Origin: Paenibacillus ihbetae
GTDB lineage: Bacteria > Bacillota > Bacilli > Paenibacillales > Paenibacillaceae
Assembly (NCBI RefSeq): GCF_002741055.1
Contig: NZ_CP016809.1
Location: 4,380,501-4,444,500, forward strand
Direction: 5' to 3'
DNA length: 64,000 nt
This document shows, in pieces, positions 1-64,000 of the stretch; the first letter of the stretch is position 1; the number at the start of each line of letters is the position of its first letter. The notes beneath the pieces were generated by a model, which was not told the origin of the DNA, did not search any database, and saw nothing but the letters and a program-made list of their open reading frames with translations. A program made the translations under genes and the position numbers.

Positions 1-531
1 CAGCTTCCCTAACAGCTGATAATTGGTGTCGGAGTATTGGGCTTTCATGCCCGGCGGGAATTTCGGACGAAGCTGCCTGACGGCTTCAAGCGTCTTCTCT
101 AGCGGCCAGGACTGGTCCTTCCCGGCGATTAAGTCGGCGAAGACGCGTCCCGAGAAATAATCGGGAAGGCCCGAGGTGTTGGACATCAGCTGCTTGATCG
201 TAATCTCCCGGGAATAGTCGATGCTGCGATAAACGTGAATGCCCTTGATCAGCTTTTCGGGTAAGTACTCGCCGATCCGGTCATCGAGCCGCAGCCGCTG
301 CCGTGACCGCAGCTGCAGAAGAACGGCCGTGACGTACAATTTGGTTACGCTGGCGATAAAATAAGGGGTCTCCGGCTCCATTTCCCCGCCGCTGCTGATG
401 ATCGACAGCGACCGGTCCTGATTCTCGGCGCATATGACGGCGCCGAATATGTTTCTTTTGCGCGCCATCGCCGCCATCCAGCGATCCATCAGCATTTGAT
501 CCAGCGGCGATGGTCCTGCCTTATCCTTCAT
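1..531 (-). CDS. Serine hydrolase, beta-lactamase/PBP class C-like (partial, 3' end outside window)
   Basis: Only about the first 177 residues lie in the window. They carry an SVTK tetrad near residue 61 (the SxxK nucleophile/general base pair of the beta-lactamase/transpeptidase clan) and a YSDTN motif near residue 165 that fits the second Tyr-x-Asn element. There is no obvious signal peptide, so a cytoplasmic esterase or peptidase-like member is possible. An ATG at 537 is in frame, but the AGGGAGG Shine-Dalgarno sits directly against it and is 7 nt from the ATG at 531, so 531 is preferred. It lies 105 nt downstream of a TetR gene on the same strand. Substrate cannot be told. Confidence 0.8.
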   Translation of the reverse strand, partial: MKDKAGPSPLDQMLMDRWMAAMARKRNIFGAVICAENQDRSLSIISSGGEMEPETPYFIASVTKLYVTAVLLQLRSRQRLRLDDRIGEYLPEKLIKGIHVYRSIDYSREITIKQLMSNTSGLPDYFSGRVFADLIAGKDQSWPLEKTLEAVRQLRPKFPPGMKAQYSDTNYQLLGKL

Positions 532-642
532 TTTCATGCCTCCCTAACCATAGATTGGAATCCTTCGCCATGCAGCTTCAAAGCCTTGCTGCTTGACAAT
601 TTGGCAATCCTCAGAGTTTGCCCGAGAGAAGGGAGGGGCGGT

Positions 643-1218
643 TCAGGTTGCGTCCGATTGCCGCAAGCGTGCAGCCCGAATGAAATCCTCGGCCGCCTCA
701 TCCATCATGGCCATTACCTGCTCCTCGTCGAGACTCGTTGTAAACAAATCGTTGGCGACCATGACGGACAGGCCGGTCTGGAACGTCTGCATTTTGATTA
801 AAAGCGCCCGAAGCTCCTCGCCGGAAAATCCCGCTAGATCGGGATCCTTCTTCATCAGCCCGACCACCTCATTAAGCTGTTGCTCATCATGCTTCATATA
901 CGGATTGTTCTTCATGATCAAATCCCGGTACAGCAGAGGGAATTCCCTGGCAAAGCGGAGGCTGGCCATTCCGATATCACGAAACGGCTGTCCGGTTCGC
1001 TGCTCGGCAATCATCTGCTTGGCTGTGTGAAGCGCGTGTTCCACCACTCGCTGCAGGAGCTCCTCGGCGTCGGCGAAATTGACGTAGATCGGGGCGATTG
1101 AGCATCCCAGGCGGTCGGCCACTTTCCGGATGGAGACGGAATCGAGCCCCTCCGCACAGGCAATGTCAAATGCGGCCAGAATGATGTCTTGCTTTGTGAA
1201 TTTAGGCTTTGGTGCCAT
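643..1218 (-). CDS. TetR/AcrR family transcriptional regulator
   Basis: 191-residue protein with an N-terminal TetR helix-turn-helix at about residues 10-55; the recognition-helix region (residues 28-48) runs from SVSIRKVADRLG to IYVNF. The C-terminal two thirds is the variable ligand/dimer domain. The start is supported by AAGGAGC 6 nt upstream. A perfect 14-bp palindrome lies 39 bp upstream of the start codon and is the likely autoregulatory operator. It faces the divergent radical SAM gene and precedes the serine hydrolase gene on the same strand, either of which could be a target. The effector is unknown. Confidence 0.9.
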   Translation of the reverse strand: MAPKPKFTKQDIILAAFDIACAEGLDSVSIRKVADRLGCSIAPIYVNFADAEELLQRVVEHALHTAKQMIAEQRTGQPFRDIGMASLRFAREFPLLYRDLIMKNNPYMKHDEQQLNEVVGLMKKDPDLAGFSGEELRALLIKMQTFQTGLSVMVANDLFTTSLDEEQVMAMMDEAAEDFIRAARLRQSDAT

Positions 1219-1256
1219 ATGTATGCTCCTTGTTCAAGAATGATAACACCTGATAT

Positions 1257-1270
1257 ATAACATATGTTAT
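1257..1270. promoter_or_regulatory. Candidate TetR operator palindrome
   Basis: ATAACATATGTTAT is a perfect palindrome between the tetR start and the divergent gene. A spaced copy of the same half-sites, TGTTAT-N9-ATAACA, lies at 1370-1390 just downstream of the radical SAM promoter. That these bind the adjacent TetR is inference. Confidence 0.5.
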
Positions 1271-1327
1271 TTATTGATTATAAGAGATTGTATTCCCAAT
1301 TACTAGCGGAATGTTTGACAAACTGAT

Positions 1328-1356
1328 TTGTAAATCCAGTAAATTCCGATTATAAT
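1328..1356 (+). promoter_or_regulatory. Sigma-A-type promoter for the radical SAM gene
   Basis: -35 TTGTAA (1328-1333), 17-bp spacer, -10 TATAAT (1351-1356). The expected start near 1363 lies just before the TGTTAT-N9-ATAACA inverted repeat, so a repressor there could block transcription. Confidence 0.6.
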
Positions 1357-1432
1357 GGGAACATGTGTTTGTTATAATAAAATCATAACATTTTCGGAAT
1401 AGAACAGGTTGCGACAAGGAGGCGAAGGGGAT

Positions 1433-2581
1433 ATGGCACAAACGACTTACGAGAGCATTTCGACCAAGCAAACGCTCAACCGGGTCAAGGAAGAGCGGAT
1501 GCCGTTCGACTGGTCGATCAATCCGTACAGAGGATGCGGGCATGGCTGCAGCTTCTGCTATGCGCGCGCCTTCCAGTCCTTTATCGGGATGGGGGCGGAG
1601 GATGAATTCCAGCATCATATTTTCATGAAGACCAACGCGGCGGAGGCGCTGGCGAAGCAGCTGTCCGATGCAGCCGCCAAATTCGGCCATGACATCGAAG
1701 CGATGCGGAGGTCGATCGGACAGGTGACCATCGGGACGGCTACGGATCCGTACCAGCCGATCGAGGGGAAGGCGGAGATCACGAGGGAATGCCTCAAGCT
1801 GCTGGCGAAGTACCGGATCTCAACCAGCATAACCACCCGCTCGCCGCTCGTGCTGCGCGATATGGATATCCTGACCCGGATGGAGGACGTTTCGGTCAAT
1901 ATCAGCCTTAATACGCTGGACGCCGATCTGATCCGCAAGCTTGAGCCGGCTTCGCCGCATCCTGCGAGCAGGTTGGAAGCCGTGTGGAGGCTGTCTTCCG
2001 CCGGAATACGGACGGGCGTATTCGCGGCTCCCGTACTGCCCTATCTTACCGATGGGGAAGAAGGGCTTCGGGAGCTTCTGTCCAGGGTGAAGGAACACGG
2101 CGCTTCGTTTGCCATGATATCGCTCTTGCGGCTGTCTCGCGACGTTAAGAAATGGTATATGGAGACGCTCAAGCTTCATTTCCCCGAGGTCGTGCAATCT
2201 TATCGGGAGCTGTACAGAGCGGGGGCTTATGCCGAAGAGCAGTATGTACGGAGCTTTAAAATGATGGCTGCCCGCCTCTTGTCGGAGTATGGACTGGAAT
2301 GGATGGCGGCGAAGCGCACGGAGAATCCATCCACGGGCTATTACGATCCCGCGACGGGAGGAAAGGCCTCCGGATTGGCGGAGGGCATTGGTTCAGGCAA
2401 TGTTGCAGGGGCAGGCCCGCACGCTCTATCTGGAAGTGCCGGGTATAAGGAAGGGGAGGAGCGTGACCGGGAAGCAGCCCCGTCCCTTTCCACCCGACGG
2501 CGCAAGCTGCCTGAGCCTGCGGCACCGGTCTCCGCCGAAGAGCTGAAGCCGGAGGTTGAGCAGCTATCCTTTCCGTTTTGA
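1433..2581 (+). CDS. Radical SAM protein (SplB-like / Rv2578c-like)
   Basis: 382-residue radical SAM enzyme. The cluster motif is C-x3-C-x2-C (Cys35, Cys39, Cys42 in RGCGHGCSFCYAR), the spacing typical of radical SAM cores that bind a 4Fe-4S cluster and cleave S-adenosylmethionine. The surrounding NPYRGC...FCYAR and GTATDPYQPIE motifs match the SplB-like (spore photoproduct lyase related) family, but the DNA-lesion activity of true SplB cannot be assumed. A reading frame exists from TTG 1409, but AAGGAGG about 10 nt before the ATG at 1433 makes that the start. The last about 80 residues are low-complexity. Its 3' end overlaps the 3' end of the convergent ligD-polymerase gene by 18 bp. Confidence 0.85.
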   Translation: MAQTTYESISTKQTLNRVKEERMPFDWSINPYRGCGHGCSFCYARAFQSFIGMGAEDEFQHHIFMKTNAAEALAKQLSDAAAKFGHDIEAMRRSIGQVTIGTATDPYQPIEGKAEITRECLKLLAKYRISTSITTRSPLVLRDMDILTRMEDVSVNISLNTLDADLIRKLEPASPHPASRLEAVWRLSSAGIRTGVFAAPVLPYLTDGEEGLRELLSRVKEHGASFAMISLLRLSRDVKKWYMETLKLHFPEVVQSYRELYRAGAYAEEQYVRSFKMMAARLLSEYGLEWMAAKRTENPSTGYYDPATGGKASGLAEGIGSGNVAGAGPHALSGSAGYKEGEERDREAAPSLSTRRRKLPEPAAPVSAEELKPEVEQLSFPF

Positions 2582-3481
2582 TGCCGGCTTCCCCTTGGCA
2601 TTCAGATGCCGGATGATGTCTCCGATCGGCTGCGGAGGCAGGGCCTGAAGCAGGTCGCCCTTCTCTTTAAGACGCTGCTCGATGTTCAGCAGGTGGAAAT
2701 CCGACGGGGAGACATCCCGCTGAACCTCTTCCCAGGTGAGCGGCGTCGATACCGTCGCCAAGCGTCTTGCCCTGGGGGTATATGGTGCGGCAAGCGTTCT
2801 TCCGCTGTAATGCTGGAGATAATCGAAATAGATTTTGTCGCCGCGATTTTTCTTTAGCCGCTCGATGGTGAACAATTCGGGGTGTTTCTCCGTTACGTAT
2901 TGACCTACGAATTGGCCGACGGAGCGCAGCTCATCGAACGTAATGCCTTCGGGAATCGGGACGATGATCTGCACCCCGGTTGCCCCCGACGTTTTCGGAA
3001 CGGAGGCGATTCCAAGCGAGTGCAGCACATTGCCGACGATAGCGGTGGCTTCCATGATCCTTGGCTCCTCGGGGAGCGACGGGTCCAGGTCGATCATCCA
3101 CTCGCATGGCAGAACGTCACCGGCCAGGTGGAGCGAAGGGTGGAATTCCAAGGCTGCGAGGTTGCCCAGCCATAACAGCTCGGGCAGCCCGTTCAGCATG
3201 ACATAGTTGATGCCCTCGTGCACATAGGTGCTAACAAAGGGCGGGAGCGGCTCGGGCGCATTTTTTTGATAAAACGATTCCCCGTCCACGCCGTGCGGAT
3301 AACGGATGGTTGTCAGCAGCCTGCCTTTGCAATAGCGGAGCAGGTAGGGAGAGATCGCCGCGAGCTTCTGCAGATAGATGGCTTTGGTAATGCCGACCTC
3401 GGGCCACAGCGGCTTGTCCGGATTGGTAATCTGAATCTCTTGACCTTCAATGGTCAGCGTTCCTTTGACGGTACGGGCCAT
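2564..3481 (-). CDS. ligD: LigD-type DNA polymerase/primase domain protein (NHEJ)
   Basis: 305 residues matching the archaeo-eukaryotic primase-like polymerase module of LigD, which fills or adds nucleotides at broken ends during non-homologous end joining. The acidic metal-binding pair is DLD at residues 131-133; KTSGATGVQI further on is the conserved substrate-binding loop. Third gene of the ku-ligase-polymerase operon, starting 5 bp after the ligase stop with GAGGGGG as ribosome site inside the ligase 3' end. In B. subtilis ligase and polymerase form one protein of about 611 residues; here 301 + 305 residues are two separate frames, with a clean stop and a new start rather than a frameshift. 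Confidence 0.92.
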   Translation of the reverse strand: MARTVKGTLTIEGQEIQITNPDKPLWPEVGITKAIYLQKLAAISPYLLRYCKGRLLTTIRYPHGVDGESFYQKNAPEPLPPFVSTYVHEGINYVMLNGLPELLWLGNLAALEFHPSLHLAGDVLPCEWMIDLDPSLPEEPRIMEATAIVGNVLHSLGIASVPKTSGATGVQIIVPIPEGITFDELRSVGQFVGQYVTEKHPELFTIERLKKNRGDKIYFDYLQHYSGRTLAAPYTPRARRLATVSTPLTWEEVQRDVSPSDFHLLNIEQRLKEKGDLLQALPPQPIGDIIRHLNAKGKPASKRKG

Positions 3482-3486
3482 AGCCG

Positions 3487-4392
3487 TTACACCCCCTCAA
3501 TCGACAGCAGCTTCGGATGCCGCATCATTCCGTCCTGGCTCCACTCCAGGAAGGTAACCGTAGCGGTCAGCGGCTTGCTTAGCCAAGCGAGCTGCTCCTT
3601 CTTCAGGTCTGCGTGCAGCGTATTCCAGCCGGCACCTGCCGGATGCAGACCTGTATAGTCTAACAGCCGCTGCTTGGTCTGTTCGTTCAGTCCAAGCGAT
3701 GCCCTGCCGATATAGTTGTTCTCATCGTCAGCCAGCACAAGGCTGGCTACACGGCCTTCTCTTATGATCAAGGCGACAGCCTCCGCCTGCATGGTGATGG
3801 CGATCTTTTTCTTGTACCAGTCCCGGTGCTTCTTCCCTTCACGGTAAGGGGAGGAGAGCCGTTTCATAACGATTCCTTCCCACCCGCGTTCCTCGGCCCA
3901 TGCCCAGAGGCTCTCGCCTTCCAGGAACAGATCGGCCGTCAGGATTCCGGGCGTATTGGAGACGATTTCTTTCAGCCGGTGATGCCGGTCAAGATAGGGC
4001 AGCTTACGCATATCCTTATCGCCGTCGACCAGAATGTCAAACAGCACATACGTGAAATGCGGGGCGTCCGACCGAACCGATCGAGAACGTTCCCGCTGCA
4101 GTACCTTCTGGAACACCGGGCGTCCCAGCTCGGGATGAAAATAAACCACTTCACCGTCCAGGAGCAGACGATCATGCTGCAGCTTCGACAGTGCGGCAAC
4201 CACCTCGGGATAGAGGGACGTCTTATCCAGCAGCTTCCGGGAATAGAGGGAGACCTTCTGGTGGTCGATGCCTGCAAGGATACGAACCCCGTCCCACTTC
4301 AATTGATAGCCCCAATCGTCGCCGGCTTCGATCTTCTCCGTGGAGATCGGCGCCATCGGCTCTTTAGGCAGCAGCTCTCGTAAATGTCCCAT
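3487..4392 (-). CDS. ligD: ATP-dependent DNA ligase (LigD ligase module, NHEJ)
   Basis: 301-residue ATP-dependent ligase. Motif I is KWDGVR with the adenylated lysine at residue 32; EGIVMK (motif IV) and a following KKK stretch complete the nucleotidyl-transferase core, and the C-terminal about 100 residues form the OB-fold (SLVLADDENNYIGRASLGL... WLEWSQDG-like end). It seals the ends held by Ku. It begins 5 bp after the ku stop and is followed 5 bp later by the separate polymerase gene, so the three are almost certainly co-transcribed. It lacks any fused polymerase or nuclease domain. Confidence 0.92.
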   Translation of the reverse strand: MGHLRELLPKEPMAPISTEKIEAGDDWGYQLKWDGVRILAGIDHQKVSLYSRKLLDKTSLYPEVVAALSKLQHDRLLLDGEVVYFHPELGRPVFQKVLQRERSRSVRSDAPHFTYVLFDILVDGDKDMRKLPYLDRHHRLKEIVSNTPGILTADLFLEGESLWAWAEERGWEGIVMKRLSSPYREGKKHRDWYKKKIAITMQAEAVALIIREGRVASLVLADDENNYIGRASLGLNEQTKQRLLDYTGLHPAGAGWNTLHADLKKEQLAWLSKPLTATVTFLEWSQDGMMRHPKLLSIEGV

Positions 4393-4397
4393 TTCGT

Positions 4398-5321
4398 TTA
4401 GGAGCCCGCTTCAGTTTTCTTGGCTTTGGCGCGGCGCTTGGGCTTCGGCGTTTCATCCGTATCGTCGCCGCTCGCTTTCGCGGCCGGCTCTTTGGCTGCC
4501 GGCTTGCGCGTTGTCTTCCGCGGCTTCGCCTTCGTTCCCGGATCGGTCCCGATCGGCTTCACCGCCTCGATGCTGGCCTGAAGTGCGGCCATAAGGTCGA
4601 CAACATTGGTTTCCTGGCGGGCTGGGGCGATTTTGATTTCCTCGCCGGACACCTTGCTGTTGATGGCCTCCAGCAGACGCTCCCGGTAATCATCCGTATA
4701 TTTCTCCGGGTCAAACGGCGTCGAGAGCTGATCGATGAGCAGCTTCGCCATATCCAGCTCCTTGGAATTGACCTCGGTCTTCTCCGGCAGATTGGGCACC
4801 TGCGAGATCGGACGGATTTCGTCTGGATAAAAAATCGTTTCGATTGACAGGCACTCATCCAGCACCCGAATCGCCGCCAGGCTGCTCTTGGAGCGGATGG
4901 AGATTTTGGCGATCCCGATCTTTCCGGACTCCTTCATCGCCTCCATCAGCAGGCGGTACGCGTTCGCGCCCGCTTGATCGGGCGAGAGATAGTAGGTCTT
5001 CTGGAAGTAGATCGGATCGATTTCCGTCAAATCGACGAAATCGAGAATCGTGATGTTTTTGCTGTTCTGCTCGGCCAGCTGCTCCAGCTCATCTTTTTCA
5101 AACAGCACGAACTTGCCTTTTTCATACTCATACCCCTTCGTAATTTCCTCCCAGCCGACTTCCTCTTCACAAACCGGACATTTGCGGACATAAGAGAGCG
5201 GGCTGCCGCATTCCTTGTGAATATAGCGCATGGAGATATCCTTGTCTTCCGTTGCCGAGAACATCTTTACCGGCACATGCACCAGGCCGAAACTGATGGC
5301 GCCTTTCCAAACCGTATGCAT
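4398..5321 (-). CDS. ku: Ku protein (NHEJ end-binding)
   Basis: 307-residue bacterial Ku homodimer subunit. The N-terminus MHTVWKGAISFGLVHVPVK is diagnostic, followed by a CxxC pair (KCPVCEEEVGWEEITKGYEY). The Ku core spans about residues 1-255; the tail after it is Lys/Arg/Ala-rich (PKPKRRAKAKK), as in Ku proteins whose basic tail aids DNA bridging and LigD recruitment. The ATG is preceded by AGGAGG (revcomp of cctcct at 5330). It is first in the NHEJ operon and divergent from a spore-gene pair; B. subtilis Ku/LigD work in spores, which fits this context. Confidence 0.95.
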   Translation of the reverse strand: MHTVWKGAISFGLVHVPVKMFSATEDKDISMRYIHKECGSPLSYVRKCPVCEEEVGWEEITKGYEYEKGKFVLFEKDELEQLAEQNSKNITILDFVDLTEIDPIYFQKTYYLSPDQAGANAYRLLMEAMKESGKIGIAKISIRSKSSLAAIRVLDECLSIETIFYPDEIRPISQVPNLPEKTEVNSKELDMAKLLIDQLSTPFDPEKYTDDYRERLLEAINSKVSGEEIKIAPARQETNVVDLMAALQASIEAVKPIGTDPGTKAKPRKTTRKPAAKEPAAKASGDDTDETPKPKRRAKAKKTEAGS

Positions 5322-5436
5322 CTATGAAACCTCCTATCTGTTATTGGAATGAATCGTATGAACAGGATGTGGACGTATGATCTGCTTCTATTAGTGTGCC
5401 CAAAAAAGGATGCTCCTATGAGTCATTGCCGGTCTT

Positions 5437-5467
5437 TGAATAAACCCGGGGGAATCGAGGCATATTG
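5437..5467 (+). promoter_or_regulatory. Sigma-G-like (forespore) promoter
   Basis: TGAATA (5437-5442), 18-bp spacer, CATATTG (5461-5467). This resembles the sigma-G consensus (TGnATA / CATnnTA) and sits 38 bp before the first of two small genes, the second of which is sspH-like. The assignment is by consensus and context only. Confidence 0.55.
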
Positions 5468-5504
5468 ACGGTGAACACTGCCTTAGCAAGGAGAGGGATC
5501 TTCA

Positions 5505-5792
5505 ATGGATAAGCACAGGGAATCCGAACCGTCGGAAGAAATTCAGAAGGATCGGTCCTCGGACCGCGCTTCCGCAGAGCCGATCAGCGGAGATGTGGTG
5601 GATTGGCACAGCATTACTTCAGAGGAGAGCGACATCTCCCGGGAATCTACCATGTTTGATATTGACCGAATGATCAATGAAGGTCTTGGCGGGGGGAATG
5701 TCACGATGGACAACGGGCTGATCGGCCCTTCGACCACCGATACGATGGATCTCGTCGACGAATCGCCGAGATTCAAGAAAGAGAGGGATTAA
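5505..5792 (+). CDS. Small acidic hypothetical protein, probable sporulation operon
   Basis: 95 residues, strongly hydrophilic and acidic (many Asp, Glu, Ser), no signal peptide or membrane segment, no cysteine. AAGGAGAGG lies upstream of the ATG. Not recognised as a named family. It ends 3 bp before the sspH-like gene and shares the sigma-G-like promoter, so a forespore role is inferred from position alone. Confidence 0.7.
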   Translation: MDKHRESEPSEEIQKDRSSDRASAEPISGDVVDWHSITSEESDISRESTMFDIDRMINEGLGGGNVTMDNGLIGPSTTDTMDLVDESPRFKKERD

Positions 5793-5795
5793 GGA

Positions 5796-5978
5796 ATGGA
5801 TGTGCAACGCGCCGTAGAAATATTCGAATCCAAGGACACATACAAGGTGAAGCTTGAAGGCGAGCCGGTCTGGATCGAGCATGTAGATCAGCAGAACGGC
5901 ATGGCTACGGTCCAGGTCGGGTCTCGCCCTACCAATACGCAGACCGTGAAGGTAGACCGGCTGGAAGAGGGCGAATAG
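5796..5978 (+). CDS. sspH: H-type small acid-soluble spore protein
   Basis: 60 residues, against about 59 in B. subtilis SspH. The start MDVQRAVEIFESKDTYKV, the middle PVWIEHVD and the end of the form TVxVDRLEE match the SspH family, minor SASPs made in the developing forespore. It follows the acidic small gene by 3 bp. Placement back-to-back with ku fits a spore-DNA theme. Confidence 0.9.
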   Translation: MDVQRAVEIFESKDTYKVKLEGEPVWIEHVDQQNGMATVQVGSRPTNTQTVKVDRLEEGE

Positions 5979-5989
5979 CCTTTAGCCTG

Positions 5990-6080
5990 GCCGCCATAAT
6001 GTGAATGAAGATACACCTTAATCGGTGGTGTTGTGTTTTATTCAGCACCACTTGGTTTAAGGTGTATTTTAATTGGCGGC
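5990..6080 (+). terminator. Large nested inverted repeat, probable terminator of the sspH operon
   Basis: Three concentric arms: GCCGCCA (5990-5996) with TGGCGGC (6074-6080); ATACACCTTAA (6011-6021) with TTAAGGTGTAT (6057-6067); GTGGTG (6025-6030) with CACCAC (6046-6051). A TTTT run follows the second arm. Larger than a plain terminator. Confidence 0.55.
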
Positions 6081-6195
6081 TAAGGCCGCCTACGGAGTTT
6101 TCTGCAAAACAAGCGAAAGATCCTCCGTCATATGGTCAGTGTTCGCTTCCAGCCAGCCGCTCGTTTTAGCTTTATTTGGGAGAGCGTGACTTTCC
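6081..6195. other. Non-coding gap before the t6A operon
   Basis: Between the nested hairpin and the tsaE promoter I see no open frame or RNA motif; only the promoter at 6196-6224 stands out further on. Confidence 0.5.
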
Positions 6196-6224
6196 TTGCA
6201 GGGGGAAGGGAGGACCGATATAAT
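6196..6224 (+). promoter_or_regulatory. Sigma-A promoter of the tsaE-tsaB-rimI-tsaD operon
   Basis: -35 TTGCAG (6196-6201), 17-bp spacer, -10 TATAAT (6219-6224), 53 bp before the tsaE GTG. Confidence 0.75.
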
Positions 6225-6277
6225 GAAGATCAAGCATTTTATAAGGTTGGATTATTTCAATAAAGGTGGGTTAAATC

Positions 6278-6772
6278 GTGAATAAAGGCCGTACGGATGG
6301 CCGGTTTCAAATGATTTCAAGCGCTCTGGAGGAGACGGAGCAGCTTGCCGCCTGGCTGGCAGAACATGCGCAGCCCGGGACGGTGATCGGTCTGGACGGG
6401 GATCTTGGAGCGGGGAAAACGGCATTTTCCCAGTATTTCGCAAAGCATCTCGGCGTAGCCGGGGTGGTGAACAGCCCGACGTTTACGATTATTAAAGAAT
6501 ATAACGGGCGGCTGCCGCTCTATCATATGGATGTGTACCGGCTGTCCATCGATGAAGCGGACGAGCTGGGTCTGGATGAATACTTTTACGGTGACGGCGT
6601 CTGCCTTGTGGAATGGAGCAGCCTGATCACGGAGCTGATGCCGGAGCAGTATCTCCATCTTTCGATTGCCATGACGGATGAAGGAGACCGGTTGATGACG
6701 CTGACCCCTCGGGGGAAGCTATACGGCGATTGGTGCCGGGACTTGAATGAAAAATGGGGTAAACAGGAATGA
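6278..6772 (+). CDS. tsaE: tRNA t6A37 biosynthesis ATPase TsaE
   Basis: 164 residues (family about 150-160). Walker A GDLGAGKTA at residues 41-49; NSPTFTIIKEY and YHMDVYRL are hallmark TsaE stretches, and LVEWSS follows. TsaE is the ATPase that cycles the TsaB-TsaD complex, which installs N6-threonylcarbamoyl on A37 of ANN-decoding tRNAs. GTG start with AAAGGTGGG about 8 nt upstream. It overlaps tsaB by 4 bp (ATGA). Equivalent of B. subtilis ydiB. Confidence 0.95.
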   Translation: MNKGRTDGRFQMISSALEETEQLAAWLAEHAQPGTVIGLDGDLGAGKTAFSQYFAKHLGVAGVVNSPTFTIIKEYNGRLPLYHMDVYRLSIDEADELGLDEYFYGDGVCLVEWSSLITELMPEQYLHLSIAMTDEGDRLMTLTPRGKLYGDWCRDLNEKWGKQE

Positions 6773-7557
6773 ACAACAACGACACGAAGCCGCAGAAGCG
6801 GTTTTTGGCGCTGGATACGTCCACGTCTTCGCTGGCGGTGTCCGTGATGGATCACGATCAGCTGTTAACGGAAATCAACACGAGCGCGGAGCGGAACCAT
6901 TCGGTGTATCTGCATCCGGTCATGGCGCAGGCCTTGGAACAAGCCGGCATCGGTATGGATGATATCAACGGCATTGCCGTCGGAATCGGCCCGGGCTCCT
7001 ATACCGGAATCCGGATTGCGGTAACGGCCGCGAAGACGCTGGCCTGGGCGAACGGGGTTCCAATCGTCGGCATTTCGAGCCTGCAGGCGCTCGCTTGGGG
7101 CGGGCTTCAGGCTGGCAGGGCTCAGCATGAAGCAGCAGCAGGGAATCATTGGGTTATTCCCCTGCTCGATGCGAGACGAGGTCAGGTATATACGGCTCTG
7201 TTTGCTGCAGAAGCAGCAGGCTCGAAGGCACCTGAGCGGCTTGCGGCCGACGGCATCCGTCTGATGGAAGCCTGGGTGGATGAGCTGAATGAGCGGCTCG
7301 CCCGACTCTCTGAGCCGGAGCGGCCGTCCGCGGTGTATGTTGTAGGCGAGACGGATATTCACGCCGAGGCGGCCCGCCGTTTGTCGACCAGGTTCGGCGA
7401 TCACCTGCAGCTGGTGCCTTATGCGCTCGAAGGGCGCTGGCTTGGCTATCTGGGAGCGGCTCGTCTGTTGGCCGGGGATTCGGCTGATCCGCATACGCTG
7501 ATACCGAATTACACACAGCTTTCCGAAGCGGAAGCCAATTTGCTGCGCAGGCGGTGA
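6769..7557 (+). CDS. tsaB: tRNA t6A37 biosynthesis protein TsaB
   Basis: 262 residues, ASKHA-fold paralogue of TsaD. LALDTSTSSLAVSV at the N-terminus, GIGPGSYTGIRI (residues about 72-83) and NGVPIVGISSLQALA are typical TsaB signatures. It is the scaffold partner of TsaD. The ATG overlaps the tsaE stop, and its own 3' end runs to the ribosome site of rimI. Somewhat longer than the usual 220-235 residues because of an extra segment around residues 110-190. Confidence 0.95.
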   Translation: MNNNDTKPQKRFLALDTSTSSLAVSVMDHDQLLTEINTSAERNHSVYLHPVMAQALEQAGIGMDDINGIAVGIGPGSYTGIRIAVTAAKTLAWANGVPIVGISSLQALAWGGLQAGRAQHEAAAGNHWVIPLLDARRGQVYTALFAAEAAGSKAPERLAADGIRLMEAWVDELNERLARLSEPERPSAVYVVGETDIHAEAARRLSTRFGDHLQLVPYALEGRWLGYLGAARLLAGDSADPHTLIPNYTQLSEAEANLLRRR

Positions 7558-7574
7558 AGTCAGGAGGGACGTTC

Positions 7575-8102
7575 ATGGAGCAAGAGTGGAAGCCGGATGC
7601 GCAGAAGGAAGGAGCGCTGTCCTTCCGGCTGATGACGCTAGAGGATATTCCGGATGTTCTTGCGGTGGAGCACGAGGCTTTTTCGGTGCCCTGGACGGAA
7701 GAAGCATTTCGCAATGAGTTGAAGCTGAATCATTTTGCACATTATATGGTAATGGAATACGAAGGACGCTTAATCGGTTATGCAGGGATGTGGACCATTG
7801 TCGACGAAGCCCACGTGACCAATATCGCAGTGCTCGAAGCCTATCGCGGACGGAAGTGGGGGGAACGGCTGCTCAGCGAGCTGATGAAAACGGCGGCATT
7901 TATGGGAATGGAGAAAATGACGCTGGAGGTCCGTATATCCAACCACGTCGCTCAGCGCTTATATATAAAAAAAGGCTTTAAGCCCGCCGGCGTGCGCAAG
8001 GGCTATTATTCGGACAATCAGGAGGACGCGCTGATTATGTGGGCGGATCTGCCTCCCTATCGGGGGGACGAAGGCATGGAAGGAAGTCATAAACAGTCAT
8101 GA
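7575..8102 (+). CDS. rimI: Ribosomal protein S18-alanine N-acetyltransferase RimI
   Basis: GNAT-fold acetyltransferase, 175 residues. The acetyl-CoA loop is [18 protein letters not shown] and the family sequence [19 protein letters not shown] follows; the C-terminal [14 protein letters not shown] is typical of RimI. A longer frame from GTG 7554 exists, but AGGAGG at 7562-7567 is 7 nt from the ATG at 7575, so 7575 is chosen. The first 20 residues are poorly conserved extension. Overlaps tsaD by 4 bp. Confidence 0.93.
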
Positions 8103-9142
8103 TAGATGAAAGAATAGATCGGGAGCACAGCTGTATCTTGGCTATTGAAACGAGCTGTGACGAAACCTCGGTTGCGGTCGTGAGGGATGGGTACGAGGTG
8201 CTCTCGAGCGTCATTGCAAGCCAGATCGAAACACACAAAGCTTTTGGCGGCGTAGTGCCCGAAGTGGCCTCAAGGAAGCATGTCGAGAGCATCACGATGA
8301 TCATTGAACAGGCGGTGGAAGAGGCCGGAATCGAGATGAAGGACATATCGGCCGTCGCGGTCACCCAGGGTCCCGGCCTGGTCGGGGCGCTGCTGGTCGG
8401 TGTTATGGCAGCGAAGAGCCTGGCTTTTGCGCTGGGCAAGCCGCTTATCGGCACGCATCATATAGCCGGGCATATTTATGCCAACCGGTTCGTTGGGGAC
8501 ATTGAGTACCCCAGCATGGCTCTGGTCGTATCCGGCGGTCACACGGAGCTTGTTCTTATGAAGGAGGAGGGAAGCTTCGAGCTGATCGGCAGGACGCGGG
8601 ACGATGCGGTCGGCGAGGCGTACGACAAGGTTGCGCGAGCTCTCGGCTTCCCATACCCCGGCGGGCCCCATGTGGATCGAATGGCGCTGGAGGCGCTGGA
8701 GTCCATCGAATTGCCGCGGGTCTGGCTGGAACCGGACAGCTACGACTTCAGCTTCAGCGGGTTGAAGTCGGCCGTATTGAATGTTGTCAACCAGAGTAAA
8801 ATGCGCGGCGAGGACGTCCGGATCGAAGCCATTGCCCGCGGCTTCCAGGAGTCCGTGGTGGAAGTGCTCGTTGAGAAGGCGGTTCGTGCCGTCAAGGAGT
8901 ATGGTGCGAAGCAGCTTCTCTTATGCGGCGGCGTTGCAGCCAACAGGGGTCTTCGCAGCGCGTTGACCGAGCGTTGTCAGGCCGAAGGCATCCGGCTGAC
9001 GATACCGCCGTTCCAATATTGCACGGACAATGGCGCGATGATCGCAGCGGCGGCTCATTTAAAGTGGAAGCAGGGCAGCTTTACGCCGCTGGACATGAAG
9101 GCCGATCCGCAATTGCCGTTGGAGGAGTGGGCAAGGCTTTAA
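8099..9142 (+). CDS. tsaD: tRNA N6-adenosine threonylcarbamoyltransferase TsaD (Gcp)
   Basis: 347 residues, full length. [16 protein letters not shown] opens the ASKHA fold; the metal-binding HIAGH (His121, His125) and the [13 protein letters not shown] and SFSGLKSAV signatures are all present, as is the C-terminal CTDNGAMIA. TsaD transfers the threonylcarbamoyl group to tRNA A37. Last gene of the operon, followed by a terminator hairpin. B. subtilis equivalent is ydiE/gcp. Confidence 0.97.
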
Positions 9143-9192
9143 GCCGTCCACGGTCCTGTTCGGCGGGAGGGAAAGCAACCAACATGAACTAT

Positions 9193-9234
9193 AGAGCCTT
9201 TCGTCTCTGTTAAAAGGGACGGCAGGCTCTTTTG
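9193..9234 (+). terminator. Intrinsic terminator after tsaD
   Basis: AGAGCCT (9193-9199) pairs with AGGCTCT (9224-9230), with an inner GTCTC/GGGAC partial pairing, then TTTT. Confidence 0.75.
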
Positions 9235-9348
9235 CTATGATTCGGAATTGCTTGTGAACTTGTCGTCGGCCGGGATTTATCAGCGCTCGCGGTAGTTTTG
9301 TGTGATGTTGGGGAAGATGCAGGTAATGCAGGTAATGCTGTTGTTGCT

Positions 9349-9456
9349 GGTATTGGTGGTATTGGTGGTATTACTGGTATTGCGGGTATTGCGGGTATTG
9401 CGGGTATTACTGGTATTGCTGGTACTACTGATATTGCTTGTACTACTGATATTGCT
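9349..9456 (+). repeat. Degenerate 9-bp tandem array, 12 units
   Basis: Twelve contiguous 9-mers of the form GGTATTRCK (for example GGTATTGCG three times in a row, GGTATTACT twice), decaying to GATATTGCT and TGTACTACT at the right end. Period is a multiple of three, so all three forward frames stay open. Confidence 0.9.
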
Positions 9457-9666
9457 GGTATCTATGTTGCAGATGTTGTTGAGTTGATGTTGTCTAGTTA
9501 GCGATGTTGCAGATCTTGTTGAGTTGTTACGATGCTGCTGATGTGGCGGCTCTGTTGACTTTGCTGATGGCGATGAGGTGGCGGCTGTGTTAATGACGTG
9601 AATATGTTGTTTAAATGAATAATGGAGCTGTGAGCGTAATCGTGATTGTGAGAAGGTTGCTAGGTT

Positions 9667-9743
9667 TGAGTATGAGTATGAGTATGAGTATGAGTATGAG
9701 TATGAGTATGAGTATGAGTATGAGTATGAGTATGAGTATGAGT
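9667..9743 (+). repeat. TGAGTA hexanucleotide microsatellite, 12 perfect copies
   Basis: TGAGTA repeats exactly 12 times from 9667 to 9738, then a partial copy TGAGT. Perfect copies suggest recent slippage and a likely variable-number locus. Confidence 0.95.
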
Positions 9744-9762
9744 TATGGAGCATGAGTGACAG

Positions 9763-9791
9763 TAGGAATAGGAATAGGAATAGGAATAGGA
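9763..9791 (+). repeat. TAGGAA hexanucleotide microsatellite, 4 copies
   Basis: TAGGAA four times (9763-9786) plus a partial fifth, 20 bp after the TGAGTA array. Confidence 0.9.
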
Positions 9792-9942
9792 GTTAAGGAG
9801 CGGCGGATTGTCTGCTCCATGCTGGTGTGGACCTGCATCACGCAATTGCTCCCAACAGCGATGGGCTATTGCATGATGGAATCTGTTCCATTTTTACGTA
9901 GAGGAGTATCTTCGCGATTGTGAAATTTGCATCCTGTCAAGT

Positions 9943-10202
9943 TGTGAACAAAGTTATCCACATATCCGGTGGAAAATGTGAATAAGTAAGAAAAATGTCG
10001 ATATACCGGACCTCTGAAAGAGAATGAAATAAGGGGACATGTTTTTCATTTTTTTCGGTGGAATCTGTGGATAATGTGCATAACTTAGTGGATAATGTTG
10101 GATATCGGGCTGCAGAGGCGAGGATAACAACAAAAAAATGGCCGTTTCGGCCATTTTTAAGTTTGACTTATGCACTAATTTTGGGGATAAGTTTGTGAAT
10201 AA
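9943..10202. promoter_or_regulatory. DnaA-box cluster
   Basis: Five perfect matches to TTATNCACA (either strand): 9954-9962 (TTATCCACA, plus), 9977-9985 (TGTGAATAA), 10066-10074 (TGTGGATAA), 10075-10083 (TGTGCATAA) and 10194-10202 (TGTGAATAA). One-mismatch sites lie at 9943-9951, 10087-10095, 10168-10176 and 10182-10190. Two perfect sites abut head-to-tail. No dnaA, dnaN or oriC-type gene is near, so a DnaA titration or regulatory site is more likely than an origin. Confidence 0.75.
10134..10158. terminator. Bidirectional terminator-like hairpin
   Basis: AAAAATGGCC (10134-10143), loop GTTTC, GGCCATTTTT (10149-10158). A/T runs on both sides allow use on either strand; the ABC-F gene ends about 190 bp away. 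It lies within the DnaA-box cluster. Confidence 0.6.
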
Positions 10203-10351
10203 ATCCAATCCCGCATTTGAAACGAATTTGTGAATTTTTTTGGAATGCCATAAATAGGTTTAGGAGAAGCTTGGCGCCGATGTCGATTCGACATCGATTT
10301 GCCCGGGCAAAACCATTCCATCCCGTCCCCGGTCAATCCTGTCTGGCGACT

Positions 10352-12304
10352 TTAATCTTCCAAGAGAGCTTCCCATTCGGCAAAGATTTGATCAAGCTGC
10401 GCCTTCTTCTCGTCGAGGGACTGCTGCCGCTCCTGAAGCGCCATGTAATCCTGATAAATCTCAGGCTGCGCCATTTCTTCCTCCAACGCGGCAATCTCGG
10501 CTTCAAGGGTGTGAATCTGCTCCTCCAGGCTCGCCAGCTTGCGCTGCCGATTCCGTTCCTCGCGCTTGGCCTGCTTCTCGGCTTCGAAGGAAAGGGCTCC
10601 TTGCTTCTCAACCGGGGACTCCTGCTTGGCCTGAGGCTTTATAGCATGCCGGGCGAATGGCTCGGACGGTTCATCGTCCATATCCAGAATCTCCTGCTTT
10701 TTCTCTGTATAATCGTCATAATTACCCAGGAAATGTTGAATACCGTCCGGATGAAGCTCGATGATCCGTTCCGCCATTTTGTTAAGGAAGTAGCGGTCAT
10801 GGGAAATGAACAGCAGCGTTCCCTCATAATCAATTAGTGCCGATTCGAGCACCTCTTTGCTGAACAAATCCAAATGGTTGGTCGGCTCGTCGAGAATAAG
10901 CATATTGGCTTCAAGCAGCATCAGCTTGGCGAGCGACACGCGTGCTTTCTCGCCGCCGCTTAAGGAGCTGATTTTCTTGAGTACATCCTCGCCGCTGAAC
11001 AGAAAATTGCCGAGAACGGTGCGAATACGGGCTTCCTCCATATGCGGATAGGCGCTCCACAGTTCCTCAAGCACGGTATTGCTTGGATTAAGCTCCGATT
11101 GCTCCTGGTCATAGTAACCGATCTTTACCTTGGTCCCCCATTGCAGCGATCCGGCAGTCGGCTTCATCGTTCCGATCAGGCATTTCAGGAGCGTAGACTT
11201 GCCGACCCCGTTCGGACCGATCAATGCAACCGTCTCCCCGCGATGCAGATCGAAGGACGCATGCTCGAATAATGGCTTGCCCGGCTCGAAAGCGACCGAC
11301 AAGTCCCGAACCTGCAGCACGTCTTTCCCGGACATATATTCAGGCTCAAAGGAAAAATGGGCTTTTTTCAAATCCCCCATTGGCTTGTCCAGACGTTCCA
11401 TCTTCTCCAGCGCTTTGCGCCGGCTTTGCGCCCGCTTGGTCGTTGATGCCCGGACGAGATTGCGCTGGATAAAGGTTTCCATGCGCGCAATTTCCTCCTG
11501 CTGCTTCTCATATTGCTTCAGCTGGGATTCGTATTCAGCAGCCTTCAGCTCGATATAGCGGCTGTAATTGCCCGTATATTTCTTGGAATGGCGGCGTTCG
11601 ATTTCGACAATGGTCGTAACGAGCCGATCCAGGAAGTACCGGTCGTGGGATACGACCAGCAGCGATCCAGAATAACCGCGAAGGTAATCTTCGAGCCAGG
11701 TCAGGGTGGCGATGTCCAGATGGTTCGTCGGTTCGTCGAGCATGAGCAGATCGGGCGCCTGCAGCAGTATTTTTGCGAGAGCAAGCCTTGTTTTCTGGCC
11801 GCCGCTTAAAGTAGAGATGGGCGTATCCGGGGAGAAGCTGCCAAAGCCCATCCCGTGAAGCACGCTTCGGATTCGCGTTTCGATTTCGTACCCGCCTTGA
11901 TCCTTGAACCAGTCGGAACGGATCGCATAACGGTCCAACAGCTCTTGGTATTTCTTCGGATCCTCGCTCGATTTCGGATCAGCGATTTGTTCTTCCATCG
12001 TACGCAGCTCGCGCTCGGTCTCAAGCAGCGGTGCGAACACGTCGAGCATTTCATTCCAAATGGTCCGGTCCGATTGTAGACCGCTGTTCTGCGCAAGATA
12101 GCCGATCGTCGTTTCCTTGGCTTTGAAGATCTGGCCTCCGTCGTAGGACATTTCGCCCGCCAAAATTTTCAGCAGGGTGGATTTGCCGGCTCCGTTCACG
12201 CCGACCAGCCCGATGCGTTCGCGCTCCAGCACTTGCAGATTAATTCCTTCAAGCACCGGGGTTACTCCATATAATTTCGTTATGCCATTGGCCTGCAGCA
12301 GCAT
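10352..12304 (-). CDS. ABC-F family ATPase (YdiF-like ribosome-associated)
   Basis: 650 residues with two ABC cassettes and no membrane segments, the ABC-F layout. First Walker A GVNGAGKST at residues 35-43 and signature LSGGQKTRLALAKILL; second Walker A GPNGVGKST and LSGGEKARVSLAKLML; both Walker B end in LDEPTNHLD. The linker between cassettes is long and charged and the C-terminus is a coiled coil rich in Glu/Lys. ABC-F proteins act on the ribosomal E site in translation or antibiotic protection. The frame extends to 12388, but GGAGGT 9 nt before the ATG at 12304 fixes the start. Position next to tsaD matches B. subtilis ydiF. Confidence 0.9.
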   Translation of the reverse strand: MLLQANGITKLYGVTPVLEGINLQVLERERIGLVGVNGAGKSTLLKILAGEMSYDGGQIFKAKETTIGYLAQNSGLQSDRTIWNEMLDVFAPLLETERELRTMEEQIADPKSSEDPKKYQELLDRYAIRSDWFKDQGGYEIETRIRSVLHGMGFGSFSPDTPISTLSGGQKTRLALAKILLQAPDLLMLDEPTNHLDIATLTWLEDYLRGYSGSLLVVSHDRYFLDRLVTTIVEIERRHSKKYTGNYSRYIELKAAEYESQLKQYEKQQEEIARMETFIQRNLVRASTTKRAQSRRKALEKMERLDKPMGDLKKAHFSFEPEYMSGKDVLQVRDLSVAFEPGKPLFEHASFDLHRGETVALIGPNGVGKSTLLKCLIGTMKPTAGSLQWGTKVKIGYYDQEQSELNPSNTVLEELWSAYPHMEEARIRTVLGNFLFSGEDVLKKISSLSGGEKARVSLAKLMLLEANMLILDEPTNHLDLFSKEVLESALIDYEGTLLFISHDRYFLNKMAERIIELHPDGIQHFLGNYDDYTEKKQEILDMDDEPSEPFARHAIKPQAKQESPVEKQGALSFEAEKQAKREERNRQRKLASLEEQIHTLEAEIAALEEEMAQPEIYQDYMALQERQQSLDEKKAQLDQIFAEWEALLED

Positions 12305-12478
12305 AGATGTGAAACCTCCATCAATCGATATACTTCTTTTAAGAAATGGTTCGTAATACAGTAAGTTTACCTGAAAACGGTGGAACAATCGACCTTGATA
12401 TTGACTTTGCGTCTTTCTTGGCTAAAGGGAGGAACAGTGGTAAACTAGTCTTAATTAAACGTGAGAGGAAGAATCACG

Positions 12479-13156
12479 TTGTCGAAATTTGAAGATGAGA
12501 ATAAACAAGGAAGCCTGAAACGACAGCTGCGGGAGCAAATGACAAGGCTGCGGAACGAAATTCCCCCGAAGGAGCGTTCGGAATGCTCGCGTCAGGCATG
12601 CGGGCACGCTTCCGCATTGATGAAGCAGCATCTGTTCAAGAGCATGATGATTTACGTTCCTTTCCGATCCGAGCTGGATACAAGGCCTTTGGTGGAATGG
12701 GCCTGGCAGGAAGGGATCCGGGTGATCGTTCCCCGGAGCATTCCGGAGAGTCGCGCCATGGAGCTCTATGAGATACGCTCGTGGGATGAGCTTTCCCCTG
12801 GTGCTTATGGCATTATGGAGCCTGATCCGAAGCGATTAAGCAAGTATACGGCCATTCCTCCCGACATCTTCTGGGTACCCGGGCTTGCCTTTGACCGCGA
12901 CGGAGGCCGCCTAGGATACGGCGGTGGTTATTATGACCGGCTGTCCGGCGTGATTGAACACGGTTCACGGACGGAAGCGGCGGAAGACCGCGGAAAGCCA
13001 TGGTGGATCGGTCTCGGCTATGACATCCAGCTCGTGGATCGCGTCCCGATGGATGAGCATGACCGCCGCTTGGACGGAGTGATTACGGAGAAGGGGTATT
13101 ATAGAGCGGGCTCGGCTCGCAGCGGAGGGATATCGGATGGAACTGAGTCATTTTAA
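12479..13156 (+). CDS. 5-formyltetrahydrofolate cyclo-ligase
   Basis: About 225 residues. The C-terminal signature [20 protein letters not shown] is the ATP/folate-binding motif of 5,10-methenyl-THF synthetase, which recycles 5-formyl-THF with ATP. Two starts are possible: GTG 12461 without a usable ribosome site, or TTG 12479 preceded by AGAGGAA about 8 nt upstream; TTG is preferred. The 3' end overlaps moaC by 20 bp, so the two are translationally linked. Residues 160-185 are an insertion relative to compact homologues ([10 protein letters not shown]-type, hydrophilic). Confidence 0.88.
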
Positions 13157-13613
13157 CCAGCAAGGCAGAGCCCGGATGGTTGACGTGAGCGATAAGGAGA
13201 TAACGGCCCGGACAGCCGTGGCGAAAACGACGGTTCGGATGCATCCGGATACGCTCGCTCGAATTCAGGAAGGAAAGATCGGCAAGGGCGACGTCCTGGC
13301 GGTAGCCCAAGTCGCAGCGGTTATGGCTGCGAAGAACACATCGAACTGGATTCCGATGTGCCATCCTCTGCCTCTCACCGGCGTGAACGTCGATTTCAGC
13401 GACAATGGAAGCGATGAGCTTTATATTGAAGCAACGGTGAAGACCACGGGGAAGACCGGGGTGGAGATGGAAGCCCTGACCGCTGTTTCGGCTGCCGCAT
13501 TGACGGTATACGACATGTGCAAGGCGCTGCAGAAAGATATGATCATCGGTCCGACCATGCTGATCAGCAAGACAGGCGGGAAGAGCGGGGATTACATAAC
13601 GGAAACAACTTAA
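13137..13613 (+). CDS. moaC: Cyclic pyranopterin monophosphate synthase MoaC
   Basis: 158 residues, normal length. [17 protein letters not shown] near the start, [16 protein letters not shown] in the middle and [23 protein letters not shown] with KDM at the end are the conserved MoaC blocks, covering the catalytic Lys and Asp. It makes cPMP from the MoaA product in molybdenum-cofactor synthesis. GGAGG 8 nt upstream of the ATG. No moaA is in the window. Confidence 0.97.
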
Positions 13614-13660
13614 TATCGCTATACCGGAGATTCGGATAGAGTGGGAAGGAGAGAGGGCTC

Positions 13661-14152
13661 ATGCTGTGGAAGACGGCGATCCTGACGGCGAGTGATAAAG
13701 GCTCGCGAGGAGAACGTGAGGATACAAGCGCTCAGGTGATCCGGGAGCTGGTAGAGGAAGAGCTGAGCGGTGAAATTATCGAATACCGGATCGTTCCGGA
13801 TGAGCAGGATGAAATTATTGCTGCATTGATCGAGCTGACGGATTATTACCAGGTGGATCTAGTTCTGACGACGGGCGGGACGGAGCTTGCCGTCCGCGAC
13901 GTTACCCCGGAGGCGACACGGCGGGTCATTGAACGGGAAGTGCCGGGGATTGCGGAGGCGATGCGGGCAACCGTTATGCAGAAGAACCGGAGCGCCATGC
14001 TCTTTCGAGGCATTTGCGGCATTCGCGGCCGCACCCTGATCGTCAATCTCCCGGGCTCGCCGAAGGGTGTGCATGAAAATTTGGCTGCCGTCATGGACCA
14101 GCTTCCGGAAGCGCTGCTGATGGTGACCGGCCAGTACCGGGAGCAGCTATAA
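13661..14152 (+). CDS. mogA: Molybdopterin adenylyltransferase-type protein (MogA/MoaB)
   Basis: 163 residues of the MoCF-binding fold. TTGGTELAVRDVTPEAT (residues about 71-87) is the MPT-binding loop, with Glu where most homologues have Gly in TTGGTG; the C-terminal GIRGRTLIVNLPGSPKG loop is intact. It adenylates molybdopterin before metal insertion. It follows moaC by 47 bp with AAGGAGAG upstream. In B. subtilis the gene after moaC is rex; that gene is not here. Confidence 0.9.
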   Translation: MLWKTAILTASDKGSRGEREDTSAQVIRELVEEELSGEIIEYRIVPDEQDEIIAALIELTDYYQVDLVLTTGGTELAVRDVTPEATRRVIEREVPGIAEAMRATVMQKNRSAMLFRGICGIRGRTLIVNLPGSPKGVHENLAAVMDQLPEALLMVTGQYREQL

Positions 14153-14250
14153 GCAGAGGCCGGAATTTCGCTGGAGTGGATGGAGCAAGCGCGAATGTTC
14201 ACTAGATAAATATGTAAATAATCTGTCACGATTGAAGACTGTATATGTGA

Positions 14251-14279
14251 TTTACATTATGGTATGATGGCGATATATT
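14251..14279 (+). promoter_or_regulatory. Sigma-A-type promoter before tatA
   Basis: TTTACA (14251-14256), 17-bp spacer, TATATT (14274-14279). Leaves a leader of about 130 nt before tatA in which I see no known riboswitch. Confidence 0.6.
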
Positions 14280-14418
14280 GTACGAGGTTCAATGATGAAT
14301 CGTCCATTGTAGCTGTCGGTTTGGTTAACACCTGTGAAGTGCAAAGGTTTGACGGATTGCTTTCAAACTTTCCTGAAGTCCTTGAATGGCAATAAGCAGG
14401 ACAAGGAGGAGAATAGAT

Positions 14419-14655
14419 ATGGGCTCAACGATCGGAGTGCCGGGCATTATCCTGCTCGTGATCTTGGCGCTGCTGCTGTTCGGTCCGAACAAGCTCCCTG
14501 AATTGGGACGGGCTGTCGGCAGAACATTCCGTGAATTTAAGAACGGCACGCGCGAGATTCTGGCAGAGGATGAAACCCCGGCAAAGAAGAAAGAGGAGGC
14601 TCCCCAGCAGGCTGTAGCACCCAGCAAGTCTGAGGACAAGCGTCTTCCGGAATAA
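14419..14655 (+). CDS. tatA: Twin-arginine translocase subunit TatA
   Basis: 78 residues: one N-terminal membrane helix (PGIILLVILALLLFG), the FGPNKLPELGRAVG hinge motif, an amphipathic helix (RTFREFKNGTRE) and a charged tail. It forms the pore-like oligomer for folded Tat substrates. The frame is open from 14386, but AAGGAGGAG 9 nt before ATG 14419 decides the start. tatC follows after a hairpin. Confidence 0.95.
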   Translation: MGSTIGVPGIILLVILALLLFGPNKLPELGRAVGRTFREFKNGTREILAEDETPAKKKEEAPQQAVAPSKSEDKRLPE

Positions 14656-14677
14656 GCATATGCATTAGCAAGCTGTG

Positions 14678-14708
14678 AAATCCCTCCTCCATGGGAGGGA
14701 TTTTGTTT
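14678..14708 (+). terminator. Terminator-like hairpin between tatA and tatC
   Basis: AAATCCCTCC (14678-14687), 6-nt loop, GGAGGGATTT (14694-14703), then TTGTTTT. A 10-bp perfect stem with a T-rich tail inside an apparent operon, so partial termination may set a high TatA:TatC ratio. Confidence 0.65.
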
Positions 14709-14738
14709 TGTCAGGGTCACAATAGGGTGGTGTCTATC

Positions 14739-15515
14739 ATGTCAAAGCCAATGAAAGAGATGGCGCTTGTGGAGCATTTAGGCGAGCTGCGCAAGCGGAT
14801 TATCGTCGTGCTTGTCGTATTCGTGGCTGGCCTCATCGGCGGAATATTCGTCGCGGAACCGATCTATCATTACTTAACGGCCGCGGAGCAAGCGAAAAAT
14901 TTCGAGCTGCATGCCTTCTCGTTCTGGGACGGCATCGGGATCTATATGAAAATTGCCGCGATTTTCTCGCTGGTCATTTCCATCCCGCTGATCTTCTATC
15001 AGCTGTGGGCGTTCGTAAAGCCCGGATTGCACAAGGACGAGCAGAAAGCGGCTGTACGGTATGTTCCGTATGCTTTTATCCTGTTCATTGTAGGGATCGT
15101 ATTCGGATATTACATTGTTTTTCCGATGACATTGTCCTTTACCACCATGATTACGAAGAGCATGGGGCTTACGGAAACGTACGGAATTACGAATTACCTG
15201 AATTTCATGTTCAATCTGGTGCTGCCGCTGGCGCTCCTGTTCGAGCTGCCGCTGGTGGTCATGTTCCTAACCCGAATCCGGATCCTCAATCCGCTGCGGT
15301 TGCGGAAAATGCGGAAAGTGGCTTATTTTGCGCTCGTATTCATCGCGGTGGTCATCACCCCGCCGGATTTCATATCGGATTTCCTGGTGACGATTCCGCT
15401 CCTGCTGCTATATGAATTCAGCGTATTTCTGTCTTCGACGATCTATCGCAAACAGCTTGAGGCGGATATGGAGCGGGACAGCCGGTACGTTTCGCTGGAT
15501 GAGGACACCGATTGA
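14739..15515 (+). CDS. tatC: Twin-arginine translocase receptor subunit TatC
   Basis: 258 residues with six predicted membrane helices. ALVEHLGELRKRI at the N-terminus is the signature that contributes to Tat signal-peptide recognition, and VFIAVVITPPDFISDF the conserved block before the last helices. The frame extends upstream into the terminator hairpin; AGGGTGG 8 nt before ATG 14739 supports that start. With tatA it forms a minimal TatAC system of the Gram-positive type. Confidence 0.97.
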   Translation: MSKPMKEMALVEHLGELRKRIIVVLVVFVAGLIGGIFVAEPIYHYLTAAEQAKNFELHAFSFWDGIGIYMKIAAIFSLVISIPLIFYQLWAFVKPGLHKDEQKAAVRYVPYAFILFIVGIVFGYYIVFPMTLSFTTMITKSMGLTETYGITNYLNFMFNLVLPLALLFELPLVVMFLTRIRILNPLRLRKMRKVAYFALVFIAVVITPPDFISDFLVTIPLLLLYEFSVFLSSTIYRKQLEADMERDSRYVSLDEDTD

Positions 15516-15910
15516 TCATTTGCGTCACATACCCCGACAGTTTTGGCTTTGTACCTGCGCCGGTCTTAGTCAGATTGCCGGGGTTTTGCGTTGTTTGGGG
15601 CAAGGATTGCTCTTACATAAACTAATGATGAATACTAAGTCCGACCGGAATCGTTCTGACAACTCGTCCCCCGACCCGCTATACAAATCCGGGACAGTCC
15701 ACTGTCTGCTTTTCGAATCGGATACAAATCGTTCTGTCGGGGAGGATTGACCGGCTGGGCCGGTCGTTTATTCATGAACCCGTACATGGGCCTGTAGGAT
15801 TTGAAGGCATATTTTGGCGGGGCATGGATACAATGGTGAAGTGGGTTTTGCGGACAAACCGAAGGAGTAAGGAACCCTCAAAAAAATGATCAGAAATTGA
15901 TGCAAAGGAC
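15516..15910. other. Gap between tatC and the groESL promoter
   Basis: About 395 bp without a supported gene. A perfect 7-bp hairpin GACCGGC-TGG-GCCGGTC lies at 15749-15765 followed by GTTTATT, a possible terminator. AATCGTTCTG occurs twice (15648 and 15726 regions). Nothing else recognised. Confidence 0.5.
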
Positions 15911-15939
15911 TTGAAATCTTCAATCAACTTGAGTATCAT
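15911..15939 (+). promoter_or_regulatory. Sigma-A promoter of groESL
   Basis: TTGAAA (15911-15916), 17-bp spacer, TATCAT (15934-15939), immediately upstream of the CIRCE element. Confidence 0.85.
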
Positions 15940-15950
15940 AAAGTTGGTTG

Positions 15951-15977
15951 TTAGCACTGAGAGCTGTCGAGTGCTAA
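15951..15977. promoter_or_regulatory. CIRCE element (HrcA operator)
   Basis: TTAGCACTG-N9-GAGTGCTAA; consensus TTAGCACTC-N9-GAGTGCTAA, so one mismatch in the left arm. HrcA binding here represses groESL until heat stress. Confidence 0.95.
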
Positions 15978-16031
15978 TACATAAAGCTTTGAAAAAAGCA
16001 TCACAACATATTTAAAGGAGGCTATTTTTTC

Positions 16032-16313
16032 ATGATCAGACCTTTAGGTGAACGCGTATTGGTAGAACCGATCGAACAAGAAGAAACTACAGCATTCGGG
16101 ATTGTACTTCCTGATTCCGCTAAGGAAAAGCCGCAAGAAGGCAAAATTATCGCTGTAGGCAGCGGCTCCCTGAAAGACGGCGTTCGCGTACCTTTGGAAG
16201 TTAAAGAAGGCGACCGCGTAATCTTCTCCAAATACGCCGGCACGGAAATCAAATACGAAGGTAAAGAATATTTGATTATGAAAGAAAGCGACATCCACGC
16301 GATCTTAGGCTAA
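16032..16313 (+). CDS. groES: Co-chaperonin GroES
   Basis: 93 residues, typical. [33 protein letters not shown] contains the mobile loop that docks on GroEL, and [27 protein letters not shown] is the conserved C-terminus. AAAGGAGG upstream of the ATG. Controlled by the promoter plus CIRCE upstream and co-transcribed with groEL 62 bp on. Confidence 0.98.
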
Positions 16314-16360
16314 TGCACGCCTGAATATATCTTGTTTCCATTTTTTCATAAATCCACTAG

Positions 16361-18010
<1,650 letters not shown>

Positions 18011-18043
18011 TAGGGGATCAATCCCTTATCATACCGCAAAATG

Positions 18044-18070
18044 AAAGGCTCCCGAAAGGGGGCCTTTTTT
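18044..18070 (+). terminator. Intrinsic terminator of groESL
   Basis: AAAGGC(T)CCC, loop GAAA, GGGGGCCTTTTTT; GC-rich stem with a six-T tail. Confidence 0.85.
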
Positions 18071-18233
18071 ATATGATTGAAAAATTGGAAGGGATCATAT
18101 CTCTTCTATTTCAGGTTTAGAACTCGCAAAAATGGTTGAGGCTGAGGTCCGACATTTTGCGAAGCGGCTATTAGAAATGTCTTCCATTCCGCATGGCCTC
18201 GATGGGTTCGATAGCCCCTGGTTTTTGGCGTAA
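18071..18233. other. Gap downstream of groEL
   Basis: No gene seen; leads into the structured element at 18234-18322. The stretch after it, to 18548, also holds no clear gene. Confidence 0.5.
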
Positions 18234-18322
18234 CCCGCTCGGACATGGTTCATCCTGAACATTCATGAATATACTGTTCGTAAATGATTCAGGAGGAGCC
18301 AATGGACCTGTGTCCGAGCGGG
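18234..18322. repeat. Long structured inverted repeat (possible RNA element)
   Basis: Outer arms CCCGCTCGGACA (18234-18245) and TGTCCGAGCGGG (18311-18322) are perfect complements. Inside, TGGTTC (18246) can pair with GAGCCA, CCTGAA (18254-18259) with TTCAGG (18288-18293), and CATT with AATG, making a stepped hairpin of about 89 nt. AGGAGG and an ATG (18302) of a 28-codon frame are buried in it. Confidence 0.6.
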
Positions 18323-18548
18323 GCTGTCGTTTTTACCCTGATACTTCCGTCCATCGAGAGAAGAAGCTACGGACTCTTTATTAGGTGAGGCATTAAAAAT
18401 AATTGAACAAGCAATCAGGGACGGACCCCAGATACCCAGACAGGAATGACAGGGATATATGGCATTTAAAATCTTAAATTGAAGACCGTAAACATGCCAG
18501 CAGATAGAATCTCCATCTACATTTAGACCTTCACGGAAAGGTTTACAC

Positions 18549-18698
18549 ATGACGGAGTGCGGAGTGATGAATTTGGACGAAGATGAGGGAAAACGCATCA
18601 TTACATTTATCGTAGTAGCTGTGATTATTTTTTCACTTATAACCAGCCCCGCGGAAGGAGATGGGGGAGATGACAATATTCCGATCATAGTGAACTAG
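18549..18698 (+). CDS. Small single-pass membrane protein
   Basis: 49 residues: acidic N-terminal stretch, one hydrophobic helix (about residues 20-34, FIVVAVIIFSLI), then an acidic Gly/Asp-rich tail ending in IPIIVN. GGAAAGG lies about 8 nt before the ATG at 18549; an internal ATG at 18567 is an alternative start. The stop abuts the next gene. Not recognised as a named family; topology suggests an N-in or N-out anchor of unknown role. Confidence 0.55.
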   Translation: MTECGVMNLDEDEGKRIITFIVVAVIIFSLITSPAEGDGGDDNIPIIVN

Positions 18699-18715
18699 TG
18701 ATGGGGGTAAGAGCA

Positions 18716-18991
18716 GTGAGGAAGAATGGGAACAGTGGTAACGGGAAGAACAAAAAGAATGGGAAGAACAAGAAAAACTCACTGCCCCAAATATCCCCTC
18801 AACAGATTGCAGTCATCGTCGGATTGCTTACAAACGCGTTGGAGGTCGAGTCCGTCTTAATCGACAGGGATCAAAGAATCCAAATCTTATTGGAAGGATC
18901 CATAAGGAAGAAAACAAAAGCAGATAAAATGGCAGAAGAGCTGGATGATATAAGTGTTAGCGATCTGATAGAAGCTTATATTCTCCGATGA
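18716..18991 (+). CDS. Small basic-N-terminus hypothetical protein
   Basis: About 91 residues from GTG 18716 (97 from GTG 18698; ATG 18701 between). The first 30 residues are Asn/Gly/Lys repeats (NGKNKKNGKNKKN), the remainder a mixed alpha/beta-like segment with IAVIVGLLTNALEVESVLIDRDQRIQ. The start is uncertain: GGGGGTAAG precedes 18716, whereas nothing good precedes 18701. It sits directly behind the small membrane protein gene and ends in a good terminator, so the two form a unit. Function unknown. Confidence 0.6.
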   Translation: MRKNGNSGNGKNKKNGKNKKNSLPQISPQQIAVIVGLLTNALEVESVLIDRDQRIQILLEGSIRKKTKADKMAEELDDISVSDLIEAYILR

Positions 18992-19044
18992 GCATAAGTT
19001 TAACCAAAAAATCGAGACGCCTAGAGCCGGCTAGGTTTTATATT

Positions 19045-19088
19045 CACAGCCCGTCCCCTTTAGCAAGGGTGGCGGGCTGTGTTTTGTT
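19045..19088 (+). terminator. Intrinsic terminator
   Basis: CACAGCCCG (19045-19053) with CGGGCTGTG (19073-19081), inner CCCTTT/AAGGG, then TTTTGTT. Confidence 0.8.
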
Positions 19089-19232
19089 AGGTATCCCGGT
19101 ATGCAAGTCTAACAAAGGGGCAATTTTCGTCCCAAAGTCACAAGCTTGTCTCCATTTTGTTACAACCGCGTAACAGAAATGGGGGGTGCCTTCCAATATA
19201 ATGAAAAGGAGGTGAATGGAGGAGGAGAAGAT

Positions 19233-20351
19233 ATGAATAAAAAGCTTGCGGCTGGAGCAGCGATCCTGCTGATGTCCGCAATATTGGCTTGGACGCCTGC
19301 ACCGAAGCAGGCACACGCAGCGGGTCAGATTAAGCTGCTGGTGGATGGAGAGGCGGCAAAGGCTGCGGGTCAGCCGTTTTATAAAGGAAAGACATTGTAT
19401 ATTCCGATTAGAGTTCTGGGCGAATTTTATCCTTATACGTTTCATTGGGACAACAAAAGAAAGATCGCTACGTTGAAGTCTTCGGATGGAGTCAGCATTT
19501 TTAAAGCGGGAAGCAAGCTGGCAACGGCAGTGGGGATGGGCGAAGTCGGATTATCAGGTCCCGTTCTGCTGAAAAAAGGCCATTTGTATTTTCCTGCATA
19601 CGATCTGAACACTTTCACGGGGGCGGAACTCGTTGCGGATTCCTCCGGCCGGGTTGATATCCGTTCCGGCTCGATGAGCACGAGCGTACGTGTTCCGACG
19701 GAACCGGTCGCTGTAGCGGAAGAAAATCCGAAGGTGAAGCTGTACCCTGCCTTGAAGGATGGCGATGAGTACCGCGGATTTATTTTGGAGGCTGAAGGAA
19801 AGCGATTGCGGTTTAACTGGGAGGTTCCGAGATTTCCGAACCGGCCGCCTCAGCTCTTCTACGCGGACGTGAACGGTGACGGCAAGCCGGAAGCGGTTGC
19901 CGTGTTTGTGACAGGCTACGGAACCGGGGTGTATGCGCAAGAGATTCATGTCGTCAGTGTGAAGGACGGGAAGGAAATCAAGGTGACGCCTCCGGAGACA
20001 GCGGCAGGAGAGTTTGTCGCATCGAGCATTCAGCTTGAGGGCTCCGAGCTGCGGATCGACCTGAATTTACGAGGGAAGTCTCCCGAAAAGCTCCAGCTCC
20101 GCATGTCGGATGCGGATCCCGATTACGCATACAGGACGGAGATCGGCTTCGGCGGTGTCACGTATTATCGGGTGGAGGGCAACAAGCTGATTGCAAAATC
20201 TGCGGGGGATATTGGGTTTGCTTATTATATCGGCGACTTTGAGTTCACGTATGCGAATGGCCCGGACGGCCTTCATCCCGAATCCGTCGAGTTGAAGAAC
20301 CTGATTGATGACATCTCGGTAGAAGGTCAGGACAAGCCTGCAGGTAAATAA
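19233..20351 (+). CDS. Secreted stalk-domain (copper amine oxidase N-like) protein
   Basis: 372 residues. Signal peptide MNKKLAAGAAILLMSAILAW with likely cleavage after AHA. Residues about 30-140 resemble the copper-amine-oxidase N-terminal-like module common in Paenibacillus exported proteins (KLLVDGEAAKA...LYIPIRVLGEF...WDNKRKIATLK). The following part carries DVNGDGKPEAVAVF, an FG-GAP/VCBS-like calcium loop, and then beta-rich sequence. The frame is open from 19146, but GGAGGAGGAG before the ATG at 19233 sets the start. The flavoprotein gene follows 34 bp later. Role unknown, probably cell wall or surface. Confidence 0.75.
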   Translation: MNKKLAAGAAILLMSAILAWTPAPKQAHAAGQIKLLVDGEAAKAAGQPFYKGKTLYIPIRVLGEFYPYTFHWDNKRKIATLKSSDGVSIFKAGSKLATAVGMGEVGLSGPVLLKKGHLYFPAYDLNTFTGAELVADSSGRVDIRSGSMSTSVRVPTEPVAVAEENPKVKLYPALKDGDEYRGFILEAEGKRLRFNWEVPRFPNRPPQLFYADVNGDGKPEAVAVFVTGYGTGVYAQEIHVVSVKDGKEIKVTPPETAAGEFVASSIQLEGSELRIDLNLRGKSPEKLQLRMSDADPDYAYRTEIGFGGVTYYRVEGNKLIAKSAGDIGFAYYIGDFEFTYANGPDGLHPESVELKNLIDDISVEGQDKPAGK

Positions 20352-20385
20352 ACGACGGATTCAATACGAACAGAGGGGGACTTAT

Positions 20386-21021
20386 ATGGATAAGGGACCG
20401 TTCCGTTCCATCGTCACGACCGAGGAGGAGCTTCGATCGATGTTCGGGGAACCGAATCAGGTGGTTAAGCACAAAATGATACATGCTTTGGACAAGCACT
20501 GCCGGGACTTTATCGCCAAGAGCCCGCTGCTCTTCATGGCTACGTCGGATGCATCGGGAGCATGCGATGTATCGCCTCGCGGCGACTCTGCCGGCTTCGT
20601 CCATGTGGTGGATGATCACCATCTGGTCATCCCGGAGCGGCCGGGCAACCGCCGCTTCGATTCATTTCGAAACCTGTTGACAAGCCCGGGGATCGGCCTC
20701 ATTTTTGTCATCCCGGGACTGAAGGAGACGCTGCGAATCAACGGCCAGGCTGTGCTTATTCGTGACGAAGACCTGCTGGAGAAGCTTTCGGCACAGGGGA
20801 AAAAGCCGTGGCTCGGCATCGGGGTCTCGGTCGAGGAATGCTATATGCATTGCGCCAAATCGTTCATGCGTTCCGGAGTTTGGGATCCGAATACATGGCT
20901 GCCGGCAGATAAGCTTCCGAACCCGTCCCGCATGATCGCCGACCATGTCAACCAGGAAGGCGTATCGGAGCAATGGGTAGCGCGAGGCTTGCAGGAAAGC
21001 TATACGAAACGTCTGTACTAA
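20386..21021 (+). CDS. Pyridoxamine 5'-phosphate oxidase family flavoprotein
   Basis: 211 residues of the split-barrel FMN-binding fold. FIAKSPLLFMATSDASGACDVSPRGDSAGFV (about residues 43-73) is the family core and PERPGNRRFDSFRNLLTSPGIGLIFVIPG the FMN-contacting stretch, as in the MSMEG_1061-like PPOX subgroup. It likely uses FMN or F420-like cofactor on an unknown small molecule. GGGGGAC precedes the ATG. Probably co-transcribed with the stalk-domain gene. Confidence 0.85.
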   Translation: MDKGPFRSIVTTEEELRSMFGEPNQVVKHKMIHALDKHCRDFIAKSPLLFMATSDASGACDVSPRGDSAGFVHVVDDHHLVIPERPGNRRFDSFRNLLTSPGIGLIFVIPGLKETLRINGQAVLIRDEDLLEKLSAQGKKPWLGIGVSVEECYMHCAKSFMRSGVWDPNTWLPADKLPNPSRMIADHVNQEGVSEQWVARGLQESYTKRLY

Positions 21022-21071
21022 CACGAAGGAGGTATGCAATGATTTGGTACCTCGAGAGGGTATCGCCAACG

Positions 21072-21127
21072 TAAAAAAAGAAGGCTTTCCCGCAAGATCT
21101 CTAATGATCTTATGGGACAGCCTTCTT
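21072..21127 (-). terminator. Hairpin between convergent genes
   Basis: AAGAAGGCT (21079-21087) with AGCCTTCTT (21119-21127), inner CCC/GGG and GATC/GATC pairing. The A-run at 21073-21079 is a T-run on the minus strand, so it best terminates the small membrane gene at 21188-21361. Confidence 0.7.
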
Positions 21128-21187
21128 GCGTTCCGGCGGATTTACGGGAGGGTTTGCCATGAGCCTTTGGCGGCTAAAGGATATAGG

Positions 21188-21361
21188 CTAATCATCGTCC
21201 TTGCGGTTGCTCTTGGACGCTGCGACTACAAAGGCAATAATGACCAGCGGAATAAAGATAAACCAGGGAATCGTGATCGTGGTCCCCAGCAGCATGGCCA
21301 GCAGCAGGAGGACAACCGCCCCGATAATCAAATAGAGGCAGCCTCTTCCGAACGTCTCCAT
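21188..21361 (-). CDS. Small two-helix membrane protein
   Basis: 57 residues: short N-terminus METFGRG, helix 1 (about residues 8-23, LYLIIGAVVLLLLAML), a short TTITIP turn, helix 2 (WFIFIPLVIIAFVVAA) and a charged tail SKSNRKDDD. AAAGGAG lies 10 nt before this ATG; another ATG at 21368 is in a different frame and too near the ribosome site. No family recognised; the hairpin at 21072-21127 terminates it. The length, ribosome site and clean membrane pattern make a real gene likely. Confidence 0.65.
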   Translation of the reverse strand: METFGRGCLYLIIGAVVLLLLAMLLGTTITIPWFIFIPLVIIAFVVAASKSNRKDDD

Positions 21362-21364
21362 CTT

Positions 21365-21717
21365 CCATCAGCTCCTTTGTTTAGGATAACGTGAAAGACA
21401 AGAGCAAAGTTCCATTTATTTTTTTCCGATCCATGAAAAACTCCGATTCGGGATATCCCTACTGCCACATGCCTGGGGTCGTCGCGATGACATATCCCCT
21501 TAGCATATCCGATCATGTCAAAACGTCATGCCGTACCCGGCAAGCTTTATGCTCACTCATGAATGGGCGCTTCAATGGTTTGCGACTACATAAGAAGTCA
21601 TGGGCCGTTTACAGTGCCATCACGCCCATGCGGTCACGCTGGCCTCCGTAATCGGCTTGGTGCAATTTCAGTGTAAAATATGAAAAGCATACCAGATCAA
21701 GTGTTTTTTCGCGCAGG
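21365..21717. other. Gap before the dockerin gene terminator
   Basis: About 350 bp with no supported gene or RNA. An 86-codon plus-strand frame (21391-21651) lacks a ribosome site. Confidence 0.4.
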
Positions 21718-21766
21718 AAAAAAACGCCCCGCCATCGTCTTAGCCGGACGAATAGCAAGGGCGTTT
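21718..21766 (-). terminator. Terminator of the cohesin/dockerin gene
   Basis: AAACGCCC (21722-21729) with GGGCGTTT (21759-21766), inner CGTC/GACG; the A-run at 21718-21725 gives a T-run on the minus strand. Confidence 0.8.
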
Positions 21767-21772
21767 ATTGGG

Positions 21773-24700
21773 TTAAACGGCAGAATGGAGCTTAAGGACG
21801 ACCAGCCCCAGGTCGGCGATATCGATCAGACCGTCGCCGTTGATATCCAGTCCCCGGGTAGCCTCATTCACGGCCGTGCCCACGAACTTGGCGACCATCA
21901 TGACATCCAGCAGATCGACGGTGCCGTCATGGTTGACATCCTCCGCCACGGCTTTGACGATGCTCACCTGCTTCACGATATCTTCGCTGATGTGATGGAG
22001 CTCGCCTGTCTCGTCCGCATTCGCCAACGTCCAGGAGGAGCCTGCAGCCAGCGTAACGGAGGCGTTTCCTATCAGATTCAGCGCCTTGAAGCTGAGCGTG
22101 AGCACATCGGTATCGCCGATGACGCTCCGGTCTCCGGTCAGACTGGATGTAACGACGGCTTTGCCGGGCTCCAGGGCGGTGTTCATGTACGTGCCTTCGC
22201 CTGCAAATTGGCCCGCTTGTGCTACGTCGACCAATTCCAGCTTGGAGGCATCGTAGCTGATCCGCGAATGCACGCTGTACAAAAGATCGGCATCCGCTGC
22301 TTTAACGGTCACCTCAAACGTTTCACCGGTTTTGGTTTCCGCAGGTGCCGCGAGATCGAACCGGATCCGATCGTTCCCCGGGGTTTCCGGTTCCTTCGCC
22401 ATATTCATCGTAATCCGATACATTTGAGTCCGGTTAAAGGACGGGGCATAGTACAGATGGCCGTCCGGCCCGAGCGTGAACGATTCGGTATCGGCCAGCT
22501 CGATGAACTCGAACGTAGCCGGATCGATTGCATACAGCTTCTTTGTCAGATTGGCAAGCAGAATGCCTTCCTTGCTCCAAGCCAGATCATAGTTGCCCCA
22601 GCGAAGAGCGGTGCCGCTGTCGGCTGGATTAATGTTAAAGTACTTGATGACCTGCAGCGTATTTGGCTCAAGCGCAAATACATAACCGTTTGCGCCGCCC
22701 CACAGCAGTCCGTCCGGACCGAAGGTGAGGCCGCCGATGGCAGGAGGGTTGGACAGTCCGGGAATGTCCAGCGTCGTCTCCAGAATCTTCTCCTCCTTAA
22801 CGGTATCCCACACGAACAGCTTAGCTTCCGCGGCCTTCGGATCAACGGCCATACCGCCGTTAATGCTGGTGGACCCGTACAGCTTGCCGTCTTTGTAAGC
22901 TAGGGAAACGACGCTCTGGTCCTGCACCACATTGCGGAACACGCGGTAAGCTGCGGAAGGGTCCGCTGCGGTCGGATCAAATACCGAGATGGCTCCTCCA
23001 AGCTCGCCGTAGGTTGAAACGGAGCCAAAGTAAATTTTGTCGCCTGCAAGGGTGCTTGCACCGATTCGGTCCTGCCCGTTGCCCAGGGTGAACAGCTTCT
23101 TCGGATTGCCGGTTCCGTCCGGTTGACCCAGATCGTATTCATAGATATCCCCGCCAGGGTAAACGCCGAAGTACATCCGGTTGCCGTAAGACTCGACCGC
23201 CCCGGCCTGCCCCATACTGAACGTCTTGGCCGTATTCGTCGCAATATCATAGGCGGCGGCCTTGGAAGCCTGCATGCCGGTAACATAAATTTTGCCGTCA
23301 GGGCCATTCACGAATTTGTGGGTAATGGTTGCTGAAGGCGGTAAAATATTTTCATATCGCTTGACGGTATTCGTCTGCGGATTGAAGAACACGATAATGC
23401 CGCTGAAATTCATCGTAACCAGGCTTGTGCCCGGCAGATCGGGATCAGCGACCTGCACCCAATTCGCGCCCCGGAACGCCGTTTCGTATTCCATTCCGGA
23501 ATCGGCGACTTCATGTGTTACGATATCAAAGGTTTTGATTTTTTTGTCGGCCGGAAAGTAAATTTTGCCGTTCAGAGATTCCTTCGGCAGGTGAAGGCCT
23601 GACGAACTCTTCTCGATCACGACATCGAGCCATTCCCCGGCTTCAAGATCATAAATGTAGCGTTTTTGCGGCGTATCGTACCGGATGACGAGGAACTTGT
23701 CGTCAACAATGCTCAAGTCATACACATACCCGGTTTCGTTCAGGGAGGAAGCGATTTCGACCTTTTCCCCGGTCTCGACATTCACTTTATAGACTTTGCT
23801 GTGGGATGTCCCCGCGTAAATATACCCGTTGCTGTAATCGATGGATCGAACGTACTGCTGTCCGGCGCCATCAACCATAATGCCGTAGTCGCGGCTCTCC
23901 TTGGTGACCGGATCATACTTCAATACCCGTCCGCCGGGTCCTGCGCCGATGTAGACAGCGCCTGCCTCATCGATGGCGAGACACCAGAAGACGCTCTCGG
24001 TCGGATGGGTATACACTTTCTTGACGTCCTTCGTAACCGGGGAGTAAGCCCACAGCTGCCCGGCCGAAGTGATATACACCGTGCCGTCCGGCGCGATTTC
24101 ATGGTTCCACACTTCGCCGCCGCCTTCAAGCGGTAAGCTGCGGATGACACGGTAGTCATCGAGATCGACGACGTGGAACATCGGAGGGATGCCTTTTACG
24201 GTTGTGTACATTACGTTCTTGCCGTCCTCAATGCCGGCCTCGCCGTCCATTAATCCGACAACGCCGGAAATCGGAAGCGTTCTGAACTCAGGCTCGCCGA
24301 ATTGGAAGTCGTCGAGGCTTGCTCCAGGCTGCCCTGAATCTTCTCCGATCGTAATCAGCTTCACTACATTTTCGGAGACGGAATCCATGCCGTTCAGCCG
24401 GGCTCCCTTGGCGAGGATGAGCCATGTGCTTCCGCTATCCGCAATAACGTTGAACGTCATCACGGCAATCTCGCTGTCTCCATCGATGGCATCCGGCAGG
24501 CTCCCCTCCAGACGAATGCTGCCATTCTCTTTATCAGACGAGAAGGAGGCCTTCGAATCTCCAAACGCACCGGCAGGCTTCACCTCGGCGATCTCCAGCA
24601 TGGAGGGGTCGTAATAAATGGAGGCGGTAACGCTGGAAATGTCCGCGCCTTCCGTCAAGCTCAGCACCGTGCTGAGGGTATCCCCTTGTTCTGCGCTAGC

Positions 24701-25372
24701 TGGAGCGGACAGCGCCAGCTTTCCCGGAAGCTGGACCAGTTGTTCGTAAGACATCGTAATGTCGTCATAATAAGCGGTTGCCCGGCTGTAAGCGGTCGTG
24801 TATAAAATAATTCTGGCATATGCCGCATTCGCCGGCGCTTCCAGGCTTGTAGATGCCGAGGTCCACTGCTTTACGGGAAAGCCCTTCGAGGTGTCGTTAT
24901 GAAGCGGCTTTTCGGCAATGGATTTATCGGCCGCATCGAAGTAGCGGAGGTTCAGACTTGCCGTCCCGCTTTCCTCCATGTACACCGAGGCGGTCACGGT
25001 ATAAGTGACACCGCTCGTAATATCAAGCTTGCCGCTCATGAGAGCGACGGAATTGCTTTGCGACGTATCGGTGATTTTCAGGCTCTGATTGCCGCTATGG
25101 CTGTTCTCCGTGGAAACGGCATAGGTATATTCACCCTCCTTCACAGCAAACATGCTGCTCCAGCCCGGGATGGCGGCTCCAGAAGCGCTATCCTCAAAAC
25201 CAGGATTGGTTAAAGGCATGCTGACGGATTTGGAAGCCGCCGCCGTAACGCCCGCGGGTGCAAGCTCAGAAGCTGCAGCAGCGGGAGACATGGATAGAAA
25301 TAGCGAAACGGCCAGCGTGACGGACAGCAGGGAAGCGAGGCTTTTCTTCATTTTTCGAAGGCTGGTATTCAA
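21773..25372 (-). CDS. Secreted cohesin - beta-propeller - cohesin - dockerin protein
   Basis: About 1199 residues. Signal peptide MKKSLASLLSVTLAVSLFLS ending AAA. Order: a CBM4/9-like jelly-roll segment (LTNPGFEDSASG, about residues 50-210); a cohesin-like domain (about 215-345, ASIYYDPSMLEI); a long repeat region (about 360-990) with recurring GPDGxxY, Y-x-Y-D and G-x-Y-x-G motifs like a seven-plus-bladed propeller; a second cohesin-like domain (about 1010-1130, SRISYDASKLELVDV); and a C-terminal type I dockerin with two EF-hand-like loops (DVNHDGTVD, DINGDGLID). TTG 25372, 6 nt from GGGAGGG, is the likely start; ATG 25351 has no ribosome site. Likely binds or processes extracellular polysaccharide; no glycosidase catalytic domain is obvious. 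Confidence 0.8.
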   Translation of the reverse strand: MNTSLRKMKKSLASLLSVTLAVSLFLSMSPAAAASELAPAGVTAAASKSVSMPLTNPGFEDSASGAAIPGWSSMFAVKEGEYTYAVSTENSHSGNQSLKITDTSQSNSVALMSGKLDITSGVTYTVTASVYMEESGTASLNLRYFDAADKSIAEKPLHNDTSKGFPVKQWTSASTSLEAPANAAYARIILYTTAYSRATAYYDDITMSYEQLVQLPGKLALSAPASAEQGDTLSTVLSLTEGADISSVTASIYYDPSMLEIAEVKPAGAFGDSKASFSSDKENGSIRLEGSLPDAIDGDSEIAVMTFNVIADSGSTWLILAKGARLNGMDSVSENVVKLITIGEDSGQPGASLDDFQFGEPEFRTLPISGVVGLMDGEAGIEDGKNVMYTTVKGIPPMFHVVDLDDYRVIRSLPLEGGGEVWNHEIAPDGTVYITSAGQLWAYSPVTKDVKKVYTHPTESVFWCLAIDEAGAVYIGAGPGGRVLKYDPVTKESRDYGIMVDGAGQQYVRSIDYSNGYIYAGTSHSKVYKVNVETGEKVEIASSLNETGYVYDLSIVDDKFLVIRYDTPQKRYIYDLEAGEWLDVVIEKSSSGLHLPKESLNGKIYFPADKKIKTFDIVTHEVADSGMEYETAFRGANWVQVADPDLPGTSLVTMNFSGIIVFFNPQTNTVKRYENILPPSATITHKFVNGPDGKIYVTGMQASKAAAYDIATNTAKTFSMGQAGAVESYGNRMYFGVYPGGDIYEYDLGQPDGTGNPKKLFTLGNGQDRIGASTLAGDKIYFGSVSTYGELGGAISVFDPTAADPSAAYRVFRNVVQDQSVVSLAYKDGKLYGSTSINGGMAVDPKAAEAKLFVWDTVKEEKILETTLDIPGLSNPPAIGGLTFGPDGLLWGGANGYVFALEPNTLQVIKYFNINPADSGTALRWGNYDLAWSKEGILLANLTKKLYAIDPATFEFIELADTESFTLGPDGHLYYAPSFNRTQMYRITMNMAKEPETPGNDRIRFDLAAPAETKTGETFEVTVKAADADLLYSVHSRISYDASKLELVDVAQAGQFAGEGTYMNTALEPGKAVVTSSLTGDRSVIGDTDVLTLSFKALNLIGNASVTLAAGSSWTLANADETGELHHISEDIVKQVSIVKAVAEDVNHDGTVDLLDVMMVAKFVGTAVNEATRGLDINGDGLIDIADLGLVVLKLHSAV

Positions 25373-25497
25373 TGAAATCCCTCCCGGTAATAAGATTAGA
25401 AATATCTGAATGGATATAAGGAATCGGTTATTCATATTGCTGCCGCATGACAGCTAATGGTTTATGGTGACTTGCAAGCAGGCTGACTCGGTACAGG

Positions 25498-26043
25498 CTA
25501 GCTTGGAGAATTGGACTTTTTGCCTGGGTGGGGAGAGATTTGGAACGACAGCTCCTTCATCGTCTCAAGGGGCAGTGTCCGAAGATCGTTCCTGCCATGT
25601 TCATTTATATAGGTTTCTGTTGTAACCGCTTTCACCTCTTGTAATTGAAGAGTGGCTGCCCCCGGCTTTAAAGCAGTAAACGTCACTTCTGCGACTTGCA
25701 GCTTCTTCTTATAGGACGTATCCTTGCTATCCTTGCGGATCAGCGCAGCGGAAACTTGGCCCTCCTTGGTCTGCGAACTAGATGGGTAGTTGATATACTG
25801 ATTCGAAATCGTCATCCCTTCATATCGAAGTTGGCTGGAATTGAATTTTAGATTGAACTGCAATCCATATAAATCCTGTACTTGCGAGGCGTTTATGCGA
25901 ATTTTGACCTTGGATCCCGGCTTGAGGGCATTAGGCACTCTCACCAGCTCCAGTTGTCCGCCTGCCGCGGATGCAGGGTAGGGGGCGAACAGACTGACGA
26001 GTAGAAGGACGATCATGACAGCCAAACCGTATTGCTTTCTCAA
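25498..26043 (-). CDS. Small secreted cohesin-domain protein
   Basis: 181 residues. Signal peptide with hydrophobic core MIVLLLVSLFAPYPASA, then one cohesin-like domain (about residues 30-165: GSKVKIRINASQVQDLYGLQFNLKFNSSQLRYEG is the beta-sandwich face, with VAEVTFTALKPGAATLQL later). The 3' tail is Lys/Ser-rich. The start is TTG at 26043 with TGGAGGTG 7 nt upstream; a longer frame from 26133 has no ribosome site. It ends 126 bp from the start of the dockerin protein gene on the same strand, so its cohesin may capture that dockerin. Cohesin identity is by fold pattern, not by a strict motif. Confidence 0.75.
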   Translation of the reverse strand: MRKQYGLAVMIVLLLVSLFAPYPASAAGGQLELVRVPNALKPGSKVKIRINASQVQDLYGLQFNLKFNSSQLRYEGMTISNQYINYPSSSQTKEGQVSAALIRKDSKDTSYKKKLQVAEVTFTALKPGAATLQLQEVKAVTTETYINEHGRNDLRTLPLETMKELSFQISPHPGKKSNSPS

Positions 26044-26330
26044 TATGATACACCTCCAGTGATTTTGAATGTTGTTTTGTTGAATCAAAGCATGCTTGCT
26101 GACCGGGCACGACCTCCTTCCCTTCGCATTCATTTTTTAGAAATCACTTTATTTACTCTGGTATCCATGAGGTATACAAAAATGATAATATCATTCAAAA
26201 TTACTGTCAATGTCCTTAAATAGGGAATAAATTGGTGTAAATGTGGTGCATGATCTGTGTAGAAAATGCTGGATATGGTATACTATCCCTACATGAACAT
26301 TGCCTTGTTGGTGAATGGGGAGTCTTGACG

Positions 26331-27713
26331 ATGAGCAACAAACCTGATCGTGTCACGTTTCAGAAGCGGTTGGATGAGATGGTAACCACGCTTCGGCGCG
26401 ACATTCTTACCTCGGTCCGCCCGCCTGGGGACTATCTGCCTTCCGAGCTGGCGTTGGCAGAGCAATATATGCTTAGCAAAAAATCCGTCCGCAAGGGACT
26501 CGAGCTGCTTGTGGAGGAAGGATTGATAACGAAAGAGCCGCGCGTGGGCAACCGGATCAACGCCCCTGCCCCTGTGCCGAGGGTGTCGTTAAAGCTCGGC
26601 TGCTATCCTTCCCTGGAGGATGAGATCGACCTGAAAGGATTGCTTGAGCAGTTCCACGCGTCGTATCCCCACATCTCGGTGGATACCGTTACGCTGCCCT
26701 ACACGAACTATCCTGAAGCGATTCAGGGGTATTTGGAAAACGGATGGGTGGATGTGCTTTCGCTAAATACGTGGAATTTCCGTGAAATGCTGGAGCACGG
26801 CGAACTGGATCGGTTTCTTCCGCAGGACCCGGACCCGGAGGCGTATTCGTTTCTGGAGGATTATCTGGGGCAAGACGGGCGGCTGTACGCCCGGCCGATC
26901 ACGTTTTCGCCGGTAGTGCTGTGCTATAACAAAACCCTGTTCCGGAAATGGGGCATGCCGGAGCCGGATAGCAGCTGGTCATGGAAGCAGCTGGCGGAGA
27001 CGGCGAGTCACATCCGGAGAGAGCATCGGTTGTTCGGCTTCTACGCGCATATCGCCTCCACGAACCGTTTCCCGATTCTATTGCTGCAGAAGCACTTTCG
27101 GTTCGCGCAAGAGCAAGGCGGATATCGCTATGATGATCCGCAGCTGTGGCAGAGCCTCGGCATGTTCCGGGATATCATCTACGGACAAGGCTTGTCGGCT
27201 TCGTTCCTGTCCGAATCCGACGGGGATGCCGAGAAGCTGTTTTTGCAGCAGAAGACTGCTATGGTGATGACGACGTACTATGGCTTAAAAATGCTGAAGC
27301 AAGCCGATTTCGAATATGATCTTGCTCCGCTGCCTTATGAGCATAGCGCGAAAACGCTGCTGCTTGTGACGGGTCTGGCTGTCAATCGGCAATCGAAGCA
27401 GAAGGAAGCGGCGGGCCTGTTGGTTGATTTTCTAAGCTCGGCCGCGGCCCAGCTGCATATCCGCAAGCAGACGCTGAGCATTCCGGCCCGGAAATCGTCG
27501 GCCGAATGGGAAGGCCCGGAAACGATGTATCGACCGTCGCGCTTTAACCTGTACCGCGAGATCGTCCCGACCTACAGCAGCTATGCGGACTTGGGCATCA
27601 CGATGGAGGAGCTGCATCGGCTGCGGCAGGAGCTGAAGCTGTTTTGGGCGAATATGGAGCAGGCCGAGGATACCGCCGCACGTCTTGCAAGCAGGCTTGG
27701 AGTGAAATCCTGA
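26331..27713 (+). CDS. GntR-type regulator fused to a solute-binding-protein domain
   Basis: 460 residues. Residues 1-75 are a GntR winged helix (VTFQKRLDEMVTTLRRDIL... LPSELALAEQYMLSKKSVRKGLELLVEEGLI). From about 80 the sequence is that of an extracellular sugar-binding protein (SBP_bac_1 type): KLGCYPSLEDE, NTWNFREMLEHGELD, PVVLCYNKTLFRKWGM, TAMVMTTYYGLKM, LLLVTGLAVN. There is no signal peptide, so the SBP fold is probably an intracellular ligand sensor. The frame begins at 26241; ATG 26331 has GGGGAG about 9 nt upstream. Divergent from the cohesin genes, which it may regulate. Confidence 0.8.
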   Translation: MSNKPDRVTFQKRLDEMVTTLRRDILTSVRPPGDYLPSELALAEQYMLSKKSVRKGLELLVEEGLITKEPRVGNRINAPAPVPRVSLKLGCYPSLEDEIDLKGLLEQFHASYPHISVDTVTLPYTNYPEAIQGYLENGWVDVLSLNTWNFREMLEHGELDRFLPQDPDPEAYSFLEDYLGQDGRLYARPITFSPVVLCYNKTLFRKWGMPEPDSSWSWKQLAETASHIRREHRLFGFYAHIASTNRFPILLLQKHFRFAQEQGGYRYDDPQLWQSLGMFRDIIYGQGLSASFLSESDGDAEKLFLQQKTAMVMTTYYGLKMLKQADFEYDLAPLPYEHSAKTLLLVTGLAVNRQSKQKEAAGLLVDFLSSAAAQLHIRKQTLSIPARKSSAEWEGPETMYRPSRFNLYREIVPTYSSYADLGITMEELHRLRQELKLFWANMEQAEDTAARLASRLGVKS

Positions 27714-27813
27714 CAATAAGCCTGCTCCTTCACGGGAAACCTCGCCGAACAGCATATAGACAGGAATGCCGCATTCGTTTGCGCTTTGCGCATTACTGGC
27801 ATTGATCTGATGG

Positions 27814-27850
27814 CGCCTGCTTGCGGACTTCCTGAGTCCGCAAGCAGGCG
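27814..27850. terminator. Strong hairpin after the GntR-SBP gene
   Basis: CGCCTGCTTGCGGACT (27814-27829) and AGTCCGCAAGCAGGCG (27835-27850): a 16-bp perfect stem with a 5-nt loop, then TTGATTGTTG. Confidence 0.75.
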
Positions 27851-27912
27851 TTGATTGTTGTTTGAACGATACTGAAAACGTGAGGATGAAAGAATTTTTT
27901 TCGAAAAGGTAG

Positions 27913-27941
27913 TTGACACATCTGCTACTCAGTAATACAAT
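27913..27941 (+). promoter_or_regulatory. Sigma-A promoter of padR
   Basis: TTGACA (27913-27918), 17-bp spacer, TACAAT (27936-27941). It is overlapped by an inverted repeat CTACTCAGTA (27925-27934) / TACTGAATAG (27959-27968). Confidence 0.8.
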
Positions 27942-27958
27942 GTACATGTAATAAGTAA

Positions 27959-28028
27959 TACTGAATAGCTTACCTTCCCGTAAATCGATAAATGAAAATT
28001 TCCCTTGGTGCTGTGCTGTACTGAATAG
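27959..28028. promoter_or_regulatory. Repeated TACTGAATAG sites, candidate PadR operators
   Basis: TACTGAATAG at 27959-27968 and 28019-28028, with a third exact copy at 28915-28924 before the ABC genes. All three flank promoters of this cassette. Confidence 0.5.
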
Positions 28029-28075
28029 GATCAGGCCAAAAAGAGGAGGGACGACACAGAGGAGGCTTATTGAAC

Positions 28076-28396
28076 ATGGAGAATTTAACCGAAATGCTGA
28101 AGGGTGTGCTTGAAGGCTGCGTGCTTGAAATCATCAGCCGCCATGAAACCTATGGCTACGAGATCACCCGACGACTGAACGAGCTTGGGTTTACTGAGGT
28201 TGTTGAGGGGACGGTCTATACCATCCTCGTGCGATTGGAGAAGAAACAACTGGTGAACATCGAAAAGAAGCCGTCAGATATGGGGCCGCCCCGCAAATTC
28301 TACTCCCTTAATGAGGCCGGGCGCCAGGAGCTTGCATTGTTTTGGCAAAAATGGGGGTTCGTATCATCCAAAATCAACGTCTTGAAGTCAACCTAG
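28076..28396 (+). CDS. PadR family transcriptional regulator
   Basis: 106 residues, compact PadR winged helix: LKGVLEGCVLEIISRHETYGYEITRRLNELGF...VEGTVYTILVRLEKKQLV then PPRKFYSLNEAGRQEL. The TTG at 28070 and ATG at 28076 share AGGAGG (28060-28065), 4 and 10 nt away; ATG is chosen. PadR repressors commonly respond to drugs or phenolics and control adjacent transporter genes. First gene of the padR-DUF1048-ABC cassette; the TACTGAATAG sites around it suggest autoregulation. Confidence 0.93.
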   Translation: MENLTEMLKGVLEGCVLEIISRHETYGYEITRRLNELGFTEVVEGTVYTILVRLEKKQLVNIEKKPSDMGPPRKFYSLNEAGRQELALFWQKWGFVSSKINVLKST

Positions 28397-28469
28397 CGTC
28401 ATAAGATATTCTGTCTGATATTTTGGAGCGAAATACTGAGCTTTATTAAAAAGGAGGAGATAGATCTTG

Positions 28470-28808
28470 ATGGAAATGTTCAAAAAAATGATTGGCGATA
28501 AAAAGGAGTACAAGATGATGATGGCACGGGTTGAAGCCCTGCCCGAGGACTATCAGTTTGTGTTTAAGAAAATTCAAAGCTACATGTGGAATTTCGCATC
28601 AGGCAATGGGATGGATATGCTGCAAATGCAGTATGAATTGATCGACTTGTTCGAAGCCGGTGCGGCAGAAGGCAGGCATGTGCTGGACATCACGGGTGAC
28701 GACGTGGCTTCCTTTGCTGATGAGCTGGTCACAAATGCTAAAACCTATGTCGCCAAGTATCGGGAAGATATGAATCAGAGCATCATGCAGCGTTTGGGAA
28801 AAAAGTAA
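28470..28808 (+). CDS. DUF1048 family protein
   Basis: 113 residues, all-helical, basic near the start (MEMFKKMIGDKKEYKMMMAR) and with VEALPEDYQFVFKKIQSYMW, the DUF1048 pattern. It follows padR by 73 bp; DUF1048 genes usually pair with padR next to ABC-2 exporters. AAGGAGG at 28451-28457 could serve TTG 28467 or ATG 28470. Function unknown, possibly an accessory of the regulator. Confidence 0.85.
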   Translation: MEMFKKMIGDKKEYKMMMARVEALPEDYQFVFKKIQSYMWNFASGNGMDMLQMQYELIDLFEAGAAEGRHVLDITGDDVASFADELVTNAKTYVAKYREDMNQSIMQRLGKK

Positions 28809-29016
28809 AATCCTAATGAATTACCGACTGATTAGCTAATTACAAGGTGAATGGGCGCCTTCGCTATTCAGTTATATTTTTGGCTTACTAGTAAGTAATA
28901 CAGATTATCAGTCTTACTGAATAGAGGGTGCAGGCGATTTCCCACAGCAAGGCGCATCGACCGTAATTCCGGTTCTTTGAGGCGGCCATGCTGCGAATTT
29001 ATATAAGGAGGAAAAC

Positions 29017-29781
29017 ATGATGACAAATGCAGCGATTTCTGTAAAAGGGTTGAAGAAATCCTTTAAAGGCAAGGAGGTCTTAAAAGGTGTGGATTTCGAG
29101 GTGCGGCGTGGCGAAATTTTCGCGCTGCTGGGCTCCAATGGAGCGGGCAAAACGACGACGGTCAACATCCTCTCGACGCTGATGAAGCCCGATGGCGGCG
29201 AAGCGCGTATTTGCGGCTCTGACGTCCAGCGACAACCGGATCAGGTTCGCCAGAGCATCAGCCTGACAGGACAGTTTGCGGCTTTGGACGGCATGCATAC
29301 AGGAAGGGAAAACCTCATCATGATCGCCAAGCTGAGGGGCGTTTCCAATCCCGCGCAGGTAGCCGACCATCTGCTTGCCAAATTCAGCCTGACCGAAGCC
29401 GCAGGCCGCCGGGCGGACCAGTATTCCGGCGGGATGAAGCGCCGGCTTGACATCGCCATGAGCTTAATCGGGAGTCCAGCCGTCATTTTCCTCGACGAAC
29501 CGACCACAGGACTTGACCCTGAGGCACGGATTGAGGTTTGGAATACCGTCAAGGAGCTTGCTGGCAGCGGCACGACCATCTTGCTGACGACCCAGTATCT
29601 GGAGGAAGCGGAACAACTGGCGGACCGTATCGCCATCCTGCATGGCGGAAAAATCATCAAGTCCGGCACCCTTGCCGAACTCAAAGAGATGTTCCCGCCA
29701 GCGAAAGTGGAGTACATTGAGAAGCAGCCGACCTTGGAGGAAATTTTCCTGGCGATCATCGGCAAAAAGGAGGAGATGTAA
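29017..29781 (+). CDS. ABC transporter ATP-binding protein (DrrA-like)
   Basis: 254 residues, one cassette: Walker A GSNGAGKTT (about residues 38-46), signature YSGGMKRRLD, Walker B VIFLDEPTTGLDPEA, and TTQYLEEAEQLADRI. The daunorubicin-resistance DrrA subgroup has the same IxKGLKKSFKG-type start. AAGGAGGA precedes ATGATG. It ends 1 bp from the permease start. Third TACTGAATAG site upstream (28915-28924). Confidence 0.95.
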   Translation: MMTNAAISVKGLKKSFKGKEVLKGVDFEVRRGEIFALLGSNGAGKTTTVNILSTLMKPDGGEARICGSDVQRQPDQVRQSISLTGQFAALDGMHTGRENLIMIAKLRGVSNPAQVADHLLAKFSLTEAAGRRADQYSGGMKRRLDIAMSLIGSPAVIFLDEPTTGLDPEARIEVWNTVKELAGSGTTILLTTQYLEEAEQLADRIAILHGGKIIKSGTLAELKEMFPPAKVEYIEKQPTLEEIFLAIIGKKEEM

Positions 29782-30531
29782 ATGAAAAGCAGAACAGGAG
29801 CATTACTGGGACGATTAATGCGCAATATCATGCGCAGCCCCGATACGATTATTACGGTGGCGATTACGCCGATTATGATGATGCTGTTGTTTGTCTACGT
29901 ATTTGGCGGCGCGATCGAGACAGGCACGGCCAACTACGTTAATTATTTATTGCCGGGAATTCTGCTGATGGCGATCGCGTCCGGCGTCTCTTATACAGCC
30001 TTCCGGCTGTTTGGGGATGTAAAGAGCGGGCTGATGGCGCGTTTCATAACCATGCCGATCAAGCGCTCGTCGGTATTATGGGCGCATGTGTTGACGTCGC
30101 TTGTTTCCAATGCGCTTACGGTGGTGGTGGTTTTCCTCGTCGCGCTTCTGATGGGCTTCCGTTCTAGCGCTCATATCCTGGATTGGCTCGCGGTAGCCGG
30201 GATACTCGGATTGTTTACGCTGGCGCTGACGTGGCTGGCGGTCATTCCCGGCTTGACAGCAAAGACTATGGAAGGGGCGACGGCCTTCTCGTACCCGCTA
30301 ATCTTCTTGCCGTTTATCAGTTCGGCCTTTGTCCCTACCGAAACCATGCCTAAAGTTGTCCGTGCTTTCGCTGAGAACCAGCCCGTAACCTCCATCGTGA
30401 ATGCGATTCGCGCCCTCCTGTATGAAGGATCCGTCGGCAACGATATCTGGATCGCGCTTGCCTGGTGCGTGGGGATCATGGTCATCGCTTACTTTTTCGC
30501 TATTAAAGCATTTAAACGCCAGTTAGCGTAA
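29782..30531 (+). CDS. ABC-2 type permease (DrrB-like)
   Basis: 249 residues, six membrane helices. TIITVAITPIMMMLLFVYVFGGAI, the first helix block, and FPLIFLPFISSAFVPTETMP-like loop (YPLIFLPFISSAFVPTETMP) are ABC-2 permease landmarks. AAGGAGGAG within the upstream gene serves as ribosome site. Partner of the DrrA-like ATPase in drug or toxin export; substrate unknown. Confidence 0.93.
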   Translation: MKSRTGALLGRLMRNIMRSPDTIITVAITPIMMMLLFVYVFGGAIETGTANYVNYLLPGILLMAIASGVSYTAFRLFGDVKSGLMARFITMPIKRSSVLWAHVLTSLVSNALTVVVVFLVALLMGFRSSAHILDWLAVAGILGLFTLALTWLAVIPGLTAKTMEGATAFSYPLIFLPFISSAFVPTETMPKVVRAFAENQPVTSIVNAIRALLYEGSVGNDIWIALAWCVGIMVIAYFFAIKAFKRQLA

Positions 30532-30876
30532 GTAAACCATTAGGGGACTGGACTTATCGCTTGTAGTCGACGCTGATCATGGTGCAGCGGCCATCATTAC
30601 ACCGCGCGATCCATGGTCAGCCGAATACAGCTGCTCTCACATAAGGCTGCATAAATGCCTGGGCAATCATCAACGAAATCTACAGGCATGGACTTTTACA
30701 TTCGGTGATCCCCGCATATTTCGTGGTCGAATCCTTCCGCTTCGCATAATTAGGTCAGCCAGAACGTTCTGGTTGACCTCTTTTGGCGATATCCAGCCTT
30801 CTTTTGAATCAACTGCCGGATCATGATAGTATCGAGAATAGATAGACGGCAGGCTAGAATCGAGGAGGGCAAGAGC
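30532..30876. other. Gap between the ABC permease and LacI genes
   Basis: About 345 bp. It holds the 28-bp palindrome at 30752-30779 and a leader that the lacI frame can extend into, but no gene. Confidence 0.5.
30752..30779. terminator. 28-bp palindrome, likely terminator
   Basis: AGGTCAgCCAGAAC followed at once by GTTCTGGtTGACCT: 13 of 14 pairs, no spacer, then CTTTTGG. Could also be an operator. Confidence 0.5.
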
Positions 30877-31854
30877 ATGGCCAATATCAAAGAAATCGCG
30901 AAGCTTGCGGGCGTGTCGGTATCCACGGTATCCCGGGTGCTCAATAATCATCCCTATGTCAGCGAGGAAAAGCGTGCGCGGGTCCTGGCGACGATGAAGC
31001 AGCTGAAGTATGCGCGCAATATGAACGCTGTTCACCTCATTACGGGCAGAACGATGAATATCGCCATCATGCTGCCGTTCATTAATCATGCGTACTTCTC
31101 CTTGCTGATGGAGGGGGCCGGACAAGAAGCGCTGGCGGCAAGCTACCGGCTTATTCTTTGTCAGACGGGTTATGCGCAGGATAAAGAAGTGGAAGTGCTG
31201 GAGATGCTGCGAAACCGGGAAATTGACGGAATCATTATTCTATCGTCCGCCGTTACCCCGGAGCAGATCGAAGCCTACTGTCCATATGGCCCGATTGTGT
31301 GCTGTCTGGATGCCGGTGAACGATTATTTTCTTCTATATATATTAATCATGCGGAGGCTTTCCGGCGTGCTATGCATTATCTGATTGACCGGGGCCACCG
31401 CCGAATCGGGTTTACGGTAGGGAGGCTGGACAGCCCGAGCACGAGAGCCCGTAAAGCAGCCTATGAAGAGGTGCTGGAAGAAATCGGAGAGCCTTCCCGT
31501 GAGGAATGGATACTGGATGGCTGCATTGATCTTGAGGATGGCGCGGCCATTATGGACCGGCTAACGGAAATGGAAGAGCGGCCAAGCGCCCTGCTCGTGA
31601 CGGGGGACCATGTGGCGGCCGGCTTGATCTACGAAGCGGAGAAGCGGGGTTTATCCATCCCGCGGGAGCTTGCGGTCATTGGATTCGACAATCAACCCAT
31701 CGGCAAAATGCTGGGGCTCACGACGATCGACAACCGATTGCTCGATATGGGTGCCGAGGCTTTCAAAATCGTGTATGCCCATATTCAAGGGGAGCGGAAA
31801 GACCCGGTGCGAAAGGAGCTGCCATTCGAATTGATTGAACGCTCGTCGGTATAG
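30877..31854 (+). CDS. LacI family transcriptional regulator
   Basis: 325 residues. MANIKEIAKLAGVSVSTVSRVLNNHPYVSEEKR is the LacI helix-turn-helix with hinge; the remainder is the periplasmic-binding-protein-like effector domain (DGIIILSSAV, ALLVTGDHVAAGLIYEAEKRGL, IPRELAVIGFDNQPIG). GAGGAGGG 6-8 nt before ATG 30877 sets the start. No sugar operon is adjacent, so the target is unknown. Confidence 0.95.
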   Translation: MANIKEIAKLAGVSVSTVSRVLNNHPYVSEEKRARVLATMKQLKYARNMNAVHLITGRTMNIAIMLPFINHAYFSLLMEGAGQEALAASYRLILCQTGYAQDKEVEVLEMLRNREIDGIIILSSAVTPEQIEAYCPYGPIVCCLDAGERLFSSIYINHAEAFRRAMHYLIDRGHRRIGFTVGRLDSPSTRARKAAYEEVLEEIGEPSREEWILDGCIDLEDGAAIMDRLTEMEERPSALLVTGDHVAAGLIYEAEKRGLSIPRELAVIGFDNQPIGKMLGLTTIDNRLLDMGAEAFKIVYAHIQGERKDPVRKELPFELIERSSV

Positions 31855-31946
31855 GGACTGTAAGCCAAGTTCTTACAGATAGATTACAAAGTTCGACAAT
31901 TGTGATATCCTTAGTGGAGCAAGTTCTTTGTTTCACAACATTCATT

Positions 31947-31973
31947 AACGTCTGCAAGCGTTTTGCAGGCGTT
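31947..31973 (+). terminator. Terminator-like hairpin after lacI
   Basis: AACGTCTGCAA (31947-31957) with TTGCAGGCGTT (31963-31973), one G-T pair, then CTATTCT. Confidence 0.5.
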
Positions 31974-32009
31974 CTATTCTGTATTTAAGAAAGAAAGGAG
32001 CCTACGCTA

Positions 32010-32936
32010 GTGGATGTCCTGAATCAGTTCAAAAAAGCTTCCCGTATCCAAGTCATTCCGGTCATGCTCATTCCGGTTGCTTTGGGGGCGCTCGGAGCTT
32101 ACGTATGGACAAGCCGTTTCCATATCGGGCTTTTTTTATTGACCTTGTTCGGAAGCGGGGCTGCCCATTTGTTCTCCAATATGGTGAACGATTTGTGGGA
32201 CTATAAGAACGGGACCGATACGGAGGCCCAGGAGCACGTCGATGCGATCTCCACGAATTCCGGTTTTCTGACCAAGGGGATCTGGTCCATCCGCAAATTC
32301 GAGATCGTTACCTGGACGCTGTTCGGAATTGCCGCATTATGCGGGATTATTCTGAGCTTGATCAGCGGCTGGTGGGCGCTTCTGTTCGGCGCGCTCGGCG
32401 GGCTCATCGCTTATTTTTACGTGGCGCCGCCCGTTCGGTTCGGATACCGGGGCAAGGGCTACAGCGAAATTGCGATCCTATTGTCCTTCGGTATTTTGCC
32501 TGTAATGGGAGCGTTCTATGTCCAGACTTCAACCATGGATCTTCGTGCGCTGCTGTTGTCGCTGCCGATCGGGCTGCTCACGACCTTGATTCTGTTCAAT
32601 CATCACTTCCTGCATTGGCAGGCGGATCGTCAGGCCGGAAAGAGAACGCTCGTGGTCGTATGGGGGGAGAAGCGGGCACTGACGTTCTCGCGTGCACTGC
32701 TGCTGCTGGCCTGTCTGTCCTTGGTTGCATGCGTCCTTGCCGGGGCGCTTCCGCCTTATGCGATTATCGCTCTGCTGACCGTTATTCCGCTCTATCTTGT
32801 GTATGGAAGACTGAAGGATAGCAACCGTTCCGAAGCTTACTTGCCGCTGATGGGCGCGTCAACGATGACAACGATGCGCTGCGGCGGCGTGTTGATCCTG
32901 TCGTTGCTTGTCCAAGGCATAATCCAGGCATTCTAA
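32010..32936 (+). CDS. UbiA-type prenyltransferase (MenA-like)
   Basis: 308 residues with about eight membrane helices. NMVNDLWDYKNGTD (about residues 58-71) is the first aspartate-rich NDxxDxxxD motif binding the prenyl diphosphate through Mg; the second region is HWQADRQAGKRTL. GTG start with AAAGGAG 9 nt upstream. The MenA (dihydroxynaphthoate prenyltransferase) subfamily is the closest by motif, but no men genes adjoin, so the substrate is left open. Membrane-bound. Confidence 0.8.
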   Translation: MDVLNQFKKASRIQVIPVMLIPVALGALGAYVWTSRFHIGLFLLTLFGSGAAHLFSNMVNDLWDYKNGTDTEAQEHVDAISTNSGFLTKGIWSIRKFEIVTWTLFGIAALCGIILSLISGWWALLFGALGGLIAYFYVAPPVRFGYRGKGYSEIAILLSFGILPVMGAFYVQTSTMDLRALLLSLPIGLLTTLILFNHHFLHWQADRQAGKRTLVVVWGEKRALTFSRALLLLACLSLVACVLAGALPPYAIIALLTVIPLYLVYGRLKDSNRSEAYLPLMGASTMTTMRCGGVLILSLLVQGIIQAF

Positions 32937-32971
32937 ACACCTATTTTTGTGAGAAAGAAGGAGACTTGAGA

Positions 32972-33703
32972 ATGGAACAACAACGCGTTTTTGGTGATTT
33001 TCATACCATCCTGTCCGAGGGCAAGGTGTGGAAGATCGGCGGCTTTCCGCTGCCGGACGGTTCGTTCTGGGAATACCGGGAGCCCAACGCCGTCGTTATC
33101 GTACGCAATGGCATCCTGTATGTGCGCGCGCCGCTGAGCCGTCAGAACGATCAGATTCAGATTCTCGACAATGCCAAGCATATGTATTATTCCGTGGAAG
33201 AGGTTGAGGTGCCGGAATCGGGCGAAGTGACCTTCGAGCTCCAGATCCGTGCCCGTACGCAAGGCACCGTTCCCGGCGATTTGTACGACGGCTATGTATC
33301 TTTGAATCTGCTGGATTTCTCCACCGGAGCCGCCCTCGACTTCTTCGCTTCGAACGATAAGTATGCCAGCGTGTATGCGGTGCTGCCTTTCCCTGGCGTG
33401 CAGGTGCCGGAATCGGATAAAACCCGCTTTTTCTGCATTTTTAAAGAGGAAGACACGCACTTCAAACCGCAGGAATTCAACACGTACAAAATCACCTATA
33501 ACCGCAGCGAGGACGAGGCAGTATTCTACGTGAACGGACAGGAAGTCCGTCGGGAGAACAACATCCCAATCAAATTCAACAAGTTCACGATTGCCCTTGG
33601 CATCATGACGGAGAAGGATCTGACACCGCAGGGCAGCGTGTCGGTCCATGGCCAAACCGTCATAGCCGAGTACTCCCCGGTTACGGTAACCATCAAGGAA
33701 TAG
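32972..33703 (+). CDS. DUF6081-like lectin-fold protein
   Basis: 243 residues, beta-rich, no signal peptide. WEYREPNAVVIVRNGILYVRAPLSRQND and TYKITYNRSEDEAVFYVNGQEV suggest a concanavalin-like beta sandwich; I associate this with DUF6081 proteins by resemblance only. GAAGGAGA about 9 nt before the ATG at 32972; TTG 32966 is an alternative. It follows the prenyltransferase gene by 35 bp, and a strong terminator follows. Function unknown. Confidence 0.6.
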   Translation: MEQQRVFGDFHTILSEGKVWKIGGFPLPDGSFWEYREPNAVVIVRNGILYVRAPLSRQNDQIQILDNAKHMYYSVEEVEVPESGEVTFELQIRARTQGTVPGDLYDGYVSLNLLDFSTGAALDFFASNDKYASVYAVLPFPGVQVPESDKTRFFCIFKEEDTHFKPQEFNTYKITYNRSEDEAVFYVNGQEVRRENNIPIKFNKFTIALGIMTEKDLTPQGSVSVHGQTVIAEYSPVTVTIKE

Positions 33704-33723
33704 CTGCTATCCATGTAAAAAAG

Positions 33724-33757
33724 CGAGCCGCGCTCACATTAGAGCGCGGCTCGTTTG
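33724..33757 (+). terminator. Intrinsic terminator
   Basis: CGAGCCGCGCTC (33724-33735), loop ACATTA, GAGCGCGGCTCG (33742-33753), then TTTG. Confidence 0.85.
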
Positions 33758-33873
33758 CGTTGTACGGAAGGGAGTGGATTGGTTTACTTGGGTAGCACGT
33801 GGCTGGGGGTAGATTGTCGAGCCAACAAGTCCCCAAAACGGACGTGCCCCCGGACTATACATCCCCACTATAG

Positions 33874-33903
33874 CCCAAAAAGCCACCCTTTGCGGGTGGC
33901 TTT
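33874..33903 (-). terminator. Terminator of the opuA operon
   Basis: AAAGCCACCC (33879-33888), loop TTTGC, GGGTGGCTTT (33894-33903); the upstream A-run gives a T-run on the minus strand. Confidence 0.85.
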
Positions 33904-33920
33904 CATCTAAGGCTCAATAT

Positions 33921-34847
33921 TTACTTCTTCAAATCTTCAATCGAGTTCACGTCGACATATGAAGGAACGACGAGACCGGTTTTAACGCCTTCCATGTTAG
34001 CGCCAAGGTCTTCGACCTGATCCTTGAACTTATCCCAGTAGTCGGCATGCGTCAGCGGGAGCCATGCAGCAACCGTAGCGTCGACGTCGCCGTTAGCGAC
34101 CCCGGTCCACATTGGGCCGGCTTCGACCTGAAGCGCCTCGACCTTAAAGCCAAGCTTCTCTTCCATAATGACCTTCAGCAGGTTGGTGCTGGCGATTTCG
34201 GAATCCCAAGCAACATAGCTGAATTTGAAGCTTTTGCCGTCAACGGGCTGAACGCCTTGCGTCCATTCGTTCACTTTCTCGCTGTTCGCTTCCATCCATT
34301 CCTTGGCAGCAGCTTCAGGATTCTGCCCTTCCTGGATGGCGGTCATGATTTGACCCATATCGTCCGAGGTCCATTTGAAGTTGCTCAAGAACTGATAAGC
34401 CTCCGGCTGATCCTCTTTCAGGCCTTTACGGACGACCGTGTGAATTTCTTCGGCTTCGCCATAAACCTTCTTCGGATCCTCCAGATACTTCAGATCATAC
34501 TTGGAGAACATCCAGTGCGGCGTCCAGCCGGTAATGATGATCGGCTCCTTTTTCTTGATCGCCTTATCGAGCGTAGCTGTCATCGCTGCACCGGAGCCTT
34601 CGATCAGCTTCCAATCCGTCAAGCCATATTCCTCGATCGCGGCAGCTGTGGCTTTCATAATACCAGCGCCTGGATCAATACCGATGATTTCATGGTTTAC
34701 CTGTTCGCCGATCGAGCCGGCGGCTCCGCCGTTTGCGCCTTCGCCGCCCTGGGCTCCGTTCGTGCCGCCGTTCCCGCCTTGTCCGCATGCGGACAGAAGG
34801 AGGACAGCCGCCAAGCTAAGCATCAACCACCATTTCTTGTTCTTCAA
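33921..34847 (-). CDS. opuAC: Glycine betaine ABC transporter substrate-binding lipoprotein
   Basis: 308 residues. Lipoprotein signal with lipobox LLSAC (Cys about residue 22), a Gly/Asn-rich linker, then the OpuAC type II SBP fold: VNHEIIGIDPGAGIMKATAAAIEEYGL, IIITGWTPHWMFSKYDLKYLEDPK (Trp cage for betaine) and AAWLPLTHADYW. TTG 34847 with GAGGGG about 8 nt upstream is the start; the frame extends to 34937 into opuAB. It captures glycine betaine or proline betaine for the OpuAA/AB importer. Last gene of the operon. Confidence 0.93.
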   Translation of the reverse strand: MKNKKWWLMLSLAAVLLLSACGQGGNGGTNGAQGGEGANGGAAGSIGEQVNHEIIGIDPGAGIMKATAAAIEEYGLTDWKLIEGSGAAMTATLDKAIKKKEPIIITGWTPHWMFSKYDLKYLEDPKKVYGEAEEIHTVVRKGLKEDQPEAYQFLSNFKWTSDDMGQIMTAIQEGQNPEAAAKEWMEANSEKVNEWTQGVQPVDGKSFKFSYVAWDSEIASTNLLKVIMEEKLGFKVEALQVEAGPMWTGVANGDVDATVAAWLPLTHADYWDKFKDQVEDLGANMEGVKTGLVVPSYVDVNSIEDLKK

Positions 34848-34848
34848 G

Positions 34849-35682
34849 TTAAGCACCCCTCTTTTTCGTTTTAAATATATTTTGAGTAAAGCGGTCCAGG
34901 ACAATCGCCAGGATGACGACAGCCAGACCCGCCTCAAACCCTTTACCGATCTGCAGCTGGGTTACTGCACGGTAGACCTCGGCACCGATACCCTGGGCAC
35001 CGATCATCGAAGCGATAACAACCATCGACAAGCACAGCATGATCGTTTGGTTAATCCCGGCCATCAAGGTCGGCATAGCCAGTGGCAGCTGTACCTTGAA
35101 CAGCTTCTGTCCGGAAGTCGAGCCGAATGCATCGGCGGCTTCGGTCAGCTCGCCGGATACCTGCATAATGCCCAGCCGCGTCAGGCGGATCGTCGGCGGA
35201 ATCGCAAAGATCACGGAAGCGATCACGCCCGGAACGACCCCGAGGCTAAAGAACGTAACCGCAGGCAGCAGATAGACGAAAGCGGGCATAGTCTGCATAA
35301 AGTCCAGGATCGGAATGATGATTCTGGAAGCGGTCTTGCTGTAGGCTGCCCAGATGCCGAGCGGCACTCCGAGCACGATCGAGATCAACCCTGCCGTAAT
35401 GACCAGGCTTAGCGTGCTCATCGTTTGCGGCCAATACCCGAGATTTTCGATGATGAGAAAACCGATGACCGTAAAAAACGTCAGCGGCAAGCGACCAAGC
35501 AAATACGCAAGGACAGCCAATATGACGATGAACAGGTACGGATGGGGCAGCATAAATACATCTGTAAAAAACTCGACAATTCCTTCAATAACAAAGGAGA
35601 TGGCATTGAAAAAGCCCGAGAACGTTTCTCCCATCCAATCCACCAAGGAATCGATCCAGCTTGCGAGAGGAATCTTAGGCAT
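34849..35682 (-). CDS. opuAB: Glycine betaine ABC transporter permease
   Basis: 277 residues, about six or seven membrane helices. The EAA loop reads GELTEAADAFGSTSGQKLFKVQLPLAMPTLMAGI, and the N-terminus MPKIPLASWIDSLVDWM matches OpuAB/ProW. It overlaps opuAA by 8 bp and ends just before opuAC. Membrane core of the importer. Confidence 0.95.
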   Translation of the reverse strand: MPKIPLASWIDSLVDWMGETFSGFFNAISFVIEGIVEFFTDVFMLPHPYLFIVILAVLAYLLGRLPLTFFTVIGFLIIENLGYWPQTMSTLSLVITAGLISIVLGVPLGIWAAYSKTASRIIIPILDFMQTMPAFVYLLPAVTFFSLGVVPGVIASVIFAIPPTIRLTRLGIMQVSGELTEAADAFGSTSGQKLFKVQLPLAMPTLMAGINQTIMLCLSMVVIASMIGAQGIGAEVYRAVTQLQIGKGFEAGLAVVILAIVLDRFTQNIFKTKKRGA

Positions 35683-36877
35683 CTTGCGTCACCCCCTCAT
35701 TCTTGGTTTCCCCGGCCAACGCGCCGAGCACGGCCCCGCGGACGATAACGCCCATCAGGCGGCCATTGTCGTCGACAACGGCAAGCGGTACTTTGGACAT
35801 GCTCGTAATTTCGAACAGCTCGTTGAGCAAAGTGTCCGGACCGACTCTAGGACCGTCCGTAATCAAAATATCCTCAAGCTTGCGATGATTCTTCATCGCA
35901 TCGGAAGCATCCTCGGCGGTGATGACTCCGAGCAGCTTCTTGGCGCGGTCTATCACGAACAGGTTGGATATTCCCCGTTCGCGCATCAGCTCCAGCGCAA
36001 CACGCGGACCGCGGTCCATCGTAATCGCTTCGGGCCGGCGCATAACGTGTGACGCCGTCAGTACCTTCGACAGATCGACGTCCTCCACGAACCGCTCAAC
36101 GTAATCGTTGGCCGGCTGTGTCAGTATTTCCTCAGGCGTACCGATCTGCACGACGGCGCCGTCCTTCATCAGGGCGATGCGGTCTCCGATCCGGAGCGCC
36201 TCATCCAGGTCGTGGGTAATGAACACGATGGTTTTTTTCATTTTGTCCTGAAGCTCGATGAGCTCATCCTGCATATCCCGACGGATCAGCGGATCGAGCG
36301 CGCTGAACGCTTCGTCCATGAGCAGAATTTCGGGATCGTTGGCAAGCGCCCGGGCCAGCCCGACACGCTGCTGCATGCCGCCGCTGAGTTCATCCGGCAT
36401 TTTGTCCTCCCAGCCCTTGAGCCCTACAAGCTCGAGCGCCTTCATGGCGGCATCGCGCCGCTTGGATTTATTGACCTTCTGAATTTCCAGGCCGTATTCG
36501 ACATTGTCGAGCACGGTACGGTGCGGGAACAATGCGAACTTTTGGAATACCATGCTGATCGTTTTGCGGCGTACCTCGCGCAGCTGTTCCTTATTCATTT
36601 TTCTCAAATCCTTGCCATGGATCAGAATTTCTCCTGAAGTCGGTTCAATCAACCGATTTAGCAAACGGACTAATGTAGACTTACCGCTGCCGGACAGCCC
36701 CATGATGACGAAGATTTCGCCTTCCTGAATATCAAAGCTGACACGGTTAACGCCAACCGTTATATTTTTCTCTTTTGCGATTCGCGCTTTGGACCAGCCT
36801 TGCTCCAGCAGCTGAAGCCCTTGCTCGGCACCCGGGCCGAACAGCTTGCTGACGTTCTTCACTTGCAGAATAGCCAA
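35675..36877 (-). CDS. opuAA: Glycine betaine ABC transporter ATP-binding protein with CBS domains
   Basis: 400 residues. Walker A GLSGSGKSTLVRLLNRLIEPT, signature LSGGMQQRVGLARALA, LMDEAFSALDPLIRR, and a C-terminal tandem CBS part (about residues 280-390: ALELMRERGISNLFVID, KVPLAVVDDNGRLMGVIVRG), which in OpuA senses ionic strength. First gene of the operon, preceded by a minus-strand promoter and by an inverted-repeat block shared with the divergent GbsR-type regulator. Confidence 0.96.
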   Translation of the reverse strand: MAILQVKNVSKLFGPGAEQGLQLLEQGWSKARIAKEKNITVGVNRVSFDIQEGEIFVIMGLSGSGKSTLVRLLNRLIEPTSGEILIHGKDLRKMNKEQLREVRRKTISMVFQKFALFPHRTVLDNVEYGLEIQKVNKSKRRDAAMKALELVGLKGWEDKMPDELSGGMQQRVGLARALANDPEILLMDEAFSALDPLIRRDMQDELIELQDKMKKTIVFITHDLDEALRIGDRIALMKDGAVVQIGTPEEILTQPANDYVERFVEDVDLSKVLTASHVMRRPEAITMDRGPRVALELMRERGISNLFVIDRAKKLLGVITAEDASDAMKNHRKLEDILITDGPRVGPDTLLNELFEITSMSKVPLAVVDDNGRLMGVIVRGAVLGALAGETKNEGVTQDA

Positions 36878-36971
36878 GAGTGACTCCTCCTTTTAATGTG
36901 TAGAGACGCGTCCGAGCTAACCTCAGTGCTAACCCGGTCCGTCACTGCCGTCTCGTAAACCCATGTTCATC

Positions 36972-37000
36972 ATTGTAACAATGGCTACGTAAAGTATCAA
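36972..37000 (-). promoter_or_regulatory. Sigma-A promoter of opuAA (minus strand)
   Basis: Read on the minus strand: TTGATA (36995-37000), 17-bp spacer, TACAAT (36972-36977). Leader of about 88 nt to opuAA. Confidence 0.75.
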
Positions 37001-37011
37001 ACGTTATATCC

Positions 37012-37042
37012 GTACGTAAAGTACGTACAGTAAAAACTGTAC
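37012..37042. promoter_or_regulatory. Candidate GbsR-type operator
   Basis: GTACGTAAAGTACGTAC (37012-37028) merges into GTACAGT-AAAA-ACTGTAC (37025-37042), a perfect 7-bp inverted repeat. Lies 12 bp upstream of the opuAA -35. Binding by the neighbouring regulator is inferred. Confidence 0.5.
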
Positions 37043-37098
37043 AAAGTTATCCTCCCGAATCCTTTCGGATGCTCCCATATGCTTAGTCATCGCTGTTC

Positions 37099-37127
37099 TT
37101 TACTTTTAAAATAGCTTTCCCTACAAT
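37099..37127 (+). promoter_or_regulatory. Sigma-A promoter of the GbsR-type gene
   Basis: TTTACT (37099-37104), 17-bp spacer, TACAAT (37122-37127); leader of about 125 nt. Confidence 0.7.
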
Positions 37128-37258
37128 AGACGAGAGAATGTGTGTGGATTGGGCTTGTTTAGATTCGCTCCAGATCGTTCACACTACAACTCGAGTCCAA
37201 TCAGTTTTGTTGTATGGCATGACTTCTTGGATGGTTACAGAAAGAGGAGGCTGCAAGC

Positions 37259-37828
37259 ATGAGCTTGTACCAGTTGGATGAGGAACGGCAGGCTGCTGTG
37301 CAAAAGATTCGTAAGCGTGTCATTGAAAATATTGGACGAAATATGGACTTGTACGGCATTCCGCTCTCGACAGGTCATTTGTATGGCCTGTTGTATTTTG
37401 CCGATAAACCGATGAACCTGGATGAGATGGGACAGGAAATGAAGATGAGCAAGACCAGCATGAGCACCGGGGTGCGAACCTTGCTCGATCATAAGATGGT
37501 AAACAAAGTGTGGGAGAAGGGCTCCCGCAAAGACCTGTATGAAGTGGAGTATGATTGGTACCAGACCTTCGTGGACTTTTTCGACATTAAGTGGAGGAAG
37601 TCGGTGGAGAGCAACATCCTCGTCCTTCGCAAGGCGCTGCAAGAAACCGAGAAGCTTCTTAAAGAATATGAGGATGATCCGGTCATGGTAGCCGTGCTTG
37701 AGGCCGATCGGACCAAGATGCGCGAAGCCGTGGCGTATTACCGGTGGCTGGAGCGGCTGATTGATGCCTTTGTTGACGGAGATATTTTTAAATATGTTCC
37801 GAAAGAGCCGCCGGAGGGCGGTTCCTGA
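37259..37828 (+). CDS. GbsR/OpcR family MarR-type regulator
   Basis: 189 residues (B. subtilis GbsR about 180). Helix-turn-helix at about residues 45-90: TGHLYGLLYFADKPMNLDEMGQEMKMSKTSMSTGVRTLLD; MYGIP-like start and YEVEYDWYQTFVDFFDIKWRKSVE are GbsR-family features. GbsR and OpcR control choline/betaine uptake genes. Divergent from opuA, so opuA is the likely target. AGAGGAGG before the ATG. Ligand (choline in GbsR) unproven. Confidence 0.85.
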   Translation: MSLYQLDEERQAAVQKIRKRVIENIGRNMDLYGIPLSTGHLYGLLYFADKPMNLDEMGQEMKMSKTSMSTGVRTLLDHKMVNKVWEKGSRKDLYEVEYDWYQTFVDFFDIKWRKSVESNILVLRKALQETEKLLKEYEDDPVMVAVLEADRTKMREAVAYYRWLERLIDAFVDGDIFKYVPKEPPEGGS

Positions 37829-37884
37829 TCTTGTAAGCAGCTGAAATTCCTTTTATAATACGAGTAAGGCAATGCTTACCTAAC

Positions 37885-37920
37885 AAGGTACAACCTGTTC
37901 ATCGGGTTGTGCCTTTTTTT
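37885..37920 (+). terminator. Intrinsic terminator of the GbsR-type gene
   Basis: AAGGTACAACC with GGGTTGTGCCTT (37904-37914 region), then seven T. Confidence 0.8.
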
Positions 37921-38018
37921 GTTGGGTCAGGGGCGGGGAGGAAGCCGGCATCAAGGATCCGAAATCGCGCGTCAAAGCTTCACCCTTGCTCCCAAAGAAT
38001 AAAGTGGGAGGGTTACAT

Positions 38019-39362
38019 ATGGTACATTCGAAATCCCGGCATGATGAAAGACTGGTGGAAATTCCGCATTTTGCATCCGAAATCCTGGGCAACACCCGCA
38101 GCTTGTTCGTCTATCTTCCACCCGACTATCACGAGAATACGGAGCGTCGTTACGCCGTACTCTATATGCATGACGGACAGCACGTCTTCTCCGCGGATGC
38201 GTCGGGGGAATCCTGGGACATGCATGTTACCGCAGACCGGCTTGTCGCCGAAGGACGGATGGACGGGATCTTGATCGTTGGCATCGCGACCGTGCCGGAT
38301 CAGAGGCTGAACGAGTATTTTCACGAGCATCCAAACATGCACCTTGCATTCAAACCGCCTTTTGATGGCGATCGGTATGAGGCGTTTGTCATTGATGAAG
38401 TGATGCCGTACATCAACCGGTCCTTCAGAACGTTGACCGGTCCCGGGCATACGGCGATGATGGGCTCCTCCGCAGGCGGAATCGTCACGTACAATATCGG
38501 CTTTAGGCGTCCGGATGTGTTCGGCCAGATTGCGGTGATGTCGCCTTACTTCGTAAAGGCCGATTTCGATGAAGAGGGCGAGCTTCGCGAAATTCCGTTC
38601 TACCACAGATACGGCACGCACCCGAAGCTTCGGGTGTGGCTGGATATGGGCGGAGCCGAAGGGACGTTCATGGAGAAGTACGCCCGAGAAGAAGCCGAAC
38701 GGCTGGTCGCCGACGGGTTCGTGCCCGGAGAAGACCTTATGCTGTACCTGCATCCTGGTGCTGGTCACAGCCAGAGTGATTGGGCGGCTAGAGCCCACGC
38801 CCCGCTGCTGTACTTTTTCGGACGAATCGGGGAGGCTGAAGCTCTCCAGATTTGCGGGGACGAGATCGTGGGGGTGAAGGGGCCCGACAAGCGGATCAAT
38901 CCGGTGGTGACGTATACGAGCGGTTTCATGCAGAGCGCCATGCGAGCGACATATACGGTTCTTGACCCGCAGCTGCTTGAAGTCAAGCCTGACGGTACGC
39001 TGATCGCCAAATCGCCCGGAACGACTAGGGTGATCGTCCAATATGGAGGCTGCACGGCGGACAAGGAAATCACCATTGTCGACGCTTTGCCGGAACGGGT
39101 TAACGTAACGGTCACGGTAAAGGTCCCGGCATCAACGCCGCCATATCCTTCGCTGTATGCGGGGATTGAGGTCAAGCCGGCTGGAGACGGGCTCTACAAG
39201 GGGAGCGCGATGATCCCTCACGGTCTTACTTTTACGTTCAAGGTATCACATGGGTTCGGCCGACATGAGCGGCTGAAGCCGGATTCGGGAATCACGCGGC
39301 GGTCGTTTGTGGCGTCTTCCGATCAGGAGCTGTATTATGAGGTAGAAGGTTGGGAGACTTAG
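38019..39362 (+). CDS. Esterase (BesA/Fes-like alpha/beta hydrolase) with C-terminal beta modules
   Basis: 447 residues. The hydrolase part (about 1-270) has YAVLYMHDGQHVF, the nucleophile elbow GSSAGG (about residue 149) and HPGAGHSQSDWAARAHAPL carrying the catalytic His. About residues 290-365 resemble a bacterial Ig-like (Big2) domain (VLDPQLLEVKPDGTLIAKSPGTTRVIV) and the final 75 a starch-binding-like sandwich (VNVTVTVKVPASTPPYPSLYAG). No signal peptide. GGGAGGG before the ATG at 38019; the frame starts earlier. Substrate unknown. Confidence 0.8.
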   Translation: MVHSKSRHDERLVEIPHFASEILGNTRSLFVYLPPDYHENTERRYAVLYMHDGQHVFSADASGESWDMHVTADRLVAEGRMDGILIVGIATVPDQRLNEYFHEHPNMHLAFKPPFDGDRYEAFVIDEVMPYINRSFRTLTGPGHTAMMGSSAGGIVTYNIGFRRPDVFGQIAVMSPYFVKADFDEEGELREIPFYHRYGTHPKLRVWLDMGGAEGTFMEKYAREEAERLVADGFVPGEDLMLYLHPGAGHSQSDWAARAHAPLLYFFGRIGEAEALQICGDEIVGVKGPDKRINPVVTYTSGFMQSAMRATYTVLDPQLLEVKPDGTLIAKSPGTTRVIVQYGGCTADKEITIVDALPERVNVTVTVKVPASTPPYPSLYAGIEVKPAGDGLYKGSAMIPHGLTFTFKVSHGFGRHERLKPDSGITRRSFVASSDQELYYEVEGWET

Positions 39363-39395
39363 AATTTTTGGAACAAAATCGGAGGTTATAACATC

Positions 39396-39956
39396 ATGAC
39401 GATTAGATCGGCAAGACCGGAGGATGCAGCAGCTGCTTCAAGATTGCTTTATGACGCCCTGCACGACATTGCGCACCAGCTGACGGGGGAAGAAAGCGAG
39501 GAAGGGGCTGTTCGTGTTCTGGAGCAGTTTTTCCGGGAGCATGAAGGCAGGCTTAGCTATAAGCAGGCAGCCGTCAAAGAGATCGAAGGCACCGCAGCCG
39601 GTATTATCGTCGCCTACGGAGGGGACCAAGCGCCGGAACTGGACCGCCCGATCATCGAGCGTTTGCGCCGTCTCAAGCATGACGATACATTGACGTTGGA
39701 TAAGGAAGCCGATATCGACGAGTATTATATCGATACATTGTCCGTATCCCCGGCATTCGGCGGGCAAGGCATAGGTTCTGCACTAATCAGCTATATGGAG
39801 GAGCGGGCAAAGGAGCTGCAATATCGTAAAATTGCGCTCGCCGTCGTACAAGGGAATGAACGGGCCTATGCTCTCTATGAAAGACGGGGCTACGCCACGG
39901 ATAAAGAAATCATGATTAACGGACATGTTTACCGTCATATGGTCAAGCTTTTATAA
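39396..39956 (+). CDS. GNAT family N-acetyltransferase
   Basis: 186 residues. MTIRSARPEDAAAASRLLYDALHD is the N-terminal strand and helix; IDTLSVSPAFGGQGIGSALISYMEERAKE is the acetyl-CoA loop, followed by IALAVVQGNERAYALYERRGY. AGGAGG-like GGAGG before the ATG, 33 bp after the esterase stop. Substrate unknown. A terminator hairpin follows at 39991-40026. Confidence 0.9.
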   Translation: MTIRSARPEDAAAASRLLYDALHDIAHQLTGEESEEGAVRVLEQFFREHEGRLSYKQAAVKEIEGTAAGIIVAYGGDQAPELDRPIIERLRRLKHDDTLTLDKEADIDEYYIDTLSVSPAFGGQGIGSALISYMEERAKELQYRKIALAVVQGNERAYALYERRGYATDKEIMINGHVYRHMVKLL

Positions 39957-39990
39957 AAAGAGTTTGTAAAAAAGTAATCCAGAAAAATTT

Positions 39991-40026
39991 TAAACCGCCT
40001 ATTTACAATTGGTAATAGGTGGTTTA
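39991..40026 (+). terminator. Terminator-like hairpin
   Basis: TAAACCgCCTATT (39991-40003) and AATAGGtGGTTTA (40014-40026) then TTATT. Confidence 0.65.
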
Positions 40027-40144
40027 TTATTGATCCAGGACGATCTAAAAAATTAGAATGAATAGAAACATTAGAACAAACGATTAAATCAGATCAAATT
40101 ATGTAGTTAGAATGAATAATAATTATTGGAACGGAGTGATTCAT

Positions 40145-40651
40145 ATGGATTCGAATCAAAATCAACAGGGCATGTTCGACATTACGGTGGAACAGGCGAA
40201 GCTGCTCGGGAGCTCACAGCGAGTCAAGATCATCGGGAGCTTGACCGATACGCCGAAAACCGCCAAGCAAGTAGCCGATGAGCTGGGGGAATCTCCCGGA
40301 AGCATCCACTACCATATCCAAAAGCTGTATGATGGAGGCCTGATCGATCTGGTAGAGACCCGTACGGTGGGGGGGATTGTGGAGAAATACTACAAATCCA
40401 AGGCCAAATGGTTTAACACGACAGGCCCGCAATCGCTGGATCCTGCGCTGGCCGATGATTACAATGCGGTTTCCAGCACGAAGATCCAGCTGCGGCTGCA
40501 GCTGACGGAAGAGGAGCGGGAAGAGCTGGCGAAGGATTTTAGATCGCTGCTAGAAAAATGGGTCAAGAAAACCATCGCCGCCAAAGACGATTCCAAAGAG
40601 TATGCGATCGGCGTCAATTTAGTCTCTACCGAAGAGGCGTCTAAGAAATAA
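40145..40651 (+). CDS. ArsR-type helix-turn-helix regulator
   Basis: 168 residues. Winged helix at about residues 20-75: KLLGSSQRVKIIGSLTDTPKTAKQVADELGESPGSIHYHIQKLYDGGLIDLVETR. No clustered Cys or His, so no metal site is apparent. The C-terminal helical part is charged. GGAACGGAG before ATG 40145 (frame begins at 40112). It lies 54 bp before an MFS transporter gene and probably regulates it. Confidence 0.85.
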   Translation: MDSNQNQQGMFDITVEQAKLLGSSQRVKIIGSLTDTPKTAKQVADELGESPGSIHYHIQKLYDGGLIDLVETRTVGGIVEKYYKSKAKWFNTTGPQSLDPALADDYNAVSSTKIQLRLQLTEEEREELAKDFRSLLEKWVKKTIAAKDDSKEYAIGVNLVSTEEASKK

Positions 40652-40705
40652 GGAGCTTGCTTCCGAGCCTCCTCCAAAAAACGAACTGAAATGGAGTGTT
40701 AAACG

Positions 40706-42040
40706 ATGGAAATTTTTAAGAACCGCAACTTCCTGCTCCTCTTTATCGGCCGCATCTTGACGAATATCGGCGACAGCTTATACGCTGTTGCCGCCATGTG
40801 GCTCGTTTATGATTTGGGAGGCTCGACGCTCTACACGGGTCTGGCCGGGTTTCTGTCCATTCTGCCCCGCGTCATCCAGATTTTCTCCGGACCGCTCATC
40901 GACCGCTTTCCACTGCGCGGAATTCTGGTATATACGCAGCTCATCCAGGCCGGATTGCTGCTCATCGTGCCTGCTGCCTATTATTTCGATTTTCTGACGG
41001 TGGGGCTGGTACTGACCATTACGCCGATCATGTCGACGCTCAATATGTGGGTGTATCCGGCTCAAATGTCGGCGCTGCCAAGAATCATTGACAAGAAGCA
41101 GCTAACGCAGGGCAATTCATTGTTTACTCTGGCTTACCAAGGCATTGACGTTGCGTGCAACGCGGTTTCGGGAGGGCTCATCATTCTGCTAGGTGCCGTA
41201 TCGCTGTACGTGTGGAATTCGGTCGGTTTTTTCATCGGGGCGATTCTGTTTGCCCAGCTTCGCATCAAGGCATCAAGTTCGACTTCGTCTAACAACGTAG
41301 AATCGAGTTCGAGTAAAATGGTTCCTACGGACGGTACATCGGCAGCCAAAAGGAAAGGCTCCTTCCATCTGTACATTGAGGATATGAAAGCAGGAATGCG
41401 ATTTTTCATAGGCACACCGCTGGCGCGGATTCTGTTCGGCGTCATTGCGATCAACGCTGTCGGAGGCGCAACCTTTACGGTCATGCCGGCCTTTGCCGAC
41501 AATCTCGGCGGCCCCGGCGTCTACGGCATTCTGCTTATGGCGCAAGCATGCGGCAGCCTGCTGGGCGCGCTGGCCGCCCCGTATTTGAAGCTGGAGAAAT
41601 ACCGCCTCGGAATGATTTATGCGATGGCATTCTGCGTGTCGGGAGCCCTGTGGTGCCTGAGCGTACTCACGCCTTGGACTTGGATGGTGGTCCTGATCTA
41701 CGGCCTGGCCTGGTTTCCTGGCGGTATTACGAACGTCATCATCAATACGGTCATCCAGAAGTCGATCCCTGAGAAAAATATGGGTACGGTGTTTGCCGCT
41801 GCCAACGGATTAAGCGGGATTGCGATGCCGCTCGGCAGCCTGATCGGCGGAAGCTTAGGCATAATTCTGGCCAGCTCCTCCATCATTGCCGGCTCCGGTC
41901 TGGTCGTGCTGCTTGTCGGGCTGTACTGGATCTTCGACCCGGTAACGCGGGGGCTGCCGGCTCCTAATGATATGGATGAGAGCAGCTTCGCACCGGCGGC
42001 GAAGAAATCTCCGGCAGGTGTCGTTTCAACGGAAGCATAA
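40706..42040 (+). CDS. MFS transporter
   Basis: 444 residues, about 12 membrane helices in two halves. NRNFLLLFIGRILTNIGDSLYAVAAMWLVYDLGGSTLYTGLAGFLSILPR opens it, with the GR-type loop after helix 2, and the middle loop (about residues 190-225) is a Ser-rich, low-complexity insertion. GGAGTG before the ATG. Likely drug or metabolite efflux under control of the adjacent ArsR-type regulator; substrate unknown. Confidence 0.92.
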   Translation: MEIFKNRNFLLLFIGRILTNIGDSLYAVAAMWLVYDLGGSTLYTGLAGFLSILPRVIQIFSGPLIDRFPLRGILVYTQLIQAGLLLIVPAAYYFDFLTVGLVLTITPIMSTLNMWVYPAQMSALPRIIDKKQLTQGNSLFTLAYQGIDVACNAVSGGLIILLGAVSLYVWNSVGFFIGAILFAQLRIKASSSTSSNNVESSSSKMVPTDGTSAAKRKGSFHLYIEDMKAGMRFFIGTPLARILFGVIAINAVGGATFTVMPAFADNLGGPGVYGILLMAQACGSLLGALAAPYLKLEKYRLGMIYAMAFCVSGALWCLSVLTPWTWMVVLIYGLAWFPGGITNVIINTVIQKSIPEKNMGTVFAAANGLSGIAMPLGSLIGGSLGIILASSSIIAGSGLVVLLVGLYWIFDPVTRGLPAPNDMDESSFAPAAKKSPAGVVSTEA

Positions 42041-42263
42041 TGTATCAGTTTTTTTCGGTTCTGCAAGACCGAATCCCGGAGGGGCAATGCGGTAGACACA
42101 TACCCGCAGCCTCTTCTTCGGTTGTCCGGAGCATTCGCGATTGCAGGGTTGAGCTCATGTAGAATGAGCATTCCTGCTTGTCAGGCTAGTCTGCATAATG
42201 TGAACAAGTCCCTCATAGACATGTACTAATCAAGTCAAAACATGTGTTGAAGGGGATGATGAC

Positions 42264-43376
42264 ATGCGCCGGATTTCATGGGTGCTGCTCGCTGTCGTAT
42301 TATGCATGGCAACGATACTGGCGGGATGCGGGAAGAAAAATGCGGACAGCGTTGTGAAGGATCTGAACAAGGTGGCAGATAAGCTGGAAAGTGCGAAAGG
42401 CGCTTACCAGGGAGCGGGCGTCATGACCATACATACCGGTACGACGCCGCAGGAGTATCAAGTTGAGGTATGGTACCAGTCTCCATCTTATTATCGGATC
42501 AGCTTGGCCAATGGGGAGAAGGACATTAAGCAGATCGTGCTCCGCAACGATGACGGCGTATTTATTCTGACGCCAAGCTTGAACAAAAGCTTCCGCTTCA
42601 AGAGCGATTGGCCGGATAACCAGGGTCAGGTATATCTGTACCAGACGCTGCTCAGCAGTATCCTGAACGATAACACGCGCCAGTTTGCCGAGGACAAGGA
42701 CAGCTATGTATTTGACGTCGCGGCGAACTATCACAGCCATTCGCTAATCCGGCAGAAGATCTGGCTTGCCAAGGACAATTATTCGCCGAAGCAGGTTCAA
42801 GTTTCCGATTCGGAAGCGAATGTCGTTGTTGAAGTGAAATTCAATAATTTCACGTTCGATACCAACTTGACGAAAGAATCGTTTGACACGAGCCGGAACC
42901 TCTCCGCGATGGGCGAAACCCAGGGCATGCTGGCCGAAGTGGACGAGAACGGGCTCCCGGTCGCTTCCGGCACCGAGAATGGCAGTGCGAATGCACCCGA
43001 GGGTTTGACAGAGACGGCCGCGGGTAAGGATATGGGATCTTTCGGCATCGTCTATCCAGAATATGTGCCGGCCGGTGTAACGGAAAAGGATACGATGGAA
43101 GTGCCGAATAGCGAAGACCATGCGGTGATTCTGAAATATGACGGGGTATACCAGTACACGATTATGGAATCCAGACCGAAGGACCGTGTCGTATCGCTTG
43201 TGCCGGGCGAAGCGGTTTACATTGATTTTACGACGGTTGGACTGCTGACCGGCGACCAGCAGCGCACGCTGACGTGGAGCACGGATGGGGTCGAATATCG
43301 ACTGACGAGCGCCAATCTCCCTGTCGAGGAGATGAAGAAAATCGCTGCTTCCATGCAGGGACAATCGGGTAAATAA
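42264..43376 (+). CDS. ydcC: LolA-like sporulation lipoprotein (YdcC-like)
   Basis: 370 residues. Lipobox ILAGC (Cys21). The mature part starts NADSVVKDLNKVADKLESAKGAYQGAGVMTIHTG, a LolA/outer-membrane-lipoprotein-carrier-like beta fold (about residues 40-225: YQVEVWYQSPSYYRISL, KQIVLRNDDGVFILTP), then a DUF4367-type C-terminal part (about 255-365). Gene order before alr and ndoAI-ndoA matches B. subtilis ydcC, a sigma-E sporulation gene. AAGGGGATG before the ATG. Confidence 0.85.
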   Translation: MRRISWVLLAVVLCMATILAGCGKKNADSVVKDLNKVADKLESAKGAYQGAGVMTIHTGTTPQEYQVEVWYQSPSYYRISLANGEKDIKQIVLRNDDGVFILTPSLNKSFRFKSDWPDNQGQVYLYQTLLSSILNDNTRQFAEDKDSYVFDVAANYHSHSLIRQKIWLAKDNYSPKQVQVSDSEANVVVEVKFNNFTFDTNLTKESFDTSRNLSAMGETQGMLAEVDENGLPVASGTENGSANAPEGLTETAAGKDMGSFGIVYPEYVPAGVTEKDTMEVPNSEDHAVILKYDGVYQYTIMESRPKDRVVSLVPGEAVYIDFTTVGLLTGDQQRTLTWSTDGVEYRLTSANLPVEEMKKIAASMQGQSGK

Positions 43377-43424
43377 TACGATGAAGGCGGATACCAAGCT
43401 TGGCGGAAGAAACGTTCCGACAAT

Positions 43425-43445
43425 GAGGCCATTCGCCTCTTTTTC
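43425..43445 (+). terminator. Weak terminator hairpin after ydcC
   Basis: GAGGC-CATTC-GCCTC (43425-43439) then TTTTTCC. Confidence 0.5.
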
Positions 43446-43645
43446 CAAATAAAGGACATTTGAGGCGGGCTGCGAGCTTTTTTGCTGCCGATTTATCGGG
43501 AGATGTCCATGCTTTCCCGGTTCGTGGTACCGGTCATGCACGAAAAATGGGCAGCAGGTGTCAATTGACAGTTGCCTTCGGGAACATTACCATTAATCTA
43601 TTATTAGCCCACAGCTTTTTCAAAATGGTAAGAAGGTGACTGGAA

Positions 43646-44833
43646 TTGCAAGCGATATATCGACCTACCCTGGCGGACATCAACTTGGATCATCTGCGCG
43701 CCAACTACAACGCTTTTCGTGAAGCGCTGCCTGAAGACATGCTGCTGCTTGCATGCGTGAAGGCGAACGCGTACGGACATGGCGCGGTGGAAGTGGCGCG
43801 CGAGCTTCAGCAGCTGGGTGCGGATTATTTGAGCGTTGCGTTTCTCGATGAGGCGCTCGAGCTGCGTCAAGCCGGCATCACGCTGCCGATCCTCGTGCTC
43901 GGCTATACGCCGCCGGAAGGCGTGGAGGTGGCGCGCCGGCATGACGTCACGATCACCCTGTTCAGCACGGAAGTGCTCCAGGCGATCCAAGCGCTGCCTG
44001 CGGAGCCGGATAAGCCGCTTAAGGTACACATCAAGATCGACAGCGGGATGGGTCGTCTGGGCCTGCTTCCCGGCGAGCATGCCCTTGCTTTTATCGAAGA
44101 GGCATTCTCGCTGCCGCAGGTCATTGTCGAAGGAATGTTTACTCATTTTGCAAGAGCAGATGAAAACAACAAAGACTATACATTGGAACAGTACCGCCGT
44201 TTCAAGGGCGTAGCGGACGCGCTGCGGGATAGAGGCAGACATATCCCGATCATACATACGGGTAATAGCGCCGCCGCCATCGATACACCCGAGCTGTCCT
44301 ATAATATGGTGCGTGTCGGCATCAGCTTGTATGGACTGTATCCCTCGGAGGAAGTGAATCGAAGAGCGGTGAGCCTTCACCCTGTCATGACGTTAAAGAC
44401 CAAGCTGGTCTTTGTCAAAAATCTCCCTCCGCATTCCGGAATCAGCTATGGCTCGAAATATGTCACCGAGCAAACGGAGACGATCGGTACGCTTCCGATC
44501 GGCTACGCAGACGGCTTTTCCCGGATGCTGAGCGGTAAGGCAGAGGTGCTGATACGCGGCCGCCGCGTCCCTGTTGTCGGAAATATCTGTATGGACCAAT
44601 GCATGGTATCGCTCAAACCATTTGCCGAAGAGTCGGCACAAATTCAAGCTGGTGAAGAGGTTGTACTCATCGGCCAGCAGTCTGGCGAGCGCATTACGGC
44701 AGATGAGCTGGCTGCCAAGCTGGGAACGATCCACTATGAAGTCGTCTGCATGATTGCCCATCGGGTGCCGCGCCGGTATATACGGGATGATATACCCGAA
44801 AAGACGCTGAACCCGCTTTGGACCACCCCTTGA
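43646..44833 (+). CDS. alr: Alanine racemase
   Basis: 395 residues. VKANAYGHGAVEVARE holds the PLP lysine (about residue 40); FTHFARADENN and the C-terminal GNICMDQCMV (with the second catalytic Tyr region ISYGSKYVT) match Alr. It converts L- to D-alanine for peptidoglycan and spore germination control. TTG start with AAGGTGAC upstream. Between ydcC and ndoAI as in B. subtilis. Confidence 0.97.
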   Translation: MQAIYRPTLADINLDHLRANYNAFREALPEDMLLLACVKANAYGHGAVEVARELQQLGADYLSVAFLDEALELRQAGITLPILVLGYTPPEGVEVARRHDVTITLFSTEVLQAIQALPAEPDKPLKVHIKIDSGMGRLGLLPGEHALAFIEEAFSLPQVIVEGMFTHFARADENNKDYTLEQYRRFKGVADALRDRGRHIPIIHTGNSAAAIDTPELSYNMVRVGISLYGLYPSEEVNRRAVSLHPVMTLKTKLVFVKNLPPHSGISYGSKYVTEQTETIGTLPIGYADGFSRMLSGKAEVLIRGRRVPVVGNICMDQCMVSLKPFAEESAQIQAGEEVVLIGQQSGERITADELAAKLGTIHYEVVCMIAHRVPRRYIRDDIPEKTLNPLWTTP

Positions 44834-45076
44834 ATAAAAGACGCCGCATGTGTATTTTAAATCAAGGAAGACAGCAGGAGGAAATTGGACGGTCTTTGGC
44901 GAATGATGAATATGTCGCTAAAGTCTGTACGAATGTGTCGATTGTAGTTTATAATGATATGCAGCATACATGATATACCTTCGGCATATATATTCTTTTG
45001 TATAAATTTCCTTGAATAATGTAATACTGGTGCACAGGGCGAGAAGGTTGTGGGGGTGTAATAGAAGGTGGCCAAT

Positions 45077-45349
45077 ATGCAGAACACCAAACGAATCATG
45101 ATCAGTTTACCGGATCATCTTTTGCAGGAAGTGGACGGGATCGCGCAGCTGGAGAATTCCAACCGCAGTGAGCTTATTAGGCAAGCCATGAAGTTGTACC
45201 TGAATGAACGGAAGAAGCGATATATTCGCGAATCCATGCAACGGGGTTATATGGAGATGGCCAAAATTAACCTAACCATGGCTTCCGAGGCGTTTCACGC
45301 GGAGGAAGATGCAGACAACACTCTAGACCGCTTAGTAAGCGGGGTGTAG
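45077..45349 (+). CDS. ndoAI: EndoAI-type ribbon-helix-helix antitoxin
   Basis: 90 residues from ATG 45077; GTG 45068 gives 93. KRIMISLPDHLLQEVDGIAQLENSNRSELIRQAMKLYL is the ribbon-helix-helix, and the RGYMEMAKINL segment closely resembles B. subtilis EndoAI. It binds and neutralises the downstream RNase. AAGGTGG overlaps both possible starts. The stop is 3 bp from the toxin GTG. Confidence 0.93.
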   Translation: MQNTKRIMISLPDHLLQEVDGIAQLENSNRSELIRQAMKLYLNERKKRYIRESMQRGYMEMAKINLTMASEAFHAEEDADNTLDRLVSGV

Positions 45350-45352
45350 ACA

Positions 45353-45703
45353 GTGATCGTTAAACGGGGCGACGTATTTTTTGCGGATTTATCACCCGTT
45401 GTCGGTTCGGAGCAGGGAGGCGTAAGGCCGGTCCTTGTCATTCAGAACGATATCGGCAATCGGTTTAGTCCGACGGTAATTGTTGCAGCCATTACGGCAC
45501 AAATTCAAAAAGCCAAGCTGCCGACCCATGTCGAAATCGACGCGGCGTCGCATGGATTTGACCGGGATTCCGTTATCTTGCTAGAGCAGATTCGTACGAT
45601 TGACAAGCAACGGCTAACCGATAAAATCACCCATCTTGACGACGAAATGATGAGCAAGGTGGATGATTCCCTGCAGATCAGTCTGGGCTTGATCGATTTC
45701 TAG
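45353..45703 (+). CDS. ndoA: MazF-type endoribonuclease toxin (EndoA)
   Basis: 116 residues, the full MazF fold: [31 protein letters not shown]...[17 protein letters not shown]... [15 protein letters not shown]. It cuts RNA at UACAU in B. subtilis. GTG start. The upstream antitoxin is intact. A strong terminator follows. Confidence 0.97.
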
Positions 45704-45748
45704 CGAACCGAACAAGCGTATATGCGTTTAGATCATATAGGTATGTGC

Positions 45749-45783
45749 AAAAAACCTCAAGGAGAGCGTCCTTGAGGTTTTTT
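45749..45783 (+). terminator. Intrinsic terminator after ndoA
   Basis: AAAAAACCTCAAGGA (45749-45763), loop GAGCG, TCCTTGAGGTTTTTT (45769-45783). Confidence 0.9.
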
Positions 45784-45973
45784 GCGGTGCGTTAGTTCAC
45801 CGGAAGCAGCGTATGTATCGTATTGTTGACGTGCGGATGCTCAGGGCCCGACGTCAGAGCCAGCCAAAAGCGGGGGGCTCGATGTCGGCGGCGGGCCAGA
45901 CGCCTTAACGGGAGCCAAAGACAAGCAGCTCCGCTTTTTAGCGCATGGCCTTTGGCAGGGCAAGGCTTAAAGC
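45784..45973. other. Gap after ndoA
   Basis: No gene seen. In B. subtilis this spot leads to the rsb-sigB genes, none of which are here. Confidence 0.4.
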
Positions 45974-46075
45974 TTATGCCCCAGGCGCCGGTATAAGAAA
46001 ATAGGCGGTGGTAACAGCGGCAGCAATAAACAACAGGCATATTAAGGACCATGTCCATGCTTGATTGATTTTCAT
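45974..46075 (-). CDS. 33-residue membrane microprotein
   Basis: MKINQAWTWSLICLLFIAAA then VTTAYFLIPAPGA: one hydrophobic helix (about residues 8-27) and a short Pro-containing end. AGGAGG is 8 nt before the ATG, an ideal ribosome site. No family recognised. The helix plus the ribosome site argue for a real microprotein; small sporulation or membrane regulators often look like this. Confidence 0.6.
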   Translation of the reverse strand: MKINQAWTWSLICLLFIAAAVTTAYFLIPAPGA

Positions 46076-46420
46076 TATGATGTCCTCCTAATATGTGGTT
46101 GAGTGGCTGAAGTTGGGCCCGTCCGATAAAGGGGGGAAACCACGGCCCCTCTCTGGGCTGTCTTGGCATGACCCGCACCATGCTTTTGGCAGCGATTTGG
46201 CAGCTGCAGCGCTCGCAAGAGGTTCGCTCGGCTGTCTTAAATGCAAAACGATCGTTAGCGTATTTATTTAATAGAATATAAAGTGAATCTTAAAAACAGA
46301 TGAAAAAGACATGAAACGAAGCTTAAAGCCGCCGGCTTCACGGACGTAAAGTGGAAATGCCAGCGGAGATTTGGGATAATAGCTGTACAAGTTACGTTGA
46401 AGAAAGAAAGAGGGATATCA
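46076..46420. other. Gap upstream of tex
   Basis: About 345 bp with no gene on either strand except weak frames without ribosome sites. No RNA motif recognised. Confidence 0.4.
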
Positions 46421-48634
46421 TTGTCTGATTTGGAAGCCGTAATGGAAGCGAATGAGGAACAAATTCGAAAGGAAGAGCTGAAACGGATCATTAAGCAGAT
46501 TTCGAAGGAGCTGCAATTGTCCGAGAAACAGGTGCGTACGACCGTAGAGCTTCTGGATGAAGGCAATACGATACCGTTTATTGCGCGATACCGTAAGGAA
46601 ATGACGGGCGAGCTGGATGAGAACCAACTGCGCAGCATCGAGGAACGGACGGGCTATTTGCGCAATCTCGAGATCCGAAAGCGCGAGGTTATTCGCATCA
46701 TTGAGGAGCAGGGCAAGCTGACGGATGAGCTGAGGGCATCGATTACAGCGGCAGTCAAGCTTCAGGAAGTAGAGGATCTGTACCGTCCTTATAAGCAAAA
46801 GCGCAAGACCCGGGCCAGCGTTGCGAAGGAAAAAGGTCTTGAGCCGTTATCGGAATGGATCTGGTCGCAGCCGAAGCAGGGCGATGCCCTGGCTGAAGCT
46901 TCGAAATATGTTAACGAGGAAAAAGGAGTGGCTTCGCCGGAGGAGGCGCTTCAAGGCGCCATGGATATTTTGGCCGAAAACATCGCGGACGATGCCAAGA
47001 TTCGCGCCTGGGTGCGGCGCTTCAGCTTGGACCACGGCATTCTGACCTCGGAAGCCAAGGATGCGGAAGCGGAATCGGTGTACGAGAATTATTACAGCTA
47101 CCGGGAATTGGCGAAGAAAATGCCGCCGCACCGGATTCTGGCCATTAATCGGGGCGAGCGTGAGAATATACTGAAGGTTGGACTCGAGGTTCCTTATGAG
47201 TCCATTCATGCCTATATCGGCAAGCAGGTGCTGAAGGGCACATCTGTCGTCACGGATATCCTGACGGCTGTCATTGAGGATTCCTACAAGCGCCTGATCG
47301 CGCCGTCGATCGAGCGCGAGGTGCGCGGAGAGCTCACCGAGAAGGGGGAGAACCAGGCCATTTCGATCTTCGCCGGCAACCTGCGCAGCCTGCTGCTGCA
47401 GCCGCCGGTGAAGGGACGCTGCGTACTCGGCGTGGATCCCGCCTACCGGACGGGCTGCAAGCTGGCCGTCGTTGACGAGACCGGCAAGCTGCTGGAGGTG
47501 GCGGTTACGTATCCGACGCCGCCGAACAACAAGAAGCGGGAGGCTGCCGCCAAATTCAAGGAGCTGATTGCCAAGTACGGCATTAAGCTCATCGTCATCG
47601 GCAACGGCACGGCTTCGCGCGAGACGGAGCAGTTCGTCGCCGAAGATGTGATCGCGGATATCGGAGATCCCGAGCTTGCTTACCTGATCGTGAACGAGGC
47701 GGGAGCCAGCGTATATTCCGCCTCCAAGCTGGCACAGGAGGAATTCCCGGATCTGGATGTGGCGGAACGCAGCGCGGCTTCGATTGCAAGACGGGTTCAG
47801 GACCCGCTGGCCGAGCTGGTGAAGATCGATCCGAAATCGATCGGCGTCGGACAGTATCAGCATGACGTGACGCAGAAGCATCTAGAGGAAAGCTTGAAGG
47901 CGGTCGTCGAGTCGGCGGTTAACCATGTCGGCGTGGACGTGAATACGGCCTCGCCTTCGCTGCTCTCTTATGTATCGGGCATCAACGCCACAATTGCGAA
48001 GAATATCGTCAAATACCGCGAGGAGAACGGGAAATTCGTCAGCCGCAAGCAGCTGCAGAAGGTGCCTCGCCTTGGAGCGAAGACGTTCGAGCAGTGCGTG
48101 GGCTTCATGCGGATTTCCGACGGCGAGAACATCCTGGACCGGACGCCGATCCATCCGGAATCGTATCCGGTGGTGGACCGGCTGTTCCAGGAGCTCCAGG
48201 TAGGGCTCGACAAGCTCGGCAGCAAGGAGCTGGCCGAGCTGCTGGATGCCCAGCAGCCTGAACAGCTCGCGGTGAAGCTGGATGTCGGCGTGCCGACCCT
48301 GCGCGATATCCTGGACAGCTTGCAGCGCCCGGGACGGGATCCGCGGGAGGAGCTGCCTCAGCCGATCTTCCGGCACGATGTGCTGAAGATCGAGGATCTG
48401 GTGCCGGGAATGGAGCTTCAGGGAACGGTCCGCAACGTGATCGATTTCGGCGCCTTTGTCGATATCGGCATCAAGAGCGACGGCCTCGTCCATATTTCCC
48501 AGCTTAGCGATGGATATGTCAAGCATCCGATGGATGTCGTTTCGGTTGGTGACAACGTGACAGTCTGGGTGCTGAACGTGGATTTGAAGAAAGGCCGCGT
48601 CGGATTGACGATGCGAAAGCCGAAGGATCAGTAA
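46421..48634 (+). CDS. tex: Tex-like RNA-binding transcriptional accessory protein
   Basis: 737 residues (B. subtilis YdcI 719). Order: N-terminal helical Tex domain; YqgF/RuvC-like fold (about residues 320-450: VLGVDPAYRTGCKLAVVDETG, IVIGNGTASRETEQF); helix-hairpin-helix region (VDVNTASPSLLSYVSGINATIAKNIV); and a C-terminal S1 domain (about 640-712, GMELQGTVRNVIDFGAFVDIGIKSDGLVHISQ). Acts in transcription and RNA metabolism. TTG 46421 with AAAGAGGG 6 nt upstream; the frame extends to 46397 and an ATG at 46442 is possible. Confidence 0.95.
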   Translation: MSDLEAVMEANEEQIRKEELKRIIKQISKELQLSEKQVRTTVELLDEGNTIPFIARYRKEMTGELDENQLRSIEERTGYLRNLEIRKREVIRIIEEQGKLTDELRASITAAVKLQEVEDLYRPYKQKRKTRASVAKEKGLEPLSEWIWSQPKQGDALAEASKYVNEEKGVASPEEALQGAMDILAENIADDAKIRAWVRRFSLDHGILTSEAKDAEAESVYENYYSYRELAKKMPPHRILAINRGERENILKVGLEVPYESIHAYIGKQVLKGTSVVTDILTAVIEDSYKRLIAPSIEREVRGELTEKGENQAISIFAGNLRSLLLQPPVKGRCVLGVDPAYRTGCKLAVVDETGKLLEVAVTYPTPPNNKKREAAAKFKELIAKYGIKLIVIGNGTASRETEQFVAEDVIADIGDPELAYLIVNEAGASVYSASKLAQEEFPDLDVAERSAASIARRVQDPLAELVKIDPKSIGVGQYQHDVTQKHLEESLKAVVESAVNHVGVDVNTASPSLLSYVSGINATIAKNIVKYREENGKFVSRKQLQKVPRLGAKTFEQCVGFMRISDGENILDRTPIHPESYPVVDRLFQELQVGLDKLGSKELAELLDAQQPEQLAVKLDVGVPTLRDILDSLQRPGRDPREELPQPIFRHDVLKIEDLVPGMELQGTVRNVIDFGAFVDIGIKSDGLVHISQLSDGYVKHPMDVVSVGDNVTVWVLNVDLKKGRVGLTMRKPKDQ

Positions 48635-48670
48635 TTAATACGGCGGTAATGGAAGTGCCGTCGGAGCAAA

Positions 48671-48707
48671 AGGCGCATCTCCTGTATGGGGATGCGCCTC
48701 TTTTTTT
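48671..48707 (+). terminator. Intrinsic terminator of tex
   Basis: AGGCGCATC (48671-48679) with GATGCGCCT (48691-48699), inner CC/GG, then seven T. Confidence 0.9.
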
Positions 48708-48908
48708 GATGCTTAAATTCCGGTCCTAATCGATATCGGGCGAAAACTAATGGTGTTGTTCTCAGCCGGTCAGCCTTCCCGTTTATCAGTCCAATAAGGA
48801 AGCTTATACCCGGGGTCAATCGTTCTAATCCAGCGAATCCCGGGCCGAAAGAGCATCAGGTTGTGCCTACGCAGCATAAGTATTAATCGGCACGCTGGCC
48901 TTGGTCTA
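48708..48908. other. Gap between tex and the repeat array
   Basis: About 200 bp; no supported feature. Confidence 0.4.
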
Positions 48909-49136
48909 CCGGATAAGTTTGTGCATCGAGTCGCTCTGGTAGCCTTAGTAATCCGGATAAACTTGTGTTTTGAGCTGTTGTGGCTGGGTCGGCACGATGC
49001 TCTGGATAAGCTGGTGTATTGAACTGTTAAGGGTAACCTTGGTATACCGGATAAACTTGTACCTCGAGCCGTTCTATGCATCCTTGGTGCTCCGGTGAGG
49101 CTTATGCTTCGTGTCACATCGGCTCGTCCTGCCTGT
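48909..49136. repeat. Degenerate tandem array, about 45-bp units, five copies
   Basis: CCGGATAA-type cores at 48909, 48953, 49002, 49047 and 49092 (spacings 44, 49, 45, 45). On the minus strand the units read ACAAGTTTATCCGG, ACCAGCTTATCCAG, ACAAACTTATCCGG and similar. The array begins inside the last codons of the CGNR gene and continues downstream of it. Confidence 0.75.
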
Positions 49137-49689
49137 CGTTCGAGCCGTTCTGTCTCTTTTTCGCCCGGAAACGCCGAACCTTCATCAGATTGCCGCAGGC
49201 CTTCTCGTCACAGTACCGCTTGGAGCGGTTGCGGGTATCGTCGTAATAGACCCACAGGCAGTCCGGATTGGTGCAGATCCGGATCCGGGAGGCTTCGCCT
49301 TCCGCCAGCGTAATGGCGAAGGAGCCTGCAATTTCGGCGATGGCGCCCTGCCACCCGGATTCGAGCGGCGTGTAGCTGATCGCCATCCGACCGTCCATGC
49401 CGGTATGAAGCTGCCGGGCGAGCGGACCGCCTTCCATCCAGCGGTTCAGTTCCTTGACCTGGCTCCCCAGCAGGGCTTCTCCGGCGGCGATGTGCCGCAC
49501 AACACTCAGAAGAAAGGAGCGGAACGCTCGAAGCTTATCCATCTCCTGCGCGGTTGGCAGCGCAGACACGCGAAGGCGGTGAGTGCGGATCAGCTCCTCG
49601 ACCCAATCCTTGCGCTCAAGCCGATCTTCAGAGCGGCCGGTGCCCCGCCAGTCGCGCCACTCACTGTTCAAAAAATCATCCCATAGCAT
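49114..49689 (-). CDS. CGNR zinc-finger domain protein
   Basis: 191 residues. N-terminal about 130 residues are the ABATE-type domain (stress-induced transcription regulator family, often helical). The C-terminal CGNR treble-clef is complete: RICTNPDCLWVYYDDTRNRS, then RYCDEKACGNLMKVRRFRAKK, with Cys pairs at about residues 141/146 and 164/169. It probably binds nucleic acid as a regulator. SD AAAGGATG on the minus strand before the ATG. Target unknown. Confidence 0.92.
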   Translation of the reverse strand: MLWDDFLNSEWRDWRGTGRSEDRLERKDWVEELIRTHRLRVSALPTAQEMDKLRAFRSFLLSVVRHIAAGEALLGSQVKELNRWMEGGPLARQLHTGMDGRMAISYTPLESGWQGAIAEIAGSFAITLAEGEASRIRICTNPDCLWVYYDDTRNRSKRYCDEKACGNLMKVRRFRAKKRQNGSNDRQDEPM

Positions 49690-49853
49690 GGTGATACATC
49701 CTTTCTAAGCTGCTTCTTATTGTAACAATCAAACATTGGATTTGCCAGTTACTTGAAAATAAAGTGAAGGTGTGATAAGTTGGGTGTAATGGTCTAAACA
49801 ATATTTGATGGTTACAACATTTGATCGCAAATTTCATGGGGAGGGCGATGAGG

Positions 49854-50324
49854 ATGCGTTTACGGGATGTGCTGCTTCAGAATTGGGATTATGTGATGGA
49901 CCAGGAGGATTGGTACCCGCCTGCGCTCGATGCTTTAAAGGATGTAACGATGGAGCAAGCGCTGTGGAAGCCAGAGGGGAGCCCGGTTAACTCCATCTGG
50001 GAGAACGTGCTGCATCTGCTGTATTACAAACAGCGGCTGCTTGCCCGGCTTGAAGGGACGACGCTGCGCCATGAGGCAGCGGATAATGACGAGACCTTTA
50101 TCGTTCATGATCGGAGCGAGGAGGCATGGCGGTTGGCCCAAGAACAGCTGAAGGACGTTCATGCAGCATTAAGGCGTAAGATCGAGCAGCTGCCGGAGGA
50201 GGAGCTTCAGGAGTCGCCGCAGCGGTTCTTTAGCTTGATTACCCATGACGCCTACCATATCGGACAGATGATTATGCTGCGGAAGATGCAGGGCTCCTGG
50301 CCGGCCAAGCGTCATTTCTCGTAG
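49854..50324 (+). CDS. DinB family protein
   Basis: 156 residues, four-helix bundle. Metal-site histidines fit HLLYYKQ (about residue 47) and HDAYHIGQMIMLRKM (about 131-145). DinB-like proteins include thiol-dependent transferases (bacillithiol S-transferase type) and uncharacterised stress proteins. ATG 49854 is 8 nt from GGGGAGGG; the upstream ATG (49848) is too near it. A terminator hairpin follows. Confidence 0.88.
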   Translation: MRLRDVLLQNWDYVMDQEDWYPPALDALKDVTMEQALWKPEGSPVNSIWENVLHLLYYKQRLLARLEGTTLRHEAADNDETFIVHDRSEEAWRLAQEQLKDVHAALRRKIEQLPEEELQESPQRFFSLITHDAYHIGQMIMLRKMQGSWPAKRHFS

Positions 50325-50366
50325 CCTGTTGAAGAAACGCAAGCGCAGCGATCCATGCATGCAAAA

Positions 50367-50395
50367 ACAAGCCGGACGAAAGATGTCCGGCTTGT
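50367..50395. terminator. Terminator hairpin between DinB and cmpA
   Basis: ACAAGCCGGAC (50367-50377), loop, GTCCGGCTTGT (50385-50395); perfect 11-bp stem that can serve both convergent genes. Confidence 0.8.
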
Positions 50396-50435
50396 CGTTC
50401 ATACCTACTTGGCTATTGATAATGAGCGGCGCGTC

Positions 50436-50564
50436 TTATCTGACATTCGATTTCTCGCCCGGGGAGTTCCGGTAAAAGAACCAGCATTCGTTCAGCAGCT
50501 TGATCTGACGTCTGTCCTTTTTGCGGAAGGCGCGCGTCAATTGATTGCAGAGCCATTGCGGCAA
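50436..50564 (-). CDS. cmpA: Cortex morphogenetic protein CmpA
   Basis: 42 residues: start LPQWLCNQLTRAF, centre KKDRRQIKLLNECWFFYRN. The segment QIKLLNxCWxFYR is the hallmark of CmpA, the small protein that with ClpXP checks spore coat and cortex assembly (SpoIVA quality control). TTG start with AGGAGG 8 nt upstream. A 64-codon frame in another register covers the same bases and is a shadow. Position between tex and the SprT gene is that of B. subtilis. Confidence 0.9.
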   Translation of the reverse strand: MPQWLCNQLTRAFRKKDRRQIKLLNECWFFYRNSPGEKSNVR

Positions 50565-50645
50565 GGGTATCTCCTCCTCTTGCTAATTCCATCTGTATGG
50601 ATAGCATATGGGGAAAAGGCCCAAAGCGTGCAGGTCTACATGGAT

Positions 50646-50996
50646 TTATTGCCCTTCTTCCTCATACCACTGCTCTAGCTGGGCTTGAAGCGCCCGAATT
50701 TCGGTCAGCAAAGCAATGAGCGGATATTCGCTTTCGTTCAAGGAAGCAAAGGATTGCTCAAGTTCATTTATGTACTCCAGTCCGTTTCGAATGCTCATCG
50801 ATTCCTGAAGCAAATCCAGGCTGTCGCATTCGGCTATGGCAATCGGCAGCCGAGGCTTGCCGGGAGCGGTCAGTTTGTCGATCTCTTTATTCAGGCGCAG
50901 GTTCAGTGCGCTGAGCTGATACGCATAATCGCTGGGCATTTCCACAAATTCCAGCTCATGCTGCCGCTGTAGGATTACGTAACGCATCGTTGGCAT
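50646..50996 (-). CDS. Hypothetical protein (helical)
   Basis: About 116 residues, mostly helical and acidic (ELEQSFASLNESEYPLIALLTEIRALQAQLEQW). No motif, signal peptide or membrane helix. GGAGGGAG lies about 12 nt before ATG 50996; ATG 51017 is an upstream in-frame alternative without a good ribosome site. Not recognised. On the same strand as cmpA but with a separate ribosome site. Confidence 0.6.
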   Translation of the reverse strand: MPTMRYVILQRQHELEFVEMPSDYAYQLSALNLRLNKEIDKLTAPGKPRLPIAIAECDSLDLLQESMSIRNGLEYINELEQSFASLNESEYPLIALLTEIRALQAQLEQWYEEEGQ

Positions 50997-51100
50997 GTTC
51001 GCAGGTTCTCCCTCCATGACTTTCTACTTGACAGTGTAGCCCAGAGGGAAGTTAAAATTCAAGTAGCATTTACAAGCATAGGAAAGGAACAGCAGGGACC

Positions 51101-51595
51101 ATGAAGGAAATGAGCAACGAGGAACTGCAGGCCTGGGTTGAAAGCGTCTCGTTGAAGAGCTTTGGGGTACCCTTCAGGCATAAAGCAACGTTTAACCGGC
51201 GTTTATCGTCCACCGGAGGCCGGTATTTTTTGAAGGCACATCATATCGAGATTAACCCGCACCAGCTGGCCGCGAACGGGCCGGAAGAGGTGGAGAAGAT
51301 CATTAAGCACGAGCTGTGCCACTACCATCTTCATATCGCGGGAAAAGGCTACCGGCACCGCGATCCCGATTTTAAGCAGCTGCTGCAGGCGGTCGGAGGC
51401 AGCCGGTTTTGCAAATCGCTGCCTGCTACTAAGCCTGCGGGCAGGAAGCCGGAGCCCTATCGATATATGCTAAGATGCGGGGCATGCGGCACCGAGTATT
51501 TACGCAAGCGCAAAATGAATCCGGCGCGTTACCGATGCGGTCGCTGCAGCGGGCGCCTGACGCTTCTACAGCTTGACTCCCCCAAGAAGTCATGA
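51101..51595 (+). CDS. SprT family zinc metalloprotein (YdcK-like)
   Basis: 164 residues. KHELCHYHLHIAGKGYRHRDPDFK (His about residue 68) carries the HExxH-type Zn motif, here HELCH, and the C-terminal zinc ribbon is CGACGTEY...RYRCGRCSGRL. Related to SprT/Spartan proteins that act on DNA-protein crosslinks. GGAACAGCAGGGACC-type weak ribosome site. Its end carries a promoter for the tRNA genes. Confidence 0.9.
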   Translation: MKEMSNEELQAWVESVSLKSFGVPFRHKATFNRRLSSTGGRYFLKAHHIEINPHQLAANGPEEVEKIIKHELCHYHLHIAGKGYRHRDPDFKQLLQAVGGSRFCKSLPATKPAGRKPEPYRYMLRCGACGTEYLRKRKMNPARYRCGRCSGRLTLLQLDSPKKS

Positions 51596-51601
51596 TAAAT
51601 T
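51573..51601 (+). promoter_or_regulatory. Promoter of the tRNA-Asn-Ser pair
   Basis: TTGACT (51573-51578), 17-bp spacer, TAAATT (51596-51601), overlapping the sprT-like 3' end. Confidence 0.6.
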
Positions 51602-51625
51602 ATTACTAGCTAATCGACTTGACGT

Positions 51626-51701
51626 TCCCCGATAGCTCAGTTGGTAGAGCACTCGACTGTTAATCGAGTTGTCACAGGTTCGAGTCCTGTTCGGGGAGCC
51701 A
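51626..51701 (+). tRNA. tRNA-Asn (GTT)
   Basis: Acceptor TCCCCGA pairs with TCGGGGA; anticodon loop CTGTTAA gives GTT; TTCGAGTCC T-loop; CCA encoded. Confidence 0.98.
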
Positions 51702-51705
51702 TCAT

Positions 51706-51794
51706 GGAGAGATACCCAAGTGGCTATAAGGGGACCCTCTGCTAAGGGGTTAGACTGCGTAAGCGGTGCGAGGGTTCGAATCCCTCTCTCTCCG
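51706..51794 (+). tRNA. tRNA-Ser (GCT)
   Basis: Acceptor GGAGAGA/TCTCTCC; long variable arm (TAGACTGCGTAAGCGGT); anticodon loop CTGCTAA gives GCT; no encoded CCA. Confidence 0.97.
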
Positions 51795-51811
51795 TTTGAT
51801 ACACACCATGG

Positions 51812-51846
51812 GAAGCTCCCGTCACATCAGTGACCGGGGGCTTTCT
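51812..51846 (+). terminator. Terminator after tRNA-Ser
   Basis: AAGCTCCCGTCAC, loop ATCA, GTGACCGGGGGCTTTC; one mismatch. Confidence 0.7.
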
Positions 51847-51963
51847 TGCATACTTGCATAGGGATGATTAGGACATCAAGCTTTTTTATGGATAGCGAAC
51901 AACAGCTCTATAGGGTAACATCATCCGCAGTTTCGGGGAATTGAACTTCTGGAGGGAGAAGAG

Positions 51964-52662
51964 ATGAAACAAATTATTGCCATGGGCGGCGGGGGCTTTT
52001 CCATGGAGCCGGACAACCTGCTGCTTGACCGGTATGTACTGGCCCAAGTTCCGAAGGAAACACCTAAGATATGCTTTATACCGACGGCGAGCGGGGATGC
52101 GGACAACTATGTAGAGCGGTTCTATACTGCCTTTCGTCCGCTGTCCTGCACGCCATGCCACTTATCCTTGTTTCAGCCCGATTTCGCGGATCTGAGATCC
52201 TATGTGCTTGAGCAGGACATCCTTTATGTTGGGGGCGGCAATACCCGAAATATGCTGATCCTGTGGAAAGAGTGGGGCCTTGATCGCATTCTCCGGGAAG
52301 CCTATGTGCGTGGAGCGGTTTTGACCGGACTCAGCGCAGGGTCGATCTGCTGGTTTGAAGAAGGCGTTACCGATCCGTTAAACGGCCCGTTATATAAACT
52401 GAACGGACTTGGTTTGCTTGCGGGGAGCCATTGCCCGCATTATGACGGAGAGAGCAAGCGGAGGCCCGCATACCATGACCTGATCCTTCAAGGAGAGGTT
52501 CAGCCTGGTTATGCCGCAGACGACGGAGCCGCATTGCATTTTATTGACGGGCATCTGCACGGGGTCGTCAGCTCGAGGCCCCATGCGAAAGCATACCGCG
52601 TAGAGCGGGCAGGGGATATGGTGGAAGAGCAGGAGCTCCGGGTCAAATGGCTGGGTTCATGA
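51964..52662 (+). CDS. Peptidase E-like (S51 / GAT-like) protein
   Basis: 232 residues. GLSAGSICWF (about residue 122) holds the nucleophile Ser, SHCPHYDGE the His, and DDGAALHF the third-position residues of dipeptidase E/cyanophycinase-type Ser hydrolases. MKQIIAMGGGGFSME opens the fold and ICFIPTASGD is a typical strand. GGAGGGAG before the ATG. Cytoplasmic; substrate probably a small peptide. Confidence 0.9.
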   Translation: MKQIIAMGGGGFSMEPDNLLLDRYVLAQVPKETPKICFIPTASGDADNYVERFYTAFRPLSCTPCHLSLFQPDFADLRSYVLEQDILYVGGGNTRNMLILWKEWGLDRILREAYVRGAVLTGLSAGSICWFEEGVTDPLNGPLYKLNGLGLLAGSHCPHYDGESKRRPAYHDLILQGEVQPGYAADDGAALHFIDGHLHGVVSSRPHAKAYRVERAGDMVEEQELRVKWLGS

Positions 52663-52710
52663 CCTTTGATCGTGCCTGCGAAAAAAATATAAAAAATTTA
52701 AAAAAAGTGC

Positions 52711-52740
52711 TTGTCATCTTTTTTGGATTTATGCTATACT
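52711..52740 (+). promoter_or_regulatory. Promoter of the tRNA-Glu-Lys-Leu cluster
   Basis: TTGTCA (52711-52716), 18-bp spacer, TATACT (52735-52740). Confidence 0.7.
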
Positions 52741-52772
52741 CAATCTTGTCGTCACGGCGACGTGGTTAAAGT

Positions 52773-52847
52773 GGCCCGTTGGTCAAGGGGTTAAGACACC
52801 TCCCTTTCACGGAGGTAACAGGGGTTCGAATCCCCTACGGGTCACCA
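52773..52847 (+). tRNA. tRNA-Glu (TTC)
   Basis: Acceptor GGCCCGT/ACGGGTC; anticodon loop CTTTCAC gives TTC; CCA encoded. Confidence 0.98.
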
Positions 52848-52921
52848 ACTTTCTTAATATCACTGCGGATCCTAATCCGGATGTTGGGAAGTCTTTATGG
52901 CAGCTGCATGATTGTCATCGA

Positions 52922-52997
52922 GAGCCATTAGCTCAGTTGGTAGAGCACCTGACTTTTAATCAGGGTGTCGAAGGTTCGAGTCCTTCATGGCTCACCA
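52922..52997 (+). tRNA. tRNA-Lys (TTT)
   Basis: Acceptor GAGCCAT/ATGGCTC; anticodon loop CTTTTAA gives TTT; CCA encoded. Confidence 0.98.
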
Positions 52998-53039
52998 GTT
53001 TTTTGATAAAGTGGTCGATTTGCTTCATCCTTATATTAT

Positions 53040-53122
53040 GCGGTAGTGGTGGAATGGCAGACACGCTATCTTGAGGGGGTAGTGGGTGTATACCCGTGGA
53101 GGTTCGAGTCCTCTCTACCGCA
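53040..53122 (+). tRNA. tRNA-Leu (GAG), copy 1
   Basis: Acceptor GCGGTAG/CTACCGC; class II variable arm; anticodon loop TTGAGGG gives GAG; no CCA encoded. Identical over all 83 nt to the copy at 62183-62265. Confidence 0.97.
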
Positions 53123-53141
53123 TACATGATCGAACGATAAG

Positions 53142-53172
53142 AAACCCTGCACTGAACGGTGCGGGGTTTTTT
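53142..53172 (+). terminator. Terminator after the tRNA cluster
   Basis: AAACCCTGCAC with GTGCGGGGTTT (one G-T pair) then TTTTTCG. Confidence 0.8.
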
Positions 53173-53234
53173 CGTTTTTATGAACTTCAAGCGGCTAAAA
53201 CCTGCCCATCGTTACACGGATACGCAAGAAGGAT

Positions 53235-53259
53235 GTTTCATAATCGCAGAAGAGGTTAA
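53235..53259 (+). promoter_or_regulatory. Possible sigma-B-like promoter
   Basis: GTTTCA (53235-53240), 13-bp spacer, GGTTAA (53254-53259); consensus GTTTAA / GGGTAA-type, so one mismatch each. Weak; suggested by the GsiB-like gene downstream. Confidence 0.3.
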
Positions 53260-53313
53260 TATCATACCGTAGACGAGTACAACTTCTAAAAAACCTATAA
53301 GGAGTGATTCAGA

Positions 53314-53772
53314 ATGGCTAACAACAATAATGGTAAGATGAGCCGTGAAGAAGCAGGACGTTTAGGTGGGGAAGCTACAGCAAATAATCATGACAAAGAG
53401 TTCTATCAAGAGATTGGTCGCAAAGGCGGCGAAGCCACTGCCGAGTCTCATGATAAGGAATTCTATCAGGAGATCGGGAAGAAGGGCGGCGAAGCTACTG
53501 CCGAGTCCCATGACAAGGAGTTCTACCAAGAGATTGGCCAGAAGGGCGGCGAAGCCACGGCGGAATCTCATGGACGCGAATTCTATGAGGAGATCGGACG
53601 TAAAGGCGGCGAAGCGACCTCTGATTCCCATGACCGAGAATTCTATCAGGAGATCGGCCAGAAGGGTGGACAAGCCCGGAATGACAGCGACGGCAATGAC
53701 GGCAAGATGAGCCGTGAGGAAGCTGGACGCAAAGGCGGCGAGGCAAGAGCCCGTCAGCGCCGCGGGGAATAA
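53314..53772 (+). CDS. GsiB-like KGG-repeat general stress protein
   Basis: 152 residues made of about seven 20-residue units of the form EFYQEIGxKGGEATAESHDK, with ends MSREEAG-GG. The KGG motif marks the stress-induced hydrophilin family to which B. subtilis GsiB belongs. Highly hydrophilic, likely desiccation or osmotic protection. AAGGAGTGATT precedes the ATG. The DNA repeat causes open frames in other registers. Repeat units differ at single bases (for example GREFYEEIG). Confidence 0.92.
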   Translation: MANNNNGKMSREEAGRLGGEATANNHDKEFYQEIGRKGGEATAESHDKEFYQEIGKKGGEATAESHDKEFYQEIGQKGGEATAESHGREFYEEIGRKGGEATSDSHDREFYQEIGQKGGQARNDSDGNDGKMSREEAGRKGGEARARQRRGE

Positions 53773-54091
53773 CATTATCGACGAATCGTTCGTAAAAGGC
53801 AGGCTTAGCGGTTAGGATGGGCACGGAGTCCCATTCCAAAGACCCGCCCAATGCGACAAGCATGCGGGACTGCGTAGATCAACCTGCACTTCGACGTTCA
53901 ACCACCGAAGCAGCTGTGAATCCTTAGGGATCCGCAGCTGCTTTTTTGTGTCTATAGAATGAGGCAGCTCGTTTCCAGCTCTCGCTCGTTCATGCAGCCT
54001 TATGATGCGGAAATAAAATAAAGCGGCCTAGTTTGAAATCCGCATATATTTTAGAGAAATCCGCTGGACAAGGATCCGGATGTGATAATAT
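53773..54091. other. Gap between the GsiB-like and Btr-like genes
   Basis: A terminator hairpin at 53909-53947 (AGCAGCTG/CAGCTGCT, inner GGATCC-like arms, six T) is the only clear element before the Fur box. Confidence 0.55.
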
Positions 54092-54110
54092 GATAATGAT
54101 AACCATTCTC
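54092..54110. promoter_or_regulatory. Fur box upstream of the Btr-like gene
   Basis: Matches GATAATGATAATCATTATC at 17 of 19 positions. Iron-loaded Fur would repress the regulator gene. Confidence 0.85.
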
Positions 54111-54134
54111 ATTTATGATAGGGGTTTTTCACAT

Positions 54135-55808
54135 ATGGATTTGGCAAGGAGCAGCAAGGCACTGAACGGGCAAAAGGAAATTGGGGGGGTGACGGCCCGG
54201 TTGTGGAATATCGAAATATTCCGGGAGCAGGATTTGCCGCTCGAATATCAGCTTACAATGCATTCGGCGCTGATCCTCCAGATGGGAGGGGAAGCGTTCC
54301 TCCAAACGGGAGAGCAGAGCCTGCATATGCGCAAAGGGAGCGTTAAAATCTGCCGGGCGGGTTCTACCTTCGGTCTGACCAAGGTCGGCCATGCAGGGAA
54401 GAAGAAGCAGGCGCATGCCGTCATTGCCGTTCTTTATTTCGCCTTCTATGAAGGGCTGCCGGGGAGCGGGCGCCTTCGAGAGGCGGATGCCTCCGCCTTG
54501 ATTCCTTGCGAAGCCGGCCTGCCGGAATCGCTGTACAGCTCCTGCAGCTCGCTGTATGAATATTTTCACAGCGGAGACCGAATGAAGGAGTGGCGGGCAC
54601 AGCTTGACTTTCAGGAGCTGCTGTACACGATGATTTCGGAAGCTGTTTCCGGTCAATCCGAGGGCAAACGGCAGGCGCTGGAGCGGGCCAAAGACTACAT
54701 GCATGAGCATTATGATGAGGATCTGACGCTGGATCAATTGGCCGATTTGGCGGGCTTTAGCCCGAAATATTTTGCGGAAGTGTTCAAAAACACGTATGGC
54801 CACACCCCGATGGATTATCTTTCAGGCATCCGCATGAATAAGGCGAAGCTGCTGCTATTGCGGTCCGAGCCTTTGCTTCGGGAAGTTGCGCATCAGGTGG
54901 GATATAAGGATGAGTTCTATTTTAGCCGCAAATTCAAGAAAAGCTTTGGCCTCTCTCCATCCGAATACAGAAAGAAGCGGAAAAACAAAATCGCCTTGTA
55001 CGGCTCGACCTCGCTTCTCGGCTATGCGATGCCGCTGCAGTTCGTCCCTTATGCCGCACCGGTCCATCCCAAGTGGTCCCCTTACTATTATCATGCCCTC
55101 GGATCCGAGATCCCCGTGCATCTTGACGCTTACAGACAGAACCATAACAAATCCGCGAACCTGGAAAGGCTCGCTGCAGCAAGCCCGGAGCTGATTATAT
55201 GCGCACAGGAGGTCGAGCTTTGGGAACGGGAGCTGCTGGAGAAAATCGCGCCTGTATACGTGATGCCGGAGGACCGGGAGGGATGGCGGGCTCAACTGCT
55301 TGCTTTAGCGGACAAGCTGGGCAGGAGGCCGGAAGCGGACAGCTGGATCGAATCGTATCAGGAGAAGACGGCCGCTTGCTGCAGCGCACTTGAGAATCGT
55401 GAGAATGAAGAGAAGACGGTTCTCACGCTTCGTGTACACCAGCGCGAGCTTACGGCGTACAGTCATCCTGGTATGAAGGAATTGTTGTTCGACCGCCTGA
55501 AATTACAGCCGGCGCTAGGGTCCCTCCTTGAAGCTGACCGTCATGGTCTTGAGGATTTGAGCGTAACGGCGATCAAGGAATGCGGAGCGGATCATATCCT
55601 GCTCCTTGTTCGACAGGATTCGGAAACGCTCGCTTTTTGGAAGCAGCTGCAGGCGTCGCCGGAGTGGCTGATGATTCCTGCCGTAAGGGAGGGGCGTGTG
55701 CACCAGCTGCCTTCTTTCCCATGGCGGGAGTATTCTCCTGTCGCGATGGAACGAATGGCGGAGGAGGCCGGCAGGCTCTTTACGGAAAATGGCCGTATCC
55801 GGAAATGA
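54135..55808 (+). CDS. AraC-type activator fused to a siderophore-binding domain (Btr-like)
   Basis: 557 residues. Residues about 1-185 a cupin-like N-part; 185-290 the AraC HTH pair (ERAKDYMHEHYDEDLTLDQLADLAGFSPKYFAEVFK and EVAHQVGYKDEFYFSRKFKKSFGLSPSEYRKK); about 300-550 a TroA/FeuA-type iron-siderophore-binding domain (SPELIICAQEVE, ALADKLGRRPEADSW, AVREGRVHQLPSFPWREYSP). B. subtilis Btr, which activates the feu operon on binding Fe-bacillibactin, has the same architecture. ATG 54135 is 10 nt from GGGG and clear of the Fur box; an in-frame ATG lies inside the Fur box. Directly before the feu-like operon. Confidence 0.88.
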   Translation: MDLARSSKALNGQKEIGGVTARLWNIEIFREQDLPLEYQLTMHSALILQMGGEAFLQTGEQSLHMRKGSVKICRAGSTFGLTKVGHAGKKKQAHAVIAVLYFAFYEGLPGSGRLREADASALIPCEAGLPESLYSSCSSLYEYFHSGDRMKEWRAQLDFQELLYTMISEAVSGQSEGKRQALERAKDYMHEHYDEDLTLDQLADLAGFSPKYFAEVFKNTYGHTPMDYLSGIRMNKAKLLLLRSEPLLREVAHQVGYKDEFYFSRKFKKSFGLSPSEYRKKRKNKIALYGSTSLLGYAMPLQFVPYAAPVHPKWSPYYYHALGSEIPVHLDAYRQNHNKSANLERLAAASPELIICAQEVELWERELLEKIAPVYVMPEDREGWRAQLLALADKLGRRPEADSWIESYQEKTAACCSALENRENEEKTVLTLRVHQRELTAYSHPGMKELLFDRLKLQPALGSLLEADRHGLEDLSVTAIKECGADHILLLVRQDSETLAFWKQLQASPEWLMIPAVREGRVHQLPSFPWREYSPVAMERMAEEAGRLFTENGRIRK

Positions 55809-55867
55809 TCCATGCGCAATCGGTATTTCGTCCATGGCGAAACGAATCGCTTTCCTTTACCATAATC

Positions 55868-55887
55868 AATAATGATAATCATTATCA
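55868..55887. promoter_or_regulatory. Fur box upstream of the siderophore operon
   Basis: TGATAAT-C-ATTATCA (55873-55887) is a perfect 7-1-7 repeat; 18 of 19 positions of the 19-bp consensus match at 55868-55886. Confidence 0.93.
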
Positions 55888-55921
55888 ATGAATGAGATGT
55901 GAAAGGGGAAGCAGGAGAGAG

Positions 55922-56950
55922 ATGAGCAGAACGAAATGGATCTTGGGGCTGATGCTTACGATAGCCCTGGTGCTGTCCGCTTGCGGCGGCGGAGCGAATC
56001 AATCGGAGGACGCCGGCACGGCGGCAACCGGCGCTTCGGAAGCTGCGGGAGCAGCAAATACGGACACCGCGACAAAAGAGAAAGAAGAAACGGCTCCGGC
56101 ACCGTCCGAAACGAAGGTTGTCAAATACTTGGATCAGGAGTATACCCTTCCGGCAAGCACCGAGCGGATCGTGATTACAGGTGCGGTCGAGGCAATGGAG
56201 GATTCCATCGTGCTGGATGTGAATCCGGTCGGGGCTATCTCGTTCTCCGGCGAGTTTCCGCCAATGTTTCAATCGATAACGAAAAACGCGCAGTCAATCG
56301 GCGAGAAAACGGAGCCGAACTTCGAGACCATATTGTCCCTGAAACCGGACGTGATCCTCGGTTCGACCAAATTCAAGCCGGAGGTCGTCGAGCAGCTGAA
56401 TAAAATCGCGCCGACAATTCCGTATTCCCATGTGTCGACCAACTGGGAAGCGAATCTGAGATTGCTTGGGGAGCTGAGCGGGAAAGAGGAGCAGGCGGAG
56501 CAGGCCATCAGCCAATATAAAGCGGATTTGGAGGCGGCCAAGGCGACCTTGGGCGATAGCCTGAAGGACAAGAAGGTCGTTGCGCTCCGGGTCCGTGCGG
56601 GAGAGATGTACATTTATCCGGCTGGCGTATTTTTCAATCCGGTGTTGTATGAGGAATTGGGGATAGCGGTACCGGAAGAGGTGGCTGCTGCCGAGGCGCA
56701 GGAGCTGATCTCGAAAGAGAAATTCGCCGAAATGAACCCGGATTATGTATTTATCCAGTTCTCTCCTGACGAGAACAAGGATACACCGAATGCACTGGAG
56801 GAGCTGCAGAACGATCCGATCATGAGCAATTTGAACGCCTTCAAGAACGGCAAGGCATTCGTGAACGTCGTGGATCCGCTTGCTCAGGGCGGAACGGCGT
56901 ACAGCAAGATCGAGTTTCTGAAGGCGGCTGTGGAGCATCTGGCGAAATAA
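55922..56950 (+). CDS. Iron-siderophore ABC transporter substrate-binding lipoprotein (FeuA-like)
   Basis: 342 residues. Lipobox LVLSAC (about residue 22), low-complexity Ala/Gly/Thr linker, then the type III SBP fold: ERIVITGAVEAMEDSIVLDVNPVG, SIGEKTEPNFETILSLKPDVILGSTKF, APTIPYSH, GKAFVNVVDPLAQGG. Captures ferric siderophore outside the membrane. AGGAGAG before ATG 55922; the frame extends to 55892. First gene of the transport operon, 35 bp after the Fur box. Confidence 0.92.
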   Translation: MSRTKWILGLMLTIALVLSACGGGANQSEDAGTAATGASEAAGAANTDTATKEKEETAPAPSETKVVKYLDQEYTLPASTERIVITGAVEAMEDSIVLDVNPVGAISFSGEFPPMFQSITKNAQSIGEKTEPNFETILSLKPDVILGSTKFKPEVVEQLNKIAPTIPYSHVSTNWEANLRLLGELSGKEEQAEQAISQYKADLEAAKATLGDSLKDKKVVALRVRAGEMYIYPAGVFFNPVLYEELGIAVPEEVAAAEAQELISKEKFAEMNPDYVFIQFSPDENKDTPNALEELQNDPIMSNLNAFKNGKAFVNVVDPLAQGGTAYSKIEFLKAAVEHLAK

Positions 56951-56984
56951 AAATCACGGCATAAACGGATAAGGATTGTTGTTC

Positions 56985-57992
56985 ATGGGATTCAAGAAAT
57001 CGCTGCCGGCTGTCATCCTGGTGATGGCTCCGGCAGTATGCTTATTGCTGATGGGGGCTTCCATCCTGTATGGGGCCAAAAATATTACGATGAATACCGT
57101 CTGGGATGCCATCGTTGCCTTCGATCCGAACAGCGTGGATCATCAGATCATTCGGAGCTCCCGGCTCCCCCGGGTCATCGGGGCCATGCTGATCGGCGCT
57201 TTTCTTGCGGTTTCGGGAGCGCTGATGCAGGGCATGACGAGGAACTATCTTGCGTCCCCTTCGATTATGGGGGTGTCGGACGGCTCGGTGTTCGCGGTCA
57301 CGCTGTTTATGGTGCTGATGCCGAATGCCTCCTCCGGCCTGTATATTGTCAGCTCGCTAGTCGGCTCCGCGATCGGGGCCGCCGTCGTATTCGGCTTGGC
57401 TTGGCTTATACCGGGCGGCATGCGTCCGGTTCAGCTTGCCATTCTCGGCACCGTCATCGGGACGTTTCTCAGCGGTACGGCGGAGGCGATCGCGGCTTAT
57501 TTTCAAATCTCGCAGACGGTCAGCTTCTGGTACAATGCCCGTCTGCATGCGATGGATCCGGAGCTGATCAAGCTGAGCATCCCTTTCGCTGTGGCCGGCT
57601 TGGCGCTTGCCTTAACGCTTTCCAAATCGGTAACGCTCCTTTCGCTCGGAGACGATACGGCTAAAGGTCTCGGCGTGCGGCCATGGATCATTAAAGCCTT
57701 GGCGATGCTTGCAGTTGTCATTCTGACTGGCGTGTCGGTTGCGCTTGCGGGGAAAGTGGCTTTTGTCGGGTTGATCATCCCTCATATTGCGAGATATTTG
57801 TCAGGGTCGGATTATCGCTGGATCGTTCCCGTCTCCGGGGTGCTTGGCGGCCTGCTCCTGGCTCTGTGCGATATTCTGGCGCGCTTCGTCAATTACCCGT
57901 TCGAGACGCCGGTCGGCGTGATCACGTCCATCATCGGCGTCCCCTTCTTCCTGTACTTAATCAAAACGAGGGGAGGGGCTCAGCGTGCGTAA
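56985..57992 (+). CDS. FecCD-type siderophore permease 1
   Basis: 335 residues, about ten membrane helices. SRLPRVIGAMLIGAFLAVSGALMQGMTRNYLASPSIMGVSDGS is the FecCD core; GLIIPHIARYLSG is the NBD-contact loop with Gly-rich motif. AAGGA upstream of ATG 56985 (TTG 56976 also open). Partner of the next gene. The 3' end overlaps the following gene by 8 bp. Confidence 0.93.
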   Translation: MGFKKSLPAVILVMAPAVCLLLMGASILYGAKNITMNTVWDAIVAFDPNSVDHQIIRSSRLPRVIGAMLIGAFLAVSGALMQGMTRNYLASPSIMGVSDGSVFAVTLFMVLMPNASSGLYIVSSLVGSAIGAAVVFGLAWLIPGGMRPVQLAILGTVIGTFLSGTAEAIAAYFQISQTVSFWYNARLHAMDPELIKLSIPFAVAGLALALTLSKSVTLLSLGDDTAKGLGVRPWIIKALAMLAVVILTGVSVALAGKVAFVGLIIPHIARYLSGSDYRWIVPVSGVLGGLLLALCDILARFVNYPFETPVGVITSIIGVPFFLYLIKTRGGAQRA

Positions 57993-59007
57993 TGCTGCCG
58001 GCCGTTTCGGCCTCGTGTTCGGCGCAGGGATTGTATTGGTGCTGGCCGCCTTTTATTTCAGCTTGACGAGCGGAACGTTTGATATGTCCGTTGCAGAAGT
58101 CGTCCGCACGCTGCTGCGCATCGATTCAAGCCACGAATTTGATCTCGTCGTCTTCGAATTCCGGCTGCCGCGAATCGTCCTTGGCGCGCTGGTCGGCTTC
58201 GCGCTCGGAACGGCAGGAGGAGTGATACAGGGCGTTACCCGCAACGGGCTTGCGGATCCGGGCATCCTCGGCATCAATGCCGGAGCAGGCATGGCGGTTG
58301 TGCTGTTCATGTTCCTTTTCCAGGGACAGCTGACGATGACAGGCTGGGCCGGCGTCATGATGATGCCGATGTTTGGCGTGGCGGGCGGTTTGGCCGCTAC
58401 CGGAGCCATTTATATGTTTGCAAAGGAAGGCGGGAGGCTCGATCCGCAGCGGCTCATTCTGGTCGGGATTGCAATAGCTTCCGGTTTCGGGGCGGTGACG
58501 ATGTATTTTTCACTCAAAATGAATCCCAAGGATTACGAGATGGCGGTTGCCTGGCTGGCTGGAAGCCTTCACAGCGCCAACTGGAAGTTCGTGGCGACGA
58601 TAATTCCCTGGCTGCTTATTCTGCCGGTCATTATTTGGAGCCGTGCCCACGTGCTTGATCTGTTCCAGCTCAGCGAGGAGAGCGTGAAAAGCGTTGGCGT
58701 ATCGGTGGAACGCGAGAAAAGGCTCCTTCTGCTGTGCAGCATCGGATTGGTTAGCGCAAGCGTCGCCGTATCGGGCAGCATCGGCTTCGTCGGCCTGATC
58801 GCTCCGCATTTGGCCAGGCAGCTTGTGGGGCTGAAGCATCTGTATATGCTTCCGGTCAGCGGCCTCGCCGGCATGGCGATCGTCATGATCGGGGATCTCA
58901 TCGGACGAACGGTTTTTGCTCCCGCAGAGCTTCCCGCAGGCATCGTCGTATCGGTGATCGGCGTCCCTTACTTCGTTTATTTATTGTTTCGCATGAGAAA
59001 ATCTTGA
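57985..59007 (+). CDS. FecCD-type siderophore permease 2
   Basis: 340 residues with the same fold: FRLPRIVLGALVGFALGTAGGVIQGVTRNGLADPGILGINAGAG and GLIAPHLARQLVGLKHLYMLPVSGLAG. GTG start with GGGAGGGG upstream inside the first permease gene. The pair makes a heterodimeric permease. No ATPase gene lies in the operon; in B. subtilis the shared YusV ATPase serves several siderophore importers, which may hold here. Confidence 0.93.
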   Translation: MRNAAGRFGLVFGAGIVLVLAAFYFSLTSGTFDMSVAEVVRTLLRIDSSHEFDLVVFEFRLPRIVLGALVGFALGTAGGVIQGVTRNGLADPGILGINAGAGMAVVLFMFLFQGQLTMTGWAGVMMMPMFGVAGGLAATGAIYMFAKEGGRLDPQRLILVGIAIASGFGAVTMYFSLKMNPKDYEMAVAWLAGSLHSANWKFVATIIPWLLILPVIIWSRAHVLDLFQLSEESVKSVGVSVEREKRLLLLCSIGLVSASVAVSGSIGFVGLIAPHLARQLVGLKHLYMLPVSGLAGMAIVMIGDLIGRTVFAPAELPAGIVVSVIGVPYFVYLLFRMRKS

Positions 59008-59024
59008 TCATCCGGGGAGGACCT

Positions 59025-60653
59025 ATGAACCGATATCAGAAGCTTTCGGCATTGGACCGGGAACTAACCTTGTATTTGCCCCCATCTTACGATGAATCGG
59101 ACCGCTGTTATCCGGTGGCTTATGTTCAGGACGGCGGCGATTCCTTCATGGATTGCCTGAACTATTTAGAGCATCTGTTCAAAGACGGAAGGCTCAGAGA
59201 GCTGATCCTGGTCGGGATCGCGACGGAGAACCGGAACGATGAATATACGCCATGGCCGGCAAAGCCGCTGCTTGAAGGCCGTCCTCCCTTTGGGGGGCGG
59301 GGAAGGGAGTACGTCGACGAAGTCGCCGATCGCATCAAGCCTTATATTGACAGTTGTTACCGGACGCGGCCCGAGCCGGAACATACGGGGATCATCGGCG
59401 CCTCGTTCGGCGGGCTGATCTCCATGCTCGCAGGATATTGGCGGCCGGATACGTTCGGCCGTATCGGCATGCTTTCGGCTTCTCTATGGTATGAAGGCGT
59501 CATGGAATTCATCCGTGAGCATGGGAAGCTGCCGCCGGGCCTTCGCGTCTATATGTCGGTCGGTCAATACGAAGGGGCGTATAAGCAAGGAATCCAGAAG
59601 CACATGACGCCGAGCAATCTGGAGGCATTCCGCATTTGGTCGGGGGAAGAAGGAGCGGAATCCAGGGTTAAGCTCCACATGGATCCGGATGGAACCCATG
59701 ATCCGATCTTTATGTCCAGGAGATTCCCGGATGCGGTATCGTGGCTGTTTGACGAAAATGGCAGCGGCGCTGTGAAGCCCCGAGCAGCAGCGGAGCATGA
59801 TGCAAGCACAGCGGGACAAGCCGTTGCGGCGGAAGGAATACGCGGCATCCCGGAGACGGTTGGGCCCGCTTATCGCATATCAGGCACGGTTACATGGAGC
59901 ATGCGGTCCGAATCGAATGGACGCGCATACCGGATTTCCGTTGCCGAGCCGATGGGACCGCCGCCTGAGGGCGGTTACCCTGTGCTGTATTCGCTTGATG
60001 CCAATGCATCTTTCGGGACGCTGGCGGAGGCTGTGAGGCTGCAATCCCGTACGCCGCGCGGCATAACGCCCTCCATCATCGTCGGGATCGGCTACGAAAG
60101 CGACAGCCCGATCGTGACGGATGAGCGGTTTTACGATTATACCGTGCCTGCGGCGGCACACGAGCTCCCCGTCCGTCCGAACGGAATGCCGTGGCCGGAA
60201 ACCGGCGGCGCCGATGACTTCCTGGATTTTATCGAGCTGCAGCTGATCCCCCGCGTTGCGTCGCAATACCCGGTGAATCCCGGGAAGCAGTCGGTATTCG
60301 GCCATTCGTTGGGCGGCTTCTTCGTGCTCTATGCGCTGTTCACCAGGCCCCACGTCTTCCGGCGGTATATTGCTGCGAGCCCATCGGTCTGGTGGAAGCA
60401 GCATGTGCTGTACAAGACATGGGAGGTCACCAAACTATTTTTCCGGCCGCTGGATTTCCAGCGGAAGCTGAGCATTTTTGTCGGCACCGAAGAAAAGCCC
60501 TCCATGGTTCAAGACGCAAGGGATTTGTATGCGAAGCTGCGGGAGCATAAGGATTTGCTGCAAGCCGAGCTTCATGAAATCGAAGGGGAAGGCCATGTAT
60601 CCGTGCTGCCGTCGCTGGTAAGCCCGCTTCTTCGTCTGATCAGTTCATATTAG
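59025..60653 (+). CDS. Tandem two-domain siderophore esterase (BesA/Fes-like fusion)
   Basis: 542 residues with two alpha/beta-hydrolase esterase halves. First (about 1-245): YPVAYVQDGGDSFMDCLNYLEHLF, nucleophile GASFGG (about residue 130). Second (about 275-542): VLYSLDANASFGTLAEAVRLQSR, nucleophile GHSLGG (about residue 432), late EGEGHVSVLPSL with the His. The second half is BesA/IroE-like. BesA is a single domain of about 289 residues in B. subtilis. They should release iron from ferri-siderophore. ATG 59025 has GGGGAGG 4 nt upstream; an earlier ATG at 59004 overlaps the permease stop without a ribosome site. Confidence 0.85.
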   Translation: MNRYQKLSALDRELTLYLPPSYDESDRCYPVAYVQDGGDSFMDCLNYLEHLFKDGRLRELILVGIATENRNDEYTPWPAKPLLEGRPPFGGRGREYVDEVADRIKPYIDSCYRTRPEPEHTGIIGASFGGLISMLAGYWRPDTFGRIGMLSASLWYEGVMEFIREHGKLPPGLRVYMSVGQYEGAYKQGIQKHMTPSNLEAFRIWSGEEGAESRVKLHMDPDGTHDPIFMSRRFPDAVSWLFDENGSGAVKPRAAAEHDASTAGQAVAAEGIRGIPETVGPAYRISGTVTWSMRSESNGRAYRISVAEPMGPPPEGGYPVLYSLDANASFGTLAEAVRLQSRTPRGITPSIIVGIGYESDSPIVTDERFYDYTVPAAAHELPVRPNGMPWPETGGADDFLDFIELQLIPRVASQYPVNPGKQSVFGHSLGGFFVLYALFTRPHVFRRYIAASPSVWWKQHVLYKTWEVTKLFFRPLDFQRKLSIFVGTEEKPSMVQDARDLYAKLREHKDLLQAELHEIEGEGHVSVLPSLVSPLLRLISSY

Positions 60654-60690
60654 GAAGCATTCCGGATACAACCAAACCAGATAATAACAA

Positions 60691-60738
60691 ACAAAGCAGT
60701 ATGGGACCCGATGCGGGATCCTGTACTGCTTTGTTTTA
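60691..60738 (+). terminator. Intrinsic terminator of the siderophore operon
   Basis: ACAAAGCAGT (60691-60700) with ACTGCTTTGT (60725-60734), inner GGGATCC-like pairing, then TTTATT. Confidence 0.85.
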
Positions 60739-60884
60739 TTAATGTGCTCGTATGGGAACACGCCTGCACAGGCTGGTGCCGCCAGAGGGGCGTATTCCGG
60801 GTTATGCGAATGTGCGAAGGGTGAGGCGAAGTATTCCGGGCTATGCGAATGTGCGAAAGGCGAAATGAAAGATGAACGCGAATG
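60739..60884. other. Gap between the siderophore operon and PAS gene
   Basis: 146 bp containing the 39-bp direct repeat. Confidence 0.5.
60792..60869. repeat. Direct repeat, two 39-bp units
   Basis: Units 60792-60830 and 60831-60869; the first 27 bp of the two share 26 positions (GTATTCCGGG-TATGCGAATG core), the rest diverges. They sit just after the 3' end of the PAS gene. Confidence 0.7.
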
Positions 60885-61535
60885 TTACTCAATCTCCCCG
60901 GTACGGTCATCGTCCAGAGCGGAGGAATATTTCGGATAGAGCCTGCGGATGCAGTCGGGACAAATATCGTGCGTAAATTCGATGGGAAGGCGGCTCTCAA
61001 GATAGCTTTCAACCGGTTCCCATGTCTCTTCCTGGCTGACATGCTTGCATACGGCGCAGATGGGGATGTGTTCCGGTAGGGGGAGGCTGCGGGCAAGCGT
61101 CTGCTCGAGCAGGATTTGCCGCTGTTTATATTTCGTAATGTCGGTAAAGGAGAGGACGGCGCCGTGAATGAAATTGTCGCTGCTTACGGACAGCGGCTGG
61201 ACCTCGCACAGCACCCAGAATACTTTGCGGTTCCGGGAGACCGAATACTCCAGGACGCAATCCGGCTGGCTTCCTTCGAGAACGGCTCTGACCGAGGATA
61301 AATAATGTTCACCGTCCAAGCTGCCGAAATCGACCTTCCCAAAGCACCCGGGCATAATATCAAAAAATGATGCCCCCTGCCATTGAAAATCAGGCGAGAC
61401 ACCATATCTTACGGACATCGTCACAAGCGGGTCGTTTATCTTATCGATCATACCGTCGGGCGTGATAATCATCAGGCCCCTGTTCAAGGCATGGACGGCA
61501 TAGTTCCAAGCTGTGCTCATGGTATCGTAGGGCAA
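60885..61535 (-). CDS. PAS domain protein with C-terminal Cys pairs
   Basis: 216 residues. PAS fold about residues 15-135 (ALNRGLMIITPDGMIDKINDPLV, SVSRNRKVFWVLCEVQPLSV, GAVLSFTDITKYKQ); then a C-terminal ICAVCKHVSQEE...HDICPDCIRRLYP with two CxxC motifs, a pattern known at the ends of PAS/response-regulator proteins, where it probably binds metal. TTG 61535 is 10 nt from AGAGGAG. No output domain, so a partner is likely. Divergent from an XRE regulator. Confidence 0.8.
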   Translation of the reverse strand: MPYDTMSTAWNYAVHALNRGLMIITPDGMIDKINDPLVTMSVRYGVSPDFQWQGASFFDIMPGCFGKVDFGSLDGEHYLSSVRAVLEGSQPDCVLEYSVSRNRKVFWVLCEVQPLSVSSDNFIHGAVLSFTDITKYKQRQILLEQTLARSLPLPEHIPICAVCKHVSQEETWEPVESYLESRLPIEFTHDICPDCIRRLYPKYSSALDDDRTGEIE

Positions 61536-61713
61536 AAGGGTTCGCTCCTCTTACGAAATAGACTCATGGGTAAAAGGTACAACGATCCATGGGTCCTATG
61601 GTATAATTTAGGCAACATAGATAGATTATACACGTTTTTAAGTGCTTATGCAAGAAGAAAATACGTATTTAAGATATTTTCTTTGGAAAGAGAATCAGGA
61701 AGGCGGTTGTTTG

Positions 61714-62070
61714 ATGCAGTCTATTTACCAACGAATCGAACATCTGATAGAAAGCCGGGGTATGACGAAGAAGGCGTTCTGTGAAACCCTCGGGATCAGC
61801 ACAGGGAATTTTGGTGACTGGAAGCGAGGGAAAACAACGCCGAGTACGAATAAATTAATTGAAATTGCCGCATTTTTCTCCGTTAGCCTGGACTGGTTGA
61901 TTATCGGGAAGGGCAAGCCCACCACCCGAGTGAACGAAACGCGAGAGGAATATGAGGCAGAAACGGCGCTGTCCGCGCTGTCGGGTCTCGAAGAAAGCGA
62001 GAAGGAGTTCATACGGGAGTACCTTGAGTTTTCGGCTTACCGAAGGGATAAGCGAAACGAGAAGACCTAG
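61714..62070 (+). CDS. XRE family transcriptional regulator
   Basis: 118 residues. Helix-turn-helix at about residues 1-60: RIEHLIESRGMTKKAFCETLGISTGNFGDWKRGKTTPSTNKLIEIAAFF. The second half is acidic and helical. GGAAGGCGG before ATG 61714; the frame begins at 61642. Divergent from the PAS gene. Target unknown. Confidence 0.9.
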   Translation: MQSIYQRIEHLIESRGMTKKAFCETLGISTGNFGDWKRGKTTPSTNKLIEIAAFFSVSLDWLIIGKGKPTTRVNETREEYEAETALSALSGLEESEKEFIREYLEFSAYRRDKRNEKT

Positions 62071-62118
62071 CCTTGCCAAGGCATGGATTGCAGGTAATAA
62101 GCAGGTAATAATTGGAGC

Positions 62119-62147
62119 TTTACAATTGGCGTTCATGGCTATATAAT
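62119..62147 (+). promoter_or_regulatory. Promoter of tRNA-Leu copy 2
   Basis: TTTACA (62119-62124), 17-bp spacer, TATAAT (62142-62147). Confidence 0.8.
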
Positions 62148-62182
62148 AGGGAATGTTCTGCTAAAGAACTTCTTTATTATAT

Positions 62183-62265
62183 GCGGTAGTGGTGGAATGG
62201 CAGACACGCTATCTTGAGGGGGTAGTGGGTGTATACCCGTGGAGGTTCGAGTCCTCTCTACCGCA
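62183..62265 (+). tRNA. tRNA-Leu (GAG), copy 2
   Basis: Same 83-nt sequence as 53040-53122. It has its own promoter and terminator, so it is a free-standing gene. Confidence 0.97.
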
Positions 62266-62285
62266 TTATGAAGAATCAGCATAAG

Positions 62286-62327
62286 AAGCTGTTGTTCAAG
62301 CGTAAGCTTGAGCATCAGCTTTTTTTG
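62286..62327 (+). terminator. Terminator of tRNA-Leu copy 2
   Basis: AAGCTG (62286-62291) with CAGCTT (62316-62321), inner TCAAGC/GCTTGA, then seven T. Confidence 0.8.
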
Positions 62328-62456
62328 TTGTCTCGGAAACCCCGGGTTAATTCGATGCTGAGCTCACAATGCCTGTTCATACCGTTTCAATTTATGCCAC
62401 AAGTTTAAAGACTTAATATAGCGTTCATACTAGGGCATGAAGGAGTGAGGCAATTT

Positions 62457-62876
62457 ATGAAACCACTGTACACGGCAGATGTGAAGGTTGTTGGTGGACG
62501 CGAGGGCTCGATCCGGTCGTCCGACGGGGCTCTTGATCATAAGCTTAGCATGCCGAAGGAGCTTGGCGGACCCGGAGGAGAAGGAACCAATCCGGAGCAA
62601 TTGTTCGCGGCGGGATACGGGGCTTGCTACGAAAGCGCGCTGGCGAATATCGCCCGCAAGGAAGGGGTAACGCTGAAGGACGTGACGATCCATTCCCAGG
62701 TCATGATCGGCAAGGATGAAACGGACGACGGCTTTAAGCTGGCCGTGAAGCTGAGGATTGAGATGCCGGGGATCGAACGGAGCCAGGCCGAGGAGCTTGC
62801 GAAAAAGGCGCATGACTTCTGTCCGTATTCCAAAGCGACGCGAGGCAACATCGATGTGGAGCTCAACGTAATCTGA
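62457..62876 (+). CDS. ohr: Organic hydroperoxide resistance protein (OsmC/Ohr)
   Basis: 139 residues. Catalytic cysteines fit GYGACYES (about residue 60) and AHDFCPYSKATRGN (about residue 124), the Ohr pair that reduces organic peroxides. MKPLYTADVKVVGGREGSIRSSDG opens it. ATG 62457 preferred over GTG 62445; the AAGGAG ribosome site is about 12 nt from the ATG. Followed by a terminator at 62889-62925. Confidence 0.93.
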   Translation: MKPLYTADVKVVGGREGSIRSSDGALDHKLSMPKELGGPGGEGTNPEQLFAAGYGACYESALANIARKEGVTLKDVTIHSQVMIGKDETDDGFKLAVKLRIEMPGIERSQAEELAKKAHDFCPYSKATRGNIDVELNVI

Positions 62877-62888
62877 CGATTGTTATAG

Positions 62889-62925
62889 AAGGGGATTGTC
62901 CTCCATGCGGGATAATCCCCTTTTT
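62889..62925 (+). terminator. Terminator after ohr
   Basis: AAGGGGATT with AATCCCCTT, inner TCC/GGA, then five T. Confidence 0.75.
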
Positions 62926-63003
62926 ATTGCATAACAATATGGAACTTTTTCCATACTTCGCCGTATTCCGTTATTAAAAGGCAGCTTGAAAGGAGCGCAT
63001 ACT

Positions 63004-63246
63004 ATGCGTATTGAAGAGATGATCGCTGAACGGTTCGTCTGCAGCAAATGCCGCGGAACTCAGTGTGAGACGAAGGAAGTATCCATGTCGGGAGCGGGGC
63101 TCAGCAAGCTGTTCGATATTCAGCACAATCATTTCCTATTTGTATCCTGCACCCACTGCGGGTATGTGGAAGTGTTTAATCCGGATATTTTGGAGGGGAA
63201 AAAGCGCGGCCAAATCGGCTCGATCCTCGATGTGTTCTTCGGTTGA
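63004..63246 (+). CDS. Small zinc-ribbon protein
   Basis: 80 residues. N-terminal FVCSKCRGTQCETKEV and later SCTHCGYVEVFNPDIL make two CxxC pairs of a zinc ribbon. AAAGGAG 8 nt before ATG 63004. Similar small nucleic-acid-binding or sensor proteins exist, but I do not recognise a named family. Single gene, next to ohr. Confidence 0.75.
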   Translation: MRIEEMIAERFVCSKCRGTQCETKEVSMSGAGLSKLFDIQHNHFLFVSCTHCGYVEVFNPDILEGKKRGQIGSILDVFFG

Positions 63247-63271
63247 CATCGCCTTTAAAATTCTTTAATAT
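63243..63271 (+). promoter_or_regulatory. Promoter of the small CxxC gene
   Basis: TTGACA (63243-63248), 17-bp spacer, TAATAT (63266-63271). Just downstream, AGTACCAGAAAGTAC is a near-palindrome (possible operator). Confidence 0.75.
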
Positions 63272-63335
63272 GACTAAGTACCAGAAAGTACAACCAGTCA
63301 TAAGCAATTACAAATCAATATAAACGGGTGATGAC

Positions 63336-63617
63336 ATGCCATACAAACCGCAGATTACAGATGTAACCAAAGCTGGGAGCAATGAGAAGGAAGGGTTGTA
63401 CGAATTCATTATCCATTTGGCTGACGGAACGGATTGCCGCGTGTTCTACAACCGGTTTCCTGAATGGAAGATGACGGCCCTGAGCCGGCTTGGTAAAGTG
63501 CCATGCCCGGTATGCCGCAAGGATTTCATTTGTAAATGCATGGATAGATTTTCGGATGATTTCGATCAGCAGATGAGAGACGGCGAGTGGCTGAACAAAG
63601 CGGTCGAATCTGAATAA
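63336..63617 (+). CDS. Hypothetical protein with CxxC-x6-CxC motif
   Basis: 93 residues. VPCPVCRKDFICKC (about residues 55-70) suggests a metal or redox Cys cluster. Otherwise charged and soluble. GGGTGATG-type ribosome site at the ATG (weak). A strong promoter precedes it. Not recognised. Confidence 0.65.
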   Translation: MPYKPQITDVTKAGSNEKEGLYEFIIHLADGTDCRVFYNRFPEWKMTALSRLGKVPCPVCRKDFICKCMDRFSDDFDQQMRDGEWLNKAVESE

Positions 63618-63710
63618 GGCGACTTATGATGAAGCGCGGGAGAATTCCTGCGTTTTTTCTTATTGGGCGAGTTTCGCGTGTCGCATTTGCCGAAGGGGGG
63701 CAGATTGAAT

Positions 63711-64000
63711 ATGAAGAAGACGGGCAAGGATAACGAAGAATACGCCATCGTGCTGATCGACGGGGTGTGTCACTTATGCCAGGGCTTGACCCGATTCATA
63801 ATCCAGCGGGATCCAGCCTGCCATTTCCGGTTCGCGTCGCTCCAATCGGAGCTCGGGCAGTCACTGCTGGAGCAGGGAGGACTGACCCCGGACGGCGGGG
63901 ATACGATGGTTCTGATCGAAAAAGGGAGATATTATACCCGGTCGCAGGGGGCGCTGCGCATTGCCCGGCGGCTCCGCTTCCCGTGGCCTCTCGCCTATGC
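63711..64000 (+). CDS. DCC family thiol-disulfide oxidoreductase-like protein (partial)
   Basis: Only about 97 residues are in the window. DGVCHLC (about residues 18-24) is the DCC (DUF393) motif: D-G-x-C-x-x-C. GAAGGGGGG lies about 10 nt before the ATG. The 3' end is outside. Likely redox function; substrate unknown. Confidence 0.8.
   Translation, partial: MKKTGKDNEEYAIVLIDGVCHLCQGLTRFIIQRDPACHFRFASLQSELGQSLLEQGGLTPDGGDTMVLIEKGRYYTRSQGALRIARRLRFPWPLAY

Follow-up and report, generated by a model that had tools for sequence, protein, structure and literature searches.

What does a dense group of DnaA boxes do in non-coding DNA between tsaD (gcp) and an ABC-F ATPase gene, far from the replication origin? 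We address this question for a site in a Paenibacillus genome that lies in the window, by which we mean the whole 64-kb stretch of DNA analysed here (C1:4380501-4444500 of its own genome). Our best reading, to which we assign a probability of about 0.74, is that the site is a co-oriented and partly phased array that assembles ATP-DnaA, titrates DnaA and delays initiation. The retention of this layout in many relatives suggests an old control element for replication timing. The site belongs to a known kind; what is new is its widely conserved, mostly one-way and phased layout.

Box content and density of the cluster

Scoring the window with the DnaA box motif TTATNCACA, and with the same motif read backwards as a control, we found five perfect and four one-mismatch boxes at 9943-10202, and these five are the only perfect boxes in the 64 kb. 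The initial annotation had described the same nine boxes, two of them abutting, and a recount from the sequence found each of them in its place. It had also placed the cluster beside tsaD. The cluster does occupy the gap between tsaD and the ABC-F gene, but it is nearer to the latter, 150 bp from its stop as against about 800 bp to tsaD. Since tsaD is on the plus strand and the ABC-F gene on the minus strand, the cluster is downstream of both. The parts of the element and its neighbours are listed below in window coordinates; the counts refer to 55 elements (54 from relatives plus that of the window) anchored on the best abutting pair, and the offsets are given relative to that pair.

8099..9142, plus strand: tsaD (gcp), the upstream neighbour (TIGR03723, 436 bits, cut-off 296.1)
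9935..9941, left of the cluster: TGTCAAG, a word unrelated to the DnaA box but highly conserved in Paenibacillus elements (Paenibacillus consensus -131 to -125, 85% or more of the 15 representatives)
9943..9951, minus strand: one-mismatch DnaA box TTGTTCACA; 21 of the 55 elements have a box at -124/-123 with no more than one mismatch
9954..9962, plus strand (that of tsaD): perfect DnaA box followed by ATATC; 47 of the 55 have it at -112/-113 relative to the central pair, 45 of them in perfect form
9977..9985, minus strand: perfect DnaA box; 46 of the 55 have it at -89/-90 with no more than one mismatch, 11 of them in perfect form
10066..10074, minus strand: left box of the central abutting pair, perfect in the window; all 55 elements have it with no more than one mismatch, 47 of them in perfect form; anchor of the elements
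10075..10083, minus strand: right box of the central abutting pair, perfect in the window; all 55 elements have it with no more than one mismatch, 40 of them in perfect form; anchor of the elements
10087..10095, minus strand: third central box, imperfect, nGTGGATAA; at +21, one mismatch in 54 of 55, perfect in 0
10134..10158, minus strand: hairpin and T-run within the cluster, resembling a terminator of the ABC-F gene; stem of 11 pairs, loop of 3
10168..10176, plus strand: one-mismatch DnaA box; at +101/+102 in 19 of 55
10182..10190, minus strand: one-mismatch DnaA box of the right pair; box at +115/+116 in 25 of 55
10194..10202, minus strand: perfect DnaA box of the right pair, 12 bp from its partner; 19 of the 55 have a box at +127/+128
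10352..12388, minus strand: ABC-F ATPase gene, ydiF orthologue by position (NF000355, 510.3 bits, cut-off 380)

The start codon of the ABC-F gene probably lies further in than 12388. Two terminator-like sites were found in the region where 0.9 would be expected, which is modest evidence, and a search of 9100-10500 returned no Rfam family at its gathering score. The gap between the two genes measures 1209 bp in the window and 730 bp in P. lactis (L009). Three tandem-repeat arrays occupy its part between tsaD and the cluster, at 9318-9461, 9667-9757 and 9763-9791, with units of 9, 6 and 6 bp in 16, 14.8 and 4.8 copies, respectively.

The whole genome (6,593,819 bp in one contig) contains 154 perfect boxes (70 + 84) and 99 copies of the reversed motif (47 + 52). 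From the full lists of their positions we counted the stretches of at most 300 bp that hold at least three perfect boxes and found five in total:

C1:4390454-4390702: 5 perfect boxes, the span of the cluster under study
C1:3215524-3215742: 5 perfect boxes, upstream of dnaA
C1:3119467-3119636: 4 perfect boxes
C1:4062353-4062431: 3 perfect boxes
C1:4272457-4272556: 3 perfect boxes

The initial annotation had named a box density at the level of the genome background as the outcome that would speak against it. The density is above that level: only the stretch upstream of dnaA also packs five perfect boxes into 300 bp and so matches the cluster. What is found here, several consensus boxes in a short non-coding stretch outside oriC, is one mark of a DnaA-box cluster (DBC) of the B. 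subtilis type.

The three smaller stretches lie elsewhere. The four boxes at C1:3119467-3119636 (L179:3968-4137) fall within 170 bp at the start of a tadA-like gene, so named from its sequence, about 95 kb from dnaA and outside the window, with three of them before the open frame used and one inside it. A match to this gene was present in 28 of 30 family genomes searched, and in 24 of the 28 the 500 bp preceding it contain two or more perfect boxes; in all, these upstream regions hold 70 perfect boxes and 4 reversed motifs. This cluster is not among the eight strong B. subtilis regions in Table 1 of PMC4447404, as far as the excerpt of that paper extends. The boxes at C1:4062353-4062431 (L181:3854-3932) and at C1:4272457-4272556 (L182:3958-4057), three in 79 bp and three in 100 bp, are apparently intergenic.

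Orthology with the gcp-ydiF cluster of B. subtilis

One genome in our collection, G163 (loci L187 and L214), we take to be B. subtilis 168; its Rex is identical at all 215 residues to PDB 2vt2, which we presume to be the B. subtilis protein. Around tsaD its gene order, with names read from the sequences, is tsaE-tsaB-rimI-tsaD-ABC-F-moaC-rex-tatC. The window has tsaE-tsaB-rimI-tsaD, the cluster, the ABC-F gene, a folate cyclo-ligase gene, moaC and later tatA-tatC, where the tsaE, moaC and tat names were again read from the sequences. The folate cyclo-ligase gene between ABC-F and moaC is the one additional gene in the window, and the ABC-F gene occupies the same place as the gene after gcp in L214. 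Because the two gene orders are nearly identical, we regard the window cluster as the orthologous cluster, in the place between tsaD and the ABC-F gene ydiF that marks this DBC in B. subtilis.

The papers cited here by PMC number are drawn on through excerpts. According to PMC4447404, the region "downstream of gcp; downstream of ydiF" is region 4 of the top 20 regions bound by B. subtilis DnaA in vitro. It has 10 sites and a Kd of 0.15 uM for ATP-DnaA and 0.33 uM for ADP-DnaA, and at 55 nM ATP-DnaA recovers 16-fold more of its DNA; the eight strongest regions were readily detected in vivo. The initial annotation's suggestion of a B. subtilis DnaA-box cluster near gcp was thus correct. For the B. 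subtilis cluster DnaA binding is published (PMC4447404); for the Paenibacillus site it is predicted from the sequence and by analogy with the orthologue.

The likeness extends beyond the place and the presence of several boxes outside oriC. The B. subtilis gap (L187) also has a plus-strand box followed by ATATC, an abutting minus-strand pair and more minus-strand boxes, and TTATCCACATATC, found with the plus-strand box at 9954, recurs there. The two clusters differ in their details. The abutting pair carries one mismatch in L187 and is perfect in the window; the distance from the plus-strand box to the pair is 89 bp in six Bacillus loci, that of B. subtilis among them, as against 112 bp in the window (only loci read in the right direction entered this comparison); and a weak third box, 12 bp beyond the second one of the pair, sets the window apart from the B. 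subtilis cluster.

Conservation in Paenibacillus and close genera

Among 80 loci of relatives, the ABC-F gene follows tsaD within the locus in 54 and is not seen there in 26. All 54 carry two to six perfect boxes in the gap. Across the 55 elements, the best abutting pair has 0, 1 and 2 mismatches in 33, 21 and 1 cases, is surrounded by two to five perfect boxes and is followed by the ABC-F stop at a distance of 156-607 bp (median 228). The third central box is present in 54 of the 55 and imperfect in all 54, and the right-hand boxes are looser in position than the left and central ones. To gauge conservation we used the 35 elements with a plus-strand box at -112, cut to 15 representatives at 75% identity. 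The consensus frequency in these was 0.904 in the two box blocks that played no part in selection and 0.578 in non-box columns; it was 0.956 in the blocks used for anchoring or selection, and an earlier value of 0.935 for box columns was inflated because the pair and the plus-strand box had served to anchor and select the elements.

Many Paenibacillus loci have at least 2 kb between tsaD and the cluster, and in one of them (L011:5914-7197) this interval includes a gene that resembles 2-isopropylmalate synthase, as read from its sequence. Even where the separation reaches about 2.3 kb or more, as in many species, the cluster remains next to the ABC-F gene. From the 26 loci without an ABC-F gene in range, 22 were chosen for a genome-wide search and 21 genomes were searched. 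An abutting pair with at most one mismatch was present in 20 of the 21, and in 16 of the 21 the 3' end of an ABC-F gene (68-85% identity) was no more than about 0.6 kb away from the pair. Genomes G208 and G198 show a similar box spacing, the ABC-F gene being absent from the 3-kb locus, and in G197, G200 and G204 we saw no such place next to an ABC-F gene, with one G200 match left out of consideration. We therefore reject a strict anchoring to tsaD for the window's family, in which the cluster follows the ABC-F gene when other DNA intervenes.

Conservation across the class

All 161 genomes of a draw from the class (41 families, 84 genera) carry tsaD. We read 90 of them, from 36 families, downstream of this gene, 30 chosen by best score and 60 picked to spread over families before any boxes were seen, and all 90 are in the counts. 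Counting boxes at the same place across the class, much as the initial annotation had proposed for other Bacillales, gave 190 perfect boxes and 2 reversed motifs in the 400 bp after tsaD; 200 first-order Markov simulations of the same windows gave a mean of 2.1 boxes and a maximum of 7. At least two boxes were present in 53 of the 90 genomes and at least three in 42, and 25 of the 36 families have a genome with two or more. The further proposal that the site is kept together with its gene neighbour across families holds for these 25 families and for the window's own, with two amendments: in the window's family the neighbour is the ABC-F gene rather than tsaD when other DNA intervenes, and in nine families (f4, f15, f17, f20, f25, f30, f31, f33 and f35) the genomes read had no cluster directly after tsaD, some of these loci reaching only about 1.4 kb downstream.

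Fewer than two perfect boxes were found in 37 of the 90 genomes. Eight of these belong to the window's family, in which the first 400 bp hold 0-1 boxes because the cluster lies further on; all eight carry two to four boxes beyond. A genome of family f34 has five boxes at 845-1020 bp. The nine families and the 37 genomes indicate that such a cluster is not indispensable in the class.

Two stricter descriptions of the site did not survive this comparison. The exact abutting pair is not unique to it, since it occurs in 54 of the 161 class genomes (68 matches, none for the reversed control), at least 22 of which have it no more than 5 kb from tsaD. Among 20 other places of the pair, one is at tsaD (L261) and three (L246, L247 and L255) are in stretches with more than ten boxes. 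Nor do genes always converge on the cluster. They do so in the window and in B. subtilis, but by a crude count of the longest following open frame the next gene runs in the direction of tsaD in 30 of the 53 class genomes with at least two boxes. At six loci (L128, L119, L143, L165, L147 and L155) a long, membrane-protein-like open frame in this direction comes after the cluster, with the boxes preceding it, and stands before the ABC-F gene where that gene is seen. We found no paper that describes either conservation beyond B. subtilis or helical phasing of this site, which is weak evidence of novelty, most subscription papers having been outside the search.

Orientation and helical phasing

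The boxes downstream of tsaD are strongly biased in orientation, with 152 of the 190 pointing against tsaD and 38 with it (binomial p ~2e-17, where boxes within a genome are not independent). Same-strand spacings of 9, 12, 22, 31, 42-43, 51-52, 63-64 and 73-74 bp are frequent, and many are common to several families; spacings of 54, 78 and 86 bp, which agree less closely with the DNA turn, are found repeatedly as well. For family-collapsed distances of 9-110 bp between minus-strand boxes (n = 116, 49 genomes, 25 families), the resultant R was 0.558 at a period of 10.70 bp. None of 500 runs in which boxes were re-placed inside each span reached this value (mean 0.149, maximum 0.302), a null that takes box placement within a genome as independent. 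Shared ancestry was handled by this family collapse, by taking one genome per family (mean 0.514 vs 0.206 for the null, 0 of 200 runs) and by counting distinct nearest-neighbour distances once (R 0.482 at 10.80 bp, n = 29, a figure given without a null). Opposite-strand pairs gave 0.626 at 10.60 bp (n = 51, likewise without a null). Such phased spacings mean that the boxes tend to share a face of the helix. In Paenibacillus the phasing is only partial: spacings of 9 and 107 bp agree with the turn, and the one of 89 bp is not a whole number of turns.

Phasing together with polarity is what cooperative DnaA assembly would need. B. subtilis incC offers a direct precedent, for its distal, movable box shows helical phasing and works best on the same helical face (excerpt of PMC6669920). 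It differs from the window site in being part of oriC and in carrying DnaA-trios, whereas the window site is 1.17 Mb from dnaA.

A model for the cluster, and its alternatives

How the layout acts we infer as follows. The Paenibacillus orthologue of the gcp-ydiF cluster, non-coding, far from the origin and not a promoter in its own genome, would serve as a platform on which several DnaA molecules assemble, anchored by the strong boxes (the abutting pair and the flanking perfect boxes). This complex would draw ATP-DnaA away from oriC. Because the cluster is duplicated about one third of the way along the chromosome arm, titration capacity would rise some time after initiation and the next round would be delayed. 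The published preference of the locus for ATP-DnaA is in line with an arrangement of strong anchors and weak neighbours in a common orientation.

The deletion of six B. subtilis clusters was reportedly first described in Okumura 2012. Their joint loss leads to early initiation, according to the excerpts of PMC13220808 and PMC5295017, and titration by the gcp-ydiF site singly is not proven even in B. subtilis. The distance from tsaD to dnaA has a median of 0.31 of the arm and falls within 0.15-0.45 in 29 of 35 genomes (0.36 in the window genome, 0.30 in G163). These 35 are what was used of 39 genomes taken, four in several contigs (G013, G034, G137 and G148) having been dropped; lengths were partly rounded, and the position is that of tsaD whether the cluster is present or absent. 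This position is compatible with a role in dosage, but also with plain conservation of gene order. A roughly 10-fold overproduction of DnaA in B. subtilis gave no over-initiation (PMC13220808, in excerpt), a result that counts against simple titration. The function of datA and DARS in E. coli is harmed when transcription passes through them (PMC5010248, in excerpt), and by analogy such harm might explain a site between convergent 3' ends with a terminator-like hairpin; the 30 of 53 class genomes in which the following frame runs in the direction of tsaD indicate that shielding from transcription is not general.

Could the array do more than titrate? The phased, one-way boxes could arrange DnaA into a multimer that, through its geometry, sets off hydrolysis of ATP or exchange of the bound nucleotide, an alternative that we consider unlikely. 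We hold with equal reserve its broader form, in which an ancient, vertically kept element of the Bacilli is an ATP-DnaA-specific nucleoprotein machine and the missing counterpart of datA/DARS, not a passive sink. The geometry, orientation bias and phasing exceed the needs of passive titration, and the third central box is kept yet imperfect in every element that has it. Among the eight high-affinity regions of PMC4447404, the gcp-ydiF site and sda have the largest ATP/ADP differences, and a 2026 review (PMC13220808, in excerpt) treats it as an unanswered question whether B. subtilis has regulators that balance ATP- and ADP-DnaA. The same excerpt, however, states that IHF, Hda, datA and DARS are absent in B. 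subtilis, and regulators there act on oligomerisation, with hydrolysis unaffected by Soj and YabA (PMC5295017, likewise in excerpt). E. coli datA resembles the cluster in being a non-coding group of DnaA boxes away from oriC with a negative effect on initiation, and cells that lose it over-initiate, much as B. subtilis initiates early when its clusters are lost together (PMC13220808, PMC5295017); datA differs in working with IHF (PMC5295017), the factor that B. subtilis lacks (PMC13220808). DARS1 and DARS2 of E. coli are likewise non-coding DnaA-binding control sites at a conserved relative distance to oriC, but they reactivate DnaA, whereas the B. subtilis clusters act negatively.

Other uses of the boxes are harder to reconcile with the data. 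At several other clusters of B. subtilis, DnaA acts as a repressor or an activator of genes (PMC4447404, in excerpt), and both the terminator-like hairpin inside the cluster and the boxes that precede the following frame in 30 of 53 class genomes would suit a site through which DnaA regulates tsaD, the ABC-F gene or termination between them. We judge this improbable, as the cluster lies beyond the 3' ends of both genes, in the window as in B. subtilis, and neither gcp nor ydiF is among the DnaA-regulated genes in the excerpted introduction of PMC4447404; a promoter function in the window is rejected, with one promoter-like match where 3.2 are expected. It is more doubtful still, to the point of being hard to credit, that the site is a second or fossil replication origin. 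It has as many perfect boxes as the stretch upstream of dnaA over a similar length, but it is not adjacent to dnaA: the gene (C1:3214049-3215356) and its box cluster are 1.17 Mb away from a site that begins at C1:4390454. The genome's own dnaA region (L180 2300-4600) has no abutting pair at up to three mismatches, so the cluster is not a plain copy of oriC. An accidental grouping of boxes in AT-rich intergenic DNA, finally, is already refuted by the genome-wide density, by the reversed motif (2 vs 190), by Markov simulations that gave at most 7 boxes and by positions conserved over many species.

We thus favor the reading in which the cluster assembles ATP-DnaA and, by titration, delays initiation. 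That the layout, orientation and helical phase included, has been kept over 25 of the 36 families read speaks for selection on a specific DnaA assembly at the site. The layout also supplies a precise and testable design, in which boxes and phase are specified, for the question raised in the excerpt of PMC13220808 of whether these bacteria have regulators that balance ATP- and ADP-DnaA.
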